The translations under genes and the position numbers were made by a program. The notes beneath the pieces are model-generated. The model saw only the letters and a program-made list of their open reading frames with translations, was not told the DNA's origin and ran no database searches. From contig CAJXSW010000002.1 of NCBI GenBank assembly GCA_913060645.1, positions 1-64,000 of the forward strand: DNA of 64,000 bases, read 5' to 3'. This DNA comes from an uncultured Dokdonia sp. GTDB taxonomy: Bacteria > Bacteroidota > Bacteroidia > Flavobacteriales > Flavobacteriaceae. Below, in pieces: positions 1-64,000 of this stretch. Within the stretch, counting starts at the first letter, position 1, and each line of letters starts with the position of its first letter.

Positions 1-32
1 CTCGTGGGCTCGGAGATGTGTATAAGAGACAG
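1..32 (+). other. Nextera read-2 sequencing adapter remnant (artifact)
   Basis: These bases end in AGATGTGTATAAGAGACAG, the transposase mosaic end, preceded by the read-2 specific part of the Nextera adapter. They are library sequence, not genome. Translated from the GTG at 18 they give the peptide MYKRQ, a familiar artificial N-terminus in databases. The true genome sequence starts at about base 33. Confidence 0.97.
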
Positions 33-401
33 CAATTAGCACTAGCCGCCGCTGTGTTTTCATTCGCTTTCGCGAAAGCACAAACCGCACAATCCACTAT
101 AAATCAAGATGAAAGAATTACCGAACTTCTTGATTTGAAAAGTAACCTTGAGAAAGAAGGTAAGTTAACAGATAGATATAAAATACAACTCTATTCTGGA
201 AGCTTAAACACCGCAAGCTCAACATTAAAAAAATACAGAAATCGTGTAGGGACATGGTCTTCGTCTATAAAACACGAAACCCCTAACTATAAAGTATGGA
301 TAGGAAGTTTTAGAAACAGACGCGAGGCAGACAGAGCTCTTATGGAAATCAAAAAAGACTTTCCAAGCGCTTTCATCTTCAAACCAGATGGTCGCGACTA
401 A
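33..401 (+). CDS. SPOR-domain protein, 5' truncated by contig end
   Basis: About 122 residues are visible. The first ones (LALAAAVFSFAFAKAQ) look like the hydrophobic core and cleavage region of a signal peptide, so the protein is probably exported to the periplasm. The C-terminal ~75 residues (from YKIQLYSGS to FIFKPDGRD) match a SPOR domain, which binds septal peptidoglycan denuded of stem peptides. The real start codon lies beyond the contig end; an apparent GTG start at 18 is inside adapter sequence. A copy of the TTTCGCGAAA palindrome encodes the AFAKA of the signal peptide. A hairpin terminator follows at 424. The exact role is not known from sequence. Confidence 0.85.
   Translation, partial: QLALAAAVFSFAFAKAQTAQSTINQDERITELLDLKSNLEKEGKLTDRYKIQLYSGSLNTASSTLKKYRNRVGTWSSSIKHETPNYKVWIGSFRNRREADRALMEIKKDFPSAFIFKPDGRD
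66..79. repeat. TTTCGCGAAA palindrome copy 1 (coding, AFAKA frame)
   Basis: Full 14-bp GCTTTCGCGAAAGC inside the SPOR gene, read as A-F-A-K-A in the signal peptide. Confidence 0.95.
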
Positions 402-423
402 TCAATCACAACACCAATTACAC

Positions 424-459
424 ACCCTTATCAACACAACTGTTTATAAGGGTTTTTTT
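424..459 (+). terminator. Intrinsic terminator of the SPOR gene
   Basis: 8-bp stem ACCCTTAT/ATAAGGGT with a 14-nt loop followed by a run of seven T residues, 22 bp after the stop codon. Confidence 0.8.
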
Positions 460-653
460 ATGCTTAGTTAAGAAAACATAGTTCTCTCCAGCAAAACGCA
501 TTAGTAGGCGCTCATAAAGGCCAAATTGCATCAACCACAACTTCTCTAACAGCTCATCCTGAGCCTTACCAAACCTACTATTGTAATCAAAAAACTACGC
601 TTAATTGAGATAACGACAGATGACACAAGCAACAGTATAATTAGCCTGTAACA

Positions 654-665
654 CTTTCGCGAAAG
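654..665. repeat. TTTCGCGAAA palindrome copy 2 (intergenic)
   Basis: CTTTCGCGAAAG between two convergent genes, just before the infB terminator. Confidence 0.95.
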
Positions 666-670
666 CGCAT

Positions 671-704
671 AAAAAAATCGCTTAAGATTACTCCTAAGCG
701 ATTT
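671..704 (-). terminator. Intrinsic terminator of the rimP-nusA-infB operon
   Basis: 10-bp stem AAATCGCTTA/TAAGCGATTT with a 10-nt loop; on the minus strand it ends in a T run (A run at 671-677). It lies 24 bp past the infB stop codon. Confidence 0.85.
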
Positions 705-727
705 ATATAATTAAGTATTCTGTGATT

Positions 728-3547
728 CTATTTAAGCTTCTTCTTTACAGCTACTTCTTGGAATGCTTCGATTACATCGTCAATTTTAATATCGTTGTAA
801 TTCTTAATCTGCATACCACAGTCATATCCTTTTGACACTTCCTTAACGTCATCCTTAAATCGTTTTAAGGCCGCAAGAGTACCAGTATATACTACTACAC
901 TATCACGGATAAGACGAATGTTTGAATTTCTAAAGATCTTACCGTTCATAACCATACAACCTGCGATTGTACCCACTTTTGATATCTTGAATGTCTCACG
1001 GATCTCTGCAGTACCAGTTATCTCTTCTCTCATCTCTGGAGAAAGCATACCCTCCATTGCATCTTTAAGATCGTTTATCGCATCATAGATAATTGAGTAT
1101 GTACGGATATCGATTTCTTCTTTATCTGCAACCTGTCTCGCATTACCTGCTGGTCGAACGTTAAATCCAATAATTATCGCGTCTGAAGCAGAAGCTAACA
1201 ACACATCACTCTCTGTAATGGCACCAACACCTTTGTGTATAATGTTTACTGCAATTTCCTCAGTAGATAGCTTCTGGAAACTATCTGTAAGTGCTTCTAC
1301 AGATCCATCCACATCTCCTTTAAGAATAATATTAAGCTCTTTAAAGTCTCCTAATGCGATACGACGGCCTATTTCATCAAGTGTAATATGACGTTGTGTA
1401 CGCACGTTTTGCTCACGCTGTAGTTGCGTACGCTTCGTTGCAATATCTTTTGCTTCACGCTCATCTGACATCACAACAAACTTATCACCAGCCTGAGGAG
1501 CTCCATCAAGTCCTAAAACTGAAACTGGAGTAGATGGACCCGCTTTTTTAATTTTCTTACCGCGCTCATCATGCATTGCCTTCACCTTTCCAGATGTTGT
1601 ACCAGCTAATACATAATCACCAACTGAAAGCGTACCTGCCTGCACAAGAATAGTAGATACATATCCACGTCCTTTATCAAGGAAAGCTTCAACTACAGTT
1701 CCATTTGCATTTCTATTAGGGTTTGCTTTAAGCTCAAGTAGCTCTGCTTCAAGTAATACTTTTTCAAGTAATTCCTTAACACCAGTTCCTTTCTTTGCAG
1801 AAATTTCTTGTGATTGTATTTTACCTCCCCAATCTTCTACTAGAAGATTCATTTGAGCAAGTCCTTCTTTTATTTTCTCTGGATTTGCTGCTGGCAAATC
1901 TATCTTGTTAATTGCAAAAACAATAGGCACTCCCGCTGCTTGTGCGTGAGAGATTGCCTCTTTAGTTTGTGGCATTATACTATCATCTGCTGCAACTACA
2001 ATTACTGCAATATCAGTAACCTGAGCACCACGTGCACGCATTGCCGTAAAGGCTTCGTGACCTGGAGTATCTAAGAATGCTACTTTCTTACCATTTTCAA
2101 GTTGTACACCATAAGCACCAATGTGCTGTGTGATTCCTCCACTCTCACCTGCAATAACGTTTTCTTCACGTATGTAGTCAAGTAAAGATGTTTTACCATG
2201 ATCTACGTGACCCATTACAGTTACAATAGGAGCTCTTTCAACAAGATCTTCTGGCAAGTCAACTACCTCTTCGATAGAATCCTCAATGTCTGCATTTACA
2301 AATTCTACTGTATATCCAAACTCATCTGCAACAATAGAAATCGTTTCTGCATCAAGACGCTGGTTCATTGTCACCATCATACCAAGTGACATACACGCTG
2401 ATATAATTTGAGTAACACCTACATCCATCATAGTAGCAACTTCACTTACCGTAACAAACTCTGTTACTTTAAGGATTTTACTTTCTATATCCTGCTGTGC
2501 CTGGTCATCCTCTGTCTTTTGACGGTGTTGATCACGCTTATCACGACGATATTTTGCTCCTTTTCCTTTGCTTGACTTTCCTTGAAGTTTTTCAAGAGTC
2601 TCACGAATTTGCTTTTGTACTTCTTCTTCAGTAGGCTCTGCTTTAACAACACGACCTCTACCTTTACCAGCGTTATTTCCGCCACGAGAATTATTACCTC
2701 CACGCGTATTATTTCCTCCAGGTTTTGAACCACCTGTAGTAGTTCCTGGTTTTGTAATACGGCGACGACGTTTTTTCTTATCGTCTGAAGCAGATGATTT
2801 TTTCTCAGGTTTTTTAAACTTAGAAAGATCAATCTTCTGTCCTGTAAAGTTAGGACCGTTAAGTTTTTTATAATCCGTCTTGAGAACTTCGTCCCCTAAA
2901 CGCACTTCTTTTTCCTCTTTCTTAGCTTTAGAATCGGCAGGTTTTGCTTCTTCCTTTTTAGCTACTGGAGCTTCCTTTTTCCCTGGCGCTTTAGCTTTGA
3001 TTTCAGATTTAACCTCTTCTTTCTTTGCTTCGACCACAGGAGCTGGAGTTTCATTCACTTCCACCTTTGGAGTAGCCGCTTCTTCAGTCTTCACCTCTTT
3101 TACAGGCTTAACCTCTTCCACTGGCTTCACATCTTCTACAGCTTCTTTTTTAGCTTCCTTACGGTCTGCTATATTTCCTGCTGGTTTACTAAGATCGATT
3201 TTACCCACTTGCTTTGGTCCGCTAAGCTGTGCTTTAGCCTTAACAACCTCTTGCTTTTTAGGCGCCTCGGCCTTTGCCTCAGCTTTTGCTTCGATCTCAA
3301 CTTCTCGAGCGGCGCGCAGTGCCTCCTTCTCTTTCTCTTTTGCTTCGGCAACTTCCTTAGAAGCTACTTTCTTATTGGCATCCGTTTGAAATTCCCCCGA
3401 AAGCACCTCGTAAACCTCCGTAGTGATTTTCGTAGTCGGACGCGCCTCTATCTCGATACCTTTGGTTCCTAGGAACTCAACGGCACGATCAAGAGAAATG
3501 TTCATTTCTCGTAATACCTTGTTTAATCGCATTGTTGCTGCTGCCAT
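728..3547 (-). CDS. infB: Translation initiation factor IF-2
   Basis: A GTPase that positions fMet-tRNA on the 30S subunit and promotes 50S joining. The 939 residues begin with a small IF2_N-type helical module ([21 protein letters not shown]), then a long Lys/Ala/Glu-rich, low-complexity linker (about 60-330), a second IF2_N-like region (about 360-420), and the G domain. The P-loop GHVDHGKT is at residues 446-453, followed by DTPGHEAF (G3) and NKID (G4). Domains II-IV fill the rest. The length is typical of Bacteroidota IF-2, which carry long charged N-terminal extensions. Last gene of the rimP-nusA-infB operon, 52 bp after nusA. The Lys/Ala-rich stretch produces a long antisense open frame (2880-3389) that is not a gene. 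Confidence 0.98.
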
Positions 3548-3599
3548 AAACTGCTCTAAATTTTATTCTTAACCTACTTACTTCCGCTTGTAGGGTACT

Positions 3600-4832
3600 C
3601 TATTCTTCAAATTCTGCCTTGAGGATTCTCATCACATCAAGAACTGTTTCTTCTTCTAAATCTGTACGACGTACTAGATCTTCTGCATCTTGCTCTAATA
3701 CGCTTCTTGCGGTATCAAGACCAATTTTCGCGAAAGCTTCAATTACCCACGCTTCTATCTCATCTGAAAATTCTGTAAGCTCAACGTCTTCCTCTACACC
3801 TTCTCTGTAAACGTCAATCTCATATCCAGTAAGCTGTCCAGCCAAACGAATGTTATGACCACCGCGACCTATAGCCTTGCTCACCTCTTCAGGTTTAAGA
3901 ACTGCTTGTGCGGTTTTATTTTCCTCATTAATCTTTATACTTGTAATACGCGCAGGACTCAAAGCTCTAGTAATGTACAAGTTAAGGTTTGTTGTGTAAT
4001 TTATCACATCAATATTCTCATTTCCTAACTCACGTACTATACCGTGAATACGAGAACCCTTCATACCAACACAAGCCCCTACAGGATCAATACGATCATC
4101 ATAAGAGTCTACTGCTACTTTTGCCTTCTCACCTGGAATACGCACAACTTTCTTCACAGTAATTAAACCATCAAAAACCTCTGGTATTTCAGACTCAAAT
4201 AATTTCTCTAAGAACAATGGAGAAGTACGAGACATAACGATTGAAGGCTTATTACCTTTTAACTCTACACTCTCAATTACTCCACGTACATTTTCACCTT
4301 TACGGAAAAAATCTGAAGGTATCTGACGATCTTTTGGTAAGATAATCTCGTTTCCATCATCATCAAGTAAAATAATAGCTCTATGTCTAATATGGTGCAC
4401 CTCTGCAGTATACAACTGACCTTCAAGCTCTTTGAACTGCTTGTAGATATTAGTGTTATCATGCTCGTGAATCTTGCTAATTAAATTTTGACGTAATGCC
4501 AAAATAGAACGTCGACCTAAGTCAAAAAGCTTCACCTCCTCAGACACATCTTCTCCTACTTCAAAATCTTCTTCGATCTTACGAGCATTAGTTAATGAAA
4601 TCTCTTCGTTATCATCTTCAACCTCGCCATCTGCTACAACCACACGGTTACGCCAGATCTCAAGATCTCCTTTATCAGGATTTATAATAATATCAAAGTT
4701 ATCATCACTACCAAAACGTCGCTTTAACGTACTTCTGAACACCTCTTCTAAGATGGCCATTAAGGTTACACGATCTATTAATTTATCGTCCTTGAATTCT
4801 GAAAAAGAATCGATTAACGCTAAATTCTCCAT
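3600..4832 (-). CDS. nusA: Transcription termination/antitermination factor NusA
   Basis: A 410-residue RNA polymerase-associated factor that modulates pausing, termination and antitermination. The N-terminal RNAP-binding domain (about 1-130) starts MENLALIDSFSEF. It is followed by an S1 domain (LEGQLYTAEVHHI, then KGENVRGVIESVELKGNKPSIVM is split by the domain boundary) and two KH domains, with VGACVGMKGSRIHGIVRELGN marking the GxxG motif of KH1 and KAIGRGGHNIRLAGQLTGY that of KH2. A short acidic C-terminal region replaces the long AR repeats of gammaproteobacteria. It lies 11 bp downstream of rimP, as in most bacteria. A palindrome copy falls in the C-terminal AFAKIG segment. Confidence 0.98.
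   Translation of the reverse strand: MENLALIDSFSEFKDDKLIDRVTLMAILEEVFRSTLKRRFGSDDNFDIIINPDKGDLEIWRNRVVVADGEVEDDNEEISLTNARKIEEDFEVGEDVSEEVKLFDLGRRSILALRQNLISKIHEHDNTNIYKQFKELEGQLYTAEVHHIRHRAIILLDDDGNEIILPKDRQIPSDFFRKGENVRGVIESVELKGNKPSIVMSRTSPLFLEKLFESEIPEVFDGLITVKKVVRIPGEKAKVAVDSYDDRIDPVGACVGMKGSRIHGIVRELGNENIDVINYTTNLNLYITRALSPARITSIKINEENKTAQAVLKPEEVSKAIGRGGHNIRLAGQLTGYEIDVYREGVEEDVELTEFSDEIEAWVIEAFAKIGLDTARSVLEQDAEDLVRRTDLEEETVLDVMRILKAEFEE
3726..3735. repeat. TTTCGCGAAA palindrome copy 3 (coding in nusA)
   Basis: 10-bp core, read on the minus strand within A-F-A-K in NusA. Confidence 0.95.
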
Positions 4833-4843
4833 ATCAACATTTG

Positions 4844-5308
4844 TTAAAATTTAATCATCACTTTTGCTTGAACTATCTCACTGTAAGGGAACGTTTCTAT
4901 CTTTTCGACAGTTACTTTTCCTTTACCTACAGGCTTAGGCTCTCTTGTTTTCCAAGTAAGCGTAATCTCTGCATCTGTCGCCTCGGTCATCAATCCTTCG
5001 ATTTTCTCACCATCCTGCGTCTTCACTTCTAGGTGTCTACCTATATTCTTTTTGTACTGCCTAGGGATTTCCAAAGGGCTTGTTGCGCCAGCAGACATCA
5101 CTTCTAGCGAGAAGTCTTCCTCCTCACGATCTAAGTTATGTTCTACCTTACGACTCACCGCCATGCAATCCTCAACTGTCACACCACTATCACCATCTAT
5201 AATGATTTTAACCTCGTTATTCCCTTGAATATCAAGACTAATCAAAAATAAACTTGGATTTTCATCCAGTGCTTCTTGTAGTAAATTGGTTACTTTTTCC
5301 TTCAACAT
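4844..5308 (-). CDS. rimP: Ribosome maturation factor RimP
   Basis: A 154-residue protein needed for 30S subunit maturation. It has the two-domain RimP layout: an alpha/beta N-terminal domain with the DGDSGVTVEDCMAVSR motif (about residues 37-52) and EVMSAGATSPLE just before a C-terminal SH3-like barrel (about 85-154). First gene of the operon with nusA and infB; the neighbourhood confirms the assignment. A Bacteroidota -7 promoter element lies about 60 bp upstream. Confidence 0.96.
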   Translation of the reverse strand: MLKEKVTNLLQEALDENPSLFLISLDIQGNNEVKIIIDGDSGVTVEDCMAVSRKVEHNLDREEEDFSLEVMSAGATSPLEIPRQYKKNIGRHLEVKTQDGEKIEGLMTEATDAEITLTWKTREPKPVGKGKVTVEKIETFPYSEIVQAKVMIKF

Positions 5309-5369
5309 ATAAGCCTATAAAAAGAGGGGACCGCTGTCCCCTCTGTATTCACTTCGTCTTTCAACGGTG

Positions 5370-5377
5370 CAAATATA
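5370..5377 (-). promoter_or_regulatory. Promoter -7 element for rimP-nusA-infB
   Basis: On the minus strand TATATTTG matches the Bacteroidota TAnnTTTG element, about 62 bp upstream of rimP. I do not see a clear TTG at the expected -33 distance. Confidence 0.5.
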
Positions 5378-5522
5378 CTACAAATTATCCGTTTTTAAAA
5401 ACCTAAAACCCTGCGTATTATTTTGTAAATTTAAGATGCCTTTCTTAATGAGTATTTACATCTGTTCTACGAGACGACAAGGCGTCTATCTTGATAGTCA
5501 GATTCACTAAATAATTGTTAGC

Positions 5523-6356
5523 ATGATTAAAAAAATACTTGTACCCACAGATTTTTCTGAACAGGCCGAAAACGCATTGCGAGTTGCCGCAGATCTAGCA
5601 AAGAAACACAATGCCTCAATCAATCTACTACACATGGTAGACTTACCCATGACTCTCGTAGATGCGGTCACTGGAAATCAAAGCGAACTTCCAGAAGCAA
5701 TTTTCTTCATGAAACTAGCCCATCAAAGATTTGAATCCATGATGAGCGCACCTTTCTTAGATGGAGTCACCATCGAGGAAAGCGCCGAATTTGATGGCGC
5801 CTTTGGAGGAATAATGGATTATGTAAATAAATATCAATCAGACATTATAGTAATGGGATCTCATGGTGATAGCGGTTTACACGAATTCTTCGTTGGCTCA
5901 AATGCAGAAAAGGTTGTGCGTAATTCTAAAATCCCTGTATTGATTATCAAGAATAGGCACGAGCAATTTGAGATTAAAAATTTTATTTATGCACTAGACT
6001 TTCAGGCTGAGAATCACAATGCATTCAAACAAGCTATTGCCTTCGCCAAAACAAATAATGCACAACTCCACTCTCTTTACGTAAATACCCCAGGAGATTT
6101 TAGATCAACCCACGAAGTTGAAGAACAAATGAAAAAGTTTATGGATATAGAAGGACATGTAGAAAACTGCACCTTAAATATTTATAATGACAATACGATA
6201 GAAAGTGGGATCCTTCATTTTGCCGAAATGATTGACTCTGGCCTTGTAGGTATCGCAACCCATGGCCGCAAAGGTCTCGCTCACTTCTTAAATGGATCAT
6301 TAAGTGAAGGACTTGTAAATCACGCAAAACGACCCGTTATCACTTTCAGGATTTAA
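5523..6356 (+). CDS. Universal stress protein, tandem UspA domains
   Basis: 277 residues made of two Usp domains. The first (about 1-143) starts KKILVPTDFSEQAENALRVA and carries the ATP-binding type loop GSHGDSGLHEFFVGSNAEKV. The second, more divergent (about 150-277), ends GIATHGRKGLAHFLNGSLSE. Both retain the G-x2-G-x9-G(S/T) pattern, suggesting nucleotide binding. Cytoplasmic; the general role is stress survival, and the specific stimulus cannot be read. Monocistronic, with its own two-tier hairpin terminator. Confidence 0.93.
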   Translation: MIKKILVPTDFSEQAENALRVAADLAKKHNASINLLHMVDLPMTLVDAVTGNQSELPEAIFFMKLAHQRFESMMSAPFLDGVTIEESAEFDGAFGGIMDYVNKYQSDIIVMGSHGDSGLHEFFVGSNAEKVVRNSKIPVLIIKNRHEQFEIKNFIYALDFQAENHNAFKQAIAFAKTNNAQLHSLYVNTPGDFRSTHEVEEQMKKFMDIEGHVENCTLNIYNDNTIESGILHFAEMIDSGLVGIATHGRKGLAHFLNGSLSEGLVNHAKRPVITFRI

Positions 6357-6365
6357 AATATAGTT

Positions 6366-6429
6366 TAGAGCACAATTCATTACTGAATATTTGAGGGAAT
6401 ATTCACTTTTGATGTGCTCTAGATTTTTT
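6366..6429 (+). terminator. Two-tier hairpin terminator after the Usp gene
   Basis: Outer stem TAGAGCACA/TGTGCTCTA (6366-6374 with 6413-6421) encloses an inner 8-bp stem TGAATATT/AATATTCA (6384-6391 with 6398-6405). A T run follows at 6424-6429. Confidence 0.75.
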
Positions 6430-6431
6430 AT

Positions 6432-6445
6432 GCTTTCGCGAAAGC
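6432..6445. repeat. TTTCGCGAAA palindrome copy 4 (intergenic)
   Basis: GCTTTCGCGAAAGC between two convergent genes, directly after the Usp terminator T run. Confidence 0.95.
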
Positions 6446-6455
6446 GTAAAATAAA

Positions 6456-6707
6456 TCAATGACCCTCCCTCAAAGCATTAATTAATTCCTCCTTATCCAT
6501 TTTACTACGGCCGTCCACATCAAGATCTTGAGCTTGCTTGTACAACTCCTTTTTAGAGCGCTCTTCATAAGGCTTTGAAGCACCCCCCTTCTTACCAGCG
6601 TCAGGAGTATTGGCAATACGCGCAGCTTTCTCCTTACTCATTCCCTCATCCTTTAATGCTTCGTATTGCTTCTCATTCATAACTGATGGTCTACTATTTT
6701 TATCCAT
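6456..6707 (-). CDS. Small DUF7218/Rho_N-type protein
   Basis: 83 residues from the ATG at 6707, the start used here because the family begins at MDKNSRPS; an in-frame GTG lies 18 bp upstream. The N-terminal half (QYEALKDEGMSKEKAARIANTPDAGKKGG) is the recurring motif of the small DUF7218-like family. The C-terminal half (SKKELYKQAQDLDVDGRSKMDKEELINALR) resembles the Rho termination factor N-terminal helical fold, a nucleic-acid-binding module. Very hydrophilic and probably cytoplasmic. Function unknown; stress association is only a guess from the neighbouring Usp gene. Confidence 0.8.
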   Translation of the reverse strand: MDKNSRPSVMNEKQYEALKDEGMSKEKAARIANTPDAGKKGGASKPYEERSKKELYKQAQDLDVDGRSKMDKEELINALREGH

Positions 6708-6910
6708 AATTGTTTGTCTTTTCACCTAAAGTTACTCTTTTGACTCTCTAGAACCATTAGCTTTTAGAATAGTATAACTTTTTTAAGAGACTTTGTGAAA
6801 TTGAAGATGACGAAGGCTAAAGGGAACATAAACTAGCAATGCATAACTATCCAGATATAGCTGAGCGCGCAATATTATATGAAAGAATTCTATTAAAAAC
6901 TTAAGCGCAT

Positions 6911-6942
6911 AAAAAAACCCAACCTAATTAAAGGTCGGGCTT
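6911..6942 (-). terminator. Terminator of tRNA-Gln
   Basis: On the minus strand CCCGACCT/AGGTTGGG form an 8-bp stem (one G-T pair) followed by seven T residues, starting a few bases after the tRNA 3' end. Confidence 0.85.
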
Positions 6943-6946
6943 CTTG

Positions 6947-7019
6947 TTGGCCCACTAGGTTTCGAACCTAGACTCTTCTGCACCAAAAACAGACGTGTTA
7001 CCAGTTACACCATAGGCCA
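6947..7019 (-). tRNA. tRNA-Gln (anticodon TTG)
   Basis: 73 nt fold into a clean cloverleaf: acceptor stem TGGCCTA/TGGGCCA, D arm GTGTAACTGGTAACAC, anticodon stem TCTGT/GCAGA with loop TTTTGGT (anticodon TTG, reading CAA/CAG) and T arm CTAGG-TTCGAAC-CCTAG. The discriminator is A and CCA is not encoded. A consensus promoter lies upstream and a terminator downstream, so it is a single transcription unit. Confidence 0.96.
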
Positions 7020-7039
7020 CTATTTTTTGATAGCGAGTG

Positions 7040-7069
7040 CAAATTTAAACCAAAGTTTTAATAATCCAA
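7040..7069 (-). promoter_or_regulatory. Consensus Bacteroidota promoter for tRNA-Gln
   Basis: On the minus strand TTG (7067-7069), exactly 19 bp, then TAAATTTG (7040-7047): a full match to the TTG-N19-TAnnTTTG promoter of this phylum. The -7 element ends about 20 bp before the mature tRNA 5' end. Confidence 0.85.
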
Positions 7070-7272
7070 ACATTATTTTAAAAAAAATCTGATTTTTTTT
7101 ATGACAAATTATCACTCAACGCCAAGCATGCTACTCAAATATTTGAAATTGAATTAAATATGCCTCTCTAGATAGAAAAAAAAGTTTTTATAAGACCAAT
7201 AATTAATGGCACTATCACGTTACCACAAATCACACGTATTGCTTAACTTCGTCCCTTTACAAAATATACATT

Positions 7273-10200
7273 ATGACCGACTTCAATTTTGCGAAGTATA
7301 ATAAGATATTAGGCTGGGCAGTATTTGCCATTGCCCTTATTGTTTACTCTCTTACTGTAGAGCCTACAGCGAGTTTCTGGGATGCAGGTGAGTACATATC
7401 CACCTCCTCAAAACTAGAAATAGGCCACCCACCGGGAGCACCACTTTACCAAATACTAGGAGCCTTTGTTTCTATTTTTGCACCAGACGCCACCTACATA
7501 GCACTTGCTGTAAATTATCTCTCGTGCCTCACAAGTGCGTTTACCATACTTTTCATGTTCTGGTCGCTCACCTTATTAATCACAAGGTCGCTTACTATTA
7601 ATGCAGAACTTATCACAAAAACAAAGCAACAAGCAATTCTTGCTAGTGCGGCTATAGGCGCTCTTGCATTTGCGTTTACAGATAGTTTTTGGTTTAATGC
7701 CGTAGAAGCAGAGGTATATGCCCCAGCAGCGGTGGTACTCTCTCTTTTATTCTATTTAGGATTGTTGTGGGAGCGTGACATGCACGAACCAAGAGGTAAT
7801 CGCTGGCTCATATTGATATCATTTATCGTCGGACTCTCATTTGGTATTCACTTTATGGGATTACTTACCATCCCAGCAATTGGCTTACTCTATTTCTTCA
7901 AGAACACAGAAAAAGTAACTGCCAAAAATCTTATCATAGCACTCGTTATCGTTGTAGCCATATTGATGTTTATTTTCAAGTTGCTACTACCTTATACGTT
8001 ATCATTATTCGGATATTTAGAAGTATTCTTCGTAAACTCCATGGGACTACCTTTTAATAGCGGTACCATTATAGCGGGTTTACTTCTTATAGGTTTATTT
8101 GTTTACGGATTTAAGCTTTCGCGAAAGCGTAACAAACCACTACTCAACACCATGCTGCTTTGCATGCTTTACATTTTTATAGGGTTTTCTAGCTGGATGA
8201 TGCTTCCTATACGTGCAAATGCTGGTACTACTATTAATGAGAACAACCCATCAAACGCTCGATCATTACTTGCTTACTATAACCGTGAGCAATATGCCGA
8301 AACAAAACTCTTTTATGGACCACAATTTACTTCAGATTATTCTGGGCTAGATCCAGATACACCATACCTCGACAAACCGAAGTTATACGAGAAAGACGAA
8401 GCGCTTGGGAAATATGTTGTGGTAAATGAGTGGCGTAATGCCAAGCAAAATCTTGATGATGCGCACAATGCCATCTTACCAAGAATGTGGAGCCCAGAAA
8501 ACAATGCAAACTACATGCAATATACGGGTCCTTTGAAATTCAGTATCAAGTATGATCCTGATATGCCAGAGGAAGATCGCCAGTATCTTCAAGATGTTGT
8601 AACTCAGTTTAAGATAGATTACAGAGATGGAAAGGTGAACTATGAAGGTTATGATGCTTTTTTAAAGAGTCAGATAGGGAGTTACCTAGATGTAGAGAAG
8701 CCTTCTTTTACAGCAAACATGAATTATATGTTTAGTTTCCAGTTTGGGTATATGTACTGGCGTTACTTCATGTGGAATTTTGTAGGAAGACAGAATGATA
8801 TACAAGGTAAAGGCGATGACTTTAACGGAAACTGGATTTCTGGAATAGACTTTATAGACAGTATGTTCTTAGGACCTCAAGACAACCTACCGTCTGACGT
8901 TGCCGACAATAAAGCTCGTAACACCTATTTCTTTCTCCCTCTATTACTAGGGTTATTAGGTCTTCTTTTTCACGCAAGTAAAGACTGGAAACGTTTTGCA
9001 GTATTACTAGTCTTCTTCTTATTTACAGGTCTTGCTTTGAAAGTATACCTTAATGAACGTGCTTTTGAACCTCGTGAGCGTGATTATGCCTTGGTGGGAT
9101 CTTTTTACGTCTTTGCGATGTGGATAGGCTTTGGAGTGTATGCACTATTTGATATTGTAAAAGATTTTATAAAACCTAAAATAGCAATGCCTATCGTGGC
9201 TGCTATATGTTTACTTGCTGCTCCTGTATTGCTAGCCTCTCAAAACTGGGATGACCATGATCGATCTGGAAGAAAAACGGCACTAGCCATGGCAAAGAAG
9301 TATCTAGACTCTGTAGATGAGAATGCCATTATATTTACAATAGGTGATAACGATACATTTGCACTCTGGTATGCTCAAGAAATTGAAGGATATCGCACCG
9401 ATGTGCGTATTGTAAACACAAGTTTAATTAATACAGACTGGTATTATGACCAGATGAAGAGAGCGGCATATAAAAGTCCGCCGGTGCCTAGCTCGCTTAC
9501 ACATGATAAGTATGCAGCTTCTAATCGTGAGGCACTATTTTATCAAGAAACCAAGGACTCTATTATACCTATATCACAATGGATGAACTTTGTTGCTAGT
9601 GATGATCCTAGAACAAAAGTAGAATATACTAAGGGACAGTTTTTTAACACCTTTCCTAGTAAAAAGGTACGTATTCCTGTAGATAAAGAAACTGTACTTA
9701 AGAATAAGATAGTGCCAATGGATGATGCAGATCAAATTGTACCGTACATAGACATTGAACTTAAAGGAAATGTTCTTTATAAGAATAGGCTTCTTATGCT
9801 AGACATTATTGCTAGCAATAACTGGGAACGACCTATTTACTTTACCGGAGGAAGCTTTGGTGATGATGACTACCTCTGGATGAAAGACTACTTGCAACTA
9901 GATGGTGTAGCTTATAAACTTATTCCTATAAGGACTCCTATCGATCCTCGTAATCCATATGATATGGGACGTGTAGATGCAGATAAGATGTATGACATCG
10001 TAAAGAAATGGTACTGGGGTAACAGCGGAAGCCTAGATATCTATCACGATCGTGAGACGCGCACTAATGCTATTACCTACAGAGGTAACATGGCACGTCT
10101 AGTAGAGCAACTTCTAGCAGAGAATAAGCCAGAAAAAGCTAAGGAAATCATGGATCTCGCTATGGAAAAAATGCCAGTAGATATTTTTGAATTTTATACG

Positions 10201-10596
10201 CTTGTCGAGCCATATATTACTGGATATTATGAGATAGGAGAAACACAACGTGCTCAAGAAATATGGAAAGAAGTTGCTGCTAAATATCAAGAGCAACTCA
10301 CCTACTTTAGCAACGTAGATGAAGAGCTTCAATACAAATATTATGAAGAGATCTTGACTAATATTGAAAAGTACAGAAGTCTTGTAGACCTTCTTATTAT
10401 AAATGATGATAGAGAACTGTTTGAAAAAGAAGCAAAAGTCTTTGATAACTACATGCGCACGTTCCCATATTTAATGGGCGATGATGACGAAGGAGAAGAA
10501 GTTCCTCAAGAATTACTTGAAACACTACCTGAACCGTCCATTGAGATCCCAGCGCAAGACAGTGTAAAAGATGAAGTACTAACAGACTTAAATTAA
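7273..10596 (+). CDS. GT117 (DUF2723) family membrane glycosyltransferase
   Basis: An 1107-residue integral membrane protein of the DUF2723/GT117 family. About a dozen hydrophobic segments precede residue ~670, and a soluble, largely helical C-terminal region with an acidic tail follows. The family signature is at the N-terminus: VEPTASFWDAGEYISTSSKLEIGHPPGAPLYQI, split here as FWDAGEY (about 35-41) and GHPPGAP (about 51-57), which resembles the GT-C aspartate loop of protein O-mannosyltransferases. Known Bacteroidota members are large GT-C proteins thought to act in envelope or protein glycosylation; substrate and lipid donor are not evident. First gene of a tight operon with a TerC-family protein (8 bp) and a polysaccharide deacetylase. 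A palindrome copy encodes KLSRKRN at about residue 283. Confidence 0.88.
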   Translation: MTDFNFAKYNKILGWAVFAIALIVYSLTVEPTASFWDAGEYISTSSKLEIGHPPGAPLYQILGAFVSIFAPDATYIALAVNYLSCLTSAFTILFMFWSLTLLITRSLTINAELITKTKQQAILASAAIGALAFAFTDSFWFNAVEAEVYAPAAVVLSLLFYLGLLWERDMHEPRGNRWLILISFIVGLSFGIHFMGLLTIPAIGLLYFFKNTEKVTAKNLIIALVIVVAILMFIFKLLLPYTLSLFGYLEVFFVNSMGLPFNSGTIIAGLLLIGLFVYGFKLSRKRNKPLLNTMLLCMLYIFIGFSSWMMLPIRANAGTTINENNPSNARSLLAYYNREQYAETKLFYGPQFTSDYSGLDPDTPYLDKPKLYEKDEALGKYVVVNEWRNAKQNLDDAHNAILPRMWSPENNANYMQYTGPLKFSIKYDPDMPEEDRQYLQDVVTQFKIDYRDGKVNYEGYDAFLKSQIGSYLDVEKPSFTANMNYMFSFQFGYMYWRYFMWNFVGRQNDIQGKGDDFNGNWISGIDFIDSMFLGPQDNLPSDVADNKARNTYFFLPLLLGLLGLLFHASKDWKRFAVLLVFFLFTGLALKVYLNERAFEPRERDYALVGSFYVFAMWIGFGVYALFDIVKDFIKPKIAMPIVAAICLLAAPVLLASQNWDDHDRSGRKTALAMAKKYLDSVDENAIIFTIGDNDTFALWYAQEIEGYRTDVRIVNTSLINTDWYYDQMKRAAYKSPPVPSSLTHDKYAASNREALFYQETKDSIIPISQWMNFVASDDPRTKVEYTKGQFFNTFPSKKVRIPVDKETVLKNKIVPMDDADQIVPYIDIELKGNVLYKNRLLMLDIIASNNWERPIYFTGGSFGDDDYLWMKDYLQLDGVAYKLIPIRTPIDPRNPYDMGRVDADKMYDIVKKWYWGNSGSLDIYHDRETRTNAITYRGNMARLVEQLLAENKPEKAKEIMDLAMEKMPVDIFEFYTLVEPYITGYYEIGETQRAQEIWKEVAAKYQEQLTYFSNVDEELQYKYYEEILTNIEKYRSLVDLLIINDDRELFEKEAKVFDNYMRTFPYLMGDDDEGEEVPQELLETLPEPSIEIPAQDSVKDEVLTDLN
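8115..8128. repeat. TTTCGCGAAA palindrome copy 5 (coding, LSRKR frame)
   Basis: GCTTTCGCGAAAGC within the GT117 gene, read as L-S-R-K-R in a cytoplasmic-type loop after a hydrophobic segment. Confidence 0.95.
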
Positions 10597-10604
10597 CCTT
10601 AACG

Positions 10605-11549
10605 ATGCAGGAGCGTATTTTACCATGGGCTTTATTAATAGGCTATATAATTATCCTACTGCTTATAGACTTTTTTGTACTTCATAAAAAAGGGACAACC
10701 ATAAGCGTTAAAAAAGCATCGTACGAGACTATCTTTTTTATAACTAATGCCCTTCTCTTTGGAGGGCTTATTTATTGGTTTTATAGCTCAGGACTAGTAG
10801 CAAATCCTTATGATTATTCTGGCACAAAAGCAGTAGTCACCTACTTAACAGGTTATCTGGTTGAGCTATCGCTCAGTGTAGATAATCTCTTTGTGATTGC
10901 TGTAATCTTCACCTCTTTTAAGATTCCAAGCCAGTTCCAACATAGACTGTTATTTTTAGGGATTTTAGGTGCCATCATATTTAGAGCACTACTTATAGGG
11001 GTAGGCATTACTCTTATTAATAAAATACCTGGAATGCATTTCATTTTTGGAGGCATCCTACTCTTTACAGCGTTTAAGATGCTTAAAGATGACCAAGAGC
11101 CTGTAGAGAATGAGGAACCAAAAGGGCTTGCGAAATGGTTTAAATTTTCAAAAATAATAGACGGAGATAATTGGATCACTACAGTAGATGGAAAGCGTGT
11201 TTTTACAGCGTTATTTGGCGCTTTGGTCACTATAGAACTCACAGACTTATTATTTGCCTTAGACAGCATACCGGCAATACTAGCTATCACAAAAGACCCA
11301 TTTATAGTATACAGTTCAAATATATTTGCAATTATGGGCTTGAGATCACTCTATTTCTTCTTAGCCAATATGCTAGAGCGATTTAAGTATCTTAAGTATA
11401 GTGTTTTTGTAATACTGCTATTTGTCGCTGCAAAACTTATTGTAGGTCATTACTATCCGTTCCCAGAATGGTTATCACTCGTTGTTATTTTTGTATGTCT
11501 AGGCGCAGGAGTTATGTACTCTCTTAGCAAAGATCAGACGCGACTATAG
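10605..11549 (+). CDS. TerC/Alx family integral membrane protein
   Basis: 314 residues with eight or nine hydrophobic segments. The TerC core is clear: VELSLSVDNLFVIAVIF and later ELTDLLFALDSIPAILAI, whose conserved acidic/Asn residues (SVDN and DLLFALDS) are thought to line the metal-ion path. Members (Alx, TerC, MeeF) are linked to manganese export and to metalation of secreted proteins. It sits 8 bp after the GT117 gene, and its stop codon abuts the ATG of the deacetylase. Export of Mn to serve metal-dependent extracytoplasmic enzymes is a possible link, but this is inference. Confidence 0.92.
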   Translation: MQERILPWALLIGYIIILLLIDFFVLHKKGTTISVKKASYETIFFITNALLFGGLIYWFYSSGLVANPYDYSGTKAVVTYLTGYLVELSLSVDNLFVIAVIFTSFKIPSQFQHRLLFLGILGAIIFRALLIGVGITLINKIPGMHFIFGGILLFTAFKMLKDDQEPVENEEPKGLAKWFKFSKIIDGDNWITTVDGKRVFTALFGALVTIELTDLLFALDSIPAILAITKDPFIVYSSNIFAIMGLRSLYFFLANMLERFKYLKYSVFVILLFVAAKLIVGHYYPFPEWLSLVVIFVCLGAGVMYSLSKDQTRL

Positions 11550-12215
11550 ATGAGCTTTTTAAAACCTTCTCGAGTGCCTTCCATATTTACTTGGTTGTAT
11601 CCAAGTTGGTATTTATGGAGCAAACCAAAAGGCAAGAAAACCATCTACCTCACCTTTGATGACGGGCCCATTCCTGAGGTGACCGATTTTGTTTTAGATA
11701 CGCTTTCGCGAAAGCGAGACAACCCCATTCCTGCTACTTTTTTTTGCATAGGGGATAATGTGCGTAAGTATCCCGATATGTTCAAAAGAATTCTTGCCGA
11801 AGGTCACGCCATAGGAAATCACACCTACAATCACTTACAGGGATGGAAAACGGATAACGATACGTATTTAAAAAACACACAGCTCGCCGAACTTGAGATG
11901 AGTAAGCATATAGAACGTAATCCTGATAGATTATCAAGTTCGCTATTTAGACCACCATATGGAAAAATAAAGCGCACTCAAGCATCTGCATTGTGCAAGA
12001 TGGGATATAAAATTGTAATGTATCGTGTAGTTGCTTATGACTGGGAATCAAGCCTTACTCCAGAAGCATGTTTACATAATGTAATTGATACTGCAAAGGA
12101 TGGAGATATTATCGTTTTTCACGACAGTGTAAAAGCATATAAGAACTTGCAGTATGCACTTCCTAAAGTTATTGAGTATTTTGAAAATGCTGGATTTAGC
12201 TTTGGGATATTATAA
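11550..12215 (+). CDS. Polysaccharide deacetylase (NodB/CE4) family protein
   Basis: 221 residues forming a NodB homology domain. Motif 1 TFDDGP places the catalytic and metal-binding Asp pair at 37-38. Motif 2 GNHTYNH gives the metal ligands His91 and His95. Motif 3 is RPPYGK, and VFHDS near the C-terminus supplies the last motif. No signal peptide is obvious; the first residues are basic/aromatic and could be a weak membrane contact. The enzyme should remove N-acetyl groups from a polysaccharide or peptidoglycan amino sugar. Start codon directly follows the TerC stop. A palindrome copy encodes TLSRKRDN at residues 51-58. Confidence 0.93.
   Translation: MSFLKPSRVPSIFTWLYPSWYLWSKPKGKKTIYLTFDDGPIPEVTDFVLDTLSRKRDNPIPATFFCIGDNVRKYPDMFKRILAEGHAIGNHTYNHLQGWKTDNDTYLKNTQLAELEMSKHIERNPDRLSSSLFRPPYGKIKRTQASALCKMGYKIVMYRVVAYDWESSLTPEACLHNVIDTAKDGDIIVFHDSVKAYKNLQYALPKVIEYFENAGFSFGIL
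11702..11715. repeat. TTTCGCGAAA palindrome copy 6 (coding, LSRKR frame)
   Basis: GCTTTCGCGAAAGC inside the deacetylase gene, read as L-S-R-K-R. Confidence 0.95.
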
Positions 12216-12220
12216 TGATG

Positions 12221-12520
12221 TTAGTAAGAATACTCTTCCATAATACCAATAATGGTATTTGCATCTAGCTCCCCGCTTTGACGCCATATCATCTCTCCGT
12301 TTTTATAAATAATAAGTGTAGGCAAAGCTTTAATGCGCAGTGCTTCGGCAAGCTTGTTATTCTTATCTACATCTATCTTAATCACTTTTCCCTTATCGCC
12401 TATTGCAGCAGCTACTTCCCTAAGTACAGGATGCATTGCCATTGAATTCTCATTCCAGTCTGTATAAAAGTCTAACAGTATCGGAATATTTACGTCTATA
12501 AGTTCTCCAAATTTTGACAT
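12221..12520 (-). CDS. Thioredoxin-fold protein lacking the CxxC motif
   Basis: 99 residues with clear thioredoxin architecture: ILLDFYTDWN (strand and active-site turn), HPVLREVAAAIGDKGKVIKIDVDKN, and the cis-proline loop LPTLIIYKNGE. The position of the catalytic WCGPC is WNENS (residues 22-26), so both redox cysteines are missing and the protein cannot be a classical disulfide reductase. It may be a binding or chaperone-type member. It follows the metallophosphoesterase on the same strand after 63 bp and converges on the deacetylase with only 5 bp between stops. Confidence 0.88.
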   Translation of the reverse strand: MSKFGELIDVNIPILLDFYTDWNENSMAMHPVLREVAAAIGDKGKVIKIDVDKNNKLAEALRIKALPTLIIYKNGEMIWRQSGELDANTIIGIMEEYSY

Positions 12521-12583
12521 GCCTATGGATTTTATTAATCAATTAAGGATTACGTGCTTAGTAAAGATAGCACATTCTTGGTA

Positions 12584-13810
12584 TTATGCGTTTGCACTAC
12601 CTTTTTTCAACTCTATAACAGTTATCTCAGGCCATATTCCTACCCTTCCAGGAAAAGCAAGATATCCAAAACCACGGTTTACATTTATATACTGCTTTGC
12701 ATCTTCATAGATACCTGCCCAGTATTTATAGCGCCACTTAACAGGACTCCATTTAAACCAACCTGGTATCTCAATACCAAATTGCATGCCATGCGTGTGA
12801 CCACTAAGCGTTAAGTGAAAATGGTCTGGATGATCTTTTACCTCAAACTCCCAGTGTGAGGGATCATGACTCATTAATATCCTAAAGTCTTCCTTATCTA
12901 GACCGCTTATTGCTTTATTAAGATCTCCTGCTTTTTTAAATCCGCCCTCACCCCAGTTTTCTACCCCTACAATTGCAAGTCGCTCACCTCCTCTTTCAAT
13001 GAAGTGATGCTCATTGAGTAATAGCCTAAAGTCCATTTCTTTTTGGATTTCTTTGAGCCTATTGAGGTTATCTATTTTTGCTTGAGGCGTAGGCCACTCT
13101 ACATAATCACCATAATCATGGTTTCCTAAGACTGAAAACTTTCCATCTTTTGCACGTAAACGAGCAAAAGAGTCTTGCCATTGATCCATCTCGCGCGCCT
13201 CATTATTAACCATATCTCCAGTAAATAAGATAGCATCACTCGCCTGCTCATTGATAAGATCTATGGCATAATTTACCTTCTCCTTATTATCAAAGCTTCC
13301 GCTATGTATGTCACTTATCTGAGTAATCTTATAACCATCAAAGGCAGCTGGAAGATCATCAAAGGTGAGTGTATACTTGAGGACTTTAAAGTTATAACGC
13401 CCTTTTATAACACCATATAATATAGATGCAAACGGAATTGCTGCTAGCCCTAATGCAATCTGACTTACAAATTTACGGCGGGAGGGTATTGCTTTCCCTT
13501 CTGAGCTTGTCGAGATTTTATTCACACCACCGCGTATGAGCCTAAAGATATCTTCACCAAACATGGTTGCAATAATTACTAGCTTACAAACAATGAGAAT
13601 GATAAATGACACCACGAAAAATTGCGTCAACGCACTCATGTTGCGTCGTCCACCAGTTGAGAATTGATAAATCATCCCTCCTATAATAAAAACGGTAATA
13701 AGAAAGTATAAAATGGTTCCCCAGCGGCCTTTTACAAGAAATCTAAATGCTTGATAGGCATATATATCTAAGGCAATCACAAATAGGATAATAAAAATAA
13801 ATCTGAGCAC
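12584..13810 (-). CDS. Membrane-anchored calcineurin-type metallophosphoesterase
   Basis: 408 residues starting at GTG. Three or four hydrophobic segments occupy residues 1-125. The catalytic domain follows with the full metal-binding set: DIHSGSFD, FTGDMVNNE, LGNHDYGDY and LSGHTHG. The layout resembles YkuE/YaeI-like enzymes, which act on membrane-associated phosphoesters such as lipid intermediates; substrate not determinable. A -7 promoter element lies 17 bp upstream of the GTG. The gene is separated from manA by a short gap containing a palindrome copy. Confidence 0.92.
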   Translation of the reverse strand: MLRFIFIILFVIALDIYAYQAFRFLVKGRWGTILYFLITVFIIGGMIYQFSTGGRRNMSALTQFFVVSFIILIVCKLVIIATMFGEDIFRLIRGGVNKISTSSEGKAIPSRRKFVSQIALGLAAIPFASILYGVIKGRYNFKVLKYTLTFDDLPAAFDGYKITQISDIHSGSFDNKEKVNYAIDLINEQASDAILFTGDMVNNEAREMDQWQDSFARLRAKDGKFSVLGNHDYGDYVEWPTPQAKIDNLNRLKEIQKEMDFRLLLNEHHFIERGGERLAIVGVENWGEGGFKKAGDLNKAISGLDKEDFRILMSHDPSHWEFEVKDHPDHFHLTLSGHTHGMQFGIEIPGWFKWSPVKWRYKYWAGIYEDAKQYINVNRGFGYLAFPGRVGIWPEITVIELKKGSANA

Positions 13811-13826
13811 AGTTTATGAATTTAGG

Positions 13827-13834
13827 CAAAAATA
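13827..13834 (-). promoter_or_regulatory. Promoter -7 element for the metallophosphoesterase
   Basis: TATTTTTG on the minus strand matches TAnnTTTG, ending 16 bp before the GTG start; no clear -33 TTG. Confidence 0.45.
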
Positions 13835-13899
13835 GAGGGTGAACTATTAGTAGAGTTCCGTTTCACGTTTCTTTAACTATAAAGGTATTATTTACATAC

Positions 13900-13913
13900 G
13901 CTTTCGCGAAAGC
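13900..13913. repeat. TTTCGCGAAA palindrome copy 7 (intergenic, full 20-bp form)
   Basis: The symmetry extends to TACGCTTTCGCGAAAGCGTA (13897-13916), 4 bp after the manA stop. Confidence 0.95.
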
Positions 13914-13920
13914 GTACCTA

Positions 13921-14892
13921 TCAAACAGTAACTTCTAGAATTTTTGCATGACTACTTGCAAATGAAAGTTCATTTACAACCGCCGGCAGCACTACTGTTT
14001 GTCCTTTTTTAAATGCATACACCTCATCATCACATGAGAACGTTGCACTACCATCTACACACATAAGGATTGTAAAAGAATCCTTATTACTGTAATCCCT
14101 TGTTGCTTCTCCTTCTAGGGCTAATAATGTTGTCTGGAAGTATGGTGTTTCCATGATAGACACAGCAGTGTTTACCTCCGTGTTATAAGGAGTATTGTAA
14201 GTGTCATATCCTTTTAAGTCTACAACATCGATAGCTTCCTCACTATGCAAATCTCGCAAAGCTCCTGTTTTTGCATCTATCCTATTGTAATCAAATATGC
14301 GGTAAGTAACGTCAGAGGTTTGCTGTATCTCGGCAAGTAATACTCCTGCACCTATAGCATGTACTCTACCTGTAGGTATGTGGAAGATATCGCCCTCTTT
14401 TATATATTCAGTATGTAATAGGTCAACAATGTTTCCGCTTTTTACAGCTTCTTCATATTGTTCTTTTGAGGTGTCCTCTTCAAAACCAACAATAATACTT
14501 GCATCATGATCTGCTTGCATGATATACCACATCTCATTTTTTCCAAAAGAATTATGACGCTCCTTTGCTACCTTATCATCCGGGTGAACTTGTATAGAAA
14601 GCGGAGTTTTGGCATCTAGAAACTTAATAAGCAAAGGGAAATTTGTACCAAATCTCTCAAGCACAGACGTTCCTAAAAATTGAGCTCCAAAGGTGGTAAT
14701 AAGATCATGTAACGTATTTCCAGCAAGCGCTCCGTTTGACACTTGTGTCTCGCTGCCTTCTACATCAGAAACCTCCCAAGATTCACCTATCTGATCTCCA
14801 CTAAATTCTTTATTGAGCTCTGTGCGCAACTTATCACCACCCCATAGGCGGTATTTAAAGTGTGGAGTAAAAAATAGGGGATATAGTTTCAT
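13921..14892 (-). CDS. manA: Mannose-6-phosphate isomerase, class I
   Basis: A 323-residue zinc enzyme interconverting fructose-6-phosphate and mannose-6-phosphate, the entry to GDP-mannose and other activated sugars. Motifs of the cupin-fold family are present: RLWGGDKL at the N-terminus, LIKFLDAKTPLSIQVHPDD with the metal-binding Gln/His, KNEMWYIM with the Glu ligand, and IPTGRVHAIGAGVLLAEIQQ with another His ligand. This is the short ~320-residue bacterial form. A -7 element (TATATTTG) lies 15 bp upstream. Mannose supply fits the glycosyltransferase clusters a few kb away. Confidence 0.95.
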   Translation of the reverse strand: MKLYPLFFTPHFKYRLWGGDKLRTELNKEFSGDQIGESWEVSDVEGSETQVSNGALAGNTLHDLITTFGAQFLGTSVLERFGTNFPLLIKFLDAKTPLSIQVHPDDKVAKERHNSFGKNEMWYIMQADHDASIIVGFEEDTSKEQYEEAVKSGNIVDLLHTEYIKEGDIFHIPTGRVHAIGAGVLLAEIQQTSDVTYRIFDYNRIDAKTGALRDLHSEEAIDVVDLKGYDTYNTPYNTEVNTAVSIMETPYFQTTLLALEGEATRDYSNKDSFTILMCVDGSATFSCDDEVYAFKKGQTVVLPAVVNELSFASSHAKILEVTV

Positions 14893-14907
14893 AGTTTAAT
14901 TAGGTCG

Positions 14908-14915
14908 CAAATATA
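14908..14915 (-). promoter_or_regulatory. Promoter -7 element for manA
   Basis: TATATTTG on the minus strand, 15 bp before the manA ATG. Confidence 0.5.
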
Positions 14916-14965
14916 CAGCTTACCTTAAATTTTTCTATCACTTCTATTTCTTGATTCGCTATCTG

Positions 14966-14973
14966 TATTTTTG
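14966..14973 (+). promoter_or_regulatory. Promoter -7 element for the ABC ATPase gene
   Basis: TATTTTTG matches TAnnTTTG and ends 8 bp before the ATG at 14982, so the transcript would be leaderless or nearly so. Confidence 0.5.
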
Positions 14974-14981
14974 TAAACACT

Positions 14982-15938
14982 ATGCTTGAATTAAAAGATG
15001 TACTATTTCATATTTCTAACCGATTTACAATAGGGCCTATCAACCTGTCTATCAGCCAAGGTGATCATATCGCGCTCATAGGAGAAAGTGGTTGTGGTAA
15101 GACTACCTTACTTAAAATGATTTATGGACTTTATGACCTAGATGAAGGATTTATCATGTGGAATGAAGAAAAAATCACAGGCCCAGAGGATCATCTCATA
15201 CCAGGAATGCCTTTTATTAAATATCTTTCTCAGGATTTTGACCTCATGCCTTTCACCTCGGTAGCAGAAAATATTAATAAATATTTAAGCCGACTAGAGC
15301 CTGAAACAAGTAAGGCGCGTACAGATGAGCTTATGGAAGTGGTAGAAATGACGGCGTATGCAAATGCTCATGTAAAAACACTTTCTGGAGGGCAAAAACA
15401 ACGAGTTGCACTCGCACAAACGCTAGCTAAGGAACCAGAATTACTCCTGCTAGACGAGCCATTCTCACATATAGACAACTTTAGAAAAAACAAATTACGT
15501 CGTAGGTTGTTTAGCTACTTGAAAAAACAACAAATCACCTGCCTTGTTGCCACGCATGATAGTACAGATGTACTTGCATTTATGGATAAAACAGTAGTGA
15601 TGAAAAGCGGTAGAGTAATCGCCCATAATGAGACACTAGCATTGTATAAAAATCCTCCTACGTATTATGTTGGTTCGCTTTTTGGAGATATTAATGAACT
15701 ACCTAAATCTTGGTTTTTTAAAGATTATCAAGGTGATGCTACCCTATTATTGCATCCTCACGAGATTACTACAGTACCAGATGGAAAAATAGCAACCGTT
15801 ATAGATTGCTATTTTATGGGTTCGCACTATTTGGTAACCGCTATGGTAGGAGATAAAACTGTTCTTTTTAACGCATCAGTTTCATATCCCACGCATACAG
15901 ATGTCACACTAGGCTTGAAAATTAGTACACCGAAGTAA
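14982..15938 (+). CDS. ABC transporter ATP-binding protein
   Basis: 318 residues. Walker A GESGCGKTT (34-42), Q-loop YLSQDFDLMPF, signature LSGGQKQR, Walker B LLLLDEPFSHID and switch His in VATHDS are all intact. The spacing and motif style resemble importers of the polyamine/sulfate/iron or amino-acid type. The ~80 C-terminal residues (from about 238) form a beta-rich, TOBE-like regulatory domain. No permease or binding protein is adjacent, so the transported substrate is unknown. Its 3' end overlaps the convergent GreA/B-like gene by 17 bp. Confidence 0.9.
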   Translation: MLELKDVLFHISNRFTIGPINLSISQGDHIALIGESGCGKTTLLKMIYGLYDLDEGFIMWNEEKITGPEDHLIPGMPFIKYLSQDFDLMPFTSVAENINKYLSRLEPETSKARTDELMEVVEMTAYANAHVKTLSGGQKQRVALAQTLAKEPELLLLDEPFSHIDNFRKNKLRRRLFSYLKKQQITCLVATHDSTDVLAFMDKTVVMKSGRVIAHNETLALYKNPPTYYVGSLFGDINELPKSWFFKDYQGDATLLLHPHEITTVPDGKIATVIDCYFMGSHYLVTAMVGDKTVLFNASVSYPTHTDVTLGLKISTPK

Positions 15939-16380
15939 TGGTAATATCGCTTTCGCGAAAGCGTACTACATCACCTTTTTTCTTACTCAACAATAACTGC
16001 CCCATAGGCGATGCAAGGGCTATCGCATAATAAGGCCTTCCTTCTATCTTTATTTCACCAGCCGAAACTGAGATAAAGAAACGGTTTGTAGCAGTATGAA
16101 CCACACTACCTAGGCGCACGTAGTCACTCTTTACTTTGACATCAACCTTTGATAACGCATCTTCTATCTTTCCTATTTCTTTAAGTTGCTCACCTGCTTG
16201 CTCGCGATCTATCTGTAGCATTGCCCTTCCAGTCTCATGCTTATCTCCTGCCGAACTTTTAGTTTCATCTTCTAGAGATTCCATAATATCTGCAATTACG
16301 GTTTCTACCTTATTACGACGGTTTACAATCCACTGTGTGCACTTTGTAAAGAGTTCTAATTTTATTTCTTGATGATTCAT
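15922..16380 (-). CDS. GreA/GreB-family transcript cleavage factor-like protein
   Basis: 152 residues. Residues 1-75 form a predicted coiled coil (KVETVIADIMESLEDETKSS, split around an acidic tip containing ED and DE, then DREQAGEQLKEIGKIEDALSKV). The C-terminal ~70 residues form the Gre FKBP-like domain (GSVVHTATNRFFISVSAGEI and IALASPMGQLLLSKKKGDVV). The canonical GreA C-terminal motif SPIGRALLGK is recognisable as SPMGQLLLSKK. Likely binds the RNA polymerase secondary channel or an analogous site; transcript-cleavage activity is not certain. A palindrome copy encodes RFRES near the C-terminus. Confidence 0.85.
   Translation of the reverse strand: MNHQEIKLELFTKCTQWIVNRRNKVETVIADIMESLEDETKSSAGDKHETGRAMLQIDREQAGEQLKEIGKIEDALSKVDVKVKSDYVRLGSVVHTATNRFFISVSAGEIKIEGRPYYAIALASPMGQLLLSKKKGDVVRFRESDITITSVY
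15949..15962. repeat. TTTCGCGAAA palindrome copy 8 (coding, RFRES frame)
   Basis: GCTTTCGCGAAAGC in the 3' end of the Gre-like gene, read on the minus strand as R-F-R-E-S. Confidence 0.95.
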
Positions 16381-16463
16381 AAATTACCTGCCTATGGTTA
16401 TGTGACAATAAACTTATTATACGTGTAAACACATAAAAGGTTACAATTGCTAGCTATAAAATT

Positions 16464-17576
16464 CTAAATTAAATCTGCGAGATTCTTACCTATGGTACTT
16501 CCTATGGCAACTCCCATTCCTCCTAGACGTACTCCGCAATAAGTATGTTGTGATAATTTCTTAACGATGGGCTTTTTTTGAATACCCACACCCATGATAC
16601 CACTCCATCTATGATCAATAGTATAAGGCGTATTAGGCAAAATCACCTCAGCAAGCAGTCGTTCTAATTCATTTTGAATAGGTGCTGTTTGAGACATCTC
16701 CATCGTTTCCTCTCCTTGTATGTCTAGATTTCTCCCTCCACCTAGAAGAATTCTGTTATTTATATTTCTAAAGTAATAGTACCCTTTATCGAGATGAAAA
16801 GTGCCTTTCACTTTGAGTTCTGGAATAGGATGTGTGATTAACACCTGTGCTCTAGCAGGTTTTACTTCGCTAAGTCCTAGCGTGCTTGCAAAACCATTTG
16901 TAGCAATGAAGAGCTTTTTTGTAGAGAATGTATTGTGAGCAGTTACAACTGCTACGCTCTCGGCTTCTTCTTTATAAGAGTTTACGGTCATGCCATTTAA
17001 GATAATAATTTCTTTAGCATGAGCGAGTTTGAGAAGTGCACTCATCATCATTCCCGTATCTAGCTGGCCTTCGCAATTATTAAAAATCACCTTATTTTCT
17101 ATACCATCAAAACCAAATACATCATCCTGCAGCGTGTACACTTCTTTATTAAAAATAGGAAATAGCAACTTATTTATGTGAGCTAGATTCTGTACACATT
17201 CCTCATACAGCACGGTATCATTTGAAGTGAAAAGCTCATAGCCTCCATGCTCTTGGTAGTCTATTTGTTCATCTCCAAGCATACTTCTCAACAGTTGCAA
17301 ACCTTCCACACGTTGTTTAACTAGAGAGATCACCTCTTCTTCTGAGTGTGTTTTGAGATCTTCTAGTAATTCTGAAATACTTCCAAAGCATGCAAAACCA
17401 GCATTTTTTGTACTCGCCCCATTAGGAAGTAAACCTTTTTCTAGAATAACTATTTTTGAGTTGGCATCTTTTTCGCGTAAGCGTATTGCACACATTAAAC
17501 CCACAATACCGCTGCCTACAATGGTGTAATCTACATTGTTAAACCACGATTCTCGCTCCCAGAAACTTAGATTCAT
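16464..17576 (-). CDS. FAD-dependent oxidoreductase (DAO/glycine-oxidase-like)
   Basis: 370 residues. The N-terminal dinucleotide-binding motif is VGSGIVGLMCAIRL (about 21-34), followed by the ILEKG strand end and NGASTKNAGFACFG, the flavin-contacting turn typical of D-amino-acid oxidase-fold enzymes. The C-terminal FAD-binding stretch is GVRLGGMGVAIGSTIGK. The family oxidises amines or amino acids; substrate cannot be predicted. It stands alone and is divergent from the following MORN-type gene with a 67-bp gap. A degenerate palindrome (TTTCGCGTAA, 17471-17480) lies within it. Confidence 0.9.
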   Translation of the reverse strand: MNLSFWERESWFNNVDYTIVGSGIVGLMCAIRLREKDANSKIVILEKGLLPNGASTKNAGFACFGSISELLEDLKTHSEEEVISLVKQRVEGLQLLRSMLGDEQIDYQEHGGYELFTSNDTVLYEECVQNLAHINKLLFPIFNKEVYTLQDDVFGFDGIENKVIFNNCEGQLDTGMMMSALLKLAHAKEIIILNGMTVNSYKEEAESVAVVTAHNTFSTKKLFIATNGFASTLGLSEVKPARAQVLITHPIPELKVKGTFHLDKGYYYFRNINNRILLGGGRNLDIQGEETMEMSQTAPIQNELERLLAEVILPNTPYTIDHRWSGIMGVGIQKKPIVKKLSQHTYCGVRLGGMGVAIGSTIGKNLADLI

Positions 17577-17643
17577 TAGATATTTTTCATTAAAAATACG
17601 TGTTCTATGTTAGTGCCTCAAATTTCTCTCGTCTAACACTCGT

Positions 17644-18126
17644 ATGACAGCGCAGGCAATTACTACGATCTTACTAGCTTTTATAGCATTTTCACTCCCA
17701 GAGCCGAGAATGTATAGCAAGCTATATCATGATGATGGCACCATTCAAGCAGAAGGATGGATAATGGGAGAGCAAAAGGTAAAATACTGGAAATTTTATC
17801 ACGAGAATGGAACCATCGCCGCCGAGGGACATTATCAAACTAATAAGAAATCAAAGTACTGGCATTATTACGATAATCAAGGAAAACTGACTAAGGAAGG
17901 GCATTATGAGGACGGAATTGCCCAAAATTGGTGGATTTTTTACGACCTTGCGCGCCAAGAAACTAGAAAAAGCCAGTACGTTGACAATCATTTACATGGT
18001 TTCTGTCTCGTATATAAAAACAAAAAACTTTTTAAGGTAGAAAAATACGAGAAGAATCAATTAAAAGGCGCGTGGACAAGCATACGTGATTTCCGCCGCG
18101 ATAATCCTGATGTATCACTCTACTAG
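17644..18126 (+). CDS. MORN_2-repeat protein
   Basis: 160 residues with an N-terminal hydrophobic segment (about 1-18) that could be a signal peptide or anchor. At least four repeats of the YwqK/MORN_2 type follow, each about 23 residues with a G/A-x-W-x-x-Y core: KLYHDDGTIQAEG, KFYHENGTIAAEG, HYYDNQGKLTKEG and IFYDLARQETRKS. Such repeats form beta-hairpin stacks; the biochemical function is unknown. Heads the glycosyltransferase operon, with the next start 4 bp past its stop. Confidence 0.8.
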   Translation: MTAQAITTILLAFIAFSLPEPRMYSKLYHDDGTIQAEGWIMGEQKVKYWKFYHENGTIAAEGHYQTNKKSKYWHYYDNQGKLTKEGHYEDGIAQNWWIFYDLARQETRKSQYVDNHLHGFCLVYKNKKLFKVEKYEKNQLKGAWTSIRDFRRDNPDVSLY

Positions 18127-18130
18127 CGTT

Positions 18131-18841
18131 ATGACTCCCCTTATTAAAGTAATAATACCAGCTTACAACGAGCAAGACTCCATAGGTCATGTGCTACGAG
18201 ACATTCCTACTGCTGTGAGTGAAGTTATTGTAGTAAGCAATGCATCTACAGATAATACAGAACAAGTCGCGAGAGAAAATGGCGCTACAGTACTAAGAGA
18301 AGAACGCAAAGGTTACGGATATGCCTGCCTCAAGGGTATGGAATATATAGCAACCGTGGGTGTAGATGATGTTGCACAACGCCCAGACATCGTTGTCTTT
18401 CTGGATGGTGATTATAGTGATTATCCAGAAGAGCTTACTAAGATAGTCACTCCTATTATCAATGGAGATTACGACATGGTTATAGGTGCTAGAGACAAAC
18501 GCTTTCGCGAAAGCGGATCAATGACCACTCCTCAGATTTTTGGAAATTGGCTTGCTACTTCATTAATGACGCTATTCTTTGGAGCAAACTTTACAGATCT
18601 GGGTCCTTTTAGAGCTATGAAATATGATAGCTTACTCGCCTTACAGATGGAAGACAAAACCTACGGTTGGACGGTTGAAATGCAACTCAAGGTTTTAAAG
18701 AAAAAAATGAATTATATAGAAGTCCCGGTAACTTATCGCAATCGCATAGGTGTTTCTAAAGTCTCTGGTACAGTAAAAGGTGCAGTAATGGCAGGAGTTA
18801 AAATACTAGGATGGATTTTTAAATACAGTTTTAAGAAATGA
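18131..18841 (+). CDS. GT2 glycosyltransferase, dolichol-P-mannose-synthase-like
   Basis: 236 residues from the ATG at 18131 (an in-frame ATG 45 bp upstream would overlap the previous gene and adds non-family residues). IKVIIPAYNEQDSIGHVLRD is the GT-A nucleotide-binding start, DGDYSDYPEEL supplies the DxD metal site, and the C-terminal part ends EVPVTYRNRIGVSKVSGT, a typical GT2 acceptor-side motif. No long C-terminal transmembrane domain, as in soluble or monotopic DPM1-type enzymes that load a sugar on polyprenyl phosphate. Overlaps the next gene by 4 bp (ATGA), so translation is probably coupled. Confidence 0.9.
   Translation: MTPLIKVIIPAYNEQDSIGHVLRDIPTAVSEVIVVSNASTDNTEQVARENGATVLREERKGYGYACLKGMEYIATVGVDDVAQRPDIVVFLDGDYSDYPEELTKIVTPIINGDYDMVIGARDKRFRESGSMTTPQIFGNWLATSLMTLFFGANFTDLGPFRAMKYDSLLALQMEDKTYGWTVEMQLKVLKKKMNYIEVPVTYRNRIGVSKVSGTVKGAVMAGVKILGWIFKYSFKK
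18501..18514. repeat. TTTCGCGAAA palindrome copy 9 (coding, RFRES frame)
   Basis: GCTTTCGCGAAAGC in the GT2 gene, read as R-F-R-E-S. Confidence 0.95.
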
Positions 18842-20328
18842 TATTAGAAACCGTTATTATTGTTATTTACACGATTTCGCTTATTATCATATTTGCGTAT
18901 AGCTTATCCCAGCTTAACTTACTTTTTAATTACTTGCGCGCACAGCGCAAGAAAGATGACGCTGTCTTATTTAATTTTAAAGATCCTGCACAAATTCCAT
19001 TTGTAACGATACAGCTTCCAGTATATAATGAACTGTATGTCATGGAGCGTCTACTAGATAATATTGCGCTCTTAGACTACCCTGCAGATAAGCTTGAAAT
19101 CCAAGTGCTAGATGATAGTACAGATGAGTCTTTTGAAACCACAAGAAATCACATAAAACGCCTTAGTGATAAAGGACTAGACATAAAACATGTTACTCGC
19201 ACAGACCGTTCAGGTTTTAAAGCCGGTGCTTTAAAGGAAGGACTTAAAGTTGCAAAAGGCGAATTTATCGCCATATTTGATGCAGATTTCCTTCCAGAAC
19301 CTAACTGGCTACAGCGCACCGTTCCTTACTTTAAGGATCGCAACATAGGCGTTGTACAAACTCGCTGGGGACATATAAATAGAGATTATTCTTTGCTTAC
19401 AAAAGTGCAGGCTTTTGCACTTGACGCACACTTTACACTAGAGCAAGTAGGTAGAAATAGTAAAGGACATTTTATAAACTTTAATGGAACTGCTGGCTTA
19501 TGGCGCAAGCAGTGTATAGAAGATGCCGGAAACTGGGAAGGTGATACCCTTACAGAAGATCTTGACCTAAGCTACCGTGCCCAACTTAAAAACTGGAAAT
19601 TCAAATACCTAGAGGATGTAGAAACTCCTGCAGAGCTTCCAGTAGTTATTAGTGCCGCACGTTCTCAACAGTTTCGATGGAATAAAGGAGGGGCAGAGAA
19701 CTTCCAGAAAATGTCTAGAAAGGTTTTAACTAGCAAGACTATTTCTCCGAAAACAAAAATGCATGGCTTACTACACCTTTTAAATAGTACCATGTTTTTA
19801 AATGTTCTTATTGTAGCAATATTGAGCATACCTATGTTACACATCAAGAACGAATACGCACATTTAAAGCCATACTTTTATGTAATGTCCTTCTTTGTGA
19901 TAAGTAGTATGATTTTCTTTATCTGCTACTGGTTTATGTTTAAAAGTATTTATGGCGGAGGTTTCAAACAGTTCCTTAAATACACGGGGATGTTCTTCGT
20001 GTTCTTTAGTATTGCTATGGGATTCTCACTTCATAACTCTATTGCAGTAATAGAAGGTCACCTAGGTAAACGAAGTGATTTTATACGTACGCCTAAGTTT
20101 AACATAAGCGAACTCAAAGACTCTTGGAAAGGCAATAAATATCTCAAAAAGAACATATCTATCAATGTAATTTTTGAAGGACTTTTGATGTTGTACTTTG
20201 GTTTTGGGATGTACTATGCATCTGTCGTAGGTGATCAAGGTGGTGATTTTGGATTATTCCCTTTTCACTTTATGTTATTCATGGGATTTGGTTTTGTGTT
20301 TTTCAAATCACTTACGAGTAAAGCGTGA
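18838..20328 (+). CDS. Membrane GT2 glycosyltransferase, cellulose-synthase-like
   Basis: 496 residues: one N-terminal transmembrane helix, a cytosolic GT-A domain (about 50-300) and four or so C-terminal helices. Processive-type motifs are present: VLDDSTD (D), FDADFLPEP (DxD), TEDLDLSYR (TED) and QQFRW (QxxRW). This D, DxD, TED, QxxRW set is that of cellulose/mannan/glucosylceramide-synthase-like enzymes. It may build a beta-linked glycan or glycosylate a lipid. Start overlaps the upstream GT2 stop and its stop overlaps the next GTG start. Confidence 0.92.
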   Translation: MILETVIIVIYTISLIIIFAYSLSQLNLLFNYLRAQRKKDDAVLFNFKDPAQIPFVTIQLPVYNELYVMERLLDNIALLDYPADKLEIQVLDDSTDESFETTRNHIKRLSDKGLDIKHVTRTDRSGFKAGALKEGLKVAKGEFIAIFDADFLPEPNWLQRTVPYFKDRNIGVVQTRWGHINRDYSLLTKVQAFALDAHFTLEQVGRNSKGHFINFNGTAGLWRKQCIEDAGNWEGDTLTEDLDLSYRAQLKNWKFKYLEDVETPAELPVVISAARSQQFRWNKGGAENFQKMSRKVLTSKTISPKTKMHGLLHLLNSTMFLNVLIVAILSIPMLHIKNEYAHLKPYFYVMSFFVISSMIFFICYWFMFKSIYGGGFKQFLKYTGMFFVFFSIAMGFSLHNSIAVIEGHLGKRSDFIRTPKFNISELKDSWKGNKYLKKNISINVIFEGLLMLYFGFGMYYASVVGDQGGDFGLFPFHFMLFMGFGFVFFKSLTSKA

Positions 20329-21761
20329 TAGCACATCTTTGGAAATATCAAAAAACTCCTATCGCACTAGCGATTGTTTCCTTAGTTACCTATTACCTCT
20401 TTGCTTTTCAACTAGAAAGAGCTAACACCGCACTCCTACTAAGTCTGTACAGCATACTTTTTGCTTGCTTTTATTTCATAGTAAGCAAAGGCAAAAATGA
20501 CTTCTCTTTACTACTCGTCTTTGCAGTAGCATTAAGACTCATATTTATACCTGTAATCCCAAATCTCTCTCAAGATTTTTATCGCTTTATATGGGACGGA
20601 CGCATGTTTGTACAAGGTCTTAATCCGTACCTAACGACTCCACAAAGCTATATAGAAGTAGGTAATCTCCAGATTGTAGCGCAAGCAAGACTGCTCTATG
20701 AGGGAATGGGAGCACTTAACGGAAGTCACTTTACAAATTATCCACCCGTAAACCAACTTATATTTGCAATTGCAGGATTATTCTCTGGCAATAGCATCAT
20801 TGGCGCAGCTATCGTTTTTAGAACAACTATTATTCTAGCAGATATTGGGATTATCATTTACGGTAAGAAATTGTTGCAAAAGTTAGGCTTACCCATTCAT
20901 AATATCTTCTGGTATGGGCTCAATCCCTTTATCATTATTGAGATGACGGGCAATCTGCATTTTGAGTCTGTAATGTTATTATTTGTCGTCTTATCCTTGT
21001 ATTTACTGGCCCAAGGTAAGTGGATATTAAGTGCTGTGATGATTGCATTATCTATATCTACTAAGTTATTACCGCTACTCTTTCTGCCACTTTTCATGCA
21101 ATACTTCTTAACTCGTGGTGATAGAAAAACAACCCACTTTAGAAGTTCTTATCCTTGGAAAGTCCGCTTTCGCGAAATAACAAAAAACCTACCTCGTCTC
21201 GTTTATTTCTATTTGATCGTGATCGGAGTAGTTATATTGACCTTCTTACCATTTCTCACAAATGAGTTTGCCGAAAACTTTGGAGCATCCATTGCGTTAT
21301 GGTTTAAGAAATTTGAGTTTAATGCTAGCGTCTACTATATCATTAGATACATAGGTTATCAAACGATAGGTTGGAACATCATAGGAGATGTTGGCCCTTT
21401 ATTGCCTAAGATTGTATTAGGATTTCTGATAGTTATGGCTTTCTTCAGAAATAACAGATCGATACAAGCAACAATTACAGCCATACTCATTGGGATTTCC
21501 TTTTACTTTTTAATGTCTACCACCGTTCACCCTTGGTATGTGGCTACGCCTTTACTTTTGTGTGTATTTACACGTTATCGCTTTCCACTAGTATGGAGTG
21601 CTACTGTAATGCTAAGTTATGCCGCATACGGTGCAAATGGTTTTAATGAAAACTTATGGCTAGTGGCTATAGAGTATGTTGTGGTAATTGTATTTTTTAT
21701 CTGGGAAGTTTATAGACCTTCTAAAGTTACTGTAATGGCAAAGACCGCCATTGAGAGTTGA
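20325..21761 (+). CDS. GT-C type polyprenyl-phosphate-sugar glycosyltransferase (putative)
   Basis: 478 residues with about eleven hydrophobic segments. Starts at a GTG whose last bases form the stop codon of the preceding gene. The motif NLSQDFYRFIWDGRMFVQGLNPY, here recognised from its DFYRFIWDGR core, is characteristic of bacterial GT-C enzymes related to GT87/mannosyltransferases; NYPPVNQ follows in a periplasmic loop. Such proteins transfer a sugar from a polyprenyl phosphate donor outside the cytoplasm, which pairs logically with the DPM1-like GT2 two genes upstream. Ends 1 bp from the stop of the convergent GT39 gene. Confidence 0.85.
   Translation: MIAHLWKYQKTPIALAIVSLVTYYLFAFQLERANTALLLSLYSILFACFYFIVSKGKNDFSLLLVFAVALRLIFIPVIPNLSQDFYRFIWDGRMFVQGLNPYLTTPQSYIEVGNLQIVAQARLLYEGMGALNGSHFTNYPPVNQLIFAIAGLFSGNSIIGAAIVFRTTIILADIGIIIYGKKLLQKLGLPIHNIFWYGLNPFIIIEMTGNLHFESVMLLFVVLSLYLLAQGKWILSAVMIALSISTKLLPLLFLPLFMQYFLTRGDRKTTHFRSSYPWKVRFREITKNLPRLVYFYLIVIGVVILTFLPFLTNEFAENFGASIALWFKKFEFNASVYYIIRYIGYQTIGWNIIGDVGPLLPKIVLGFLIVMAFFRNNRSIQATITAILIGISFYFLMSTTVHPWYVATPLLLCVFTRYRFPLVWSATVMLSYAAYGANGFNENLWLVAIEYVVVIVFFIWEVYRPSKVTVMAKTAIES
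21168..21177. repeat. TTTCGCGAAA palindrome copy 10 (coding, RFRE frame)
   Basis: 10-bp core in the GT-C gene, read as R-F-R-E. Confidence 0.95.
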
Positions 21762-21762
21762 A

Positions 21763-23394
21763 CTATTTTCCCACCTTAATCATTTCATACACTTTTCCAG
21801 CCTTCCTATCTTTATAAGCCTTACTTGTTCTGGCATTATAATTAAAATCGAAATCTTGAACATACGTTGCTCGATAGCCATTAAACTTTTCTGCAAGTAC
21901 CGCCTCACAATCTGAACATAATAACAAGTAGAATCTTTCATCTACCAGTACAGGCTCTTCAGAGTCAATCATAATGATTTTCTTCCCAGCTTCCCAGAAC
22001 ACCTCAGGTGCGCCCATTTCAAAACTGTACAATGGTGTGCTGCTTTTTAGTATCTCATCGTTAAATGCACTGTAATATTCATTAAACAGGTTGCTTTTAA
22101 GAATAGATAGACTTCCTATCGCCGTACAAATAACAGCGAACACTATAAGCAGAAAAACATGGTATATATTTTTACGCATCAAAGCACGCATAATATAAAT
22201 TGCAACTATAAAGACTACCAGAAAAGCGATTACAGCAATAACATCTATGGCTATTGAGTTCGTTATGGCAAAATATACAAATGCAAGAGGTGCAGCTATA
22301 AAAATTAAAATCAATAAGCCCGCATTGAAATACACGGGAACAATCTCTTTTCTATCTTTTAATTCGTTAAATCGTTTTATGAGATAAGTAACATAAAACC
22401 CAATATTCATGGATAGTGGTATGAGTACAGGCATGAGGTATCGAGACTTTTTCTCTGGAATAACAGAAAGTAGTATGACAGCGATAATGGTCCACAAAAA
22501 TGTAAAACGATATGCTTTTCTATTAAAAACCCTAGTCTTCAGATAAGGATACAATAGACTTATAAAGGCTGGAATTGTCCACAATCCGCTTTGTACAAAG
22601 AAGCTCCAGTAGTAATAAAAAGGCCTCACATTATAACTCGTCCAGTTTCCTGTTTCTTTGGAAGCTATCGCTGCAAAAGTTTCCGGATCTATTGCACGTA
22701 CATAACCGTACCAACTAAATCCTAAAACCAAGCCTCCTAGCAAAACGAGAACTACTGGCAACCACTTTCTTCGTTCTGTTTCTTTTCTATAGACTACGAC
22801 ATAAGCAATCAGAAATGGCAAAAACATTACATATAAAGAAACGGGACCTTTACTCAGCACAGACGCTCCTATACATAAAGCAGCGAGAAGCCAAGTTATT
22901 ATATTCCCTTCTAATTTATCTTGACTCAATCCTTTGAAAATACAGTAGATTGCCGTGAGCATAAATGCATGTGCATATATATCCCATGGCGCTTCAAAAA
23001 CTATAAGAATAACATATAATGACGTTATACTTACGAGTGCATTAATAAGACTATTGCGCTTAGTAAGAGTCAGCTTTCGCGAAAGCGTATATATCATACT
23101 CCCCAGCAACATCACCATTAATACCGCTGGAAAACGCATTGCCCACACACTATTCACACCAAAAACCCCAGCCGAAATCGCAGAAAGCCAAGTAGGCAAA
23201 GGAGGCTTTTCATAGCGAGGTTCACCATTCATAGTGGTGAGTATCCAGTTACCATCAGTAAGCATTTCTCGGGCTGTCACAAAGTTGCGAGCTTCCATGA
23301 TCGTCACTTCTAGTACATCAAGAAAAGGCAATAACAAAACTCCAACCACGATAATGATTGTGAGAATAGGCCGCTTTTCTATGAGTGTGATCAA
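21763..23394 (-). CDS. ArnT-like GT39 glycosyltransferase
   Basis: 543 residues with about a dozen transmembrane segments and a small soluble C-terminal domain (about 430-543). The GT39/PMT_2 signature is conserved near the N-terminus: EARNFVTAREMLTDGNWILT and GEPRYEKPPLPTWL, where the EAR acidic residue and the KPP loop are those of ArnT-type lipid A aminoarabinose transferases. Expected to use an undecaprenyl-phosphate sugar in the periplasm and decorate lipid A or another lipid. Third gene of a translationally coupled operon GT2-LAB_N-GT39, overlapping the LAB_N gene by 4 bp. Confidence 0.92.
   Translation of the reverse strand: MITLIEKRPILTIIIVVGVLLLPFLDVLEVTIMEARNFVTAREMLTDGNWILTTMNGEPRYEKPPLPTWLSAISAGVFGVNSVWAMRFPAVLMVMLLGSMIYTLSRKLTLTKRNSLINALVSITSLYVILIVFEAPWDIYAHAFMLTAIYCIFKGLSQDKLEGNIITWLLAALCIGASVLSKGPVSLYVMFLPFLIAYVVVYRKETERRKWLPVVLVLLGGLVLGFSWYGYVRAIDPETFAAIASKETGNWTSYNVRPFYYYWSFFVQSGLWTIPAFISLLYPYLKTRVFNRKAYRFTFLWTIIAVILLSVIPEKKSRYLMPVLIPLSMNIGFYVTYLIKRFNELKDRKEIVPVYFNAGLLILIFIAAPLAFVYFAITNSIAIDVIAVIAFLVVFIVAIYIMRALMRKNIYHVFLLIVFAVICTAIGSLSILKSNLFNEYYSAFNDEILKSSTPLYSFEMGAPEVFWEAGKKIIMIDSEEPVLVDERFYLLLCSDCEAVLAEKFNGYRATYVQDFDFNYNARTSKAYKDRKAGKVYEMIKVGK
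23073..23086. repeat. TTTCGCGAAA palindrome copy 11 (coding, LSRK frame)
   Basis: GCTTTCGCGAAAGC in the GT39 gene, read on the minus strand as T-L-S-R-K. Confidence 0.95.
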
Positions 23395-24011
23395 GCCTTT
23401 TGAGATTTATAATGAAGATAAATATTGCGTGCGTAGATAAATGTTCCCAGCCCATAAGAAAGCACCATCACATAATCTACACGGTATAAGAAATACAGCA
23501 ACGAAAGAAGTCCTCCCGTAAATGAAAACAACCAAAACCCAAGAGGTAGTGTTGCTTCTTTATTCTTTTCTGCATGAAACCACTGGTATACAAAACGAAG
23601 TGTAAATAATACTTGTGCAACGATTCCAAGAGTAAGTAGCCAAGTGCTCATCTCCTCTTTTGAGAACAATGCTGTCAGGTCAAATTTCCCATTATTCCAT
23701 CCATAAGCAATAATCCCAATGGGTATAGCAATGATTAAAAATTGCGACCATTTGGGCAACAATTTCCACTGCTTTTGGATTTGTAAATTCCTTATGTAAA
23801 TAATATATCCCAACACTTGACCCAGCATAAGCGGGAAGTCCGTACGGAAATAACCATAAATAAAAAGCACAAATGACCCAGAAAGACTAAGCCACCAGAA
23901 TGTAAGAGGAGTTACTACTTTTTTCCTCTTTTCTGAAAGTAACCACTGCGATAACATACGCCCTCCAAAGAGAAGCTGCGCAAGTACGGCAAGTAGCGAT
24001 AGACTATCCAC
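23391..24011 (-). CDS. LAB_N domain membrane protein (two tandem copies)
   Basis: 206 residues, almost all membrane-embedded, built from two homologous LAB_N (lipid-A-disaccharide synthase N-terminal) units: about 8-80 (LLFGGRMLSQWLLSEKRKK ... FWWLSLSGSFVLFIYGYFR ... IYIRNL) and about 120-200 (VLFTLRFVYQWFHAEKNKE ... FWLFSFTGGLLSLLYFLYR ... IYARNIYL). The repeated R-x2-x-QW and (I/Y)xRN motifs are clear. No LpxB catalytic domain is attached. Genes of this type sit beside GT2/GT39 pairs; a flippase-like or accessory role is inference. Overlaps the genes on either side by 8 and 4 bp. Confidence 0.9.
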   Translation of the reverse strand: MDSLSLLAVLAQLLFGGRMLSQWLLSEKRKKVVTPLTFWWLSLSGSFVLFIYGYFRTDFPLMLGQVLGYIIYIRNLQIQKQWKLLPKWSQFLIIAIPIGIIAYGWNNGKFDLTALFSKEEMSTWLLTLGIVAQVLFTLRFVYQWFHAEKNKEATLPLGFWLFSFTGGLLSLLYFLYRVDYVMVLSYGLGTFIYARNIYLHYKSQKA

Positions 24012-24723
24012 GGCTTGTACTACCTACTTTATAATTGATGTACTTCTTCTTCATCCAGAGATAGGCAAAGCAATCCATAAGTGGCCCCACTAATCTATTC
24101 CAAACCCCAAATTTTGCCTCCCCAGCAATACGCGGGAAGTGACGCACAGGCACTTGTTTTACTTTCCCATGTTGCAATAAAATCATTGCAGGAAGAAAAC
24201 GGTGCAATCCTTTAAACATAGGTATGCGTTGTGCATACTCCGTTTTTATAATTTTAAGAGGACAACCAGTGTCATCCATCCCATCATTTGTAAAGGAACG
24301 GCGTATTCCATTTGCAATCTTAGAAGACATGTTTTTTACAAACTTATCCTTACGATCTGCACGTACTCCAGTCACAAGATCATACGACCCTATTTCTTTA
24401 ATAAGAACATTAAAATCTTCTGGTGAAGTCTGTAAATCACTATCTATATAACCTACAAGTTCTGTATCTGCGTGATCAAATCCAGCTTTAATTGCAGCAC
24501 TTAGTCCGCAATTTTCTGTAAACGCAATATACTCAAAGTCAGTATTTCTAGCGCAAATCTCCTTGATGATGTCAAGACTCGTATCCTTAGAACCATCGTT
24601 TACAAACAGCACCTTACTCTTTGCAGAGGCCGTTTTAAAATAAGTTACAAATTCAGACTCTACCCTTGCGAGGTTATCTTCTTCATTATAAACTGGGACT
24701 ACGATGGTAAGACGATACTCCAT
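24004..24723 (-). CDS. GT2 glycosyltransferase, ArnC/DPM1-like
   Basis: 239 residues: LTIVVPVYNEEDNLARVE (GT-A start), LFVNDGSKDTSLDII, IDSDLQTSPED (DxD) and DTGCPLKI. These are the motifs of undecaprenyl-phosphate sugar transferases such as ArnC/GtrB; it lacks the C-terminal helices of GtrB. Likely makes the polyprenyl-phosphate sugar donor used by the GT39 enzyme of the same operon. First gene of the operon; 7 bp separate it from the upstream RsuA-family gene, so all four may be cotranscribed. Confidence 0.92.
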   Translation of the reverse strand: MEYRLTIVVPVYNEEDNLARVESEFVTYFKTASAKSKVLFVNDGSKDTSLDIIKEICARNTDFEYIAFTENCGLSAAIKAGFDHADTELVGYIDSDLQTSPEDFNVLIKEIGSYDLVTGVRADRKDKFVKNMSSKIANGIRRSFTNDGMDDTGCPLKIIKTEYAQRIPMFKGLHRFLPAMILLQHGKVKQVPVRHFPRIAGEAKFGVWNRLVGPLMDCFAYLWMKKKYINYKVGSTSRG

Positions 24724-24729
24724 AAAAAA

Positions 24730-25620
24730 CTATCCGTTTTTAAGGTTTACAACCTCTTGTTTTGTTAAATGTCTCCAGTGACCTCTAGGTAAATCCTTCT
24801 TGGTAAGTCCAGCTATAGTCACACAATCTACACGTACCACCTCATAGTTAAGGTGTTCAAAAATAGTACGGATAACACTGTTACCAGTATTTCTAATGCG
24901 AAGGCCTACTTCCTTTTTAGGCGCTCCATCAACATAGCTTATTTCGTCTACGGTAATTGTTTTGCCATCAATCTTAAGACCTTCATTGATACGCTCAATA
25001 TCTGCACCTTTCAGGTTATTAGAAAGTTCTACATGATATAACTTATCTACTCCTTTTTTAGAATTTGTAAATTTTTGTACAAGTTCATCATCATTAGTAA
25101 AAAGCAATAGTCCCATCGCATTACGACCTAATCTTCCTATAGGCTGTATACGAGATTTAGTAGATCCTGCAACAAGATCCATAACTGTATTTCCTTTATC
25201 ATTACTTGTTGTAGTTGCAAAGCCTTTAGGCTTGTTAAGCAATACATAAGCTTTTGCCTCAGGATTGATACGACGTCCATCAAAACGAACGTCATCCTCT
25301 AGTTTTACTTGATAACCCATCTCATTAACCACCTTACCATTTACGGTAACCTGGCCTATAGAGATATACATATCTGCCTCACGACGAGAACAAATACCTG
25401 AGTTTGCAATATACTTATTAAGGCGCATCGTTCCATCATCCTTCTTTCTAGGCGCTTGTTTTTTTGGTGCATCAAAGGCTATATCCTTAGGTTTTCCTGC
25501 TGGTTTATTCGCTTGTTTACGCACGGGTTGTGTCCCTCTAGAACCACTCTTTTGCTTTCCGCCAGCGCCACTACGCCCAGATGGTTTTCCTTTTCCTCTA
25601 TTATCTGCTCCTCTGCTCAT
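24730..25620 (-). CDS. RsuA/RluB-family pseudouridine synthase lacking the catalytic Asp
   Basis: 296 residues. A basic, Gly/Lys-rich disordered extension (1-65) precedes an S4 RNA-binding domain (MRLNKYIANSGICSRREADM, about 66-130) and the RsuA-type catalytic domain. In active members the motif is GRLDxxTxGLLL with the nucleophilic Asp; here residues 162-172 read GRLGRNAMGLL, so the Asp is Gly165 (GGT codon at 25126-25128) and the following Thr residues are also changed. The rest of the domain (LLNKPKGFATTT, LFTNDDEL) is well kept. It may be an RNA-binding, non-catalytic paralogue. Function of the family: pseudouridylation of rRNA. Confidence 0.85.
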   Translation of the reverse strand: MSRGADNRGKGKPSGRSGAGGKQKSGSRGTQPVRKQANKPAGKPKDIAFDAPKKQAPRKKDDGTMRLNKYIANSGICSRREADMYISIGQVTVNGKVVNEMGYQVKLEDDVRFDGRRINPEAKAYVLLNKPKGFATTTSNDKGNTVMDLVAGSTKSRIQPIGRLGRNAMGLLLFTNDDELVQKFTNSKKGVDKLYHVELSNNLKGADIERINEGLKIDGKTITVDEISYVDGAPKKEVGLRIRNTGNSVIRTIFEHLNYEVVRVDCVTIAGLTKKDLPRGHWRHLTKQEVVNLKNG

Positions 25621-25639
25621 TACATTATTGTTTAAGCTG

Positions 25640-25647
25640 CAAAGGTA
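25640..25647 (-). promoter_or_regulatory. Promoter -7 element for the RsuA-family operon
   Basis: TACCTTTG on the minus strand fits TAnnTTTG and ends 19 bp before the ATG. Confidence 0.5.
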
Positions 25648-25699
25648 AGATTTACTCCGTACTCTTTTACTACCTAGTGAGCATAATAATAAGTTGCTC

Positions 25700-25711
25700 G
25701 CTTTCGCGAAA
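25700..25711. repeat. TTTCGCGAAA palindrome copy 12 (intergenic)
   Basis: GCTTTCGCGAAA in the divergent region; symmetry broken after the core on the right side. Confidence 0.95.
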
Positions 25712-25942
25712 ATTTGACCTCATCACAAAGAAGCTTTTATCAACCTAAACAAGCCGAACCTTCTACTCTCATTGAATCTAAAACCATATAAACATCTCTA
25801 TAAATACTGACAATTAAAATTCTAAAGCTACTTATAAAACACCCTCGCTACGAGCTTAGACACTCTCCATTTTTAAAAAGCAGCCTACTGGCACAGAACT
25901 TGATTCTCACAAACTGTTCAACATTTTAAAACTTTATACATT

Positions 25943-26566
25943 ATGAGAAGACGCACTACTCCCGAAGTAAATGCAGGATCTATGGCAGACATTGCCTTCC
26001 TCTTGCTTATTTTTTTCTTGGTTACCACAACTATAGAAAAAGACAAAGGAATCGCACGGCAACTCCCGCCAGCGATTCAAGACAACACCGAAGTTCTTAT
26101 CAAAAACAAGAACCTTTTTGAAATCATTGTGAACGCAGATAATATGCTAATGGTAGAAAATGAACCTGTCCCGCTTGAAGCTTTAAGACAATTAACCATT
26201 GACTTTCTTGATAACGGCGGCATTCCATCAGATCAAGATGAATATTGCGATTATTGTAAAGGCAGTAGAGACCTACTCTCGTCAGATAATCCTCAGAAAG
26301 CTGTAATCTCTATTTCGCCAGATAGACTTACAAACTACAATACGTATATCGCGGTACAGAATGAGATTTCAAGTGCTTATGAGTTTTTAAGAAATAGAGA
26401 AGCACAACGCTTATTTGCGATTGACTTTACAGCTACAGATAAGGCTATAAAGAATGGCACTTACAAAGGAGATGTACCAAAAAGAACAGCACAATTAAAA
26501 CAAGTGCGAGCTATGTTCCCAATGCTTATCTCAGAGGCAGAGACTTCAAAAGAGTTGAGGATTTAA
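25943..26566 (+). CDS. ExbD/TolR-family biopolymer transporter
   Basis: 207 residues: a short basic N-terminus (MRRRTTPEVNAGS), one transmembrane helix with the proton-path Asp (MADIAFLLLIFFLV, Asp16), and a periplasmic domain. The periplasmic part is longer than in E. coli ExbD and contains a CxxC (CDYCKG) that I have the impression recurs in flavobacterial homologues. With an ExbB partner it would energise TonB-dependent receptors or an envelope process. No exbB or tonB is adjacent, so it is an orphan here; the partner must be elsewhere. Shares a bidirectional terminator with the nitrilase gene. Confidence 0.9.
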   Translation: MRRRTTPEVNAGSMADIAFLLLIFFLVTTTIEKDKGIARQLPPAIQDNTEVLIKNKNLFEIIVNADNMLMVENEPVPLEALRQLTIDFLDNGGIPSDQDEYCDYCKGSRDLLSSDNPQKAVISISPDRLTNYNTYIAVQNEISSAYEFLRNREAQRLFAIDFTATDKAIKNGTYKGDVPKRTAQLKQVRAMFPMLISEAETSKELRI

Positions 26567-26583
26567 AATATCTATTCAAACAA

Positions 26584-26626
26584 TAAAAAAGCGGCAGAAA
26601 TCTTCAAGTACATTCCTGCCGTTTTT
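26584..26626. terminator. Bidirectional terminator between exbD-like and nitrilase genes
   Basis: CGGCAG/CTGCCG stem (26592-26597 with 26616-26621) flanked by an A run on the left and five T residues on the right, so it can serve both convergent genes. Confidence 0.75.
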
Positions 26627-26628
26627 AA

Positions 26629-27588
26629 TTAATCATTAAAGGTTACCGTGCTCTGACGTTCTCTGTTAACTGTTAGCTTTGTTACATCTGGACGAGAATA
26701 ATGCCCAGAAGGATCAAAATTCTGACGTTCCTCATACACTCTATTAAAATCTAAGGTGTGATATATATTACCTTCTGTTTCTATATCCGGAGGTAAGATG
26801 AATTCGCCATCTGGTCCTGCAATGCAAGAACCACCGTTTGAAGAGCGCTCTGGAGCGCGTTTTAAAATTTCATTGAGGTGAGGAGTATCTTCTGGAAAGT
26901 CCGTAGCAATTGCCATTCTGCTTGATACAGAGATTACATAACTACGAGATTCTCTTGCGATAAATCGTGTGATATCTTTCGTATTGTAATCACTTCCAGG
27001 CCATACGGCAATATGTAAATTTTCGCCTTGTGCATACATAGCAGCTCGTGGCAATGGCATCCAGTTCTCCCAGCAATTAAGACCACCTACAGTAAATTGT
27101 TTAAGAGGATGCACTTTTAGACCGTGACCATCTCCTGGCGCCCAAGTTAATCGCTCGTCATAGGTAGGCTGCAATTTGCGATGTACAGATTGTATTTCTC
27201 CATTTTGATTGATATACACTAAGGAGCAATATAAACTTGCACCTCCTCTATCCATTGGTTTTTCAATTATTCCAAGATATATTGCAATATTGAAATGTTT
27301 CGATAATGCACATATTTCATCTAGATCACCTCGCTCTATATCGACCGCATTTCTTGCGTAGTGTGCATGTAATTCCTTCACCACTTTTGTATCCCATGCC
27401 GCACCATCTGTAAGTGATAACCAATATGGATATCCAGGCAACAACCCTTCTCCAAAAACAATGAGTTCCGCCTCATTTTCGGCAGCTTCTTGAATGGCAA
27501 TTTTTATTTTTTTAATAGTCTCTTCTCTATTCCCCCAGACGGGAGCAATTTGGGCGAGAGCAACTTTTAAATGATTATGCTGCGACAT
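26629..27588 (-). CDS. Nitrilase (carbon-nitrogen hydrolase branch 1)
   Basis: 319 residues with the complete catalytic triad of the nitrilase superfamily: Glu47 (FGEGLLPGYP), Lys138 (HRKLQPTYDER) and Cys172 (GGLNCWENWMPL). The CWE(N/H) motif is that of true aliphatic/aromatic nitrilases, which convert nitriles to acids and ammonia, rather than amidases or carbamoylases. Cytoplasmic. Physiological substrate unknown. Monocistronic; divergent from the radical-SAM pair with a 169-bp region holding a palindrome copy. Confidence 0.92.
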   Translation of the reverse strand: MSQHNHLKVALAQIAPVWGNREETIKKIKIAIQEAAENEAELIVFGEGLLPGYPYWLSLTDGAAWDTKVVKELHAHYARNAVDIERGDLDEICALSKHFNIAIYLGIIEKPMDRGGASLYCSLVYINQNGEIQSVHRKLQPTYDERLTWAPGDGHGLKVHPLKQFTVGGLNCWENWMPLPRAAMYAQGENLHIAVWPGSDYNTKDITRFIARESRSYVISVSSRMAIATDFPEDTPHLNEILKRAPERSSNGGSCIAGPDGEFILPPDIETEGNIYHTLDFNRVYEERQNFDPSGHYSRPDVTKLTVNRERQSTVTFND

Positions 27589-27652
27589 ATGTATAGTTTA
27601 AAAAAGTGATGATGTTAAAAGTACTAAATAGTAGTCGGCTTAATGGGGTTAC

Positions 27653-27666
27653 GCTTTCGCGAAAGC
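27653..27666. repeat. TTTCGCGAAA palindrome copy 13 (intergenic)
   Basis: GCTTTCGCGAAAGC, 18-bp symmetric, in the divergent nitrilase / radical-SAM region. Confidence 0.95.
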
Positions 27667-27757
27667 GTGCTTATTTCTTTCAATACCATTCACAAAATTT
27701 GAGATGCAATCCATAAATTAGGAATTATTCCATAATTTTGTTTTAAATCCTATTGCT

Positions 27758-29044
27758 ATGAATTTCGAACGTATTAAAGAAAAGCTCAACATCCTCGCAG
27801 ATGCTGCAAAATATGATGTCTCTTGCTCTTCTAGTGGAAGTAAGCGTGCAAATAAAAATAAAGGCTTAGGAGATTCTAGTGGCATGGGAATTTGCCATAC
27901 CTATACAGAAGATGGACGATGTGTATCGTTATTGAAAATCTTACTTACTAATCATTGCATTTTTGACTGTGCATATTGCGTGACTCGCAAAAGTAATGAT
28001 GTAAAACGTGCCGCTTTCAAAGTGCAAGAGGTAGTGGATCTCACCATCAACTTTTACCGTAGAAATTATATTGAAGGCTTATTTTTAAGTAGCGGTATTT
28101 TTAAAAATGCCGACTATACAATGGAGCGCCTGGTTCTAGTTGCTAAGAAACTACGTCTTGAAGAAAATTTTAATGGCTATATCCATCTCAAATCTATTCC
28201 TGGAGCGAGTGACGAGTTAATGAGAGAAGCAGGACTTTATGCCGATAGACTTTCGGTAAATATTGAAATACCCACTGAGCAAGGCCTCAAACTACTCGCT
28301 CCAGATAAAAAGCGCGAAGACTTTATAAAGCCTATGCTTAAGGTTAAAAATGAAATCATCCAATATAAAAGTGAGAAGAAGCTTATAAAAAGCACTCCTA
28401 TATATGCACCCGCTGGACAAAGTACCCAAATGATTATAGGTGCTACTGGCGAGACAGATGCTCAAATCATGTACACAAGCGCATACTTTTATAAAGAATT
28501 CCAGATGAAAAGGGTGTACTACTCTGGTTACATCCCTATAAGTCATGACGAGCGATTACCTTCTATAGGTACAGATGTGCCTATGTTACGAGAAAATAGG
28601 TTGTATCAAACAGACTGGCTATTGCGATTTTATGGATTTAGCATACAAGAATTACTTAACAAAGAACATCCTAATCTTGAAACGGATATCGACCCAAAAT
28701 TAAGTTGGGCACTACGCAACTTACAGCACTTCCCTGTAGATGTAAATCATGCAGACCGCAGATTGCTCGCTCGCATTCCTGGTGTAGGAATGCGCTCTGT
28801 AGATAAAATTATTAACGCACGTAGATATAGAAAACTGGGCTGGGAACATCTTAAAACTATAGGCATCTCTATGAATCGTGCTCAGTATTTTCTCGTTTGC
28901 GCCTCTTCACAATTTGAAACAAAAGACCGCACCGCTGCACAACTTAAAAGTTTAATCATGGGAACCTCTGCTAGTAAATGGCGAGGTGCTTACAGCAGCC
29001 AGCTTAACCTTTTTGAATCTAATGCAAATGTAACTGTGTCGTAA
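27758..29044 (+). CDS. Putative DNA modification/repair radical SAM protein
   Basis: 428 residues. The radical-SAM [4Fe-4S] motif CxxxCxxC is Cys67, Cys71, Cys74 (CIFDCAYC), with three further Cys residues upstream (23, 46, 55). A helix-hairpin-helix-like region lies near the C-terminus (NHADRRLLARIPGVGMRSVD), consistent with DNA binding. This is the family described as a radical SAM protein linked to uracil-DNA-glycosylase-like genes (the TIGR03916 type). It is followed 1 bp later by its usual partner (TIGR03915 type). The chemical reaction is not established to my knowledge; a role in DNA base modification or repair is inferred from domains and co-occurrence. Confidence 0.9.
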   Translation: MNFERIKEKLNILADAAKYDVSCSSSGSKRANKNKGLGDSSGMGICHTYTEDGRCVSLLKILLTNHCIFDCAYCVTRKSNDVKRAAFKVQEVVDLTINFYRRNYIEGLFLSSGIFKNADYTMERLVLVAKKLRLEENFNGYIHLKSIPGASDELMREAGLYADRLSVNIEIPTEQGLKLLAPDKKREDFIKPMLKVKNEIIQYKSEKKLIKSTPIYAPAGQSTQMIIGATGETDAQIMYTSAYFYKEFQMKRVYYSGYIPISHDERLPSIGTDVPMLRENRLYQTDWLLRFYGFSIQELLNKEHPNLETDIDPKLSWALRNLQHFPVDVNHADRRLLARIPGVGMRSVDKIINARRYRKLGWEHLKTIGISMNRAQYFLVCASSQFETKDRTAAQLKSLIMGTSASKWRGAYSSQLNLFESNANVTVS

Positions 29045-29045
29045 G

Positions 29046-29816
29046 ATGGGAATGATAGATCAATATATCTATGATGGAAGTTTTGAGGGTTTTCTCACTG
29101 CAGTATTTGAGGTTTATGACCGTAAACCTACACGAGTAAAAATTGTAAGCGAGCGACTAGTCACCGAAAATTTCTTTGATGAGGAGCATACAATATATAC
29201 AGATCAAGCAAAATCTGATCGTGTATGGAAAGGTATTGAAGATAAAATAGGAAAGAAGGCGGGAAATCTCATTTACAAAGCATTTTTAAGTGAGCAATCA
29301 GATAGAGAACAGGTGCTTTTACGTATTATTAAAAAAGGATTTAAAGGTGAAAATGTGACAGACAACTTTGCAGATATCGACGTTTTGAGACTTACCAATT
29401 TGGTTAAAATTGTAGGACGCGAGAAACATAGAATGGATGCCTTTATAAGATTTAGACTCACTAAGGACAACGTTTATTTTGCAGAGGTAGAACCAGATTT
29501 TGATACATTACCACTCAATGCAATCCACTTTAAAAATAGATATGCAGATCAAAAGTGGCTCATCTATGATCGCTGCAGGAATTATGGGATTTTTTATGAT
29601 TTAAAGACTGTCAACTATGTGCAGCTTGAAATCTCAAATGATATTAATAGTAGTCTTGCTGCGCCATTTTACTTCACCCATGATGAAATGCACTATCAAG
29701 ATTTATGGAAAAACTATTTTAAAAGCACCAATATTCCTTCTCGCAAAAACATGAGATTGCACTTACAGCATGTACCTAAGAGATACTGGAAATATTTAAG
29801 TGAGAAGCAGCCGTAA
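29046..29816 (+). CDS. Putative DNA repair protein, partner of the radical SAM gene
   Basis: 256 residues of the TIGR03915/DUF4130 type. Recognisable features are YIYDGSFEGFLTAVFEVYD at the N-terminus, the block VLRLTNLVKIVGREKHRMDAFIRF and an aromatic, His-rich C-terminal part (KNRYADQKWLIYDRCRNYGIFYD, split by a turn; MHYQDLWKNYFKSTNI; HVPKRYWKYL). In many bacteria this domain is fused to, or next to, a uracil-DNA glycosylase; here it is alone. Start codon 1 bp after the upstream stop indicates one operon. Catalytic residues are not known. Confidence 0.88.
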   Translation: MGMIDQYIYDGSFEGFLTAVFEVYDRKPTRVKIVSERLVTENFFDEEHTIYTDQAKSDRVWKGIEDKIGKKAGNLIYKAFLSEQSDREQVLLRIIKKGFKGENVTDNFADIDVLRLTNLVKIVGREKHRMDAFIRFRLTKDNVYFAEVEPDFDTLPLNAIHFKNRYADQKWLIYDRCRNYGIFYDLKTVNYVQLEISNDINSSLAAPFYFTHDEMHYQDLWKNYFKSTNIPSRKNMRLHLQHVPKRYWKYLSEKQP

Positions 29817-29829
29817 ATAGGGTCATTAC

Positions 29830-29843
29830 GCTTTCGCGAAAGC
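29830..29843. repeat. TTTCGCGAAA palindrome copy 14 (intergenic, convergent)
   Basis: GCTTTCGCGAAAGC 14 bp after the repair-protein stop. The 60-bp convergent gap contains no ordinary T-tract terminator hairpin. Confidence 0.95.
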
Positions 29844-29876
29844 GCAACTAAGACTTATAAAAAAATAAAAGTATTC

Positions 29877-30326
29877 CTAATTAAGATTGCGCTTATCTAC
29901 AAAAAAGCGCTTCATGATACTTTCACACTCTTGAGCGAGCACTCCGCTTTTTACTTTTGTCTTAGGATGTAAGGTGGTACCCATCACATCATAACCACGC
30001 CTCAAATCTTTTGCACCATAAACAATTCTCCCGATTTGACTCCAGTAGAGTGCGCCAGCACACATCTGACAAGGTTCTAAAGTAACATACAACGTACATT
30101 GCTGAAGATATTTACCACCTATAAAACTAGAAGCACTTGTAATCGCTTGCATCTCTGCATGTGCGGTTACATCTGTCAAGCGCTCTGTGAGATTGTGTGC
30201 TCTAGCAATAATCATGTTATCAATTACCACCACAGCACCAACAGGGATTTCACCTTGATCAAAAGCGGCTTGAGCTTCTTGCAAAGCCTTCTTCATAAAG
30301 TAAGCATCATCATAAGGTTCTAGCAT
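29877..30326 (-). CDS. tadA: tRNA-specific adenosine-34 deaminase
   Basis: 149-residue zinc deaminase converting A34 to inosine in tRNA-Arg(ACG). The HAE motif (His57, Glu59) and PCxxC (Cys86, Cys89) form the zinc site and proton shuttle. MKKALQEAQAAFDQGEIPVG is the usual family start. The length is typical. Convergent with the radical-SAM operon and divergent from dxs (about 50 bp). Confidence 0.95.
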   Translation of the reverse strand: MLEPYDDAYFMKKALQEAQAAFDQGEIPVGAVVVIDNMIIARAHNLTERLTDVTAHAEMQAITSASSFIGGKYLQQCTLYVTLEPCQMCAGALYWSQIGRIVYGAKDLRRGYDVMGTTLHPKTKVKSGVLAQECESIMKRFFVDKRNLN

Positions 30327-30367
30327 GTATCCTGTTTTTAATAATATAAAAATACATATTCAAGATG

Positions 30368-30375
30368 TACCTTTG
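30368..30375 (+). promoter_or_regulatory. Promoter -7 element for dxs
   Basis: TACCTTTG matches TAnnTTTG and ends 4 bp before the ATG at 30380. This argues against the upstream in-frame ATG at 30365 and for a leaderless dxs transcript. Confidence 0.5.
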
Positions 30376-30379
30376 TAAC

Positions 30380-32143
30380 ATGCCAGAGAGTATTCTTGAT
30401 ACTATAAAAACACCGAGCGATTTGCGTCTATTGACGCAAGAGCAACTACCCCAACTTGCCGTAGAGCTTCGTCGTTTTATTATTGATATTATTGCGACTA
30501 AGGAAGGTCATCTAGGCGCTAGTTTAGGAGTTGTAGAAATTACAATTGCCTTACACTATATATTTAACACTCCAGAAGACAATCTTATCTGGGATGTGGG
30601 TCACCAAGCATACGGGCATAAAATACTAACTGGAAGAAAAGATGTTTTTCATACTAACAGGCAAAAGGGCGGCATAAGTGGTTTTCCTAACCGTATGGAG
30701 AGTGTGTATGACACCTTTGGCACAGGTCACAGTAGCACTTCCATCTCTGCAGCGTTAGGTATGGCGATGGCCGCAACATTAAAGGGCCAAAAAAATAGAC
30801 ATCATATCGCCGTAATAGGAGATGCCTCTATAGCGAGCGGAATGGCTTTTGAAGGACTCAATCATGCCGGAGTAACTAATGCTAACCTACTAGTAATTCT
30901 TAACGACAATGCTATAGGAATTGACCCAAGTGTGGGAGCACTTAAAAAGTATCTAACTAACGTAAAGAAAGGCACTGCTAGAGAAGACAACATCTTTGAA
31001 GCGCTTAATTTTAAATATTTTGGCCCAGTAGACGGCCATGATCTACCTAAAATACTAGAAACCTTAGATGCTCTTAAAAAAGTAAAAGGTCCAAAATTCT
31101 TACATGTAATTACCACAAAAGGAAAGGGACTAGCCCTCGCCGAACAGGAACAGATCACCTATCACGCGCCTGGGAAATTTGACGCTATTACTGGCATCAG
31201 AGTAAAGAAAGAGGAAATAGCAGAACCTCCAAAATACCAAGATGTTTTTGGGCATACCATCGTAGAGCTCGCAACACTTAATAAAAAAATTATAGGTGTT
31301 ACACCTGCCATGCCTACAGGAAGTTCCCTTAAGTACATGATTGCTGCTTTTCCCGATCGTGCGTTTGACGTAGGTATTGCAGAGCAACATGCCGTAACCC
31401 TTTCCGCAGGAATGGCTACAGAGGGAATGGTAGTTTTTTGCAACATTTACTCTACTTTTTTACAACGGGCATACGACCAAATTATTCATGATGTCGCGTT
31501 GCAAAATCTACCTGTGATTTTTTGTTTAGATCGCGCCGGCCTCGTGGGGCAAGACGGCGGAACTCATCAAGGTGTCTTTGATCTAGCATATCTCAATTGT
31601 ATACCTAATCTCATTATATATGCCCCAAGTGATGAGATTGCGCTTCGCAATATTTTATATACTGCACAACTTGGATTAGAACATCCTATTGCCATACGAT
31701 ATCCTCGCGGTCGCGGTATTCATATAGACTGGCAGCTTCCTTTTAAAAAAATAGAAATAGGCAAAGGGCACTGTATTCAGCAAGGTGAAAATGTTGCCAT
31801 TATAAGTATAGGAAGCATTTTAAACAATGTTCTGGCAGCGGTAGAACAATCTAAAAATGAATGCGGTATTTATGACATTGGCTTTTTAAAACCAATTGAC
31901 ACCGACTTATTAGACAAGATTTTTGAAAAATACAATCATATCGTTACTGTGGAAGATGGCTCAAAAATAGGTGGACTGGGTAGTGTTGTGGGTGATTACG
32001 CTTTCGCGAAAGCGTACAAAGGTAAACTCACCGTCCTAGGAATACCAGACGCGTTTATAGAACATGCCACCGTAGAAGAGCAATATGAAGAAGCTGGAAT
32101 ATCTGTAAACGCAATCACAAGATTTCTTAAAAATCTTGCATAA
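30380..32143 (+). CDS. dxs: 1-deoxy-D-xylulose-5-phosphate synthase
   Basis: 587 residues from the ATG at 30380; an ATG 15 bp upstream lies on top of the promoter element. A thiamine-diphosphate enzyme condensing pyruvate and glyceraldehyde-3-phosphate, first step of the MEP isoprenoid pathway. GHLGASLGVVE carries the catalytic-type His, GDASIASGMAFEGLNHAG is the ThDP/Mg motif (usual GDGA replaced by GDAS), and DRAGLVGQDGGTHQG belongs to the transketolase pyrimidine domain. It is shorter than E. coli Dxs (620). A palindrome copy encodes YAFAKAYK near the C-terminus. Confidence 0.96.
   Translation: MPESILDTIKTPSDLRLLTQEQLPQLAVELRRFIIDIIATKEGHLGASLGVVEITIALHYIFNTPEDNLIWDVGHQAYGHKILTGRKDVFHTNRQKGGISGFPNRMESVYDTFGTGHSSTSISAALGMAMAATLKGQKNRHHIAVIGDASIASGMAFEGLNHAGVTNANLLVILNDNAIGIDPSVGALKKYLTNVKKGTAREDNIFEALNFKYFGPVDGHDLPKILETLDALKKVKGPKFLHVITTKGKGLALAEQEQITYHAPGKFDAITGIRVKKEEIAEPPKYQDVFGHTIVELATLNKKIIGVTPAMPTGSSLKYMIAAFPDRAFDVGIAEQHAVTLSAGMATEGMVVFCNIYSTFLQRAYDQIIHDVALQNLPVIFCLDRAGLVGQDGGTHQGVFDLAYLNCIPNLIIYAPSDEIALRNILYTAQLGLEHPIAIRYPRGRGIHIDWQLPFKKIEIGKGHCIQQGENVAIISIGSILNNVLAAVEQSKNECGIYDIGFLKPIDTDLLDKIFEKYNHIVTVEDGSKIGGLGSVVGDYAFAKAYKGKLTVLGIPDAFIEHATVEEQYEEAGISVNAITRFLKNLA
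32000..32013. repeat. TTTCGCGAAA palindrome copy 15 (coding, AFAKA frame, 20-bp form)
   Basis: TACGCTTTCGCGAAAGCGTA inside dxs, read as Y-A-F-A-K-A-Y. Confidence 0.95.
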
Positions 32144-32176
32144 AAAAATCGGCAGACTATATGAGTCTGCCGATTT
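32142..32176. terminator. Bidirectional terminator between dxs and the M36 protease
   Basis: 13-bp stem AAATCGGCAGACT/AGTCTGCCGATTT with a 5-nt loop; an A run on the left gives a strong T tail for the minus strand. Confidence 0.85.
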
Positions 32177-32199
32177 ATTATTTAGTGATCTATCTAATG

Positions 32200-34902
32200 T
32201 TACTCGATAATAATCTTGATAGTTTCAGTAGTATTAGTACTCTGAACTTGTAGTAAATAAATACCTGTTGCAAGCCCTTCTGCTTGTAATCTTACAGTAC
32301 CTTCAAGCACAGCATCTTTAGTATATACCACACGTCCGTTTATATCAATAATTTTCACAGTTCCTCCACCTTGAGGTGTATTTACTGCGATATTGATATT
32401 ACCGTTACTTGGATTAGGAAACACACTGAATGCTCCAACTGCTGCAACTCTATCTACAGAAAGAGGTCCTAAGCAAGGATTAAGATTATCTGGCGGTAAA
32501 TCTGTAGCAGAAGTTCCATCCTCTCTCTCTCTCCAATCACCTTGATCTGCAGAAAAACCTAAACCTCTATTTGCAAAAGCATTCCAAATAATACATCCGG
32601 CAGTAGCTTTTGTGTCCTCATCTGTAAAATATGGACTCATCTCTACGGCTGCTAGTATCGCATCTCTACCATCTACAAATCCTGGATTACACGGCTGTAA
32701 TTTAAGACCATCCATTACTAATTGAAGAGCTATATTATTACCTCCTGTTCCATTATAAATATCTGCATCAAAACCAAATTCATCTATAAATCCCCATGTC
32801 ATATCCCAGATCATGGTTGCCCATACATAACCTACTGGGTGCGGTGCAGTGGTATTTTCGAATACCGCAACAGAATCATATGATGAATCATTAATAGCTA
32901 GATCTGTACTATACGGAGTTGGACGTATACCGCCACCATCTGTAGGCTGTCCTATTGCATAAGTTCCAATACCTCTTACATCTGCACCAGTGTCTCCTTC
33001 CCTCATAGTAAGCATAAGTCCGAAATAATCCGACCACCCCTCACTCATTACTTCTGTAGCTCTGCCTGGAATACAACCATCTGCATTAAACTGTACACAA
33101 GTCCTCATACAGTTAGAATTGTTTGCACCTCCTGTTAATCTATTTGACACACCGTGTCCATATTCATGAGCTACTATACCATTATCTAAATTACCGTCAA
33201 TCTGAAATGGACCGTCGTTAAGAAGAGATCCATTTATCACTTCTCCATTCTGTAACGCTGCGATTAAAGCTTCTCCATTTTCTTGAGAGACCATTACACT
33301 AGGTATCGTGACCTGATCACCTGTTGCTCCTGGAGCCATTCCTATTGGTGCATCAGGAACATTATTTACTACAATTACTGCAATTGCCCCTGCTTGTTCT
33401 GCTGATAATACCTTAGTTCCAAACTCACATGCACCTCTTCTTAATAGGGCAATCTTTCCAGCTACATCAGCCGCATTTGTCACATTATCACAACCATCAA
33501 GCTCATCTGTTGACTCTCCCGCATTATCGTCTAACAGTATAGCAAGTTCTCCTTGTAGTGCAGTTTCTTCGGGAAGAGGAGCTCCAAATCCAGCAGGAAT
33601 TCCAACATATGAACCTGCTAAAGATCCATCAAGAATCGTAACAGCTTCTCCTGGAGGTCCACTTGCTGTCCAAAGGAACATTTGCATTCTTGGGTTGTTA
33701 CCATCTGGTGGAGTTGCAAAGTTTGCATTATTAAGTCCAGATCCGTCTTGAGAATCAGCAATTACAAAATCATTTCCTATTCCTAAATTGGAATAGTTAG
33801 TCTGTTGAAAGTTTCCACTCTCCTCATCAAAACCGTAAAGAAAGAGAACATCATGCATGATGTTATTCCAATAAAATAAATTTGTTGTGGACGCTTCTAG
33901 CATATTTACTGGATCTGTGTCAAATGCATATGGAAAATCAAAGTTCAAAGCATCACCGCCATTTGGCGAAGTACCTCCTGTATCCTCGTTATCTCCTAAT
34001 ATATCATCCCAAGCAAGTACGTTATTACCACGTGTTATTGTAAACTCAGCTCCTGCTGCGCCATCTGTATCATGCCATCCAAATGGAGAAGCGTCAAGAT
34101 TCTGTGGATTTACAACTAATGAAGCATCACCATGATTAGGACTCTCTAAAGGAAGGGCGTATACATTATACTGCTCCCCAGCGAAAGCTGCGCTAGCTTC
34201 TTCTGTTTTAAATAAAGAAAAGTCTTTTTTAGCAACCTTTTTATTCTTCTGTAATGTTTGATGATTGTGAGTACTAAAAGAACAAGAAATTACCCAATCG
34301 TTCTGATTGATAATTTCTCCTGTTTGAGCATCTACGCGCACACTCCACCAATGCTTACCATCAAGAGTATGAATATTGAGATCCCAACCAAGCTTTAACT
34401 CCTCACCTACTGGTACATAAACTAATTCTACAGGTACATCTTCTAAAGAAACACCACCATTCGTTAGTAAAAACTCTTTGGTAGTTACAGTCTCAATTAA
34501 AGAAAAGTTGCCAGTACCTAAACCTAATTCAGCTGCTGCTGCGGTTGCTGCTTGTAAAGGATTTAGTTGTGGCGTTGTTACATTTACACGAGCAGATACG
34601 TTTGCTTCAAGAGTGTTTGAAAAATAAACTAATTCTTGACCTTTAAACGCTCCATTAACCGTAGCATTAAATATCGAAATATCATTATACTTCTGTCCTG
34701 CATATACATGCATTACATCAGTTTTTTGAGTTTTGCTCTTACTATAAATATATAGTTCATTAATGTCTTGAGATCCAATTCCTAATTGGCTCCTTTCTGA
34801 GGTAATTTCCTGCTTGAGCAGTGATAAATAATCCTGCGCCTGAACACCCATTGAGGTGACAAACAACAAAAACATTAAAATCTTAACGTAATTTTTTTTC
34901 AT
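32200..34902 (-). CDS. Secreted M36 (fungalysin) metalloprotease with PA domain and T9SS sorting signal
   Basis: 900 residues. Signal peptide 1-22 (KILMFLLFVTSMGVQA), an FTP-type propeptide (about 25-200), the M36 catalytic domain with zinc motif HEYGH (579-583) and the downstream Glu in EGWSDYF, interrupted by a PA domain (about 420-560, LLRRGACEFGTKVLSAEQAGA). The C-terminal ~75 residues (FSVFPNPSNGNINIAV ... GIYLLQVQ) form a type A T9SS sorting domain. The protein is therefore exported by Sec and then through the type IX system to the surface or medium, where it should degrade proteins after autoprocessing. Monocistronic. Confidence 0.94.
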   Translation of the reverse strand: MKKNYVKILMFLLFVTSMGVQAQDYLSLLKQEITSERSQLGIGSQDINELYIYSKSKTQKTDVMHVYAGQKYNDISIFNATVNGAFKGQELVYFSNTLEANVSARVNVTTPQLNPLQAATAAAAELGLGTGNFSLIETVTTKEFLLTNGGVSLEDVPVELVYVPVGEELKLGWDLNIHTLDGKHWWSVRVDAQTGEIINQNDWVISCSFSTHNHQTLQKNKKVAKKDFSLFKTEEASAAFAGEQYNVYALPLESPNHGDASLVVNPQNLDASPFGWHDTDGAAGAEFTITRGNNVLAWDDILGDNEDTGGTSPNGGDALNFDFPYAFDTDPVNMLEASTTNLFYWNNIMHDVLFLYGFDEESGNFQQTNYSNLGIGNDFVIADSQDGSGLNNANFATPPDGNNPRMQMFLWTASGPPGEAVTILDGSLAGSYVGIPAGFGAPLPEETALQGELAILLDDNAGESTDELDGCDNVTNAADVAGKIALLRRGACEFGTKVLSAEQAGAIAVIVVNNVPDAPIGMAPGATGDQVTIPSVMVSQENGEALIAALQNGEVINGSLLNDGPFQIDGNLDNGIVAHEYGHGVSNRLTGGANNSNCMRTCVQFNADGCIPGRATEVMSEGWSDYFGLMLTMREGDTGADVRGIGTYAIGQPTDGGGIRPTPYSTDLAINDSSYDSVAVFENTTAPHPVGYVWATMIWDMTWGFIDEFGFDADIYNGTGGNNIALQLVMDGLKLQPCNPGFVDGRDAILAAVEMSPYFTDEDTKATAGCIIWNAFANRGLGFSADQGDWREREDGTSATDLPPDNLNPCLGPLSVDRVAAVGAFSVFPNPSNGNINIAVNTPQGGGTVKIIDINGRVVYTKDAVLEGTVRLQAEGLATGIYLLQVQSTNTTETIKIIIE

Positions 34903-34991
34903 AGAAATATAGGATTTAATTTGAATTTTGAAATAAAATTAAACGAAACCCACTAACCTCGCAATGAATGCGCGTTCATTAACACAATTGT

Positions 34992-36335
34992 TTACCCATT
35001 AATATTCATTCCTTGAAGTTGCTCAAATATTTTAACAGACTTGCTATCTGTCATAACAGACACTTGATTACAAATTTCTAGGAGTTCTTGATACAAAGTA
35101 TAATCACCATCTGACCTTGTTTTAAACAGCTTTAAAACAAGCTTGTCATAATGTGTGGGCGTTGCTGTAATTGCATTGCATCTTGCAGATAATAAAGTGT
35201 TTAAGATCTCATAACCCGCTATTTCTTTTGAAATCACCTCGTCACTCTCATAAATATTTGAAATACTTATTTTGAGAACGTCATTGATTTGCGCTTCATA
35301 TTTAGATTTATCTAGCAATGCCTTATCAAATGCTCCCTCAAGGATAGCTTCTTCATTTTTCATAAAAATAGCAACTGCCTCGTCTATGAGCGTTCCTATA
35401 GCTAGAGCTCTCAGATAACCTACTCTTGCCGCTTTATCTGTAAGTGCAGAATATTTAGAGCTATTTATATGAGGAACAAGTTTTATAAGATATTCTAGAG
35501 CATATTCTTCTGGGATGAGACCTAAGTTAATACCGTCTTCAAAATCTATGATTGTATAGCAAATATCATCTGCAGCTTCTACTAAGAAGGTAAGCGGATG
35601 TCTCGCATAACTTATATCCTTCCCATGTCTAGTCTGGATAAGACCTAGTTCTTCGGCTACATCTTGAAAAGAGGCTTTATCATCTTGAAAGAAACCATAT
35701 TTTTTATCTGCAATATGCTTTGTAGGTTTGTGTGGGAGCGATTCTTTTGGGTACTTCATAAACGTACCTAAAGTAGCATATGAAAGTCTTAAACCTCCAT
35801 CTGCACCAGGACGAGATTCCGTTAGTATTTTAAATCCATTTGCATTTCCTTCAAATGTGCATAGATCTTGATATTCCTTATCTGTGAGCTTTGCTTCAAA
35901 TCGTTTACCTCCACCATTTTTAAAATAATCACCAATAGATTTTTCCCCAGAGTGACCAAAAGGAGGATTCCCAATATCATGTGCTAGTGCAGCGGCAGCT
36001 ACAATTGCCCCAAAATCATTCATCTTATAACCGTGTACCTCAGAAAGGTGTGGATATTTTTCTAGAATCTGCTTCCCTACTTGCCTCCCTAATGATCTTC
36101 CTACAACAGCGACCTCTAAACTGTGAGTGAGTCGTGTATGAACAAAATCAGTTTTAGATAAAGGGATTACCTGCGTCTTGTCTTGTAAACTTCTAAAAGC
36201 CGAAGAAAATATAATACGATCATAATCTACTTCAAAACCTAGTCGCGACTCGTCTTGTTCGGCACGAAGGCGTTTATTTTTATCTCCTTGCCTCTTAAGT
36301 GAAAGCAGTCGTTCCCATTGCATCATTTTTTTCAA
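34992..36335 (-). CDS. dgt: dGTP triphosphohydrolase
   Basis: 447 residues of the HD-domain dNTPase family. Metal ligands are His71 (RLTHSLEV) and the His119-Asp120 pair (AHDIGNPPFGHSGE), with a later Asp in EAADDICY. The opening WERLLSLKR and SAFRSLQDKTQV are typical of type-2 bacterial dGTPases. It hydrolyses dGTP (and often other dNTPs) to nucleoside plus triphosphate and helps set dNTP pools. Two adjacent in-frame ATGs (residues 4 and 5) are alternative starts. Confidence 0.94.
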   Translation of the reverse strand: MKKMMQWERLLSLKRQGDKNKRLRAEQDESRLGFEVDYDRIIFSSAFRSLQDKTQVIPLSKTDFVHTRLTHSLEVAVVGRSLGRQVGKQILEKYPHLSEVHGYKMNDFGAIVAAAALAHDIGNPPFGHSGEKSIGDYFKNGGGKRFEAKLTDKEYQDLCTFEGNANGFKILTESRPGADGGLRLSYATLGTFMKYPKESLPHKPTKHIADKKYGFFQDDKASFQDVAEELGLIQTRHGKDISYARHPLTFLVEAADDICYTIIDFEDGINLGLIPEEYALEYLIKLVPHINSSKYSALTDKAARVGYLRALAIGTLIDEAVAIFMKNEEAILEGAFDKALLDKSKYEAQINDVLKISISNIYESDEVISKEIAGYEILNTLLSARCNAITATPTHYDKLVLKLFKTRSDGDYTLYQELLEICNQVSVMTDSKSVKIFEQLQGMNING

Positions 36336-36391
36336 TCCTTTGTTAGCAAGGGGAAAGATAGTCTTTTTCTACTTTTTTTTGATTGGTTTAC

Positions 36392-36405
36392 GCTTTCGCG
36401 AAAGC
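36392..36405. repeat. TTTCGCGAAA palindrome copy 16 (intergenic, 22-bp form)
   Basis: Symmetry extends to TTACGCTTTCGC/GCGAAAGCGTAA around the centre, in the divergent region upstream of dgt. Confidence 0.95.
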
Positions 36406-36570
36406 GTAAAAAACATGACACCTAAAGAATTGCATAACAGTCTTAACGTTGAGATAACACTAAAATTACAAGAAGCTAATGCAACTATAACAATGAGGTA
36501 ACTTCAAAAAAAGATAATGCTAGCATCTTTGCATCGAAGATTTTAAATGACAATCAAATCGAAAACCAAC

Positions 36571-37833
36571 ATGAAAAAATTAATTTTTAGTCTAGCCTTA
36601 TTAGGTGGAATTTTAACGGGATGTTCAAGTGATGATGATCAACCTATCGTAGTAACTGAAGTTCCTGGAACTGGAGGAGGCGATGATACAGATAGCGTAG
36701 ACACTACACTTTCTGGAAACATCACAGAAGACATGACATTAACAAATGACGCTATATGGCAACTAGATGGGCGTGTAATTGTAACAGCTGGAAATACGCT
36801 TACAATAGAGCCAGGAACAATCATTAAAGCATTTGCAGGTCAAGAAGCAAATGCGTCTGTTTTAATTATTGCACGTGATGCAAAAATAGAAGCAAATGGA
36901 ACAGCTACTGCTCCAATTATTATGACATCTAGTGCAGATGGTATACAGTTAGGACAAACAGAAGGAACTCTTGATGAAAACACTCGTGGCTTATGGGGAG
37001 GACTTATCGTATTAGGTAACGCACCTATCTCTGAGGATGGTGATGTAGAAGCTTCTCAAATTGAAGGAATACCTGCTAGTGATACTAACGGTCTTTATGG
37101 AGGTACTGATGCAGCAGATGACTCAGGAACTATAACTTATGTTTCTATCCGTCACGGAGGGACTTTAATAGGAGAAGGAAACGAAATTAACGGACTTACT
37201 TTAGGTGGTGTAGGAACAGGAACTACTATCGATCACGTAGAGGTTGTAGGAAATGTAGATGATGGTATCGAATTTTTTGGAGGTACTGTTAATGCTTCAA
37301 ACCTTTTAGTTTGGGCTCAAGGAGATGATGGTCTTGACATTGACCAAGCATATGCAGGAACTGTAACAAATGCAGTTGTAATTGCTGGAGATATCTCTGA
37401 TCACGCTTTGGAAATAGATGGACCAGAAGGATCTTTAAACGGTGCTTTCACACTTAACAACATTACGCTAATAGGAAGTGCAACTGCTCCAAACGGAGAA
37501 TATGCAGACTATAGAGATGGTGCACAAGGAGCAACTAACAATGTTTTTGTAACAGGATTCCAAGACGGTAAAGACGTAGAATTAGACAATAATGGAGTTG
37601 CTCAAAACTACATTAGTGGATTAATTTCTTTTACAAACTGGATCGTAGAAGGAGTTACTCCTGCAAATTCAATTTTTGTTGAAAAAACTGGAGACGGTGA
37701 AGAAACTATTATTTCTCCATCATTTACAGATCAAGCTGCAGATTGGACAACAGCTGGAACAACTGGAGGTGCAGATCTTACTGTATTTGCTTGGACATTT
37801 GCTGCAGCAACTACATCTGGTGTAATTGACTAA
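36571..37833 (+). CDS. Beta-helix-type surface lipoprotein
   Basis: 420 residues from the ATG at 36571, chosen because it directly precedes a lipoprotein signal peptide (KKLIFSLALLGGILTGC, lipobox LTGC with Cys18); an ATG 24 bp upstream is less likely. An acidic linker (SSDDDQ...GGGDDTDSVD) follows, then a Gly/Thr/Ile-rich, repetitive body (AIWQLDGRVIVTAGNTLTIEPGT..., VEVVGNVDDGIEFFGGTVNA, NNITLIGSA) that looks like a right-handed parallel beta-helix. Flavobacterial homologues are common and often mis-named 'multidrug transporter'. It is 99 bp upstream of a TonB-dependent receptor and is probably its surface partner; the ligand is unknown. Confidence 0.82.
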   Translation: MKKLIFSLALLGGILTGCSSDDDQPIVVTEVPGTGGGDDTDSVDTTLSGNITEDMTLTNDAIWQLDGRVIVTAGNTLTIEPGTIIKAFAGQEANASVLIIARDAKIEANGTATAPIIMTSSADGIQLGQTEGTLDENTRGLWGGLIVLGNAPISEDGDVEASQIEGIPASDTNGLYGGTDAADDSGTITYVSIRHGGTLIGEGNEINGLTLGGVGTGTTIDHVEVVGNVDDGIEFFGGTVNASNLLVWAQGDDGLDIDQAYAGTVTNAVVIAGDISDHALEIDGPEGSLNGAFTLNNITLIGSATAPNGEYADYRDGAQGATNNVFVTGFQDGKDVELDNNGVAQNYISGLISFTNWIVEGVTPANSIFVEKTGDGEETIISPSFTDQAADWTTAGTTGGADLTVFAWTFAAATTSGVID

Positions 37834-37888
37834 ATAATAAAAAGGGGACTTTAACATCCCACACGCATACAAACTATACAATAATATA

Positions 37889-37916
37889 GATTGCCCGCCA
37901 TTAATGGTGGGCAATC
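37889..37916. other. Perfect intergenic hairpin between lipoprotein and receptor genes
   Basis: GATTGCCCGCCA pairs with TGGTGGGCAATC (12 bp, one G-T) around a TTAA loop, 16 bp before the receptor ATG. There is no T run, so an mRNA-processing, stability or attenuation role is as likely as termination. Confidence 0.6.
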
Positions 37917-37932
37917 TTATGAATTATAACAT

Positions 37933-40752
37933 ATGAAAACCGTTTTATATTCACTCTTACTTTTACTGTCTGCAATAACTGCAAATTCTCAAACGGGAAT
38001 TATCGCTGGTACTATTAATGATGGACAGCTCAATGACATATTGCCCTTTGCAAATGTTATTGTTCAAGGAACAACAAAGGGTACTACTTCAGACTTTGAT
38101 GGGAAATACACTCTAGAGATTGCTCCTGGAACCTATGTCATAGAATTTTCTTTTGTTGGATATAATACACAGCAAATTTCTGAGGTGATTGTCACTGAAA
38201 ATAATACTACAAACCTAGATGTAACATTATCTGGAGCATCATTAGACGAAGTTATCATCACATCTACTAGTCGTCAAAATACAGAGCAATCAGTTTTAAA
38301 TCTTCAAAAAAAATCGGTTCAATTGCTCGATGGATTGTCATTAGAGAGTATTAAGAAAAGTGGCGCTAGTAATGTTGCTGCTGCAGTAAAGAACATTCCT
38401 GGAGTATCTGTTCAGGGTGGAAAGTATGTATATGTAAGAGGTCTAGGCGATCGTTATACAAAAACCATACTCAATGGTGTAGATGTACCTGGACTTGATC
38501 CAGACAGAAACACACTACAACTTGACATTTTCCCTTCTTCAATTTTGGAGAATATTATCGTTGTAAAATCTTCTACAGCAGATCAACCAGCAGATTTTAC
38601 TGGTGGTGTAGTTGATATAGTTACTAAAGACATCCCTAACGGAAAAGAAACTAGTGCTTCTATAGGCCTTGGCTATAATCCTAATTTTCACTTTAATGAT
38701 AGCTACATAAGTAACGAATCTAGTGGGACAGATTTTCTAGGTTATGATAACGGACAGCGAACTAACCCTTTTAATGAAAATCAGGTATTTGACTTCCCTA
38801 CAAACACGCCTAACACTGCTTCTTTTCTAGCAGGTAGACTTAATCCTGTACTAGCTGCACAGAGAGAAAACAGTGGAGCAGACTTCAACTTATCTTTTAC
38901 TACAGGAAACTCATATGATGTAGGTGATAACAAACTTGGATACCTTGCTTCTGTTTCTTACCGTAATGAAACCACATATTATGATGATTATGTAGATGGA
39001 CAACGTTTTAGAAAAGATACCGATGCAAGCATTTTTGAACTAAATACAGACAGAACACAACAAGGTGAAAGAGGAGAAAACAATGTTCTTATAAGTGCAC
39101 TAGGTGGATTGTCTTATAAAACTGACAACTCTAAATACCGCCTTAACGTACTACACATTCAAAATGGTGAATCTGGTGCTTCACTACTTAGTCAAACTAA
39201 CAGAATAGACAACAGTAACACCATTAAGAAGGACATCTTAATTTATACAGAACGCGCTCTTACAAATGTGCTTTTAAGTGGAAAACACACTAACGAAGAT
39301 GCTACTTGGACAACGGAGTGGAAACTATCTCCTACTTTTTCAAGAGTAGACGATAAGGACTTCCGTACAACTCCATTTCTAGTTAATGATGAAGATGGGA
39401 GCTTTACAATAAGCCCGAGTGAATCTGGTGATGCTTCACGTTTTTTCAGAAATCTTGATGAGATAAACCTAGCTGGTAAATTAGATGTGACCCGCAAACA
39501 TGAACTATTTGCAAAGGATGCAAAATTCAAATTTGGTGCGGCATATACTTACAAGCAACGTGATTTCAAAACAGTACGTTTTGCAACACCTTTTAGAAAC
39601 TTCAATAGCGCTCTTTTAAACGGAGACCCTAATGCAATACTAGGACAAAACATATATAATCCAGATTCTGATAGTGGTTTCTTTGTGAGAAGAGATTCTA
39701 ATGATAATGATCAGTACGATTCAAATATCAATGTAGGTGCATTATACGTATCAGAAGAACTTAGACCTGCTTCATGGTTTACAGCAATTGTGGGATTACG
39801 TTTTGAAAAATTTGACCTGATTTATACGGGACAAGATCAACAAGGAAATGTTTTTAATGACGAAAGAATCTTAGATAAAGCAGATTTATTTCCTTCTGCG
39901 AATTTAATTTTTGATCTTAACGAGGATGGGAATAAAAAGATTAGAGCATCATACTCTAGAACTACAGCACGCCCTTCATTTAAAGAAGCTTCACTTGCAC
40001 AAATATTTAATCCTATTGAAAACGAACTTTTTATAGGTAATATAAATTTACAGCCTACTTACATAAACAACTTAGACCTAAGATATGAGATTTATGGAGC
40101 TAGTGATAAGAAGTTTAACATAGGAGATTTTGCAGCAATTAGTGGTTTTTACAAAAGCTTCAAAGACCCTATCGAACTTACATTTTTTGCAGAAGCAACT
40201 GGACAAGTAACACCGCGTAACCTAGGAGATGCAAATGTAATAGGAGCAGAAATTGAGCTACGAAAAAATTTAGATTTCATAGGTCTCAACAATTTCTCTT
40301 TAAACGTAAACTACTCAATTATCGAGTCTGATGAAACTTATAATGAAGATGAAAGATTATTAAGAGAAAACTTACTTAGAGATGGAGAAACTCTTGACTC
40401 TGGAAGAGTTTTACAAGGACAATCGCCATTTCTATTAAATGCTGGTATTGCTTTCGAATCTGAGGATTCCGCATGGAAATCAAGTCTGTCTTACAATGTT
40501 CAAGGTAAAACACTTCAAATTGTAGGAGCAGGAGAAATTGCAGATGTATATACACTTCCTTTTAATGACTTAAAATTCAATATTTCAAAGTCATTTGGAG
40601 AAGATCAAAATCAAACAATCACATTTAAAGCAGGAAACTTACTTAATGATGATCGTGAGAGTGTTTTTCAATCTTACAAAGCAGAAGATCAGTTATACTC
40701 TAAGTGGAGTCCTGGACAAGATTTTAGCTTAAGCTATAGCTTTAAGTTCTAA
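37933..40752 (+). CDS. TonB-dependent outer-membrane receptor with CarboxypepD_reg domain
   Basis: 939 residues: signal peptide 1-20, a carboxypeptidase-regulatory-like beta-sandwich (about 24-108, GTTSDFDGKYTLEIAPGTYVIEFSFVGY split at its turn), a plug domain (about 125-235, KNIPGVSVQGGKYVYVRGLGDRY) and a 22-strand barrel ending in the aromatic FSLSYSFKF. No SusD gene is adjacent; the partner appears to be the upstream lipoprotein. Substrate unknown. It ends at a bidirectional terminator. The nearest transporter is a phosphate permease, but no sequence feature ties them. Confidence 0.9.
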   Translation: MKTVLYSLLLLLSAITANSQTGIIAGTINDGQLNDILPFANVIVQGTTKGTTSDFDGKYTLEIAPGTYVIEFSFVGYNTQQISEVIVTENNTTNLDVTLSGASLDEVIITSTSRQNTEQSVLNLQKKSVQLLDGLSLESIKKSGASNVAAAVKNIPGVSVQGGKYVYVRGLGDRYTKTILNGVDVPGLDPDRNTLQLDIFPSSILENIIVVKSSTADQPADFTGGVVDIVTKDIPNGKETSASIGLGYNPNFHFNDSYISNESSGTDFLGYDNGQRTNPFNENQVFDFPTNTPNTASFLAGRLNPVLAAQRENSGADFNLSFTTGNSYDVGDNKLGYLASVSYRNETTYYDDYVDGQRFRKDTDASIFELNTDRTQQGERGENNVLISALGGLSYKTDNSKYRLNVLHIQNGESGASLLSQTNRIDNSNTIKKDILIYTERALTNVLLSGKHTNEDATWTTEWKLSPTFSRVDDKDFRTTPFLVNDEDGSFTISPSESGDASRFFRNLDEINLAGKLDVTRKHELFAKDAKFKFGAAYTYKQRDFKTVRFATPFRNFNSALLNGDPNAILGQNIYNPDSDSGFFVRRDSNDNDQYDSNINVGALYVSEELRPASWFTAIVGLRFEKFDLIYTGQDQQGNVFNDERILDKADLFPSANLIFDLNEDGNKKIRASYSRTTARPSFKEASLAQIFNPIENELFIGNINLQPTYINNLDLRYEIYGASDKKFNIGDFAAISGFYKSFKDPIELTFFAEATGQVTPRNLGDANVIGAEIELRKNLDFIGLNNFSLNVNYSIIESDETYNEDERLLRENLLRDGETLDSGRVLQGQSPFLLNAGIAFESEDSAWKSSLSYNVQGKTLQIVGAGEIADVYTLPFNDLKFNISKSFGEDQNQTITFKAGNLLNDDRESVFQSYKAEDQLYSKWSPGQDFSLSYSFKF

Positions 40753-40779
40753 TGAACTATTATTATCTAAATTAGCCAC

Positions 40780-40812
40780 AAAAAAAGGTCTCCATATTGG
40801 AGACCTTTTTTT
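40780..40812. terminator. Bidirectional terminator after the TonB-dependent receptor
   Basis: AAAAAGGTCTCC/GGAGACCTTTTT stem with a 5-nt loop and A/T runs on both sides. Confidence 0.9.
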
Positions 40813-40828
40813 ATTAGTATCGTTTTAC

Positions 40829-40842
40829 GCTTTCGCGAAAGC
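40829..40842. repeat. TTTCGCGAAA palindrome copy 17 (intergenic, convergent)
   Basis: GCTTTCGCGAAAGC, 5 bp before the stop of the minus-strand MORN-type gene. Confidence 0.95.
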
Positions 40843-40846
40843 GCTA

Positions 40847-41212
40847 TTATCTATTACTAGCTACTTTGGAACCTTCATTTTTCCAAGTATTAACAGAAGC
40901 TACTCGTGAATCTTGATAGTCTACCTCTGTAAGTTTATCACTTGACCAAAAGAACCAAGTACCTACTTTAGTTCCATTGTCATATTGAGCTTTGGCAGTT
41001 TTATCTCCGTCACGGTTATAACTAATCCATTGTCCAGTAACCTGTCCTTCCTTAGTATAAAAACCTGTTTGACTAACTTCACCATTATCAAAATATAAAG
41101 TTGCCTTAACTAGGTCTCCTACTTCTACATATGTAGGCTTATTGTTTTTTTCTTGAGCTTGCATTGAAACAACCATTAAAAATGCAACTGCTATCATCAT
41201 TATCTTTTTCAT
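40847..41212 (-). CDS. Secreted MORN_2-repeat (YwqK-like) protein
   Basis: 121 residues from the ATG at 41212, which precedes a clear signal peptide (KKIMMIAVAFLMVVSMQAQ); a longer frame upstream adds only an unlikely N-terminus. The mature part has three or four MORN_2-type units (ATLYFDNGEVSQTGFYTKEG, WISYNRDGDKTAKAQYDNG, WFFWSSDKLTEVDYQDS). Periplasmic or surface location expected; function unknown. A second protein with the same repeat type is encoded at 17644-18126. Confidence 0.82.
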   Translation of the reverse strand: MKKIMMIAVAFLMVVSMQAQEKNNKPTYVEVGDLVKATLYFDNGEVSQTGFYTKEGQVTGQWISYNRDGDKTAKAQYDNGTKVGTWFFWSSDKLTEVDYQDSRVASVNTWKNEGSKVASNR

Positions 41213-41533
41213 AATTTGGGATTTTAATTTTTCTATGATATAAATGTAACACAAAATTTACATAAAACAAACTTTTACATAACATTTTATTTACATTGAA
41301 TTAACATTACGCTAGTAACCCACTGATTTCTAAAGGGTTAATTTTGTTTTAAATCACATTTTAATCTACATCTCTTTATTGTTCACAAGCTGCTAGTGTA
41401 CTGCGAATACTATAAATTTGCATTATAGTTCAACGTAAAAAGTTATTATCTTTCGCTCGATATAACCTTTACATAACGCTTAATCTTTTTTTAATTAAGA
41501 TTTTTGCCACCTTGGCTTTTCAGCTTACATTTT
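41213..41533. other. Divergent intergenic region upstream of the phosphate transporter
   Basis: AT-rich. It carries four TTTACA/TTAACA hexamers (41257, 41274, 41290, 41301), a fifth TTTACA at 41468, and a -7 element at 41413. No gene or RNA is recognisable. Confidence 0.55.
41413..41420 (+). promoter_or_regulatory. Possible -7 element for the PiT gene
   Basis: TAAATTTG matches TAnnTTTG but lies 113 bp upstream of the start and lacks an obvious -33 TTG. Confidence 0.35.
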
Positions 41534-43774
41534 ATGGAAAATATTTACATTTTTATGATTGCTGCGTTGGCAATTCTCGCAATTGCAGATTTGGTAGTCG
41601 GAGTGAGTAATGACGCAGTAAACTTTCTAAATTCTGCAATAGGATCTAAGGCAGTTACTTTTAAAACAGTGATGATTGTGGCTAGTGTGGGTATCGCTTT
41701 TGGCGCGCTCTCCTCTAGTGGTATGATGGAGGTTGCTAGGAAAGGGATTTTCGATCCTAGTCAGTTTTATTTTGATGAGATTATGATCATCTTCATGGCT
41801 GTCATGATTACAGATATCATATTGCTTGATATCTTCAACAGCTTGGGTATGCCTACCTCTACAACAGTCTCTATAGTATTTGAACTACTTGGAGCCTCTG
41901 TGGTTATGTCCATTATTAAAATATCAAACAATAGTGATTCTCTTGCCCAGATAGGTGAATATATAAATACAGATAAGGCAACGGAGATTATATTAGGTAT
42001 ACTACTCTCTGTTTTTATCGCCTTTACTATAGGAGCCATTATACAGTTTTTAACAAGATTCCTCTTGACTTTCAATTTTGAGAAAAAACCATCTTGGATT
42101 GCTGCTGTTTTTGGAGGTATTGCAGTTTCATCTATTTCATACTTTATAATTATTAAAGGATTAAAAGGTGCAAATATTTTACCACCTGAGTTTAGTAGCT
42201 GGGCGAATGATAATCTAATCCAATTCTTAGGAGCTAACTTTATTCTTTGGACCGTAGTCTCTTGGGTGTTTCATGCAATTCTTAAACAAAATATATACAA
42301 ACTTGTTATCATCTTAGGAACCTTTGCGCTCGCAATGGCCTTTGCTGGTAATGACTTAGTAAACTTCATAGGGGTTCCTATGGCTGCCTATAATTCATTT
42401 ATAGCTTGGTCTGGTTCTGGAATATTACCAAGTGCATTCAGCATGGAGCAGCTTGCCGAAAAAGTACCTACACAACCTATTTTACTTCTGGTTGCTGGTT
42501 TAATCATGGTTCTTACATTGTGGTTTAGTAAAAAAGCAAGACGCGTTGTAAAAACCTCTGTAGATTTATCACGTCAAGATGAAGTAAAAGAGCGATTTAA
42601 GCCTAACTGGGTTTCACAACACTTAGTACGTGGAGTTATCATTGCAAATAATGGTGTTAATAAAATATTACCTGCAAAGCTGCGCCAAAGCATAAACAAG
42701 AGCTTTGAACCATCTACTGTAATCCACACAAAAGCATCAGAAGCACCCGCTTTTGATATGGTGAGAGCTGCCGTAAATCTTGTAATTGCGAGTGTTCTTA
42801 TATCAGTAGCTACTGGACTTAAGCTTCCACTATCTACAACTTATGTTACTTTTATGGTTGCTATGGGTACTTCCCTAGCAGATCGTGCTTGGGGAGCAGA
42901 AAGCGCTGTTTATAGAGTTGCTGGTGTTCTTAATGTAATAAGCGGGTGGTTCTTGACAGCATTTAGCGCATTTACTGCGGCAGGTATTCTAGCATACTTG
43001 ATGTATCTAGGAGGGAATATTGCCATCATAGGCTTATTCTTCCTTGCTATTGCCATGCTGGTAAGAAATTATTTGTCTACTAAAAAGAAAAATAAGGAAG
43101 CAAAAATTGAAGAAGACCTTCGTAAAGCAGAAAGTAAAACCATTTCTGGTATCATCGAAGAAAGCGCAGATAACATTGCAAAAACGATTATTCGTACTGA
43201 CAAAATTTATACAGGAACCCTAAAGGGTCTTGCTAAAAATAAGGTAGGAAGCCTCAGAAAGAGCAGAGCCACTGTCGAAAAACTTAATGAAGAGATAGAT
43301 GAACTGCGCAATAATATTTTCTATTTCATTAAAAACCTAGAAGAAACAAGTGTACGAGGATCAAACTTCTACATAGAGATATTGGGATATCTTGAAGATA
43401 TCACTCAATCGCTTGAGTACATAGCAAAAGTGAGTTACAAGCACGTTAACAACAATCACAAACCGCTACGTTTTAATCAAATTAGAGATTTACAAGAAAT
43501 AGACAATAAGCTGTGTGACTTCTTACAAGAAACAGCTCAAGCTTTTAAAGACCGTAATTACAACAAAATAGAGAAGCTTTTAGGAAGGAAACAAGAGCTT
43601 TATGGTCACGTAACAGATAAGATTCAGAAGCAAGTAGAGCGCACACGATCTGAAGAATCTAGTCCTAAAAATACCACCTTGTACTTTGGTCTATTATTAG
43701 AAACTAAAGATCTTATAGAAGAGATCATGAACTTACTTGAACTCTATAATACAGAGCACAAAAGATCAAAATAA
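41534..43774 (+). CDS. Inorganic phosphate transporter (PiT) with C-terminal PhoU-like domain
   Basis: 746 residues from the ATG at 41534; an ATG 30 bp upstream would add a non-conserved MPPWLFSLHF. The PiT repeats are visible as GVSNDAVNFLNSAIGSKA (about 23-40) and AGNDLVNFIGVPMAAYNS in the middle, each with the GxNDxxN signature, within about eleven transmembrane helices. After residue ~530 a long, charged helical region (TVEKLNEEIDELRNNIFYFI, LEDITQSLEYIAKVSYKHVN) resembles PhoU/Pit-accessory (DUF47) folds. The fusion suggests built-in regulation of low-affinity phosphate uptake. A strong hairpin terminator follows. Confidence 0.92.
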   Translation: MENIYIFMIAALAILAIADLVVGVSNDAVNFLNSAIGSKAVTFKTVMIVASVGIAFGALSSSGMMEVARKGIFDPSQFYFDEIMIIFMAVMITDIILLDIFNSLGMPTSTTVSIVFELLGASVVMSIIKISNNSDSLAQIGEYINTDKATEIILGILLSVFIAFTIGAIIQFLTRFLLTFNFEKKPSWIAAVFGGIAVSSISYFIIIKGLKGANILPPEFSSWANDNLIQFLGANFILWTVVSWVFHAILKQNIYKLVIILGTFALAMAFAGNDLVNFIGVPMAAYNSFIAWSGSGILPSAFSMEQLAEKVPTQPILLLVAGLIMVLTLWFSKKARRVVKTSVDLSRQDEVKERFKPNWVSQHLVRGVIIANNGVNKILPAKLRQSINKSFEPSTVIHTKASEAPAFDMVRAAVNLVIASVLISVATGLKLPLSTTYVTFMVAMGTSLADRAWGAESAVYRVAGVLNVISGWFLTAFSAFTAAGILAYLMYLGGNIAIIGLFFLAIAMLVRNYLSTKKKNKEAKIEEDLRKAESKTISGIIEESADNIAKTIIRTDKIYTGTLKGLAKNKVGSLRKSRATVEKLNEEIDELRNNIFYFIKNLEETSVRGSNFYIEILGYLEDITQSLEYIAKVSYKHVNNNHKPLRFNQIRDLQEIDNKLCDFLQETAQAFKDRNYNKIEKLLGRKQELYGHVTDKIQKQVERTRSEESSPKNTTLYFGLLLETKDLIEEIMNLLELYNTEHKRSK

Positions 43775-43798
43775 AGTGTATCACACATGTATACCAAA

Positions 43799-43833
43799 AT
43801 GCCAGAAACATTATTTGTTTCTGGCATTTTTTA
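43799..43833 (+). terminator. Terminator of the PiT gene
   Basis: 11-bp perfect stem ATGCCAGAAAC/GTTTCTGGCAT with a 7-nt loop and a T-rich tail. Confidence 0.9.
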
Positions 43834-43849
43834 TTTGTGATGTAGATAC

Positions 43850-43863
43850 GCTTTCGCGAAAGC
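43850..43863. repeat. TTTCGCGAAA palindrome copy 18 (intergenic, 20-bp form)
   Basis: TACGCTTTCGCGAAAGCGTA just after the PiT terminator. Confidence 0.95.
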
Positions 43864-44060
43864 GTAATCACAACCTGCAAAAGGCTTTATCAATTGATTT
43901 AAAGCTTGTTTACTATTAAACTAGGGCTATGTAGTCGGATAACACCTAAAAACGGCTCAAAGCGTTAAAGCTTACTAAAAACGTCTGTTAATCTTACTTA
44001 AGACAAAATGAAATAGCAGCAGTAATCCTTAATATTATCGTCTAACCAAAAATTAATAGT

Positions 44061-44213
44061 ATGGCAGATATAGTTAAGGACGAAAAAGATCCAACAGATG
44101 AGTATTTACTTCAAGATAATAAGAAGACACGCTTTGGCGCGACTTTTATAATTATAACATTAGTAATCCTAATCATTGCCGTGGTGGCAACTTACTTTGC
44201 ATTAGGATTATAA
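44061..44213 (+). CDS. 50-residue single-pass membrane microprotein
   Basis: ATG to TAA gives 50 residues: a charged N-terminal half rich in Asp/Lys (MADIVKDEKDPTDEYLLQDN, then KKTRFG) and one transmembrane helix (ATFIIITLVILIIAVVATYF) ending ALGL. The positive KKTR just before the helix predicts an N-in orientation. I do not recognise the family. The coding look (intact frame, amphipathic start, positive-inside rule) and its isolated position between the PiT and sdh genes support a real gene. It is preceded by an A-rich stretch rather than a Shine-Dalgarno, as is usual in this phylum. Confidence 0.65.
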   Translation: MADIVKDEKDPTDEYLLQDNKKTRFGATFIIITLVILIIAVVATYFALGL

Positions 44214-44408
44214 TATATCTAAATGGTAATTCTAAGGTATAAATGCGATTGCTAAAAGGATACACACGATAATGATGATTGTAATTTTCATAATTATGAT
44301 TTTGAGGATTTATACATAGCAAATATGCACCTCATTTATTAAATATTATCGGGGTATTTACCCCTAATCAAATCGCAATCAAACCTTTTCAACAAGAACG
44401 TAAATCAT

Positions 44409-44446
44409 AAAAAAGCCCGAATTCCATATGGAATTCGGGCTTTTTA
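44409..44446. terminator. Bidirectional terminator after sdhB
   Basis: Near-perfect palindrome: GCCCGAATTCC/GGAATTCGGGC around ATAT, flanked by A and T runs. Serves the sdhCAB operon and possibly the microprotein gene. Confidence 0.9.
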
Positions 44447-44459
44447 TTATCTATAACTT

Positions 44460-44469
44460 TTTCGCGAAA
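44460..44469. repeat. TTTCGCGAAA palindrome copy 19 (intergenic)
   Basis: TTTCGCGAAAGCG, 11 bp from the sdhB stop codon. Confidence 0.95.
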
Positions 44470-44480
44470 GCGAATATAAA

Positions 44481-45227
44481 TTATCCTTTTAGTGAAGCAG
44501 AAAGGTACTCACGGTTCATACGTGCGATGTTTTCTAGAGATATCCCTTTAGGACACTCAACCTCACAAGCACCAGTGTTTGTACAGTTACCAAAACCTTC
44601 TTCATCCATTTGCTTTACCATGTTAAGAACACGAGTAGTTGCCTCTACTTCTCCTTGTGGAAGTAATGCAAACTGACTCACCTTTGCTCCTACAAATAGC
44701 ATAGCACTAGAGTTTTTACAACTTGCAACACAAGCACCACAACCGATACATGTAGCCGCCGCAAAAGCGTCGTCTGCATTTTCCTTCTCGATAGGAATCG
44801 AGTTTGCATCTTGTGTGTTACCAGAAGTATTTACAGAGATAAATCCTCCAGCATGCTGTATGCGGTCAAAAGAAGAACGATCTACCATAAGATCTTTTAT
44901 AACAGGGAATCCCGCTGCTCTAAAAGGCTCTATAGTGATAGTATCACCATCCTTAAATTTACGCATGTGTAATTGACATGTAGTTACAAGTCTATCTGGA
45001 CCATGCGCCTCACCGTTAATAAACATAGAACATGAACCACAAATTCCCTCACGACAATCGTGATCAAATGTTACAGGTTCATCTCCTTCAAGGATAAGCT
45101 TATTGTTAAGCATATCCATCATTTCTAAGAAAGACATATCTCCATCGATACCATCGATTGGGTACGTTACTATGCTTCCTTTAGCTGTGGCGTTTTTCTG
45201 GCGCCATACCTTTAGCGTTAGTTTCAT
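44481..45227 (-). CDS. sdhB: Succinate dehydrogenase iron-sulfur subunit
   Basis: 248 residues carrying all three iron-sulfur clusters: [2Fe-2S] ligands Cys58, Cys63, Cys66, Cys84 (CREGICGSC...C), [4Fe-4S]/[3Fe-4S] ligands in [11 protein letters not shown] (Cys160, 163, 166, 170) and [11 protein letters not shown] (Cys215, 221, 225). It passes electrons from SdhA flavin to the membrane heme/quinone sites. Last gene of sdhC-sdhA-sdhB, 7 bp after sdhA. The protein is of the type-B (Bacillus/Bacteroidota) succinate:menaquinone oxidoreductase class. Confidence 0.97.
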
Positions 45228-45234
45228 CGTCTTC

Positions 45235-47247
45235 TTATTTATAGCTTCTTTGTTTTAACTCAATATTTTCAAACTCTAGTTCTTCTTTATGAAGAACAGC
45301 ATCCTTAGGTGCTCCTTTATATTCCCAAGCAGATACAAATGTGAAGTTTTCATCATCACGAAGTGCTTCTCCTTTTTGTGGTCCATCTAGCTCAACAGAC
45401 TCTTCTCTAAAGTGTCCTCCTGCAGATTCGTTACGCGTTAATGCATCTTTTGCAAATAACTCACCTAGCTCTAAGAAATCTGCTACACGAAGTGCTTTTG
45501 CAAGTTCTTCGTTAAACTCATTCTGTCCTCCAGGTACACGTACTTCTTTATAGAAATCACTACGTAGTTCTGCAATCTCATCAATGGCGCTCTGTAGATC
45601 TGTCGCATTACGTGACATACCACATTTGTTCCACATAATCTTACCTAACTTCTTGTGGAAGTAGTCTACAGATTTTGTTCCATTGTTATTTACTAAAGCG
45701 TCTACCTGCTTACGCACGTTTTGCTCTGCTTCTTCAAACTCTGGAGTATCTGTTGGTATAGGTCCTGTACGTATATCATGAGATAAGTAGTCACCTATTG
45801 TATATGGTAATACAAAATATCCATCTGCAAGACCTTGCATAAGTGCCGAAGCTCCTAAACGGTTTGCACCGTGATCTGAGAAGTTTGCTTCTCCTATCGC
45901 ATATAATCCCTCTACAGAAGTCTGTAAGTTATAATCTACCCATAATCCTCCCATTGTATAATGTACCGCTGGGTAGATCATCATAGGTGTTTTGTATGGA
46001 TTCTGATCTACAATCTTTTCATACATCTGAAATAAGTTTCCGTATTTATTACGTACTACTTCTGTTCCTAATGCTGTTACGACTGCTTTGTCATTTGCAT
46101 CTTTATGCTGTACATATGCTTGTTCCTTACCGTAACGCTCGATTGCGCTAGCAAAGTCTAAGTATACTGCTTCTCCAGTTTTGTTTACTCCAAAACCAGC
46201 ATCACAACGTTCTTTTGCAGCTCTAGATGCTACATCACGTGGTACTAGATTACCAAAGGCTGGGTAGCGACGCTCTAGATAATAATCTCTCTCGTCTTCG
46301 CTAAGCTCTGTAGGCTTCTTCTTCCCTTCGCGTATTGCAATCGCATCTTCTTTTTTCTTAGGCACCCATATACGACCATCATTACGTAGTGACTCAGACA
46401 TAAGCGTTAACTTAGACTGGTGATCACCAGAAACTGGTATACATGTAGGGTGTATCTGAGTATAACAAGGATTTGCAAAGTAAGCACCACGTTTGTGTGC
46501 CTTCCATGCTGCCGTTACGTTAGAACCCATTGCGTTTGTAGAAAGGTAAAATACGTTTCCATATCCTCCAGTTCCTAATACAACCGCATGTGCAGAGTGA
46601 CGCTCTATTTCTCCAGTAACTAGGTTACGAGTGATAATACCACGAGCTTTACCATCTACCTTTACGACGTCTAGCATCTCGTGACGGTTATACATTTTTA
46701 TTTTACCACGACCTATCTGACGGTTCATAGCAGAATATGCTCCTAGTAGTAATTGTTGTCCTGTTTGTCCTTTTGCATAAAAAGTACGACTTACAAGTAC
46801 ACCACCAAAAGAACGGTTATCTAGCAAACCACCATAATCACGTGCAAAAGGAACTCCTTGTGCTACACACTGATCAATAATATTTGTAGAAACCTCAGCA
46901 AGACGATAAACGTTTGCTTCACGTGAGCGGTAATCACCACCTTTTACCGTATCATAAAATAAACGGTAGGTAGAGTCACCATCACCTTGGTAGTTCTTTG
47001 CTGCGTTAATTCCTCCTTGTGCTGCAATAGAGTGCGCACGACGTGGAGAATCTTGAAAGCAAAAAGCTTTTACGTTATAGCCTAGTTCTGCAAGCGTTGC
47101 TGCTGCAGATCCTCCGGCAAGACCTGTACCTACCACAATCACATCAATAAGACGTTTGTTTGCAGGGTTTACAAGGTTAATTTCATTTTTATAGTTAGTC
47201 CACTTATCAGCTAGTGGTCCTTGGGGTATTTTAGAATCTAATGCCAT
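45235..47247 (-). CDS. sdhA: Succinate dehydrogenase flavoprotein subunit
   Basis: 670 residues. FAD-binding [15 protein letters not shown] (about 40-54), the flavin-linking His in HSIAAQGG (His72), substrate-binding HPTCIP, and catalytic/FAD segments [20 protein letters not shown]. Oxidises succinate to fumarate in the TCA cycle on the cytoplasmic face of complex II. The long form (about 670 residues) is usual in Bacteroidota. 11 bp downstream of sdhC and 7 bp upstream of sdhB. Confidence 0.97.
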
Positions 47248-47258
47248 AGCTTTATTTT

Positions 47259-47927
47259 TTAGTGAGGAATTTGATTAAAGTGCAGGTATACTGCAATAAT
47301 TATAAATCCTACAGGTATTGTAATTGCCCAAACTTTAGCAAACTTTGAAAGTCCAGCAGAGTATTTATTATTAAATCCTACCGACTGGAATGTCGATGCA
47401 AATCCGTGCCATAAGTGAAGTGCTAGTAGCACAAAAGAAATCACATATAGTACTACACGTACAGGGCTTTCAAATTTGTGAACAGTCTCTGCATAATATC
47501 TTGTAGGATCTTCTGGATGCGTTTCTACATATTTATGAATCATTTCTGGAATCCAGAAGTCATAAAAGTGAAGTCCTAAGAACGCAAGCACCACAAGTCC
47601 AGAAAGAATCATGTTACGAGATGTCCAAGGTGCGTTTGCACTTCCTTTGTACTGTGCATATCCTACTGGACGTGCTTTTCTGTTTTGCAGTTCTAACACA
47701 AATCCCATCACGAAGTGAAAAACCACTCCGAAGATAAGTACAGGCTGTAATCCATATTGTACTAGCGGGTTAGACCCCATAAAATGCGACCACGCATTAA
47801 ATGTATCTGGCGCAATAACCGCTGTACTGTTAATTACAAAGTGCTGTGTTAAAAAGACAACTAGAAAAAGACCTGATAGCGCCATGGCTACCTTTCGGCC
47901 AATCGAAGATTTTAATAATCCGCTCAT
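47259..47927 (-). CDS. sdhC: Succinate dehydrogenase cytochrome b subunit (type B)
   Basis: 222 residues with five transmembrane helices and His residues placed in helices for two b hemes ([35 protein letters not shown]). This single-subunit anchor is the type-B arrangement that reduces menaquinone. First gene of the operon, with a promoter matching the Bacteroidota consensus (20-bp spacer) about 30 bp upstream. Confidence 0.95.
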
Positions 47928-47954
47928 TTAATTTTTGGTTTGGAATAATCTATA

Positions 47955-47985
47955 CAAAAATACGGCGCAAACGTTGTTTTGGCAA
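47955..47985 (-). promoter_or_regulatory. Promoter of sdhCAB
   Basis: On the minus strand TTG (47983-47985), 20 bp, then TATTTTTG (47955-47962), close to the TTG-N19-TAnnTTTG consensus. The predicted transcript has a leader of about 20 nt. Confidence 0.7.
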
Positions 47986-48140
47986 CTATACAAGGAAAGC
48001 ATTGTTATTATTTAGAATGATTATAAGAAAAAACGCAACTATGTTCAACACTAAAAGGTAGACATTGCAAAAACTCCATTTTACGTTCAACATTTTCAAT
48101 ATTATTGAAAACTTTTAAGAGAGATTTATAAATTTTTACA

Positions 48141-48152
48141 CTTTCGCGAAAG
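48141..48152. repeat. TTTCGCGAAA palindrome copy 20 (intergenic)
   Basis: CTTTCGCGAAAG (followed by CG) between sdhC and the exoprotein gene. Confidence 0.95.
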
Positions 48153-48273
48153 CGTAATTTCAATTCCAAACACCTATTTCAGTCAGATTTACTATGACAT
48201 TATAAACTTATAAATAGACGTTACATAACCAAGGATTACATCATCTCTTCGGTAATCAGTGTCTTTTTAAAAC

Positions 48274-48304
48274 GAAAAACCCCGTACACTTGGTACAGGG
48301 TTTA
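48274..48304 (-). terminator. Terminator of the Asp-box exoprotein gene
   Basis: 11-bp stem AAACCCCGTAC/GTACAGGGTTT (one G-T pair) with loop ACTTG, and an A run at 48275 giving T residues on the minus strand. Confidence 0.8.
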
Positions 48305-48324
48305 AAAAATCTTGTCTAATTATA

Positions 48325-51195
48325 TTATTTAATCTCTAAGGTAGTTTGCGCTGCATTACTATTACCTCCTCCACCATCAAGGGAAACTGTATACACTCCT
48401 TTTGGGAGATAATATTTACCACTTTTGGCTTTCTGAATGTCTAATGAAGAGTTTGCCTTTTCAAGCATCTTCTTCCCTTTTTCTGTTATAGAAAGATCGT
48501 AATTAAACACATTAATTCCCGCCGAAGGTAGTAATGCTACTCGTTGCACTTCTTTCCCCTCTTCGTCCTTAATGACCATAGAAAATTTACCTGCGTTGCT
48601 TGTGTAGTAATTGATTGCAACATTTGGCTCGTTTGGTTCAGACCAGCTGCTCCAACTATTGCCCCATCTCCCGCTTGATCTTACACTAGCAATGTCAAAT
48701 ATTTGAGCATTTGCCCCTGTATTTACTTGCTGTATAGGTGTTAGATCTGCTCTGTATATGCTTCGGCCGTGCGTTCCTAGTAATAGGTGATTTGCTTTTT
48801 TCTGTATTTTCATATCATGAACTGCTACTGCTGGTAGTGGCGCAGTGGTTTTATCTGATGCCGCTTTCGCGAAAGCGTTATAACTCTCACCGCCATTCAT
48901 GCTCACGTAAGCACCATTATCTGTACCTACATAAATGATATTTTCTTTAATAGGATCTTCGATAATCACATTTACAGGAGACATAGGAATCCCTGCCGAA
49001 ATATTCTTCCATGTTTGTCCATAATTATCAGATACATAGATATACGTTGCAAAATCATCCCAGCGATATCCATTTAAGGTGGCATATACTCGCTCCTTCT
49101 TATGCTCTGAAGCCACGACACGTGATACCCACAAATCTTTAGGCAATGTGTTACTAATCACTTGCCAATCGCTACCACCATTTTTTGTAACCGAAATCTT
49201 GCCGTCATCACTTCCTGTGTATATCAACCCAAATTGAAAAGGAGACTCTGAAACTGAAGTAAGAGTTCCATAAGCCACGTTACCAGGCTTACCGCCATGT
49301 GTAAGGTCTGGGCTTATTGCAGTCCAGCTATCGCCCTGATCCATAGACCTCATGAGTTTATTACCTCCTAGATATAAAATATCCTGGTTATGAGAACTTA
49401 GTAAAATAGGCGTTTGCCAGTTAAAACGATATGGCTTCTCTCCTAGTGTATGCTTTATATCAAATCGCTTGTTTTCTCCCGTCTCGCGATTAATCCTGAA
49501 GTAGTTTCCAAACTGAAATCCTGTGTACACAATATTTGCATCACGACTATCTACTTGTACTTGCATACCGTCACCACCCATGATACTTTCCCAAGGGTAC
49601 TGCCCGTTTTGCAACCAGCCTCTACTTTCTTGTGCAGTGCTAGGAGCTACCCACACACCATTATCTTGTAATCCTCCATATATATTATAAGGCTCCTCAT
49701 TATCTACTTGAATAAAGTAAAACTGACCAACAGATGGATCATTTGCTTTTATCCAGCTAGCACCATCATCGTATGAAATATTAATACCTCCATCATTCCC
49801 ATTTATAAGGTGCTTTTCATTCTTAGGATTAATCCACAGGGCGTGATGATCCGAGTGCACGTTAGGAGCATTGATACTTGTAAATGTCTTTCCTCCATCT
49901 TTAGACTTTACAATAGGCACACCGTAAATGTAAATATCTTGAGCATCTGATGGGTTTACATTAATCTCTCCAAAGTAATACCCGTAACTATAATATAAAT
50001 CTTCTATATATCCCTCGTGAGTCTTGCTCCAAGTTGCTCCACCATCATTAGATCTATACACCTCTGCTCCTACTACAGGTGTATCAAACATTTGTGTGTT
50101 TGCAGTTTCTAAGTACGTGGCAAGATCTACTGGCTGTACATCTCCTTGACGCACCATAGATTTCACATTTGCAGCACGATATTTTTCTTGAAAACCATTG
50201 CGCTTTAGGTAATCATCTAGTTTCTTGTCATCAAGAGCTAGTAGCGCTTCCTTAGACATCGTCTTAAAATCATCTTTTTCTAATTTACTTGATGATGATT
50301 TCTTTCCATCTCCCTCACGACGAAACTGACTATCATGCACAGCATACACCGTATTTTCATCGTATACTGCAATCCCTATTCTACCAACACCATCGCCAGA
50401 TGGAAAATTAGTAAGCTGTTGCCACGTATCTCCACCATCTGTACTCTTATAAATTCCAGATCCAGCGCCCGCTCCTTCAAAGTTCCACGCTTTACGGTCT
50501 TTTTGCCATGCCGAGGCATACATCAAATTAAAGTTAGCCGGATCATTATCTATATCTATAATTCCCGTTTTATTATCAATAAATAAGGTTTTCTTCCAGG
50601 TCTTACCACCATCCTTTGTTTTATAAATTCCGCGCTCTTCGTTATCTGAGTACAAGTGTCCCAATGCTCCTACGACAACCTCATCTGGATTAGATGGATT
50701 TATTAAAATGCGCCCTATGTGGTGACTATCTATAAGTCCCATATTTTGCCACGTTGCTCCTTTATCTGTAGATTTTAATAATCCTATCCCTGCATAACTA
50801 GATCTAGATGCGTTATTCTCTCCAGTACCTACCCATATAGTTCCGCTTTTCCAGTCTACAGTAACTTCTCCTACATTTTGCGTAGGCGCATTATCCATTA
50901 CTGGTGTAAAAGTGGTTCCGTTATTATTGGTATACCATAAACCACCACTTGCATAGCCTGCATAAAACTCTGAAGGCATATCTGGATTTACTGCAATATC
51001 TACAATACGACCACTCATTACCGAAGGCCCTATGTTTTCAAAAGGGATATTTTTTACAATACTATTACTAAGCGACTGCTCTTTTTGAAGCACTGCCTGT
51101 TGTTGTAATTGTATCGAGGTCGCTGGTTGTTGTGACTGCCCTTTAGTAAGTGCAAAAAGAACCGCACTTGAGGCAAGGAAATAACGTAATTTCAT
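48325..51195 (-). CDS. Large secreted Asp-box/VPS10 (sortilin-like) beta-propeller protein
   Basis: 956 residues. Signal peptide 1-21 (LRYFLASSAVLFALTKGQS). The body holds at least ten Asp-box motifs of the S-x-D-x-G-x-T-W type (STDKGATW, TKDGGKTW, STDGGDTW, SNDGGATW, SKDGGKTF, SYDDGASW, SMDQGDSW, TKNGGSDW, SDNYGQTW, SMNGGESY), which mark beta-propeller blades as in sortilin/VPS10 and sialidase-fold proteins. No sialidase catalytic residues or FRIP motif are seen. The C-terminal ~110 residues form a beta-rich domain ending in GVYTVSLDGGGG; it is not a typical T9SS sorting domain. Possibly a surface binding protein or glycan hydrolase-like protein. Confidence 0.85.
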   Translation of the reverse strand: MKLRYFLASSAVLFALTKGQSQQPATSIQLQQQAVLQKEQSLSNSIVKNIPFENIGPSVMSGRIVDIAVNPDMPSEFYAGYASGGLWYTNNNGTTFTPVMDNAPTQNVGEVTVDWKSGTIWVGTGENNASRSSYAGIGLLKSTDKGATWQNMGLIDSHHIGRILINPSNPDEVVVGALGHLYSDNEERGIYKTKDGGKTWKKTLFIDNKTGIIDIDNDPANFNLMYASAWQKDRKAWNFEGAGAGSGIYKSTDGGDTWQQLTNFPSGDGVGRIGIAVYDENTVYAVHDSQFRREGDGKKSSSSKLEKDDFKTMSKEALLALDDKKLDDYLKRNGFQEKYRAANVKSMVRQGDVQPVDLATYLETANTQMFDTPVVGAEVYRSNDGGATWSKTHEGYIEDLYYSYGYYFGEINVNPSDAQDIYIYGVPIVKSKDGGKTFTSINAPNVHSDHHALWINPKNEKHLINGNDGGINISYDDGASWIKANDPSVGQFYFIQVDNEEPYNIYGGLQDNGVWVAPSTAQESRGWLQNGQYPWESIMGGDGMQVQVDSRDANIVYTGFQFGNYFRINRETGENKRFDIKHTLGEKPYRFNWQTPILLSSHNQDILYLGGNKLMRSMDQGDSWTAISPDLTHGGKPGNVAYGTLTSVSESPFQFGLIYTGSDDGKISVTKNGGSDWQVISNTLPKDLWVSRVVASEHKKERVYATLNGYRWDDFATYIYVSDNYGQTWKNISAGIPMSPVNVIIEDPIKENIIYVGTDNGAYVSMNGGESYNAFAKAASDKTTAPLPAVAVHDMKIQKKANHLLLGTHGRSIYRADLTPIQQVNTGANAQIFDIASVRSSGRWGNSWSSWSEPNEPNVAINYYTSNAGKFSMVIKDEEGKEVQRVALLPSAGINVFNYDLSITEKGKKMLEKANSSLDIQKAKSGKYYLPKGVYTVSLDGGGGNSNAAQTTLEIK
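48863..48876. repeat. TTTCGCGAAA palindrome copy 21 (coding, AFAKA frame)
   Basis: GCTTTCGCGAAAGC in the exoprotein gene, read on the minus strand as N-A-F-A-K-A-A. Confidence 0.95.
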
Positions 51196-51328
51196 TTGGT
51201 TTGGATTTTATAAGGCAATGAAAATACGGAAAGGACTTATTTTAAGAAAACTTTTGGTTTTTGTTTAACACGTCATTACGAATAGTAGGCATTATTGAGG
51301 GAATAGATAGGAAGTATTGATAGCATGT

Positions 51329-51338
51329 TTTCGCGAAA
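51329..51338. repeat. TTTCGCGAAA palindrome copy 22 (intergenic)
   Basis: TTTCGCGAAAGCGTA half-extended copy in the divergent region upstream of pepP. Confidence 0.95.
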
Positions 51339-51408
51339 GCGTATCCAAATTTGTACTTTTACAATAGTAGATTAATGAATAATAGATATACCGCAAAAGG
51401 TCACAATT

Positions 51409-52701
51409 ATGAAATACGACTTAATAGATAATACCCTTTTTATAAAAAATCGTAAGAACTTTATGGCTCAAATGAAGCCTAAAAGTCTTGCTGTTTTTAA
51501 TAGTAATGACACTTACCCAGTAAGCGCAGACTCTACTCTTCCTTTTGAGCAGCATCGTGATATTTTTTATTTAAGCGGCGTTGATCAAGAAGAGTCTATT
51601 CTTGTTTTATTTCCAGACTGTCCTAAAGAGCAATATCGTGAGATTCTTTTCTTAACAGAGACTAACGATCACATCGCAGTTTGGGAAGGAGAGAAGCTCA
51701 CAAAAGAAAAAGCACTAGCAACTTCTGGAGTTAAGACAGTTTTCTGGCTTCAAGACTTAGAAAAAGTTTTTGCAGAGCTTATGACATATGCAGATACTGT
51801 GTATGTAAATACGAACGAACACTATCGCCAGTCTGTAGCACTTGAGACTAGAGAAGATCGTTTTACAAAATGGTGGAAAGCAAAATATCCAGCACACAGT
51901 GTTGCAAAAAGTAACCCAATCTTACAGCGTTTACGTTCTGTAAAAGATTCTATCGAGCTAGATCTAATGCAGAAGGCTTGTGATATTACTAATAAAGGTT
52001 TCCGTCGCGTGCTTGGGTTTGTAAAACCTGGAGTTTGGGAGTATGAGATTGAAGCAGAGTATATGCATGAATTCTTACGCAATCGCTCTAAGAAGTTTGC
52101 ATATACACCAATCATAGCTTCCGGTAATAGTGCAAACGTACTTCACTACATTGAAAATAAAAATCAGTGTAAAGATGGAGAACTTATCTTAATGGATGTA
52201 GGTGCAGAGTATGCAAACTACGCTAGTGACATGACAAGAACTATCCCTGTAAACGGAAGGTTTACTGATAGACAAAAAGATGTTTATAATGCAGTGTTGC
52301 GCGTAAAGGATGAGGCTACAAAAATGCTTGTACCTGGCACTATGTGGGAGCAATATCATGTAGAAGTGGGCAAACTGATGACTTCTGAGTTATTGGGTCT
52401 AGGTTTACTAGACAAAGCAGATGTGCAGAATGAGAATCCAGACTGGCCTGCTTATAAGAAGTATTTCATGCACGGTACTTCTCACCACATTGGTCTTGAT
52501 ACTCATGATTATGGATTGCTACACGAACCTATGCAAGCTAACAATGTGTTTACTGTAGAGCCTGGAATATACATTCCTAAAGAAGGTTTTGGGATACGTC
52601 TAGAGGATGATCTGGTAATCCAAGAAAATGGAGCTCCAGTAAATCTTATGGGTGACATTCCTATCACAGTTGAGGAGATTGAAGATCTTATGAATAAGTA
52701 A
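51409..52701 (+). CDS. pepP: Xaa-Pro aminopeptidase (M24 family)
   Basis: 430 residues: N-terminal AMP_N (aminopeptidase P N-terminal) domain (about 1-150) and a pita-bread M24B domain. Metal ligands are visible: Asp pair in LMDVGAEYANYASDMTRTIP (split by the strand), His in GTSHHIGLDTHD, Glu in TVEPGIYIP and Glu in IRLEDDLVI. Removes an N-terminal residue preceding proline; cytoplasmic. Monocistronic with its own bidirectional terminator; convergent with lysC. Confidence 0.95.
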   Translation: MKYDLIDNTLFIKNRKNFMAQMKPKSLAVFNSNDTYPVSADSTLPFEQHRDIFYLSGVDQEESILVLFPDCPKEQYREILFLTETNDHIAVWEGEKLTKEKALATSGVKTVFWLQDLEKVFAELMTYADTVYVNTNEHYRQSVALETREDRFTKWWKAKYPAHSVAKSNPILQRLRSVKDSIELDLMQKACDITNKGFRRVLGFVKPGVWEYEIEAEYMHEFLRNRSKKFAYTPIIASGNSANVLHYIENKNQCKDGELILMDVGAEYANYASDMTRTIPVNGRFTDRQKDVYNAVLRVKDEATKMLVPGTMWEQYHVEVGKLMTSELLGLGLLDKADVQNENPDWPAYKKYFMHGTSHHIGLDTHDYGLLHEPMQANNVFTVEPGIYIPKEGFGIRLEDDLVIQENGAPVNLMGDIPITVEEIEDLMNK

Positions 52702-52710
52702 AATAAGTAC

Positions 52711-52724
52711 GCTTTCGCGAAAGC
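52711..52724. repeat. TTTCGCGAAA palindrome copy 23 (intergenic, convergent)
   Basis: GCTTTCGCGAAAGC 9 bp after the pepP stop and 11 bp before the terminator. Confidence 0.95.
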
Positions 52725-52735
52725 TACCAAACAAC

Positions 52736-52768
52736 AAAAGCCCGTTTTCATAATGAAAACGGGCTTTT
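52736..52768. terminator. Bidirectional terminator between pepP and lysC
   Basis: 15-bp stem AAAAGCCCGTTTTCA/TGAAAACGGGCTTTT with a 3-nt loop; A and T runs are part of the stem ends. Confidence 0.9.
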
Positions 52769-52785
52769 ACAATCAAAGGAACTTC

Positions 52786-54111
52786 TTAGTTTGCTACGGG
52801 AAGAGAAAAAACATAACGCTGTAAAAGCTCTAGAGCGCTACGCTTATCTTCTGTTGCGACTAGCAATGATATATTATGATCACTTCCTCCGTAAGAAATC
52901 ATGCGCACTTGCACATCTTGGAGTACTTGAAATAACTTGTGTGTATCTGCATGGCGGTTTACCTCATTACCTACGAGACAGATAATAGTCTGATTTTTAT
53001 CTACCACCACTTGTGCAAATTGTAACAACTCTGCTTGTATGGCATCAAGATGCGTAGTATCATCAATCGTGAGTGACACCGCAATTTCTGAAGTGGTAAT
53101 CATATCTATAGACGTCTCATAGCGCTGGAAGATTGCAAACACTTTACTTAAAAATCCATGCGCAAGTAACATCTTACTAGATTTTATTTTCAGTGCTGTT
53201 ATTCCATCTTTGGCAGCGATTGCTTTTATTCCCTCACCTTCAGATTTATGGGTTATTACTGTGCCTGGGGCATCTGGCTCCATCGTGTTTTTAAGTCTCA
53301 ATGGTATGCGATCTTCTCGTAGTGGCTGCACTGTCTGCGGGTGCAAAATTTTGGCTCCAAAATAAGCCAACTCTGCCGCCTCATCATAAGAGAGTGCACC
53401 TATAGCTTTTGTTTTCTCAACTTCCCTAGGGTCGTTATTATGAAAGCCATCTATATCTGTCCAGATCTGCACCTCACTCGCTTGTATTGCAGCTCCTATT
53501 ATAGTTGCTGTATAATCACTTCCTCCACGTTGCAAGTTAGAAATCTGGCCGTAGTAATTGCGGCATATAAAACCTTGGGTGATATATACAACACTGTCAT
53601 CAGTCTGCTCAATTACTCGACGTAAGTTTTGCGCGATGTAAAATTGATCTGGCTCATGCTCTTTATCAATTCGCATGAATTCTAGCGCAGGTAACAAAAC
53701 AGCTTTAAGCCCTTCCTGCTCTAGGAAATGACAAAAAATAAAAGTAGAAAGTAATTCTCCTTGCGCTACAATTGCCTCGGCTTTTTGATCACTAAAATCT
53801 TCTGATGAAAGTCGCTCTATCTCTGCAAAAATCTCATCTACATATCCTATTACAAGAGGTTTTAGCCTTTTATCTGTAATTAACTGCTCTACTACATCGT
53901 CATACCTTGATTGTAGGATGCTACGTAGCTCACTTGCTTCTGTAAGATTTGATGCTTTTGCGGCATTTGCAATTTGGACTAAAGCATTTGTAGTACCAGA
54001 CATTGCAGAAAGCACTACTATTTTAGGAGTTGGCGTATCAATAATATGTCTTACAGAGATCATATTTTCTGTAGATCCAACGGAGGTACCCCCAAATTTT
54101 AAAACTTGCAT
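52786..54111 (-). CDS. lysC: Aspartate kinase (monofunctional)
   Basis: 441 residues. VLKFGGTSVGS (about 3-13) is the aspartokinase signature, QGFICRNYYGQISNLQRGGSDYTA marks the catalytic core (shown by its RGGSDYTA end), and two C-terminal ACT domains (about 300-441) provide allosteric control. Phosphorylates aspartate in the pathway to lysine, threonine, methionine and diaminopimelate. No homoserine dehydrogenase is fused. Divergent by 99 bp from a gene encoding an ACT-like protein. Confidence 0.94.
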   Translation of the reverse strand: MQVLKFGGTSVGSTENMISVRHIIDTPTPKIVVLSAMSGTTNALVQIANAAKASNLTEASELRSILQSRYDDVVEQLITDKRLKPLVIGYVDEIFAEIERLSSEDFSDQKAEAIVAQGELLSTFIFCHFLEQEGLKAVLLPALEFMRIDKEHEPDQFYIAQNLRRVIEQTDDSVVYITQGFICRNYYGQISNLQRGGSDYTATIIGAAIQASEVQIWTDIDGFHNNDPREVEKTKAIGALSYDEAAELAYFGAKILHPQTVQPLREDRIPLRLKNTMEPDAPGTVITHKSEGEGIKAIAAKDGITALKIKSSKMLLAHGFLSKVFAIFQRYETSIDMITTSEIAVSLTIDDTTHLDAIQAELLQFAQVVVDKNQTIICLVGNEVNRHADTHKLFQVLQDVQVRMISYGGSDHNISLLVATEDKRSALELLQRYVFSLPVAN

Positions 54112-54210
54112 ACGTGTAATTTTTAGGTAAAAGTATTTCAGAGTTAGATTACCACCACATAAATGAAGAAAATAGACTAATTTTGAACAAAATGTTAACT
54201 ATATAACGAT

Positions 54211-54867
54211 TTGAATACTATATCCGACTGCGTATCAGAGATCATCGCACAGCAACCTTATCTAGAAGAGGCATTATCACAGAAGATTATTAACTATGCC
54301 GCTCTCGCTGAGAATCTTAATCCTCAGGTCTCACAACTACTTAAGAAACCTGTAAAAGACGGGGCTATATTAATGGCGCTACGTCGTTATGCATCACCTA
54401 CAGACACTCAGAAATCGCTACGCTTAAAGGAAGTGCTTAGTACGCTAGGTGATATCACAGTACGTTCTAAGCTTATTGTGTTTACTTTTCAAAATTCTGG
54501 TACACTTATCCAGAATCACGCTCAAATATTGAGCACTATTGCTAAAAATACGCAGGTGTTTTACACGTTTACACGTGGTATTCATGAAAGCACACTCATA
54601 AGCTCTTCAAGCGAAGAGGAGAACATTCGCAATCATTTTGAGACAGAAAGCATTCTTGGGTTTCAAGGTAACCTATCTGCTATAAGCATAAGGCTTCCAC
54701 AAGGAAACACTGCTGTTGCAGGTTTATACTACCAGATATTTAAGCGTTTGGCTTGGGAGGGCATTTCATTACAAGAGGTTATTTCGACCACTAATGAATT
54801 TATTATTCTCGTAGAAGACCATCTTGTTGATCGTGCATTTTCTACTATTAAAAAATTACAATCTTAG
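54211..54867 (+). CDS. ACT-like-domain protein beside lysC
   Basis: 218 residues, apparently starting at TTG (an upstream ATG is followed by an early stop). Residues ~1-75 are helical (YLEEALSQKIINYAALAENL, VKDGAILMALRRYA). The C-terminal part looks like one or two ACT folds: TVRSKLIVFTFQNSGTLIQN and GNTAVAGLYYQIFKRLAWEGISL, split, with EVISTTNEFIILVEDHLVDRAF, the strand-helix pattern of aspartokinase ACT domains. No kinase domain. It may be a regulator of amino-acid metabolism; the divergent lysC and convergent branched-chain amino-acid transporter agree. Function not established. Confidence 0.75.
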   Translation: MNTISDCVSEIIAQQPYLEEALSQKIINYAALAENLNPQVSQLLKKPVKDGAILMALRRYASPTDTQKSLRLKEVLSTLGDITVRSKLIVFTFQNSGTLIQNHAQILSTIAKNTQVFYTFTRGIHESTLISSSSEEENIRNHFETESILGFQGNLSAISIRLPQGNTAVAGLYYQIFKRLAWEGISLQEVISTTNEFIILVEDHLVDRAFSTIKKLQS

Positions 54868-56138
54868 GTGGTACGCTTTCGCGAAAGCGTAATAGCACTC
54901 ACCACTATATAAGTGACCACAGCAGGTAATAACCAGCCTAAACTTACGGTACCTAACGGAATCATTTCTTGCAGCACCTTCATCTGATCGCCAAAACCTA
55001 CAGAGGCCCAAAAGTCTGGTGCACTAAAAAGTATGGTCGCAATTACTACGGCTCTAAATACAACTGGTGCCGTCCACCTTCTAGGCATTGCGTTAAGTAA
55101 TATTAACACGATAGTGATAGGATAAATAAACATAAGTGCTGGCACAGCAACTATAATGATAGAAGTTACATCTAGTTGTCCCATTACAACACCAAGTATG
55201 GCTCCTAGAATTGCTGTGATTGTATAAGCTACTTGCGAGTTCCCTAGGATTCCTTTAACAAAATCTGCAGTTCCTGTTACGATTCCTACGGCTGTAGTAA
55301 AACAAGCTAAACTTACTAAAACAGCAAGCACCTTTGTGCCTATCACTCCTAGTGTATCTGTACTAAGAAGGTTGAGAAGTGCCGTACGATCTGTCATCTC
55401 TATACCTCCACTTCTTAGAGCACCTAGATAGATAAGTCCTCCATATATTAGTAACAATCCTATACCTGCAATGATGCCCGCTCTAGTTAACAAACGTTGC
55501 TTTGCTCTACTAGAACCCTTTTTAAAACCAAGAGAAATCACAATGACTCCTCCTACAACCACTCCACCTATGGCGTCAAAAGTTTGATAACCTTCTAAGA
55601 TTCCGCTAGTGAGCGTACTATCAAAAATAGATGCACGCATAGGTTCATACTCTCCAAATATCCCAATACCAATCACCAATGCCAGAATAATGAGAATAGC
55701 AGGTGTAAGATATTTACCCACAAGATCCATCATCTTAGATCTATTAAGCACAAATAATAAGACTAGCCCAAAGTATATCGTACTCCACAGCCAACTAGAA
55801 ATATCAAAATATGGAGCTATTGCCATCTCATAAGTCACAGAAGCTGTACGTGGGCCTGGTAGTGCAATAGAAATAGCATAGACTACAATTGCATATAAGA
55901 GCGCAAAGAATGGTGACACTTTATTTGCAAAATCAATCAACGTTCCTTGTAATCTTGCATGACCATAAATCGCGAGAATAGGTACTACCACAGCAGAAAT
56001 AAGAAAACCTGCCAACACAAATAACCAAGAGCTACCCGCATTATAACCTAGAAAGGATGGCAAGATTAAGTTCCCTGCACCAAAAAAAAGTGAAAATAAA
56101 GCAAAGGCTGTGATGAAGGTTTGTTTGGTCATTCTCAT
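54864..56138 (-). CDS. brnQ: Branched-chain amino acid:cation symporter (BrnQ family)
   Basis: 424 residues, about twelve transmembrane helices, with the family opening FITAFALFSLFFGAGNLILPSFLGYNAG, recognised by FFGAGNLI-P. Imports leucine, isoleucine and valine with sodium or protons. Two in-frame ATGs (56138 and 56132) are both plausible starts. Its stop shares the TTAG tetramer with the ACT-like gene stop. The last residues TLSRKRTT are encoded by a palindrome copy. Confidence 0.94.
   Translation of the reverse strand: MRMTKQTFITAFALFSLFFGAGNLILPSFLGYNAGSSWLFVLAGFLISAVVVPILAIYGHARLQGTLIDFANKVSPFFALLYAIVVYAISIALPGPRTASVTYEMAIAPYFDISSWLWSTIYFGLVLLFVLNRSKMMDLVGKYLTPAILIILALVIGIGIFGEYEPMRASIFDSTLTSGILEGYQTFDAIGGVVVGGVIVISLGFKKGSSRAKQRLLTRAGIIAGIGLLLIYGGLIYLGALRSGGIEMTDRTALLNLLSTDTLGVIGTKVLAVLVSLACFTTAVGIVTGTADFVKGILGNSQVAYTITAILGAILGVVMGQLDVTSIIIVAVPALMFIYPITIVLILLNAMPRRWTAPVVFRAVVIATILFSAPDFWASVGFGDQMKVLQEMIPLGTVSLGWLLPAVVTYIVVSAITLSRKRTT
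54875..54888. repeat. TTTCGCGAAA palindrome copy 24 (coding, LSRKR frame, 20-bp form)
   Basis: TACGCTTTCGCGAAAGCGTA in the last codons of brnQ, 8 bp past the end of the convergent gene. Confidence 0.95.
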
Positions 56139-56173
56139 AGGTTGCGTGATATTTGCCCACCAATATAGAACTA

Positions 56174-56962
56174 ATGACTATTAACCACAAAGGTGCTTCC
56201 ATATTTTATACAGATCAAGGAAAAGGATCACCCGTAGTCTTACTACACGGATTCTTAGAAAATCACCAGATGTGGGACCATTTCCTTAGTGTTTTGTGTG
56301 AGCAACACCGCATTATCTGCATTGATTTATTAGGTCACGGATTTTCGGAGTCGGTGGGTTACGTGCATAGCATGGAAGAAATGGCTGCAGCAGTGGCTGC
56401 CGTTACAAACCAATTAGAGCTTAAAGACATTTCGATAATAGGACACTCTATGGGAGGTTATGTGGGTATCGCTTTCGCGAAAGCGTATCCAGAATTTGTA
56501 TCAAAATTATGCCTTCTTAACTCCACTCCAGAACCTGATGATGACGCTAGAAAAAAATTGAGATCACGGGCAAATGTGATGGCAAAAAAACAATATGAGC
56601 AACTTGTTAGAATGTCATTTATAAATCTTTTTGACAAAAAAGCAAGTACAAATCATACGGCAGAAATAAACAATGCACTTCAACAGGCACTTAACACACC
56701 TGTACAAGGATATATCGCTGCAAATTCTGGAATGAAAGATAGACCAGACAGTTCTGAGTTTTGGAAAACAACCTCTATAACAACTGGAATGATTTTAGGT
56801 AAATCTGATTTGCTCATTGATCCTGAAATTCACGAGCAAAACTATAATGAGGACACAAATTTATTTGTTATTATCGATAGTGGACACATGTTACATATTA
56901 CTAATGCTACAGAGACTATTAATAATATACTTGACTTTCTATCTGCCTCGTCTAGCACTTGA
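56174..56962 (+). CDS. Alpha/beta-fold hydrolase
   Basis: 262 residues from the ATG at 56174 (an in-frame TTG 21 bp upstream is an alternative). LLHGFLEN is the oxyanion-hole strand, GHSMGG carries the nucleophile Ser92, GKSDLLIDPE the acid and SGHMLHI the catalytic His: a full serine-hydrolase triad of the esterase/MenH-like class. The substrate is unknown. Directly after the nucleophile elbow, residues IAFAKAYP are encoded by a palindrome copy. Divergent from brnQ. Confidence 0.9.
   Translation: MTINHKGASIFYTDQGKGSPVVLLHGFLENHQMWDHFLSVLCEQHRIICIDLLGHGFSESVGYVHSMEEMAAAVAAVTNQLELKDISIIGHSMGGYVGIAFAKAYPEFVSKLCLLNSTPEPDDDARKKLRSRANVMAKKQYEQLVRMSFINLFDKKASTNHTAEINNALQQALNTPVQGYIAANSGMKDRPDSSEFWKTTSITTGMILGKSDLLIDPEIHEQNYNEDTNLFVIIDSGHMLHITNATETINNILDFLSASSST
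56471..56484. repeat. TTTCGCGAAA palindrome copy 25 (coding, AFAKA frame)
   Basis: GCTTTCGCGAAAGC in the hydrolase gene, read as A-F-A-K-A. Confidence 0.95.
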
Positions 56963-57136
56963 CAAGTTAGTTGTCAAGATGATTAGGCAATCTTCTCGCA
57001 TGAGGAAGCACTAATTAAGGGTGAATAGATATTTTGATGGTTGGGGTTAAATGTTAAAATTCTAAGTATTTAATCGGTAAATTTGTGTATTTCACAGATT
57101 AATTCTTAATTTGTGTATCCCAAATCAACCCCTATA

Positions 57137-57391
57137 ATGAAAACAATTGACCTCAACTCAAAAAAACAAAACTTCAACCCACTAACTACTGTAGGCTGTA
57201 AATTATTTGGACATAAGTATAGAATCATAAAGCGTTACGAGTCCAATCTAAAAGAATTTGAATGCTCACAGTGTAAAAAACAATACACGTTAGATGGATA
57301 TGGTCATTACACACCATTGACACCTAAGTTACGTCGTATTAATGAGGTATACGAAGAGTTTTACACGCGCAAACTCGCTCGTACCTCTTAA
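57137..57391 (+). CDS. Small putative zinc-ribbon protein
   Basis: 84 residues from the ATG at 57137; a GTG at 57113 is possible but adds an unlikely MYPKSTPI. Potential zinc ligands are Cys (VGCKLFGHKY, with a following His) and CSQC (FECSQCKKQYT), a layout resembling small DUF1660-like zinc ribbons. The C-terminal half is basic and aromatic (LRRINEVYEEFYTRKL). Nucleic-acid or protein binding is possible. Overlaps the convergent thiL stop by 4 bp. Family not securely recognised. Confidence 0.72.
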   Translation: MKTIDLNSKKQNFNPLTTVGCKLFGHKYRIIKRYESNLKEFECSQCKKQYTLDGYGHYTPLTPKLRRINEVYEEFYTRKLARTS

Positions 57392-58440
57392 TCTTCTTTT
57401 TGAAGTGCATTCCATCCACGAGCAACTAATGGTATTTTAGTATTTGCTCGTGTGATGAGGTGTATACCTTCTTTCTCTTCTGTCATATGACCTATAATAG
57501 AAAAATTAGGGTTTGCTTTTATTTTTGGAAAGTCATCTTGACTAATTGTAAATAAAAGCTCATAATCCTCTCCTCCGCTTAATGCTATAGTAGTACTATC
57601 TAGTTCAAACTCCTCACAACTACTTATAACTTGAGGATCAAGCGGGATTTTATCTTCATATAGATTACATCCTACACCAGAATTTTTACATAGATGCAGT
57701 ACTTCTGATGATAGTCCGTCACTTACATCAATCATTGATGTAGGCTGTACTTCTAGAGATTCTAGAATTCCCTTAACATCTTTACGTGCTTCTGGTTTAA
57801 GTTGGCGTTCAATAAGGTAACTATACTGCTCAAGATCTGGCTGGCTGTTAGGATTTACTTTAAAAACTGCCTTTTCTCTCTCTAGGATTTGTAAACCCAT
57901 ATATGCTGCACCTATATCTCCTGTTACCACAAGTAAATCTCCAGCTTTGGCAGTAGATCTCTTTGCAATTTTTTTAGGTGCTGCGTGGCCTATTGCCGTA
58001 ACACTTATTACTAAACCTACATTAGACGATGTAGTATCCCCACCTATAAGATCCACTTTATAGTTAGTACATGCAGTTTGAATGCCTGCATATAATTCTT
58101 CTAGTGCCTCTAGTGGGAAACGATTTGAAACCGCGATTGAAACTGTAATCTGAGTAGCCTCCGCATTCATAGCATACACGTCAGATAGATTTGCCATCAC
58201 TGCCTTATAACCTAGATGTTTTAATGGCACGTAACTTAAATCAAAATGTACACCCTCCACAAGAAGGTCTGTAGTAACAATAACCTGGCTTTTAGGAAAC
58301 TTCAATACTGCAGCATCATCACCTACACTTACTACCGTGCTTTTATGATGAATTTTAAAGTGCTTTGTTAAGTGATCAATAAGACCAAATTCTCCTAATT
58401 CTGAAAGCGAAGTGCGCTCTTGATTTTTATCTTCTAACAT
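57388..58440 (-). CDS. thiL: Thiamine-monophosphate kinase
   Basis: 350 residues of the PurM/ThiL fold. SVGDDAAVLKF is the N-terminal metal/ATP motif, TTDLLVEGVHFDLSYVPLKHLGYKA contains the substrate Asp-His, and LIGGDTTSS and DVSDGLSSEVLHL are the further phosphate-binding motifs, all intact. Converts TMP to thiamine diphosphate, the cofactor needed by Dxs encoded elsewhere in this window. A -7 element lies 5 bp before the ATG, predicting a leaderless message. Confidence 0.95.
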   Translation of the reverse strand: MLEDKNQERTSLSELGEFGLIDHLTKHFKIHHKSTVVSVGDDAAVLKFPKSQVIVTTDLLVEGVHFDLSYVPLKHLGYKAVMANLSDVYAMNAEATQITVSIAVSNRFPLEALEELYAGIQTACTNYKVDLIGGDTTSSNVGLVISVTAIGHAAPKKIAKRSTAKAGDLLVVTGDIGAAYMGLQILEREKAVFKVNPNSQPDLEQYSYLIERQLKPEARKDVKGILESLEVQPTSMIDVSDGLSSEVLHLCKNSGVGCNLYEDKIPLDPQVISSCEEFELDSTTIALSGGEDYELLFTISQDDFPKIKANPNFSIIGHMTEEKEGIHLITRANTKIPLVARGWNALQKED

Positions 58441-58445
58441 AGCTG

Positions 58446-58453
58446 CAAAGATA
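58446..58453 (-). promoter_or_regulatory. Promoter -7 element for thiL
   Basis: TATCTTTG on the minus strand matches TAnnTTTG and ends 5 bp before the ATG. Confidence 0.5.
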
Positions 58454-58708
58454 CTTAAACATCTTCTTTTATCACTTTCAAAATAGGACAGCTAGTATTA
58501 CAAAATATAGAAACACTTATTCCAATTTCATCTAGAAGTGAAATTAAATATTTTCTTGATTATTTAATTTTAAGGGAGAAAAGAGGTGAAAAACTAGGAT
58601 ATCACAGATAAAACAGCCATGTTTTCATAAAGTATTCTTAAAAGCCAGCAATTGCGTAGGTTAGTTAGAATTGTTTAAGTAATTTAACCTAAAATTAAAC
58701 AATTTCCT

Positions 58709-58930
58709 ATGGACCTCTTACAACAAGCAGAAGTATATGAAAATAGAACGATGAGTCATATGTCTACTAGTGATCGAGTAGCAGCATCACGCGAAGGCAA
58801 AAAATTGATTCTTGCTATTAATGAAATATACAAGAAAACAAAAGACAGTAAACTTATGGACGTTATGAAACGTCTTACTGTAAAAAAGAAGAAAATCGAA
58901 AAACGTATTAAGGGCAGACTAGCTGCATAA
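58709..58930 (+). CDS. Small basic helical protein, conserved in flavobacteria
   Basis: 73 residues, all predicted helical, Lys/Arg-rich at the C-terminus (LTVKKKKIEKRIKGRLAA). The N-terminal part (LLQQAEVYENRTMSHMSTSDRVAASREGK, shown by its QQAEVYENR start) is free of Cys and of membrane segments. I recall similar short proteins in Flavobacteriaceae without a known role. High charge would allow nucleic-acid or ribosome binding, but nothing proves it. Converges on the ThuA gene with a 16-bp gap. Confidence 0.7.
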   Translation: MDLLQQAEVYENRTMSHMSTSDRVAASREGKKLILAINEIYKKTKDSKLMDVMKRLTVKKKKIEKRIKGRLAA

Positions 58931-58946
58931 TATGTTAACTATATAA

Positions 58947-60008
58947 TTATTTCCAAGAGCGCTTTACGGCGCTCTTTTTTGTTGGGAAATCACTTGGCAC
59001 TTTTTGTGTTACTTTCCCCGTAGCTGCCCACTCTGCTCCTCGCTGAAAGGTCGTAATAAAGCCAACACTCTCCATAGAAATATCCATATGTCCTAAGGCA
59101 GTATGGAATACACGTCCACTTTCATAATTTACAGTCATAATAAGAGGTTCTCCTCTACCTGACCCTTTATTTTCTGGAGCCCAAGGTTGTGCGTTTCCCT
59201 CTACGTCTGAATATGCGTAGTATAACACATTTACATTTTCGGCAGGGCCGCGTAAACGATCGTAGAGCTCATCTTTAGTATGCATCCATTGTTTAGGCAA
59301 TCCTCTTGTGATAGGATGTAATGTATCCCAAGCTGTAAGAACAAATTCTTTTTCTGGACCGTGTGAAGATTCCTCACCATTACTTGGTTTAATCTTAAGT
59401 TGTTCTTCTTCGTTAATGTAAATCTGATTAAGTCCATCGTGTGGGCGGTTTCCCCAGCCACCTACACCTATCATCTTATTGAAAGCCGGCCAGTCTCCCC
59501 AAGAATTATTTGCTCCATGCACAACCACAAGACCTCCACCATTCTTCATATAAGATTCAAAATCTTCTTTTGTATCCTCAGGCCAATTCGCAGTTTTGTC
59601 ACCAAAGTTTGATAAGATCACATCATATGTATCAAATTCGGGCTTAAAAGAAGCATCGGCAATGATGCTATCTTTTACTTCATATATTCGTGCATCATCT
59701 ACTCTATACTTTTCGACCAATTGTGTGATACTATCGTGATTGAGTCCGTCTACAATACCGTGATGTGGACCTTGATAAGTATAAGCGGTTCTATAAATAT
59801 CCACCTGAAAAAGACCTGTTTCTTCTAGATATGATTTCATCATCATTGTTGTCTTGGGCCATACTCCATGGTTGTTTTGACCGTCTACAATGAGCGCTCT
59901 AAGTTGCTTAACTGGTTCATTTATAACCTGCTTCTTATCTTCAGCCTGATTGCAACTAGTAATAAATAGTATACAGAAACTTATTTTGAGTAACATTTTG
60001 ACACGCAT
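58947..60008 (-). CDS. ThuA-domain lipoprotein
   Basis: 353 residues. N-terminal lipoprotein signal (LLKISFCILFITSC, Cys about 19); the ATG at codon 5 is an alternative start. The body is a ThuA (trehalose-utilisation) class-I-glutamine-amidotransferase-like fold: ALIVDGQNNHGVWP, YDVILSNFGDKTANWPE, GGGLVVVHGANNSWGDWPAFNKMIGVGGWGNR (shown here by VVVHGANNSWGDW), and HTALGHMDISME. Similar secreted ThuA proteins are frequent in polysaccharide-degrading Bacteroidota and may act on sugars; the reaction is unproven. Confidence 0.88.
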   Translation of the reverse strand: MRVKMLLKISFCILFITSCNQAEDKKQVINEPVKQLRALIVDGQNNHGVWPKTTMMMKSYLEETGLFQVDIYRTAYTYQGPHHGIVDGLNHDSITQLVEKYRVDDARIYEVKDSIIADASFKPEFDTYDVILSNFGDKTANWPEDTKEDFESYMKNGGGLVVVHGANNSWGDWPAFNKMIGVGGWGNRPHDGLNQIYINEEEQLKIKPSNGEESSHGPEKEFVLTAWDTLHPITRGLPKQWMHTKDELYDRLRGPAENVNVLYYAYSDVEGNAQPWAPENKGSGRGEPLIMTVNYESGRVFHTALGHMDISMESVGFITTFQRGAEWAATGKVTQKVPSDFPTKKSAVKRSWK

Positions 60009-60063
60009 AATATCTTATTTAGATTCCTAAAAATACTTACAAAATAATAAAGAGGATAAGCAC

Positions 60064-60077
60064 GCTTTCGCGAAAGC
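60064..60077. repeat. TTTCGCGAAA palindrome copy 26 (intergenic)
   Basis: GCTTTCGCGAAAGC 7 bp past the TauE/SafE stop, between two tandem minus-strand genes. Confidence 0.95.
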
Positions 60078-60083
60078 GGACTT

Positions 60084-60842
60084 TTAAAATAAAAACATCT
60101 TTGCAATAGCACCTATGAGCACAATAATAAGAACGTGATATGCTACTTGATCTGCCCATTTATTCTTACTAGCGAAACGAGCAGTAAGAAACCCACCTGT
60201 AGTTTGTCCTATTGCCATAATGCCTCCCAGTTTCCAATCAATGAGCCCTTGGTAGTGAAAAATTGCAATTACAAAGAGCGTATAAAGTCCTATTACAAAA
60301 CTTTTGAGCGCATTACTTTCTATGATGTTAAAGCGCATTCCTAACACCATGATTATAAGGAAAAACACGCCCATACCCATCTGGATAAATCCTCCATAGA
60401 ACCCAAGTGCAAAAAGCAATGGGATATAAATGTACCATTTAGGTTTAAACGTAAGATCTGTTTCTCTGAGCCAGCGCTTAGGCTTCACTAATACAGCTAG
60501 CAGCATGAACACCATCATGAATTTAAACACCGCTCTAAACTGCTCATTACTTACATTTATCGCTAGAATAGCCCCAGCAATTGCTCCTATAAAAATGGGA
60601 ATGATATATTTTTTATTCTTTGCGATATCAAGCCTTCCATTCTTATAAAAAACCCACGAAGTAGCCGAACATTGTGTAAAAATCCCAATGCGGTTAGTTC
60701 CATTTGCAATATTGCCTGGCAGCCCAAGCACCTCCGTAAGAATCGTTAAGGTAATGGCGCTTCCATTTCCTGCGAGGGTATTGATGCCCCCAGCGATAAG
60801 ACCTCCTATTATAGCAATAATATATGTTTGTACTTCTGTCAC
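60084..60842 (-). CDS. TauE/SafE-family (sulfite exporter-like) membrane protein
   Basis: 252 residues if started at the GTG at 60842, which lies 4 bp after the receptor stop. A longer frame reaching an ATG at 60932 would overlap the receptor gene by 86 bp and adds a non-hydrophobic N-terminus, so it is less likely. About eight transmembrane helices; the first carries the family motif GLIAGGINTLAGNGSAITLT, and GNIANGTNRIGIFTQ follows. Members transport organic or sulfur-containing anions; the substrate is unknown. Operon with the upstream TonB-dependent receptor. Confidence 0.87.
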   Translation of the reverse strand: MTEVQTYIIAIIGGLIAGGINTLAGNGSAITLTILTEVLGLPGNIANGTNRIGIFTQCSATSWVFYKNGRLDIAKNKKYIIPIFIGAIAGAILAINVSNEQFRAVFKFMMVFMLLAVLVKPKRWLRETDLTFKPKWYIYIPLLFALGFYGGFIQMGMGVFFLIIMVLGMRFNIIESNALKSFVIGLYTLFVIAIFHYQGLIDWKLGGIMAIGQTTGGFLTARFASKNKWADQVAYHVLIIVLIGAIAKMFLF

Positions 60843-60846
60843 AATA

Positions 60847-62898
60847 TTAAAATTCAAGTGTGATTCCTCCAAAAACAGTGAGTCCCGGCGCAGGCTCATA
60901 AAACCTTCCTCCAAAGGCATTAATACGCACATTATCCGTGTATTTCTGATCTAACACATTATTTACCCCAATGTAAGGCTTTAACCTGACCTCTCTAAAG
61001 AATGTCTCATAGCTTGCTCTCACATTAACAAGCTCATATCCATCTATGGTAGTCTCGTTGCTATCTTGAGCAAATTGCTCTCCTATAAAATTTGTATTTA
61101 TGCTTGCACTTATACCAGTTTCACCTGCATATTGTAATCCTACACTAGACATATGTTTTGCAATCCCTGGTAAGAAGTTACCCTCAAAATCTCCGTTTGG
61201 TGTTTCAAATTCATCGTAAGTGAAATCTGAGTAGGTATAAGAACCCGTAGCGTTTAGCCATCCGTTTCCTAAAGGTAATGCTCTGTATGAAGCTTCAACC
61301 TCAACACCATGACGCTTAGTTTTTCCTGCATTTCTAAAAAACTCACGATCTGGAAATTGCGCCAACTCAAAAGGCACTAAATCATCTTTTGTGTTTATCA
61401 AAAACGCAGCGAGTTGATATTGCAACTTACTTGCAATAGTCCCTTTTAAACCCACCTCAAAGCTAGTTGCCTTTTGCGCTTTTAGATTTTCATTAAATCC
61501 TATAGACCCATCAGGATTTGATGATAATTCTGATAATGATGGTGTCTCAAAACTTGTTGCGACATTCATGTATGGAGATAACGCTTTCGCGAAAGCGTAA
61601 CTAACACCAACACTAGGGTTAAAAGAATTTAATGTAAGACTTCCAGAATCATCCCCGTTATCCAGAAAATCATCATCTGCCGAAAGTTTGTTGTAATCAA
61701 ATCTAGCGCCGGCTGTCAAAAAGAACTTACCTAGAGAAAGATGGTCTGTAATATATACACCTAGGTTAGTGAATTTCTCGCGCTGTCCCAGCGTTTGACC
61801 TCCCTCTTCTCCATCAAGGTTTCTAAACCTGTTTCTGCGATCATTTTGATAAGCAAAGTCGTATCCTGCGCGTATGGTATTCTTATTTTTCTTGTAAGTT
61901 ATGCTCGTTCCTTGCCCTAAGTAATTGCGTGATAGATCAACAATACCACCAAACTCAAATGGCAACAACCCATTAAACTGTCGGTTGCTATAAAAAGCAT
62001 AGGCATTTACGGTGGTATTCTCATTCCTATTCCACGCTAGGCTAGTTCCTACTTTAAACTGCTCTATAGCCTCACCTGTTTTAAACTGCACATTTCTATC
62101 TCTCGCCTGTCTTCTATTAGCGTTAACTTCCTCTAGCGTCAATCCCCCTGGGTCATCTGCCTGTGGTGAGTCTGCATAATTAAGAATAGCCGTTAGAAAA
62201 GTATTCTCGCCTATTTTAAATTGCCCTTTAAAATTGGTGTTTATTTGCTCAAAACCACTTTGATCTCTGTAACCATCGCTAGTCGCATAATTACCGTGGA
62301 AGGTATAGTTTGCATTTGCATCTCCTATGGTAGCCGTGGCTTGATAATTTTGAAATCCAAAAGCACCTATTCCAGCTTTTACTGAGGTGCTATTTCCCGC
62401 CAGGGTGTCAAAAGATTTTGTAGCAATATCAATTACACCACCAGATGCATTACCGTAAAGGCTAGCACTTGCACCTTTTGTAATCTCAATACGGTCTATG
62501 ATACCTAGATTAAGATTATCAAGTTGTCCTTGCCCATCTGGAGTGGTCTCTGGAATCCCATCTACAATAAGTTTTATACCTCGTATTCCAAAACTAGACC
62601 GTGCTCCAAAACCACGAATGGATATTCGTAAATCCTGAGCAAAATTGTTTGCATTTTGAGTAAACAAACCTGGCACTTGCTGCACATACTCTTGTAAGGA
62701 TAATTGTTGCCTAATTGCATCTTCTTTGCTCGTAGTAATAACAGAAACGGCTGCGGGTATTTGCTGTACATTACTCTTAATTCTCGATGAAGAAATTATA
62801 ATAGTATCAATAGTCTGATTAGGTATAGATCCCGTCTGACTATAGGCACCACAAAAGAATGCAATCGAACAGATAAAAGAGGTGATAATATTTTTCAA
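60847..62898 (-). CDS. TonB-dependent receptor (FecA/siderophore-type)
   Basis: 683 residues from a TTG at 62898, chosen since it gives a standard signal peptide (MKNIITSFICSIAFFCGAYSQ); a TTG three codons upstream is also in frame. Plug domain about 45-160 (IPAAVSVITTSKEDAIRQQL, LRISIRGFGARSSFGIRGIK and GASASLYGNASGGVIDIATK), then a barrel ending in the aromatic TVFGGITLEF. No CarboxypepD_reg domain, unlike the receptor at 37933. The plug style resembles iron-chelate receptors; substrate not provable. A palindrome copy encodes YAFAKALS. Confidence 0.88.
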   Translation of the reverse strand: MKNIITSFICSIAFFCGAYSQTGSIPNQTIDTIIISSSRIKSNVQQIPAAVSVITTSKEDAIRQQLSLQEYVQQVPGLFTQNANNFAQDLRISIRGFGARSSFGIRGIKLIVDGIPETTPDGQGQLDNLNLGIIDRIEITKGASASLYGNASGGVIDIATKSFDTLAGNSTSVKAGIGAFGFQNYQATATIGDANANYTFHGNYATSDGYRDQSGFEQINTNFKGQFKIGENTFLTAILNYADSPQADDPGGLTLEEVNANRRQARDRNVQFKTGEAIEQFKVGTSLAWNRNENTTVNAYAFYSNRQFNGLLPFEFGGIVDLSRNYLGQGTSITYKKNKNTIRAGYDFAYQNDRRNRFRNLDGEEGGQTLGQREKFTNLGVYITDHLSLGKFFLTAGARFDYNKLSADDDFLDNGDDSGSLTLNSFNPSVGVSYAFAKALSPYMNVATSFETPSLSELSSNPDGSIGFNENLKAQKATSFEVGLKGTIASKLQYQLAAFLINTKDDLVPFELAQFPDREFFRNAGKTKRHGVEVEASYRALPLGNGWLNATGSYTYSDFTYDEFETPNGDFEGNFLPGIAKHMSSVGLQYAGETGISASINTNFIGEQFAQDSNETTIDGYELVNVRASYETFFREVRLKPYIGVNNVLDQKYTDNVRINAFGGRFYEPAPGLTVFGGITLEF
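61583..61596. repeat. TTTCGCGAAA palindrome copy 27 (coding, AFAKA frame)
   Basis: GCTTTCGCGAAAGC in the receptor gene, read on the minus strand as Y-A-F-A-K-A. Confidence 0.95.
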
Positions 62899-62983
62899 GG
62901 GTAGCAATTTTTGGCGAAAAGTACTGCCTATAAGAAGAAACTCAAAATAAAGCTACATTTACTTATGTAAACATGTTCATGAT

Positions 62984-64000
62984 ATGAAACGATTATTACA
63001 ACTCAAAAAGTGGATTTATAAGCAATTAAAGACAATAACTCCTGGTGCTATTGCCACTAAAGGTGCCGCAAGAGGACTTTTTATAGGGACCTCCATTATC
63101 TTTTTGATTTTTGCGATTCACGCTATACAAACAATGGGTGACACTACACTCATAATATTACAGCTCGCTATTCTTATAGGGATTGTACTATCTGTATACT
63201 TAGGACTATGGGTGCTCAAAAAGCTCACTCGCATTCCTAAAACTCTCCAGCTAGCACTACTTATCACTACACCACTCCTTCTGCTATCATTATCAGAAGA
63301 ACTCGTTTACTGGTTGTGGGCTGTGATTACACTTGCAACCGCAGGAGCTGCTATTGCTGTCCTTACTAGCAAACGATTTAGACAGAAGACTATTATAAAA
63401 AAAATAATAACACTTCTGGGAGGAGTACTCGCAATTACTGGATGTACACTCGCGATTTTAGGGCTTGCGCCTGACGGATTTGACATGAAACCAATAGCAA
63501 ATGCGGCTGCACTAAGTTCAGATAATATTGCACCAATTGAAGCTCCCTCTCCATCCCCAAATGGCAATTACAAAGTACAGACATTAACGTACGGTAGCGG
63601 TACCGACAAACACAGACATGAATATGGAGAAGACGCCACTATTATCACAAATACTATAGATGGAGTACCGTTTTTAGATAATTGGGAAGGAATGAGTGGA
63701 TGGTATAGAGAACGCTTTTGGGGATTTGACGCTAGAAAACTTCCTGTAAACGGTAGGGTCTGGTATCCAGAGGGTGATGGCCCATTCCCGCTTGCATTAA
63801 TTGTTCACGGTAATCACTCCATGCACGACTTCTCAGACGAAGGTTATGCGTATCTAGGAGAATTAATGGCATCAAGAGGATTCATTTTTGCATCTGTAGA
63901 TCAAAATTTCATCAATAGCTCATGGTCAGATATTCCTCAAGGTCTTGATGAAGAAAATGATGCTCGCGGCTGGATACTTCTAGAACATCTAAAAGCATGG
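62984..64000 (+). CDS. Membrane-anchored alpha/beta hydrolase, 3' truncated by window end
   Basis: 339 residues are open to the right edge with no stop. A basic start (MKRLLQLKKWIYKQLKTITP) precedes four or five hydrophobic segments (about 35-175). A linker follows, then the start of a secreted-side hydrolase domain: LPVNGRVWYPEGDGPFPLAL, split, then IVHGNHSMHDFSDEG (HG oxyanion strand) and MASRGFIFASVDQNF, ending in ARGWILLEHLKAW. The layout resembles dienelactone-hydrolase/PAF-acetylhydrolase-like proteins. The nucleophile region is beyond the window. Confidence 0.82.
   Translation, partial: MKRLLQLKKWIYKQLKTITPGAIATKGAARGLFIGTSIIFLIFAIHAIQTMGDTTLIILQLAILIGIVLSVYLGLWVLKKLTRIPKTLQLALLITTPLLLLSLSEELVYWLWAVITLATAGAAIAVLTSKRFRQKTIIKKIITLLGGVLAITGCTLAILGLAPDGFDMKPIANAAALSSDNIAPIEAPSPSPNGNYKVQTLTYGSGTDKHRHEYGEDATIITNTIDGVPFLDNWEGMSGWYRERFWGFDARKLPVNGRVWYPEGDGPFPLALIVHGNHSMHDFSDEGYAYLGELMASRGFIFASVDQNFINSSWSDIPQGLDEENDARGWILLEHLKAW

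Follow-up and report, generated by a model that had tools for sequence, protein, structure and literature searches.

A putative SOS-controlled radical-SAM gene pair in Dokdonia encoding an enzyme with a clamp-type C-terminal motif

What does a radical-SAM enzyme act on when it is encoded, almost without a gap, next to a partner protein of the DUF4130 type, and when would the cell call upon it? Our literature search found no established reaction for this gene pair, a member of which is located in the 64,000-nucleotide stretch of an uncultured Dokdonia sp. contig that was analysed here (the window). A sequence-only reading of the locus had proposed a DNA modification or repair function and had added that the base or lesion acted upon is not established. 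The assignment to DNA is now firmer than it was, because of an SOS operator upstream of the pair, a clamp-type motif at the C-terminus of the enzyme and SOS-type boxes in other clades. The site of action is very likely to be DNA, in the damage response.

The two genes of the pair were identified with the aid of profile searches:

27758..29044, + strand: radical-SAM protein gene, TIGR03916 (rSAM_link_UDG), 428 aa (protein 1)
29046..29816, + strand: TIGR03915/DUF4130 partner gene, 256 aa (protein 2)

The spacer between the two ORFs is a single base (29045), the ATG of the partner being placed one base past the stop codon of the radical-SAM gene. Protein 1 covers the complete TIGR03916 profile (positions 1-415 of 415) with a score of 661.4 bits against a cut-off of 343.5, and protein 2 scores 284.1 bits against TIGR03915 (cut-off 112.25). 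The corresponding Pfam scores were 38.8 bits for Radical_SAM in protein 1 and 169.3 bits for DUF4130 in protein 2. The gene order read from the sequence, with a TIGR03915-type partner 1 bp behind a radical-SAM gene, is thus borne out by families that are both far above their curated cut-offs. The TIGR03916 enzyme is presumably the same as COG4277. In gene order and spacing, the Dokdonia genes resemble the known pair of TIGR03916 and TIGR03915 (DUF4130/PF13566), but without the fusion to UdgX. The present analysis adds the clamp-type motif, the predicted DHH-like fold of the partner and the decay of the partner tail to what is described for the known pair.

The pairing of the two genes is near-obligate and far beyond chance. 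In a sample of 198 genomes from the GTDB phylum, both genes were present in 60, the enzyme alone in 2, DUF4130 alone in 2 and neither in 134 (Fisher p 1e-45, with relatedness ignored). For TIGR03915, all 62 genomes with matches were counted. Matches to TIGR03916 were obtained in 109 genomes, of which we counted the 60 with scores above the cut-off and two with split or fragmentary genes (G052, G060), leaving out 47 with weak matches of at most 28.2 bits, nearly all on the helix-hairpin-helix (HhH) part. In both enzyme-only genomes (G024, G121) the gene is located at a contig edge. The partner is found downstream on the same contig and strand in 59 of the 60 pairs, with a split pair in G178 and a largest gap of about 1.4 kb; the inserted genes, named by eye, code for an alpha/beta hydrolase in G166 and a ParD-like protein in G012. 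Pair loci were also identified in Proteobacteria, Clostridia and Fusobacteria, and the laboratory model Caulobacter vibrioides, used as a control, gave matches to all three models (enzyme, partner and UdgX). We also considered complementarity with Ung in the same 198 genomes, and rejected it: Ung and the pair are neither mutually exclusive nor dependent on each other, and presence tracks the family.

The first indication of a role in the damage response comes from the region upstream of the pair, in which the following sites were recognized:

27721..27731, unstranded: SOS operator GGAATTATTCC, a perfect GGA-N5-TCC palindrome, 26 bp 5' of the first ATG
27702..27712, unstranded: possible degenerate second operator AGATGCAATCC, with one mismatch, read by eye

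The putative second site AGATGCAATCC precedes the perfect one by 19 nt, and in relatives with three GGA-N5-TCC sites the last two are spaced by 18-20 nt. The pattern GGAWWWWWTCC occurs 31 times in the Dokdonia genome, with 26 sites inside ORFs longer than 120 aa and 5 outside. One of these five is near a contig end and the other four are located 5' of genes, namely the radical-SAM operon, dinB, umuD-umuC and an RNase_T/GIY-YIG exonuclease gene. The same types of genes are named in the SOS regulon of Bacteroidetes from which the GGA-N5-TCC motif is taken (PMC8565304). In that study, a two-gene COG1573-COG4277 operon was listed as a putative SOS member in Bacteroidetes on the basis of the motif, and the system was called UDG-based. 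SOS membership of what is presumed to be the same type of operon has thus already been predicted by others (PMC8565304). Furthermore, a partial S24 repressor gene at a contig edge of the Dokdonia genome is 60% identical to one that flanks a DUF4130 gene. A second SOS motif, CTAA-N5-TTAG with one mismatch, was rejected for the Dokdonia locus, with 38 sites in the window against 51.7 expected.

Boxes of the SOS type recur upstream of the pair in other genomes. GGA-N5-TCC was present within 150 bp upstream in 41 of 80 relatives, and in at least two copies in 37 of these, compared to a background of 167 of 8233 tiles (2%) and 0.3 of 80 shuffled upstream regions. All five loci of the alphaproteobacterial type have GTTC-N7-GTTC upstream, as the sole copy in the four loci that were counted whole; in Novosphingobium the box is at about -112, an approximate position because the start codon is uncertain. 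In Caballeronia, CTGT-N8-ACAG is located at -29. Likewise, GAAC-N4-GTTC with at most one mismatch was found in all four clostridial-type loci (expected 0.03-0.1 per 250 nt), under a rule that was adopted after the exact pattern had matched Pusillibacter only, and CAC3343-CAC3344 of C. acetobutylicum have independently been proposed to be under LexA control (PMC3828012). In another 29 loci from the GTDB phylum, the raw count is six for CTAA-N5-TTAG, including one site (L085, +24) downstream of the start used, and two for GGA-N5-TCC, one of which (L111, -118) is an isolated single site; the other 21 loci had no tested operator. None of the tested operators was present in the Spirosoma, Acinetobacter or Fusobacterium loci, and GGA-N5-TCC was absent from 39 of the 80 relatives, up to 9 of which have other enriched palindromes that were chosen post hoc from the sequences. 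Since loci without any of the tested operators occur in several groups, SOS control is either not universal or makes use of other motifs.

The enzyme itself has three conserved segments of relevance for its function:

27824..27922, + strand: putative auxiliary metal site, codons of C23, C46, H47 and C55, from invariance
27956..27979, + strand: radical-SAM motif C67-x3-C71-x2-C74, from Pfam and alignment
28733..28825, + strand: helix-hairpin-helix segment, residues 326-356, from a sub-threshold HHH_3 match, a RuvA match and a conserved motif

Cysteines are located at positions 23, 46, 55, 67, 71, 74 and 381 of protein 1, and both the CxxxCxxC motif at 67/71/74 and the three extra cysteines that had been noted upstream of it are present. 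Of 125 homologues, which represent 122 distinct sequences with roughly two thirds from close Flavobacteriaceae, 124 keep the arrangement C-x(20-34)-CH-x7-C-x11-CxxxCxxC. The one that departs from it is a distant Gemmatirosa paralogue, in whose plasmid record, the only one searched for this strain, TIGR03915 was not found. The [4Fe-4S] cluster is predicted to cleave SAM, and the invariant C23/C46/H47/C55 are compatible with an auxiliary cluster. Lipoyl synthase likewise has three cysteines ahead of its radical-SAM motif. It was the top match in a fold search with the barrel of a low-confidence model (Z 10.1, rmsd 4.2, 216 aligned), with HydE, HydG and biotin synthase within 1 Z of it (range 9.4-10.1), but the kinship in sequence shown for the Dokdonia enzyme is that of the superfamily. 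The model, built from 47 rows mostly of close Flavobacteriaceae, has a pLDDT of 66, with values below 50 for residues 18-59 and 61-79, the very stretches that contain these cysteines. As for the proposed HhH-like segment, the HHH_3 match is below threshold (21.6 bits, cut-off 27), and the claim is upheld by the motif [RK][IV]PGxG, which is present in 125/125 homologues; a match to RuvA (E 1.4e-4) spans residues 252-372.

The C-terminus of the enzyme suggests where in the cell it is active:

29000..29014, + strand: QLNLF, residues 415-419, a beta-clamp-binding-type motif in a low-confidence C-terminus, from homologue tails

The motif falls within residues 407-428, for which the model has a pLDDT below 50, and is identical to the clamp motif QLNLF of UmuC, the consensus for binding to the beta-clamp being QL[S/D]LF (PMC3716654). 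QLxLF was present within the last 30 residues in 102 of the 122 distinct homologues, mostly close relatives, and nowhere else in them. The corresponding values were 0.3% for shuffled tails and 0/799 for other ORFs of at least 250 aa, which are mechanical ORFs of which many are probably not genes. Outside the Bacteroidota, strict QLxLF was found in 6 of 11 tails, and a relaxed motif, which is shared by all, also in 14 of the 799 other ORFs and 5.6% of the shuffled tails. Among the matches listed in our literature search there was no earlier report of a clamp-type motif in a radical-SAM protein. We consider it fairly likely that the enzyme docks onto the clamp. The SOS-inducible clamp binders UmuC, DinB and ImuB provide a parallel, in that the operator type is shared with dinB and umuDC of Dokdonia. 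However, the Dokdonia protein is a radical-SAM enzyme and not a polymerase, which would mean different chemistry at the same place. If SOS induction does bring the enzyme to the replication clamp, radical chemistry would take place at the fork, and its substrate could be sought among the lesions that forks encounter.

Two parts can be distinguished in the partner protein:

29046..29687, + strand: residues 1-214, predicted DHH-superfamily-like fold (RecJ, Cdc45, PAP phosphatase), from a structure model and fold search
29730..29813, + strand: C-terminal segment from about residue 229, from alignment, the model and genomes without the radical-SAM enzyme

RecJ, Cdc45 and PAP phosphatase are grouped together in the DHH superfamily. 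The best match of the partner model (pLDDT 88 overall, mean near 47 from about residue 231 on) was to PAP phosphatase (Z 9.6, rmsd 5.3), followed by bacterial RecJ (Z 8.2-8.7) and archaeal RecJ-Cdc45 (Z 7.9), a modest similarity given that many matches are at Z of about 7-8, a level flagged by the tool as common. The partner differs from the DHH superfamily in being shorter and in lacking the DHH triplet, which we did not find when reading its sequence by eye. We thus predict a RecJ/Cdc45-like fold minus the triplet, in a protein that is probably not a phosphoesterase. The tail contains the conserved residues R233, N235, P244, W248 and E253, and is damaged in both genomes that have DUF4130 but not the radical-SAM enzyme.

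Taken together, an SOS-induced, clamp-recruited radical-SAM complex for the processing of lesions is probably the best explanation for these patterns. According to this hypothesis, an S24-type SOS repressor would block the operon via GGAATTATTCC until DNA is damaged. The C-terminal QLNLF would then bring the enzyme onto the replication clamp, with the HhH segment gripping the DNA. The DUF4130 protein, its DHH triplet lost, would be bound to the enzyme, probably via the conserved tail, and may hand single-stranded or fork DNA to it. The 5'-deoxyadenosyl radical would attack the damaged nucleotide, possibly assisted by a second cluster at C23/C46/C55, and the outcome would be either that the damage is reversed directly or that repair begins with a radical step; a nick, strip or cross-link step would be the alternatives to direct reversal. 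Each of three single features, namely the clamp motif, the additional cysteines and the partner tail, can be tested.

One hypothesis for the chemistry is direct reversal as in spore photoproduct lyase (SPL, SplB), where hydrogen is abstracted from a pyrimidine lesion and the base restored. Such a mechanism has been suggested for "SplB-like" proteins that partner DUF4130; we regard it as possible but doubtful here. A solved SPL structure is among the fold matches (Z 7.8), and SOS control is in line with this idea. However, lipoyl synthase and the other enzymes mentioned above outscore SPL, and the Pfam (E <=1) and NCBIfam (E <=0.001) matches contained no SPL family, although both libraries include SPL models. 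Furthermore, SPL has a conserved cysteine downstream of the cluster that serves as hydrogen donor and in a thiyl relay. This residue has no counterpart past the cluster here, because the only invariant cysteines in an alignment of 22 rows are 23, 46, 55, 67, 71 and 74, with none after C74. SplB, which is predicted to be SOS-regulated in Bacteroidetes (PMC8565304), shares the radical-SAM barrel and the DNA-damage context with the Dokdonia enzyme, to which the HhH segment and the C-terminal QLxLF have been added.

Slightly less probable is that the pair handles lesions derived from dU or AP sites, or AP-type cross-links at forks. The partner was described as not fused to a uracil-DNA glycosylase, which is correct for Dokdonia, but the glycosylase fused to it in Alpha- and Betaproteobacteria is of the cross-linking UdgX type and not an ordinary UDG. 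The UdgX-fused form of these two classes has the same upstream radical-SAM neighbour and TIGR03915 domain as the Dokdonia pair, the partner of which lacks the C-terminal UdgX domain with its cross-linking histidine. TIGR03914 scored 244-349 bits on the four fusions scanned, and all five fusions examined retain GEQPGD and HPSxxLR. The cross-linking histidine is kept in all five, since four have KRRxH and Phaeobacter has RRRLH. UdgX forms a bond via this histidine to C1' of the AP site (PMC10359453). In the Proteobacteria, the fused UdgX might form a covalent link to the uracil site, which the radical-SAM part might then process to completion or undo. Against this, neither UdgX/TIGR03914, fused or elsewhere, nor SRAP was found in the Dokdonia genome (assembly 89% complete), so that the pair probably functions also without a capper of AP sites. 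Nor does Ung exclude the pair, as both are present in the Dokdonia genome.

We give rather little weight to a more specific scheme, in which the clamp-tethered, SOS-induced enzyme works at stalled forks, the inactive RecJ/Cdc45-like partner feeds single-stranded DNA to the active site, and radical chemistry at the sugar resolves an adduct or cross-link that derives from uracil or an abasic site and is covalently capped by UdgX in the fused form. If true, it would represent a repair route separate from excision, photoreversal and translesion synthesis.

That the enzyme instead writes an epigenetic or protective DNA modification, with no repair of damage, is improbable. The NCBI family name "DNA modification/repair" allows for either, and in one annotated locus, from Parabacteroides, queF and queC are found together with a methyltransferase gene some 1-3 kb downstream, on the opposite strand. 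However, repair or tolerance suits the clamp-type tail and the recurrence of SOS-type operators across several clades, and the nine annotated plasmid loci have no same-strand methyltransferase or nuclease gene directly 3' of the pair. We think it likely that the pair performs true repair. A tRNA or small-metabolite substrate with an incidental link to DNA is very improbable. The closest named radical-SAM families by sequence or fold are metabolic (weak matches of the homologues to ThiH, LipS1 and CofG/H, and the lipoyl synthase fold), but the HhH motif (125/125), the SOS-type operators, the clamp-type motif (102/122) and the fusion to a uracil-DNA-binding domain all argue for DNA.

Finally, a viral origin of the pair was considered and found unlikely. 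A profile scan of IMG/VR identified two relatives, one of them beside prophage-like genes, and of the ten matches in phage collections, eight were to gut records named "Bacteriophage sp." and two to Acinetobacter "phage" records. The Acinetobacter record that was inspected is probably host DNA, since it carries glyQ/glyS.

The gene pair is best read as an SOS-induced, clamp-recruited lesion-processing complex. Its family is already known, and the new elements here are the clamp-type tail of the enzyme, the predicted fold of the partner and the operator analysis. The sequence-only reading had proposed an adjacent radical-SAM/TIGR03915 pair, and this proved correct: two genes with full-length family matches lie one base apart on the same strand.

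27721-27731, putative SOS operator GGAATTATTCC, 26 bp upstream of the radical-SAM start codon
27758-29044, + strand, radical-SAM gene, full-length TIGR03916 match
29046-29816, + strand, partner gene, full-length TIGR03915/DUF4130 match

The nearest relatives found are in Dokdonia and other Flavobacteriaceae, and we take COG4277 to be the same radical-SAM enzyme. In sequence searches of the PDB, residues 252-372 of the radical-SAM protein, which include the helix-hairpin-helix, matched RuvA (E 1.4e-4), radical-SAM matches were marginal, and no relative of the DUF4130 partner was found at E up to 1.

Across 198 sampled genomes of the GTDB phylum, both genes were present in 60 and neither in 134, with two genomes carrying the enzyme alone and two DUF4130 alone (Fisher p 1e-45). 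The gene lies at a contig edge in both enzyme-only genomes, and the partner copy is damaged in both DUF4130-only genomes: the profile match in G134 stops at position 195 of 243, in a gene adjoining an S24 repressor gene, and R165, R233 and W248 are, by eye, among the conserved positions that the G033 copy has lost. Enzyme followed by partner was also the order in 14 of the 15 loci opened from plasmid and phage collections (L112-L126), all but a Gemmatirosa paralogue. These 14 come from Bacteroidota, Alpha-, Beta- and Gammaproteobacteria, Clostridia, Fusobacteria and an unnamed gut scaffold. The record titled Acinetobacter phage MD-2021a (L125, CAKLQH020000003.1) carries glyQ and glyS together with the pair and is therefore probably host chromosome. 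A ParD-like antitoxin gene separates the pair in G012 (L160, 1897-2175) and an alpha/beta hydrolase gene does so in G166 (L161, 1334-2215), both named by eye. On the IMG/VR contig L158 the enzyme gene has no adjacent partner; in the stretch 2983-4779 of this sphingomonad-like contig it lies beside genes that look, by eye, prophage-like and is followed by one that looks hemerythrin-like.

The genome contains 31 GGAWWWWWTCC sites, only five of which fall outside ORFs of more than 120 aa: four lie before this operon, before dinB, before umuD-umuC and before an RNase_T/GIY-YIG exonuclease gene, and the fifth is close to a contig end. Among the relatives, GGA-N5-TCC occurs within 150 bp upstream in 41 of 80 loci, with at least two copies in 37 of the 41, and is absent from this interval in 39; the background is 2.0% of 8233 tiles, and shuffled upstream regions predict 0.3 of 80. 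Two palindromes, selected after inspecting the sequences, are enriched upstream of the gene in these 39 loci (within L002-L081), AACATATGTT in 5/39 versus 2/4022 tiles and TATCATAnTATGA in 4/39 versus 0/4022, and are possibly diverged SOS operators. GAAC-N4-GTTC, a Gram-positive type of SOS box, was found in all four clostridial-type loci with at most one mismatch, a tolerance adopted once the exact pattern was seen to match just one of the four. Among another 29 loci from the phylum, six carry CTAA-N5-TTAG and 21 showed none of six box patterns. No tested SOS box was found in Spirosoma, Acinetobacter or Fusobacterium. In the extract of PMC8565304, the gene types dinB, umuD-umuC and RNase_T/GIY-YIG exonuclease all belong to the published SOS regulon; the box given there for Alphaproteobacteria, GTTC-N7-GTTC, is present in 5/5 alphaproteobacterial-type loci, including the viral-collection contig L158, and the one given for E. 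coli, CTGT-N8-ACAG, lies upstream of the Caballeronia homologue. LexA control has been proposed for CAC3343-CAC3344 of Clostridium acetobutylicum from independent motif and expression work (PMC3828012, in extract), and homologues are listed by name as up-regulated in transcriptome excerpts for Acinetobacter desiccation (PMC13130816) and Fusobacterium coculture (PMC9848294).

The radical-SAM protein ends in ...SSQLNLFESNANVTVS, a tail of low confidence in the structure model that contains QLNLF. This is the beta-clamp motif of UmuC, and the general consensus for the motif is QL[S/D]LF (PMC3716654, in extract). QLxLF occurs in the final 30 residues of 102 of 122 distinct homologues, a sample dominated by close relatives, and elsewhere in none; it is found in 0.3% of shuffled tails and in 0/799 other long ORFs. 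Six of the 11 tails from outside the Bacteroidota have the strict form and the others read QLSLGF, QLSIF, QLSLI, QLSLL or QLSFF. Across 22 alignment rows the Q and L at this position are invariant, despite variable sequence ahead of them. A relaxed motif fits 124/124 sequences counted, but also 5.6% of shuffled tails and 14/799 other ORFs. No mention of a clamp motif for the TIGR03916 family was found in the openly available literature searched. A small ORF of G134 (L168, about 1842-2028), with the S24 repressor gene on one side and the truncated DUF4130 gene on the other, also ends in a clamp-type QLSLF and is, by eye, unlike the radical-SAM protein.

Alongside the radical-SAM cysteines, C23, C46, H47 and C55 are invariant in the 22-row alignment, and the joint Cys/His pattern is kept in 124 of 125 homologues. 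The one homologue without it is the remote paralogue from Gemmatirosa, which scores 302.7 bits against TIGR03916, under the cut-off, and whose plasmid record yielded no TIGR03915 when searched; this single exception suggests that the putative C23/C46/H47/C55 site accompanies the DUF4130 partner in this sample.

The structure model of the partner (pLDDT 88) is good except for the last ~26 residues, with a mean pLDDT near 47. Foldseek retrieved only two chains of a PAP phosphatase at E up to 0.001, and a structural aligner gave, over residues 1-214, PAP phosphatase (Z 9.6), bacterial RecJ (8.2-8.7), archaeal RecJ-Cdc45 (7.9) and replisome chains that we take to be Cdc45 (7.7). These are all members of the DHH superfamily; the partner has no DHH triplet. 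Its conserved low-confidence tail is the obvious candidate for an enzyme-contact segment, which fits the decay of the tail in both genomes without the radical-SAM gene.

Scanning of four alpha- and betaproteobacterial loci showed that the downstream protein of each is a fusion of TIGR03915 with TIGR03914, the cross-linking uracil-DNA-binding protein UdgX; the same UdgX motifs lie downstream in a fifth locus, from Novosphingobium, and the cross-linking His is kept in 5/5. UdgX removes uracil and then remains covalently attached at the site (PMC10359453, in extract). Searches of the Dokdonia genome (89% complete) turned up no UdgX and no SRAP, so the pair probably functions without them too. In 2013 DUF4130 was described as an enzyme with a predicted role in mutagenesis and with links to UDG and to radical-SAM proteins of the SplB-like kind (PMC3765255). 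Family matches, alignment and fold comparison do not place the enzyme studied here in the spore photoproduct lyase family.

The window has 15 copies of a perfect 16-bp palindrome, CGCTTTCGCGAAAGCG, against a mean of 0 in shuffled sequence, and the genome of 3.1 Mb has 503, against 0 for the reversed control. Copies at 27652-27667 and 29829-29844 flank the operon on both sides, and another, at 31999-32014, falls within the ORF 30365-32143. Contig ends of the same assembly (L156, L157, L170) bear an adapter-like sequence or its translation, the DNA itself at the start of L170, which we take to be the Nextera adapter and its typical translation.
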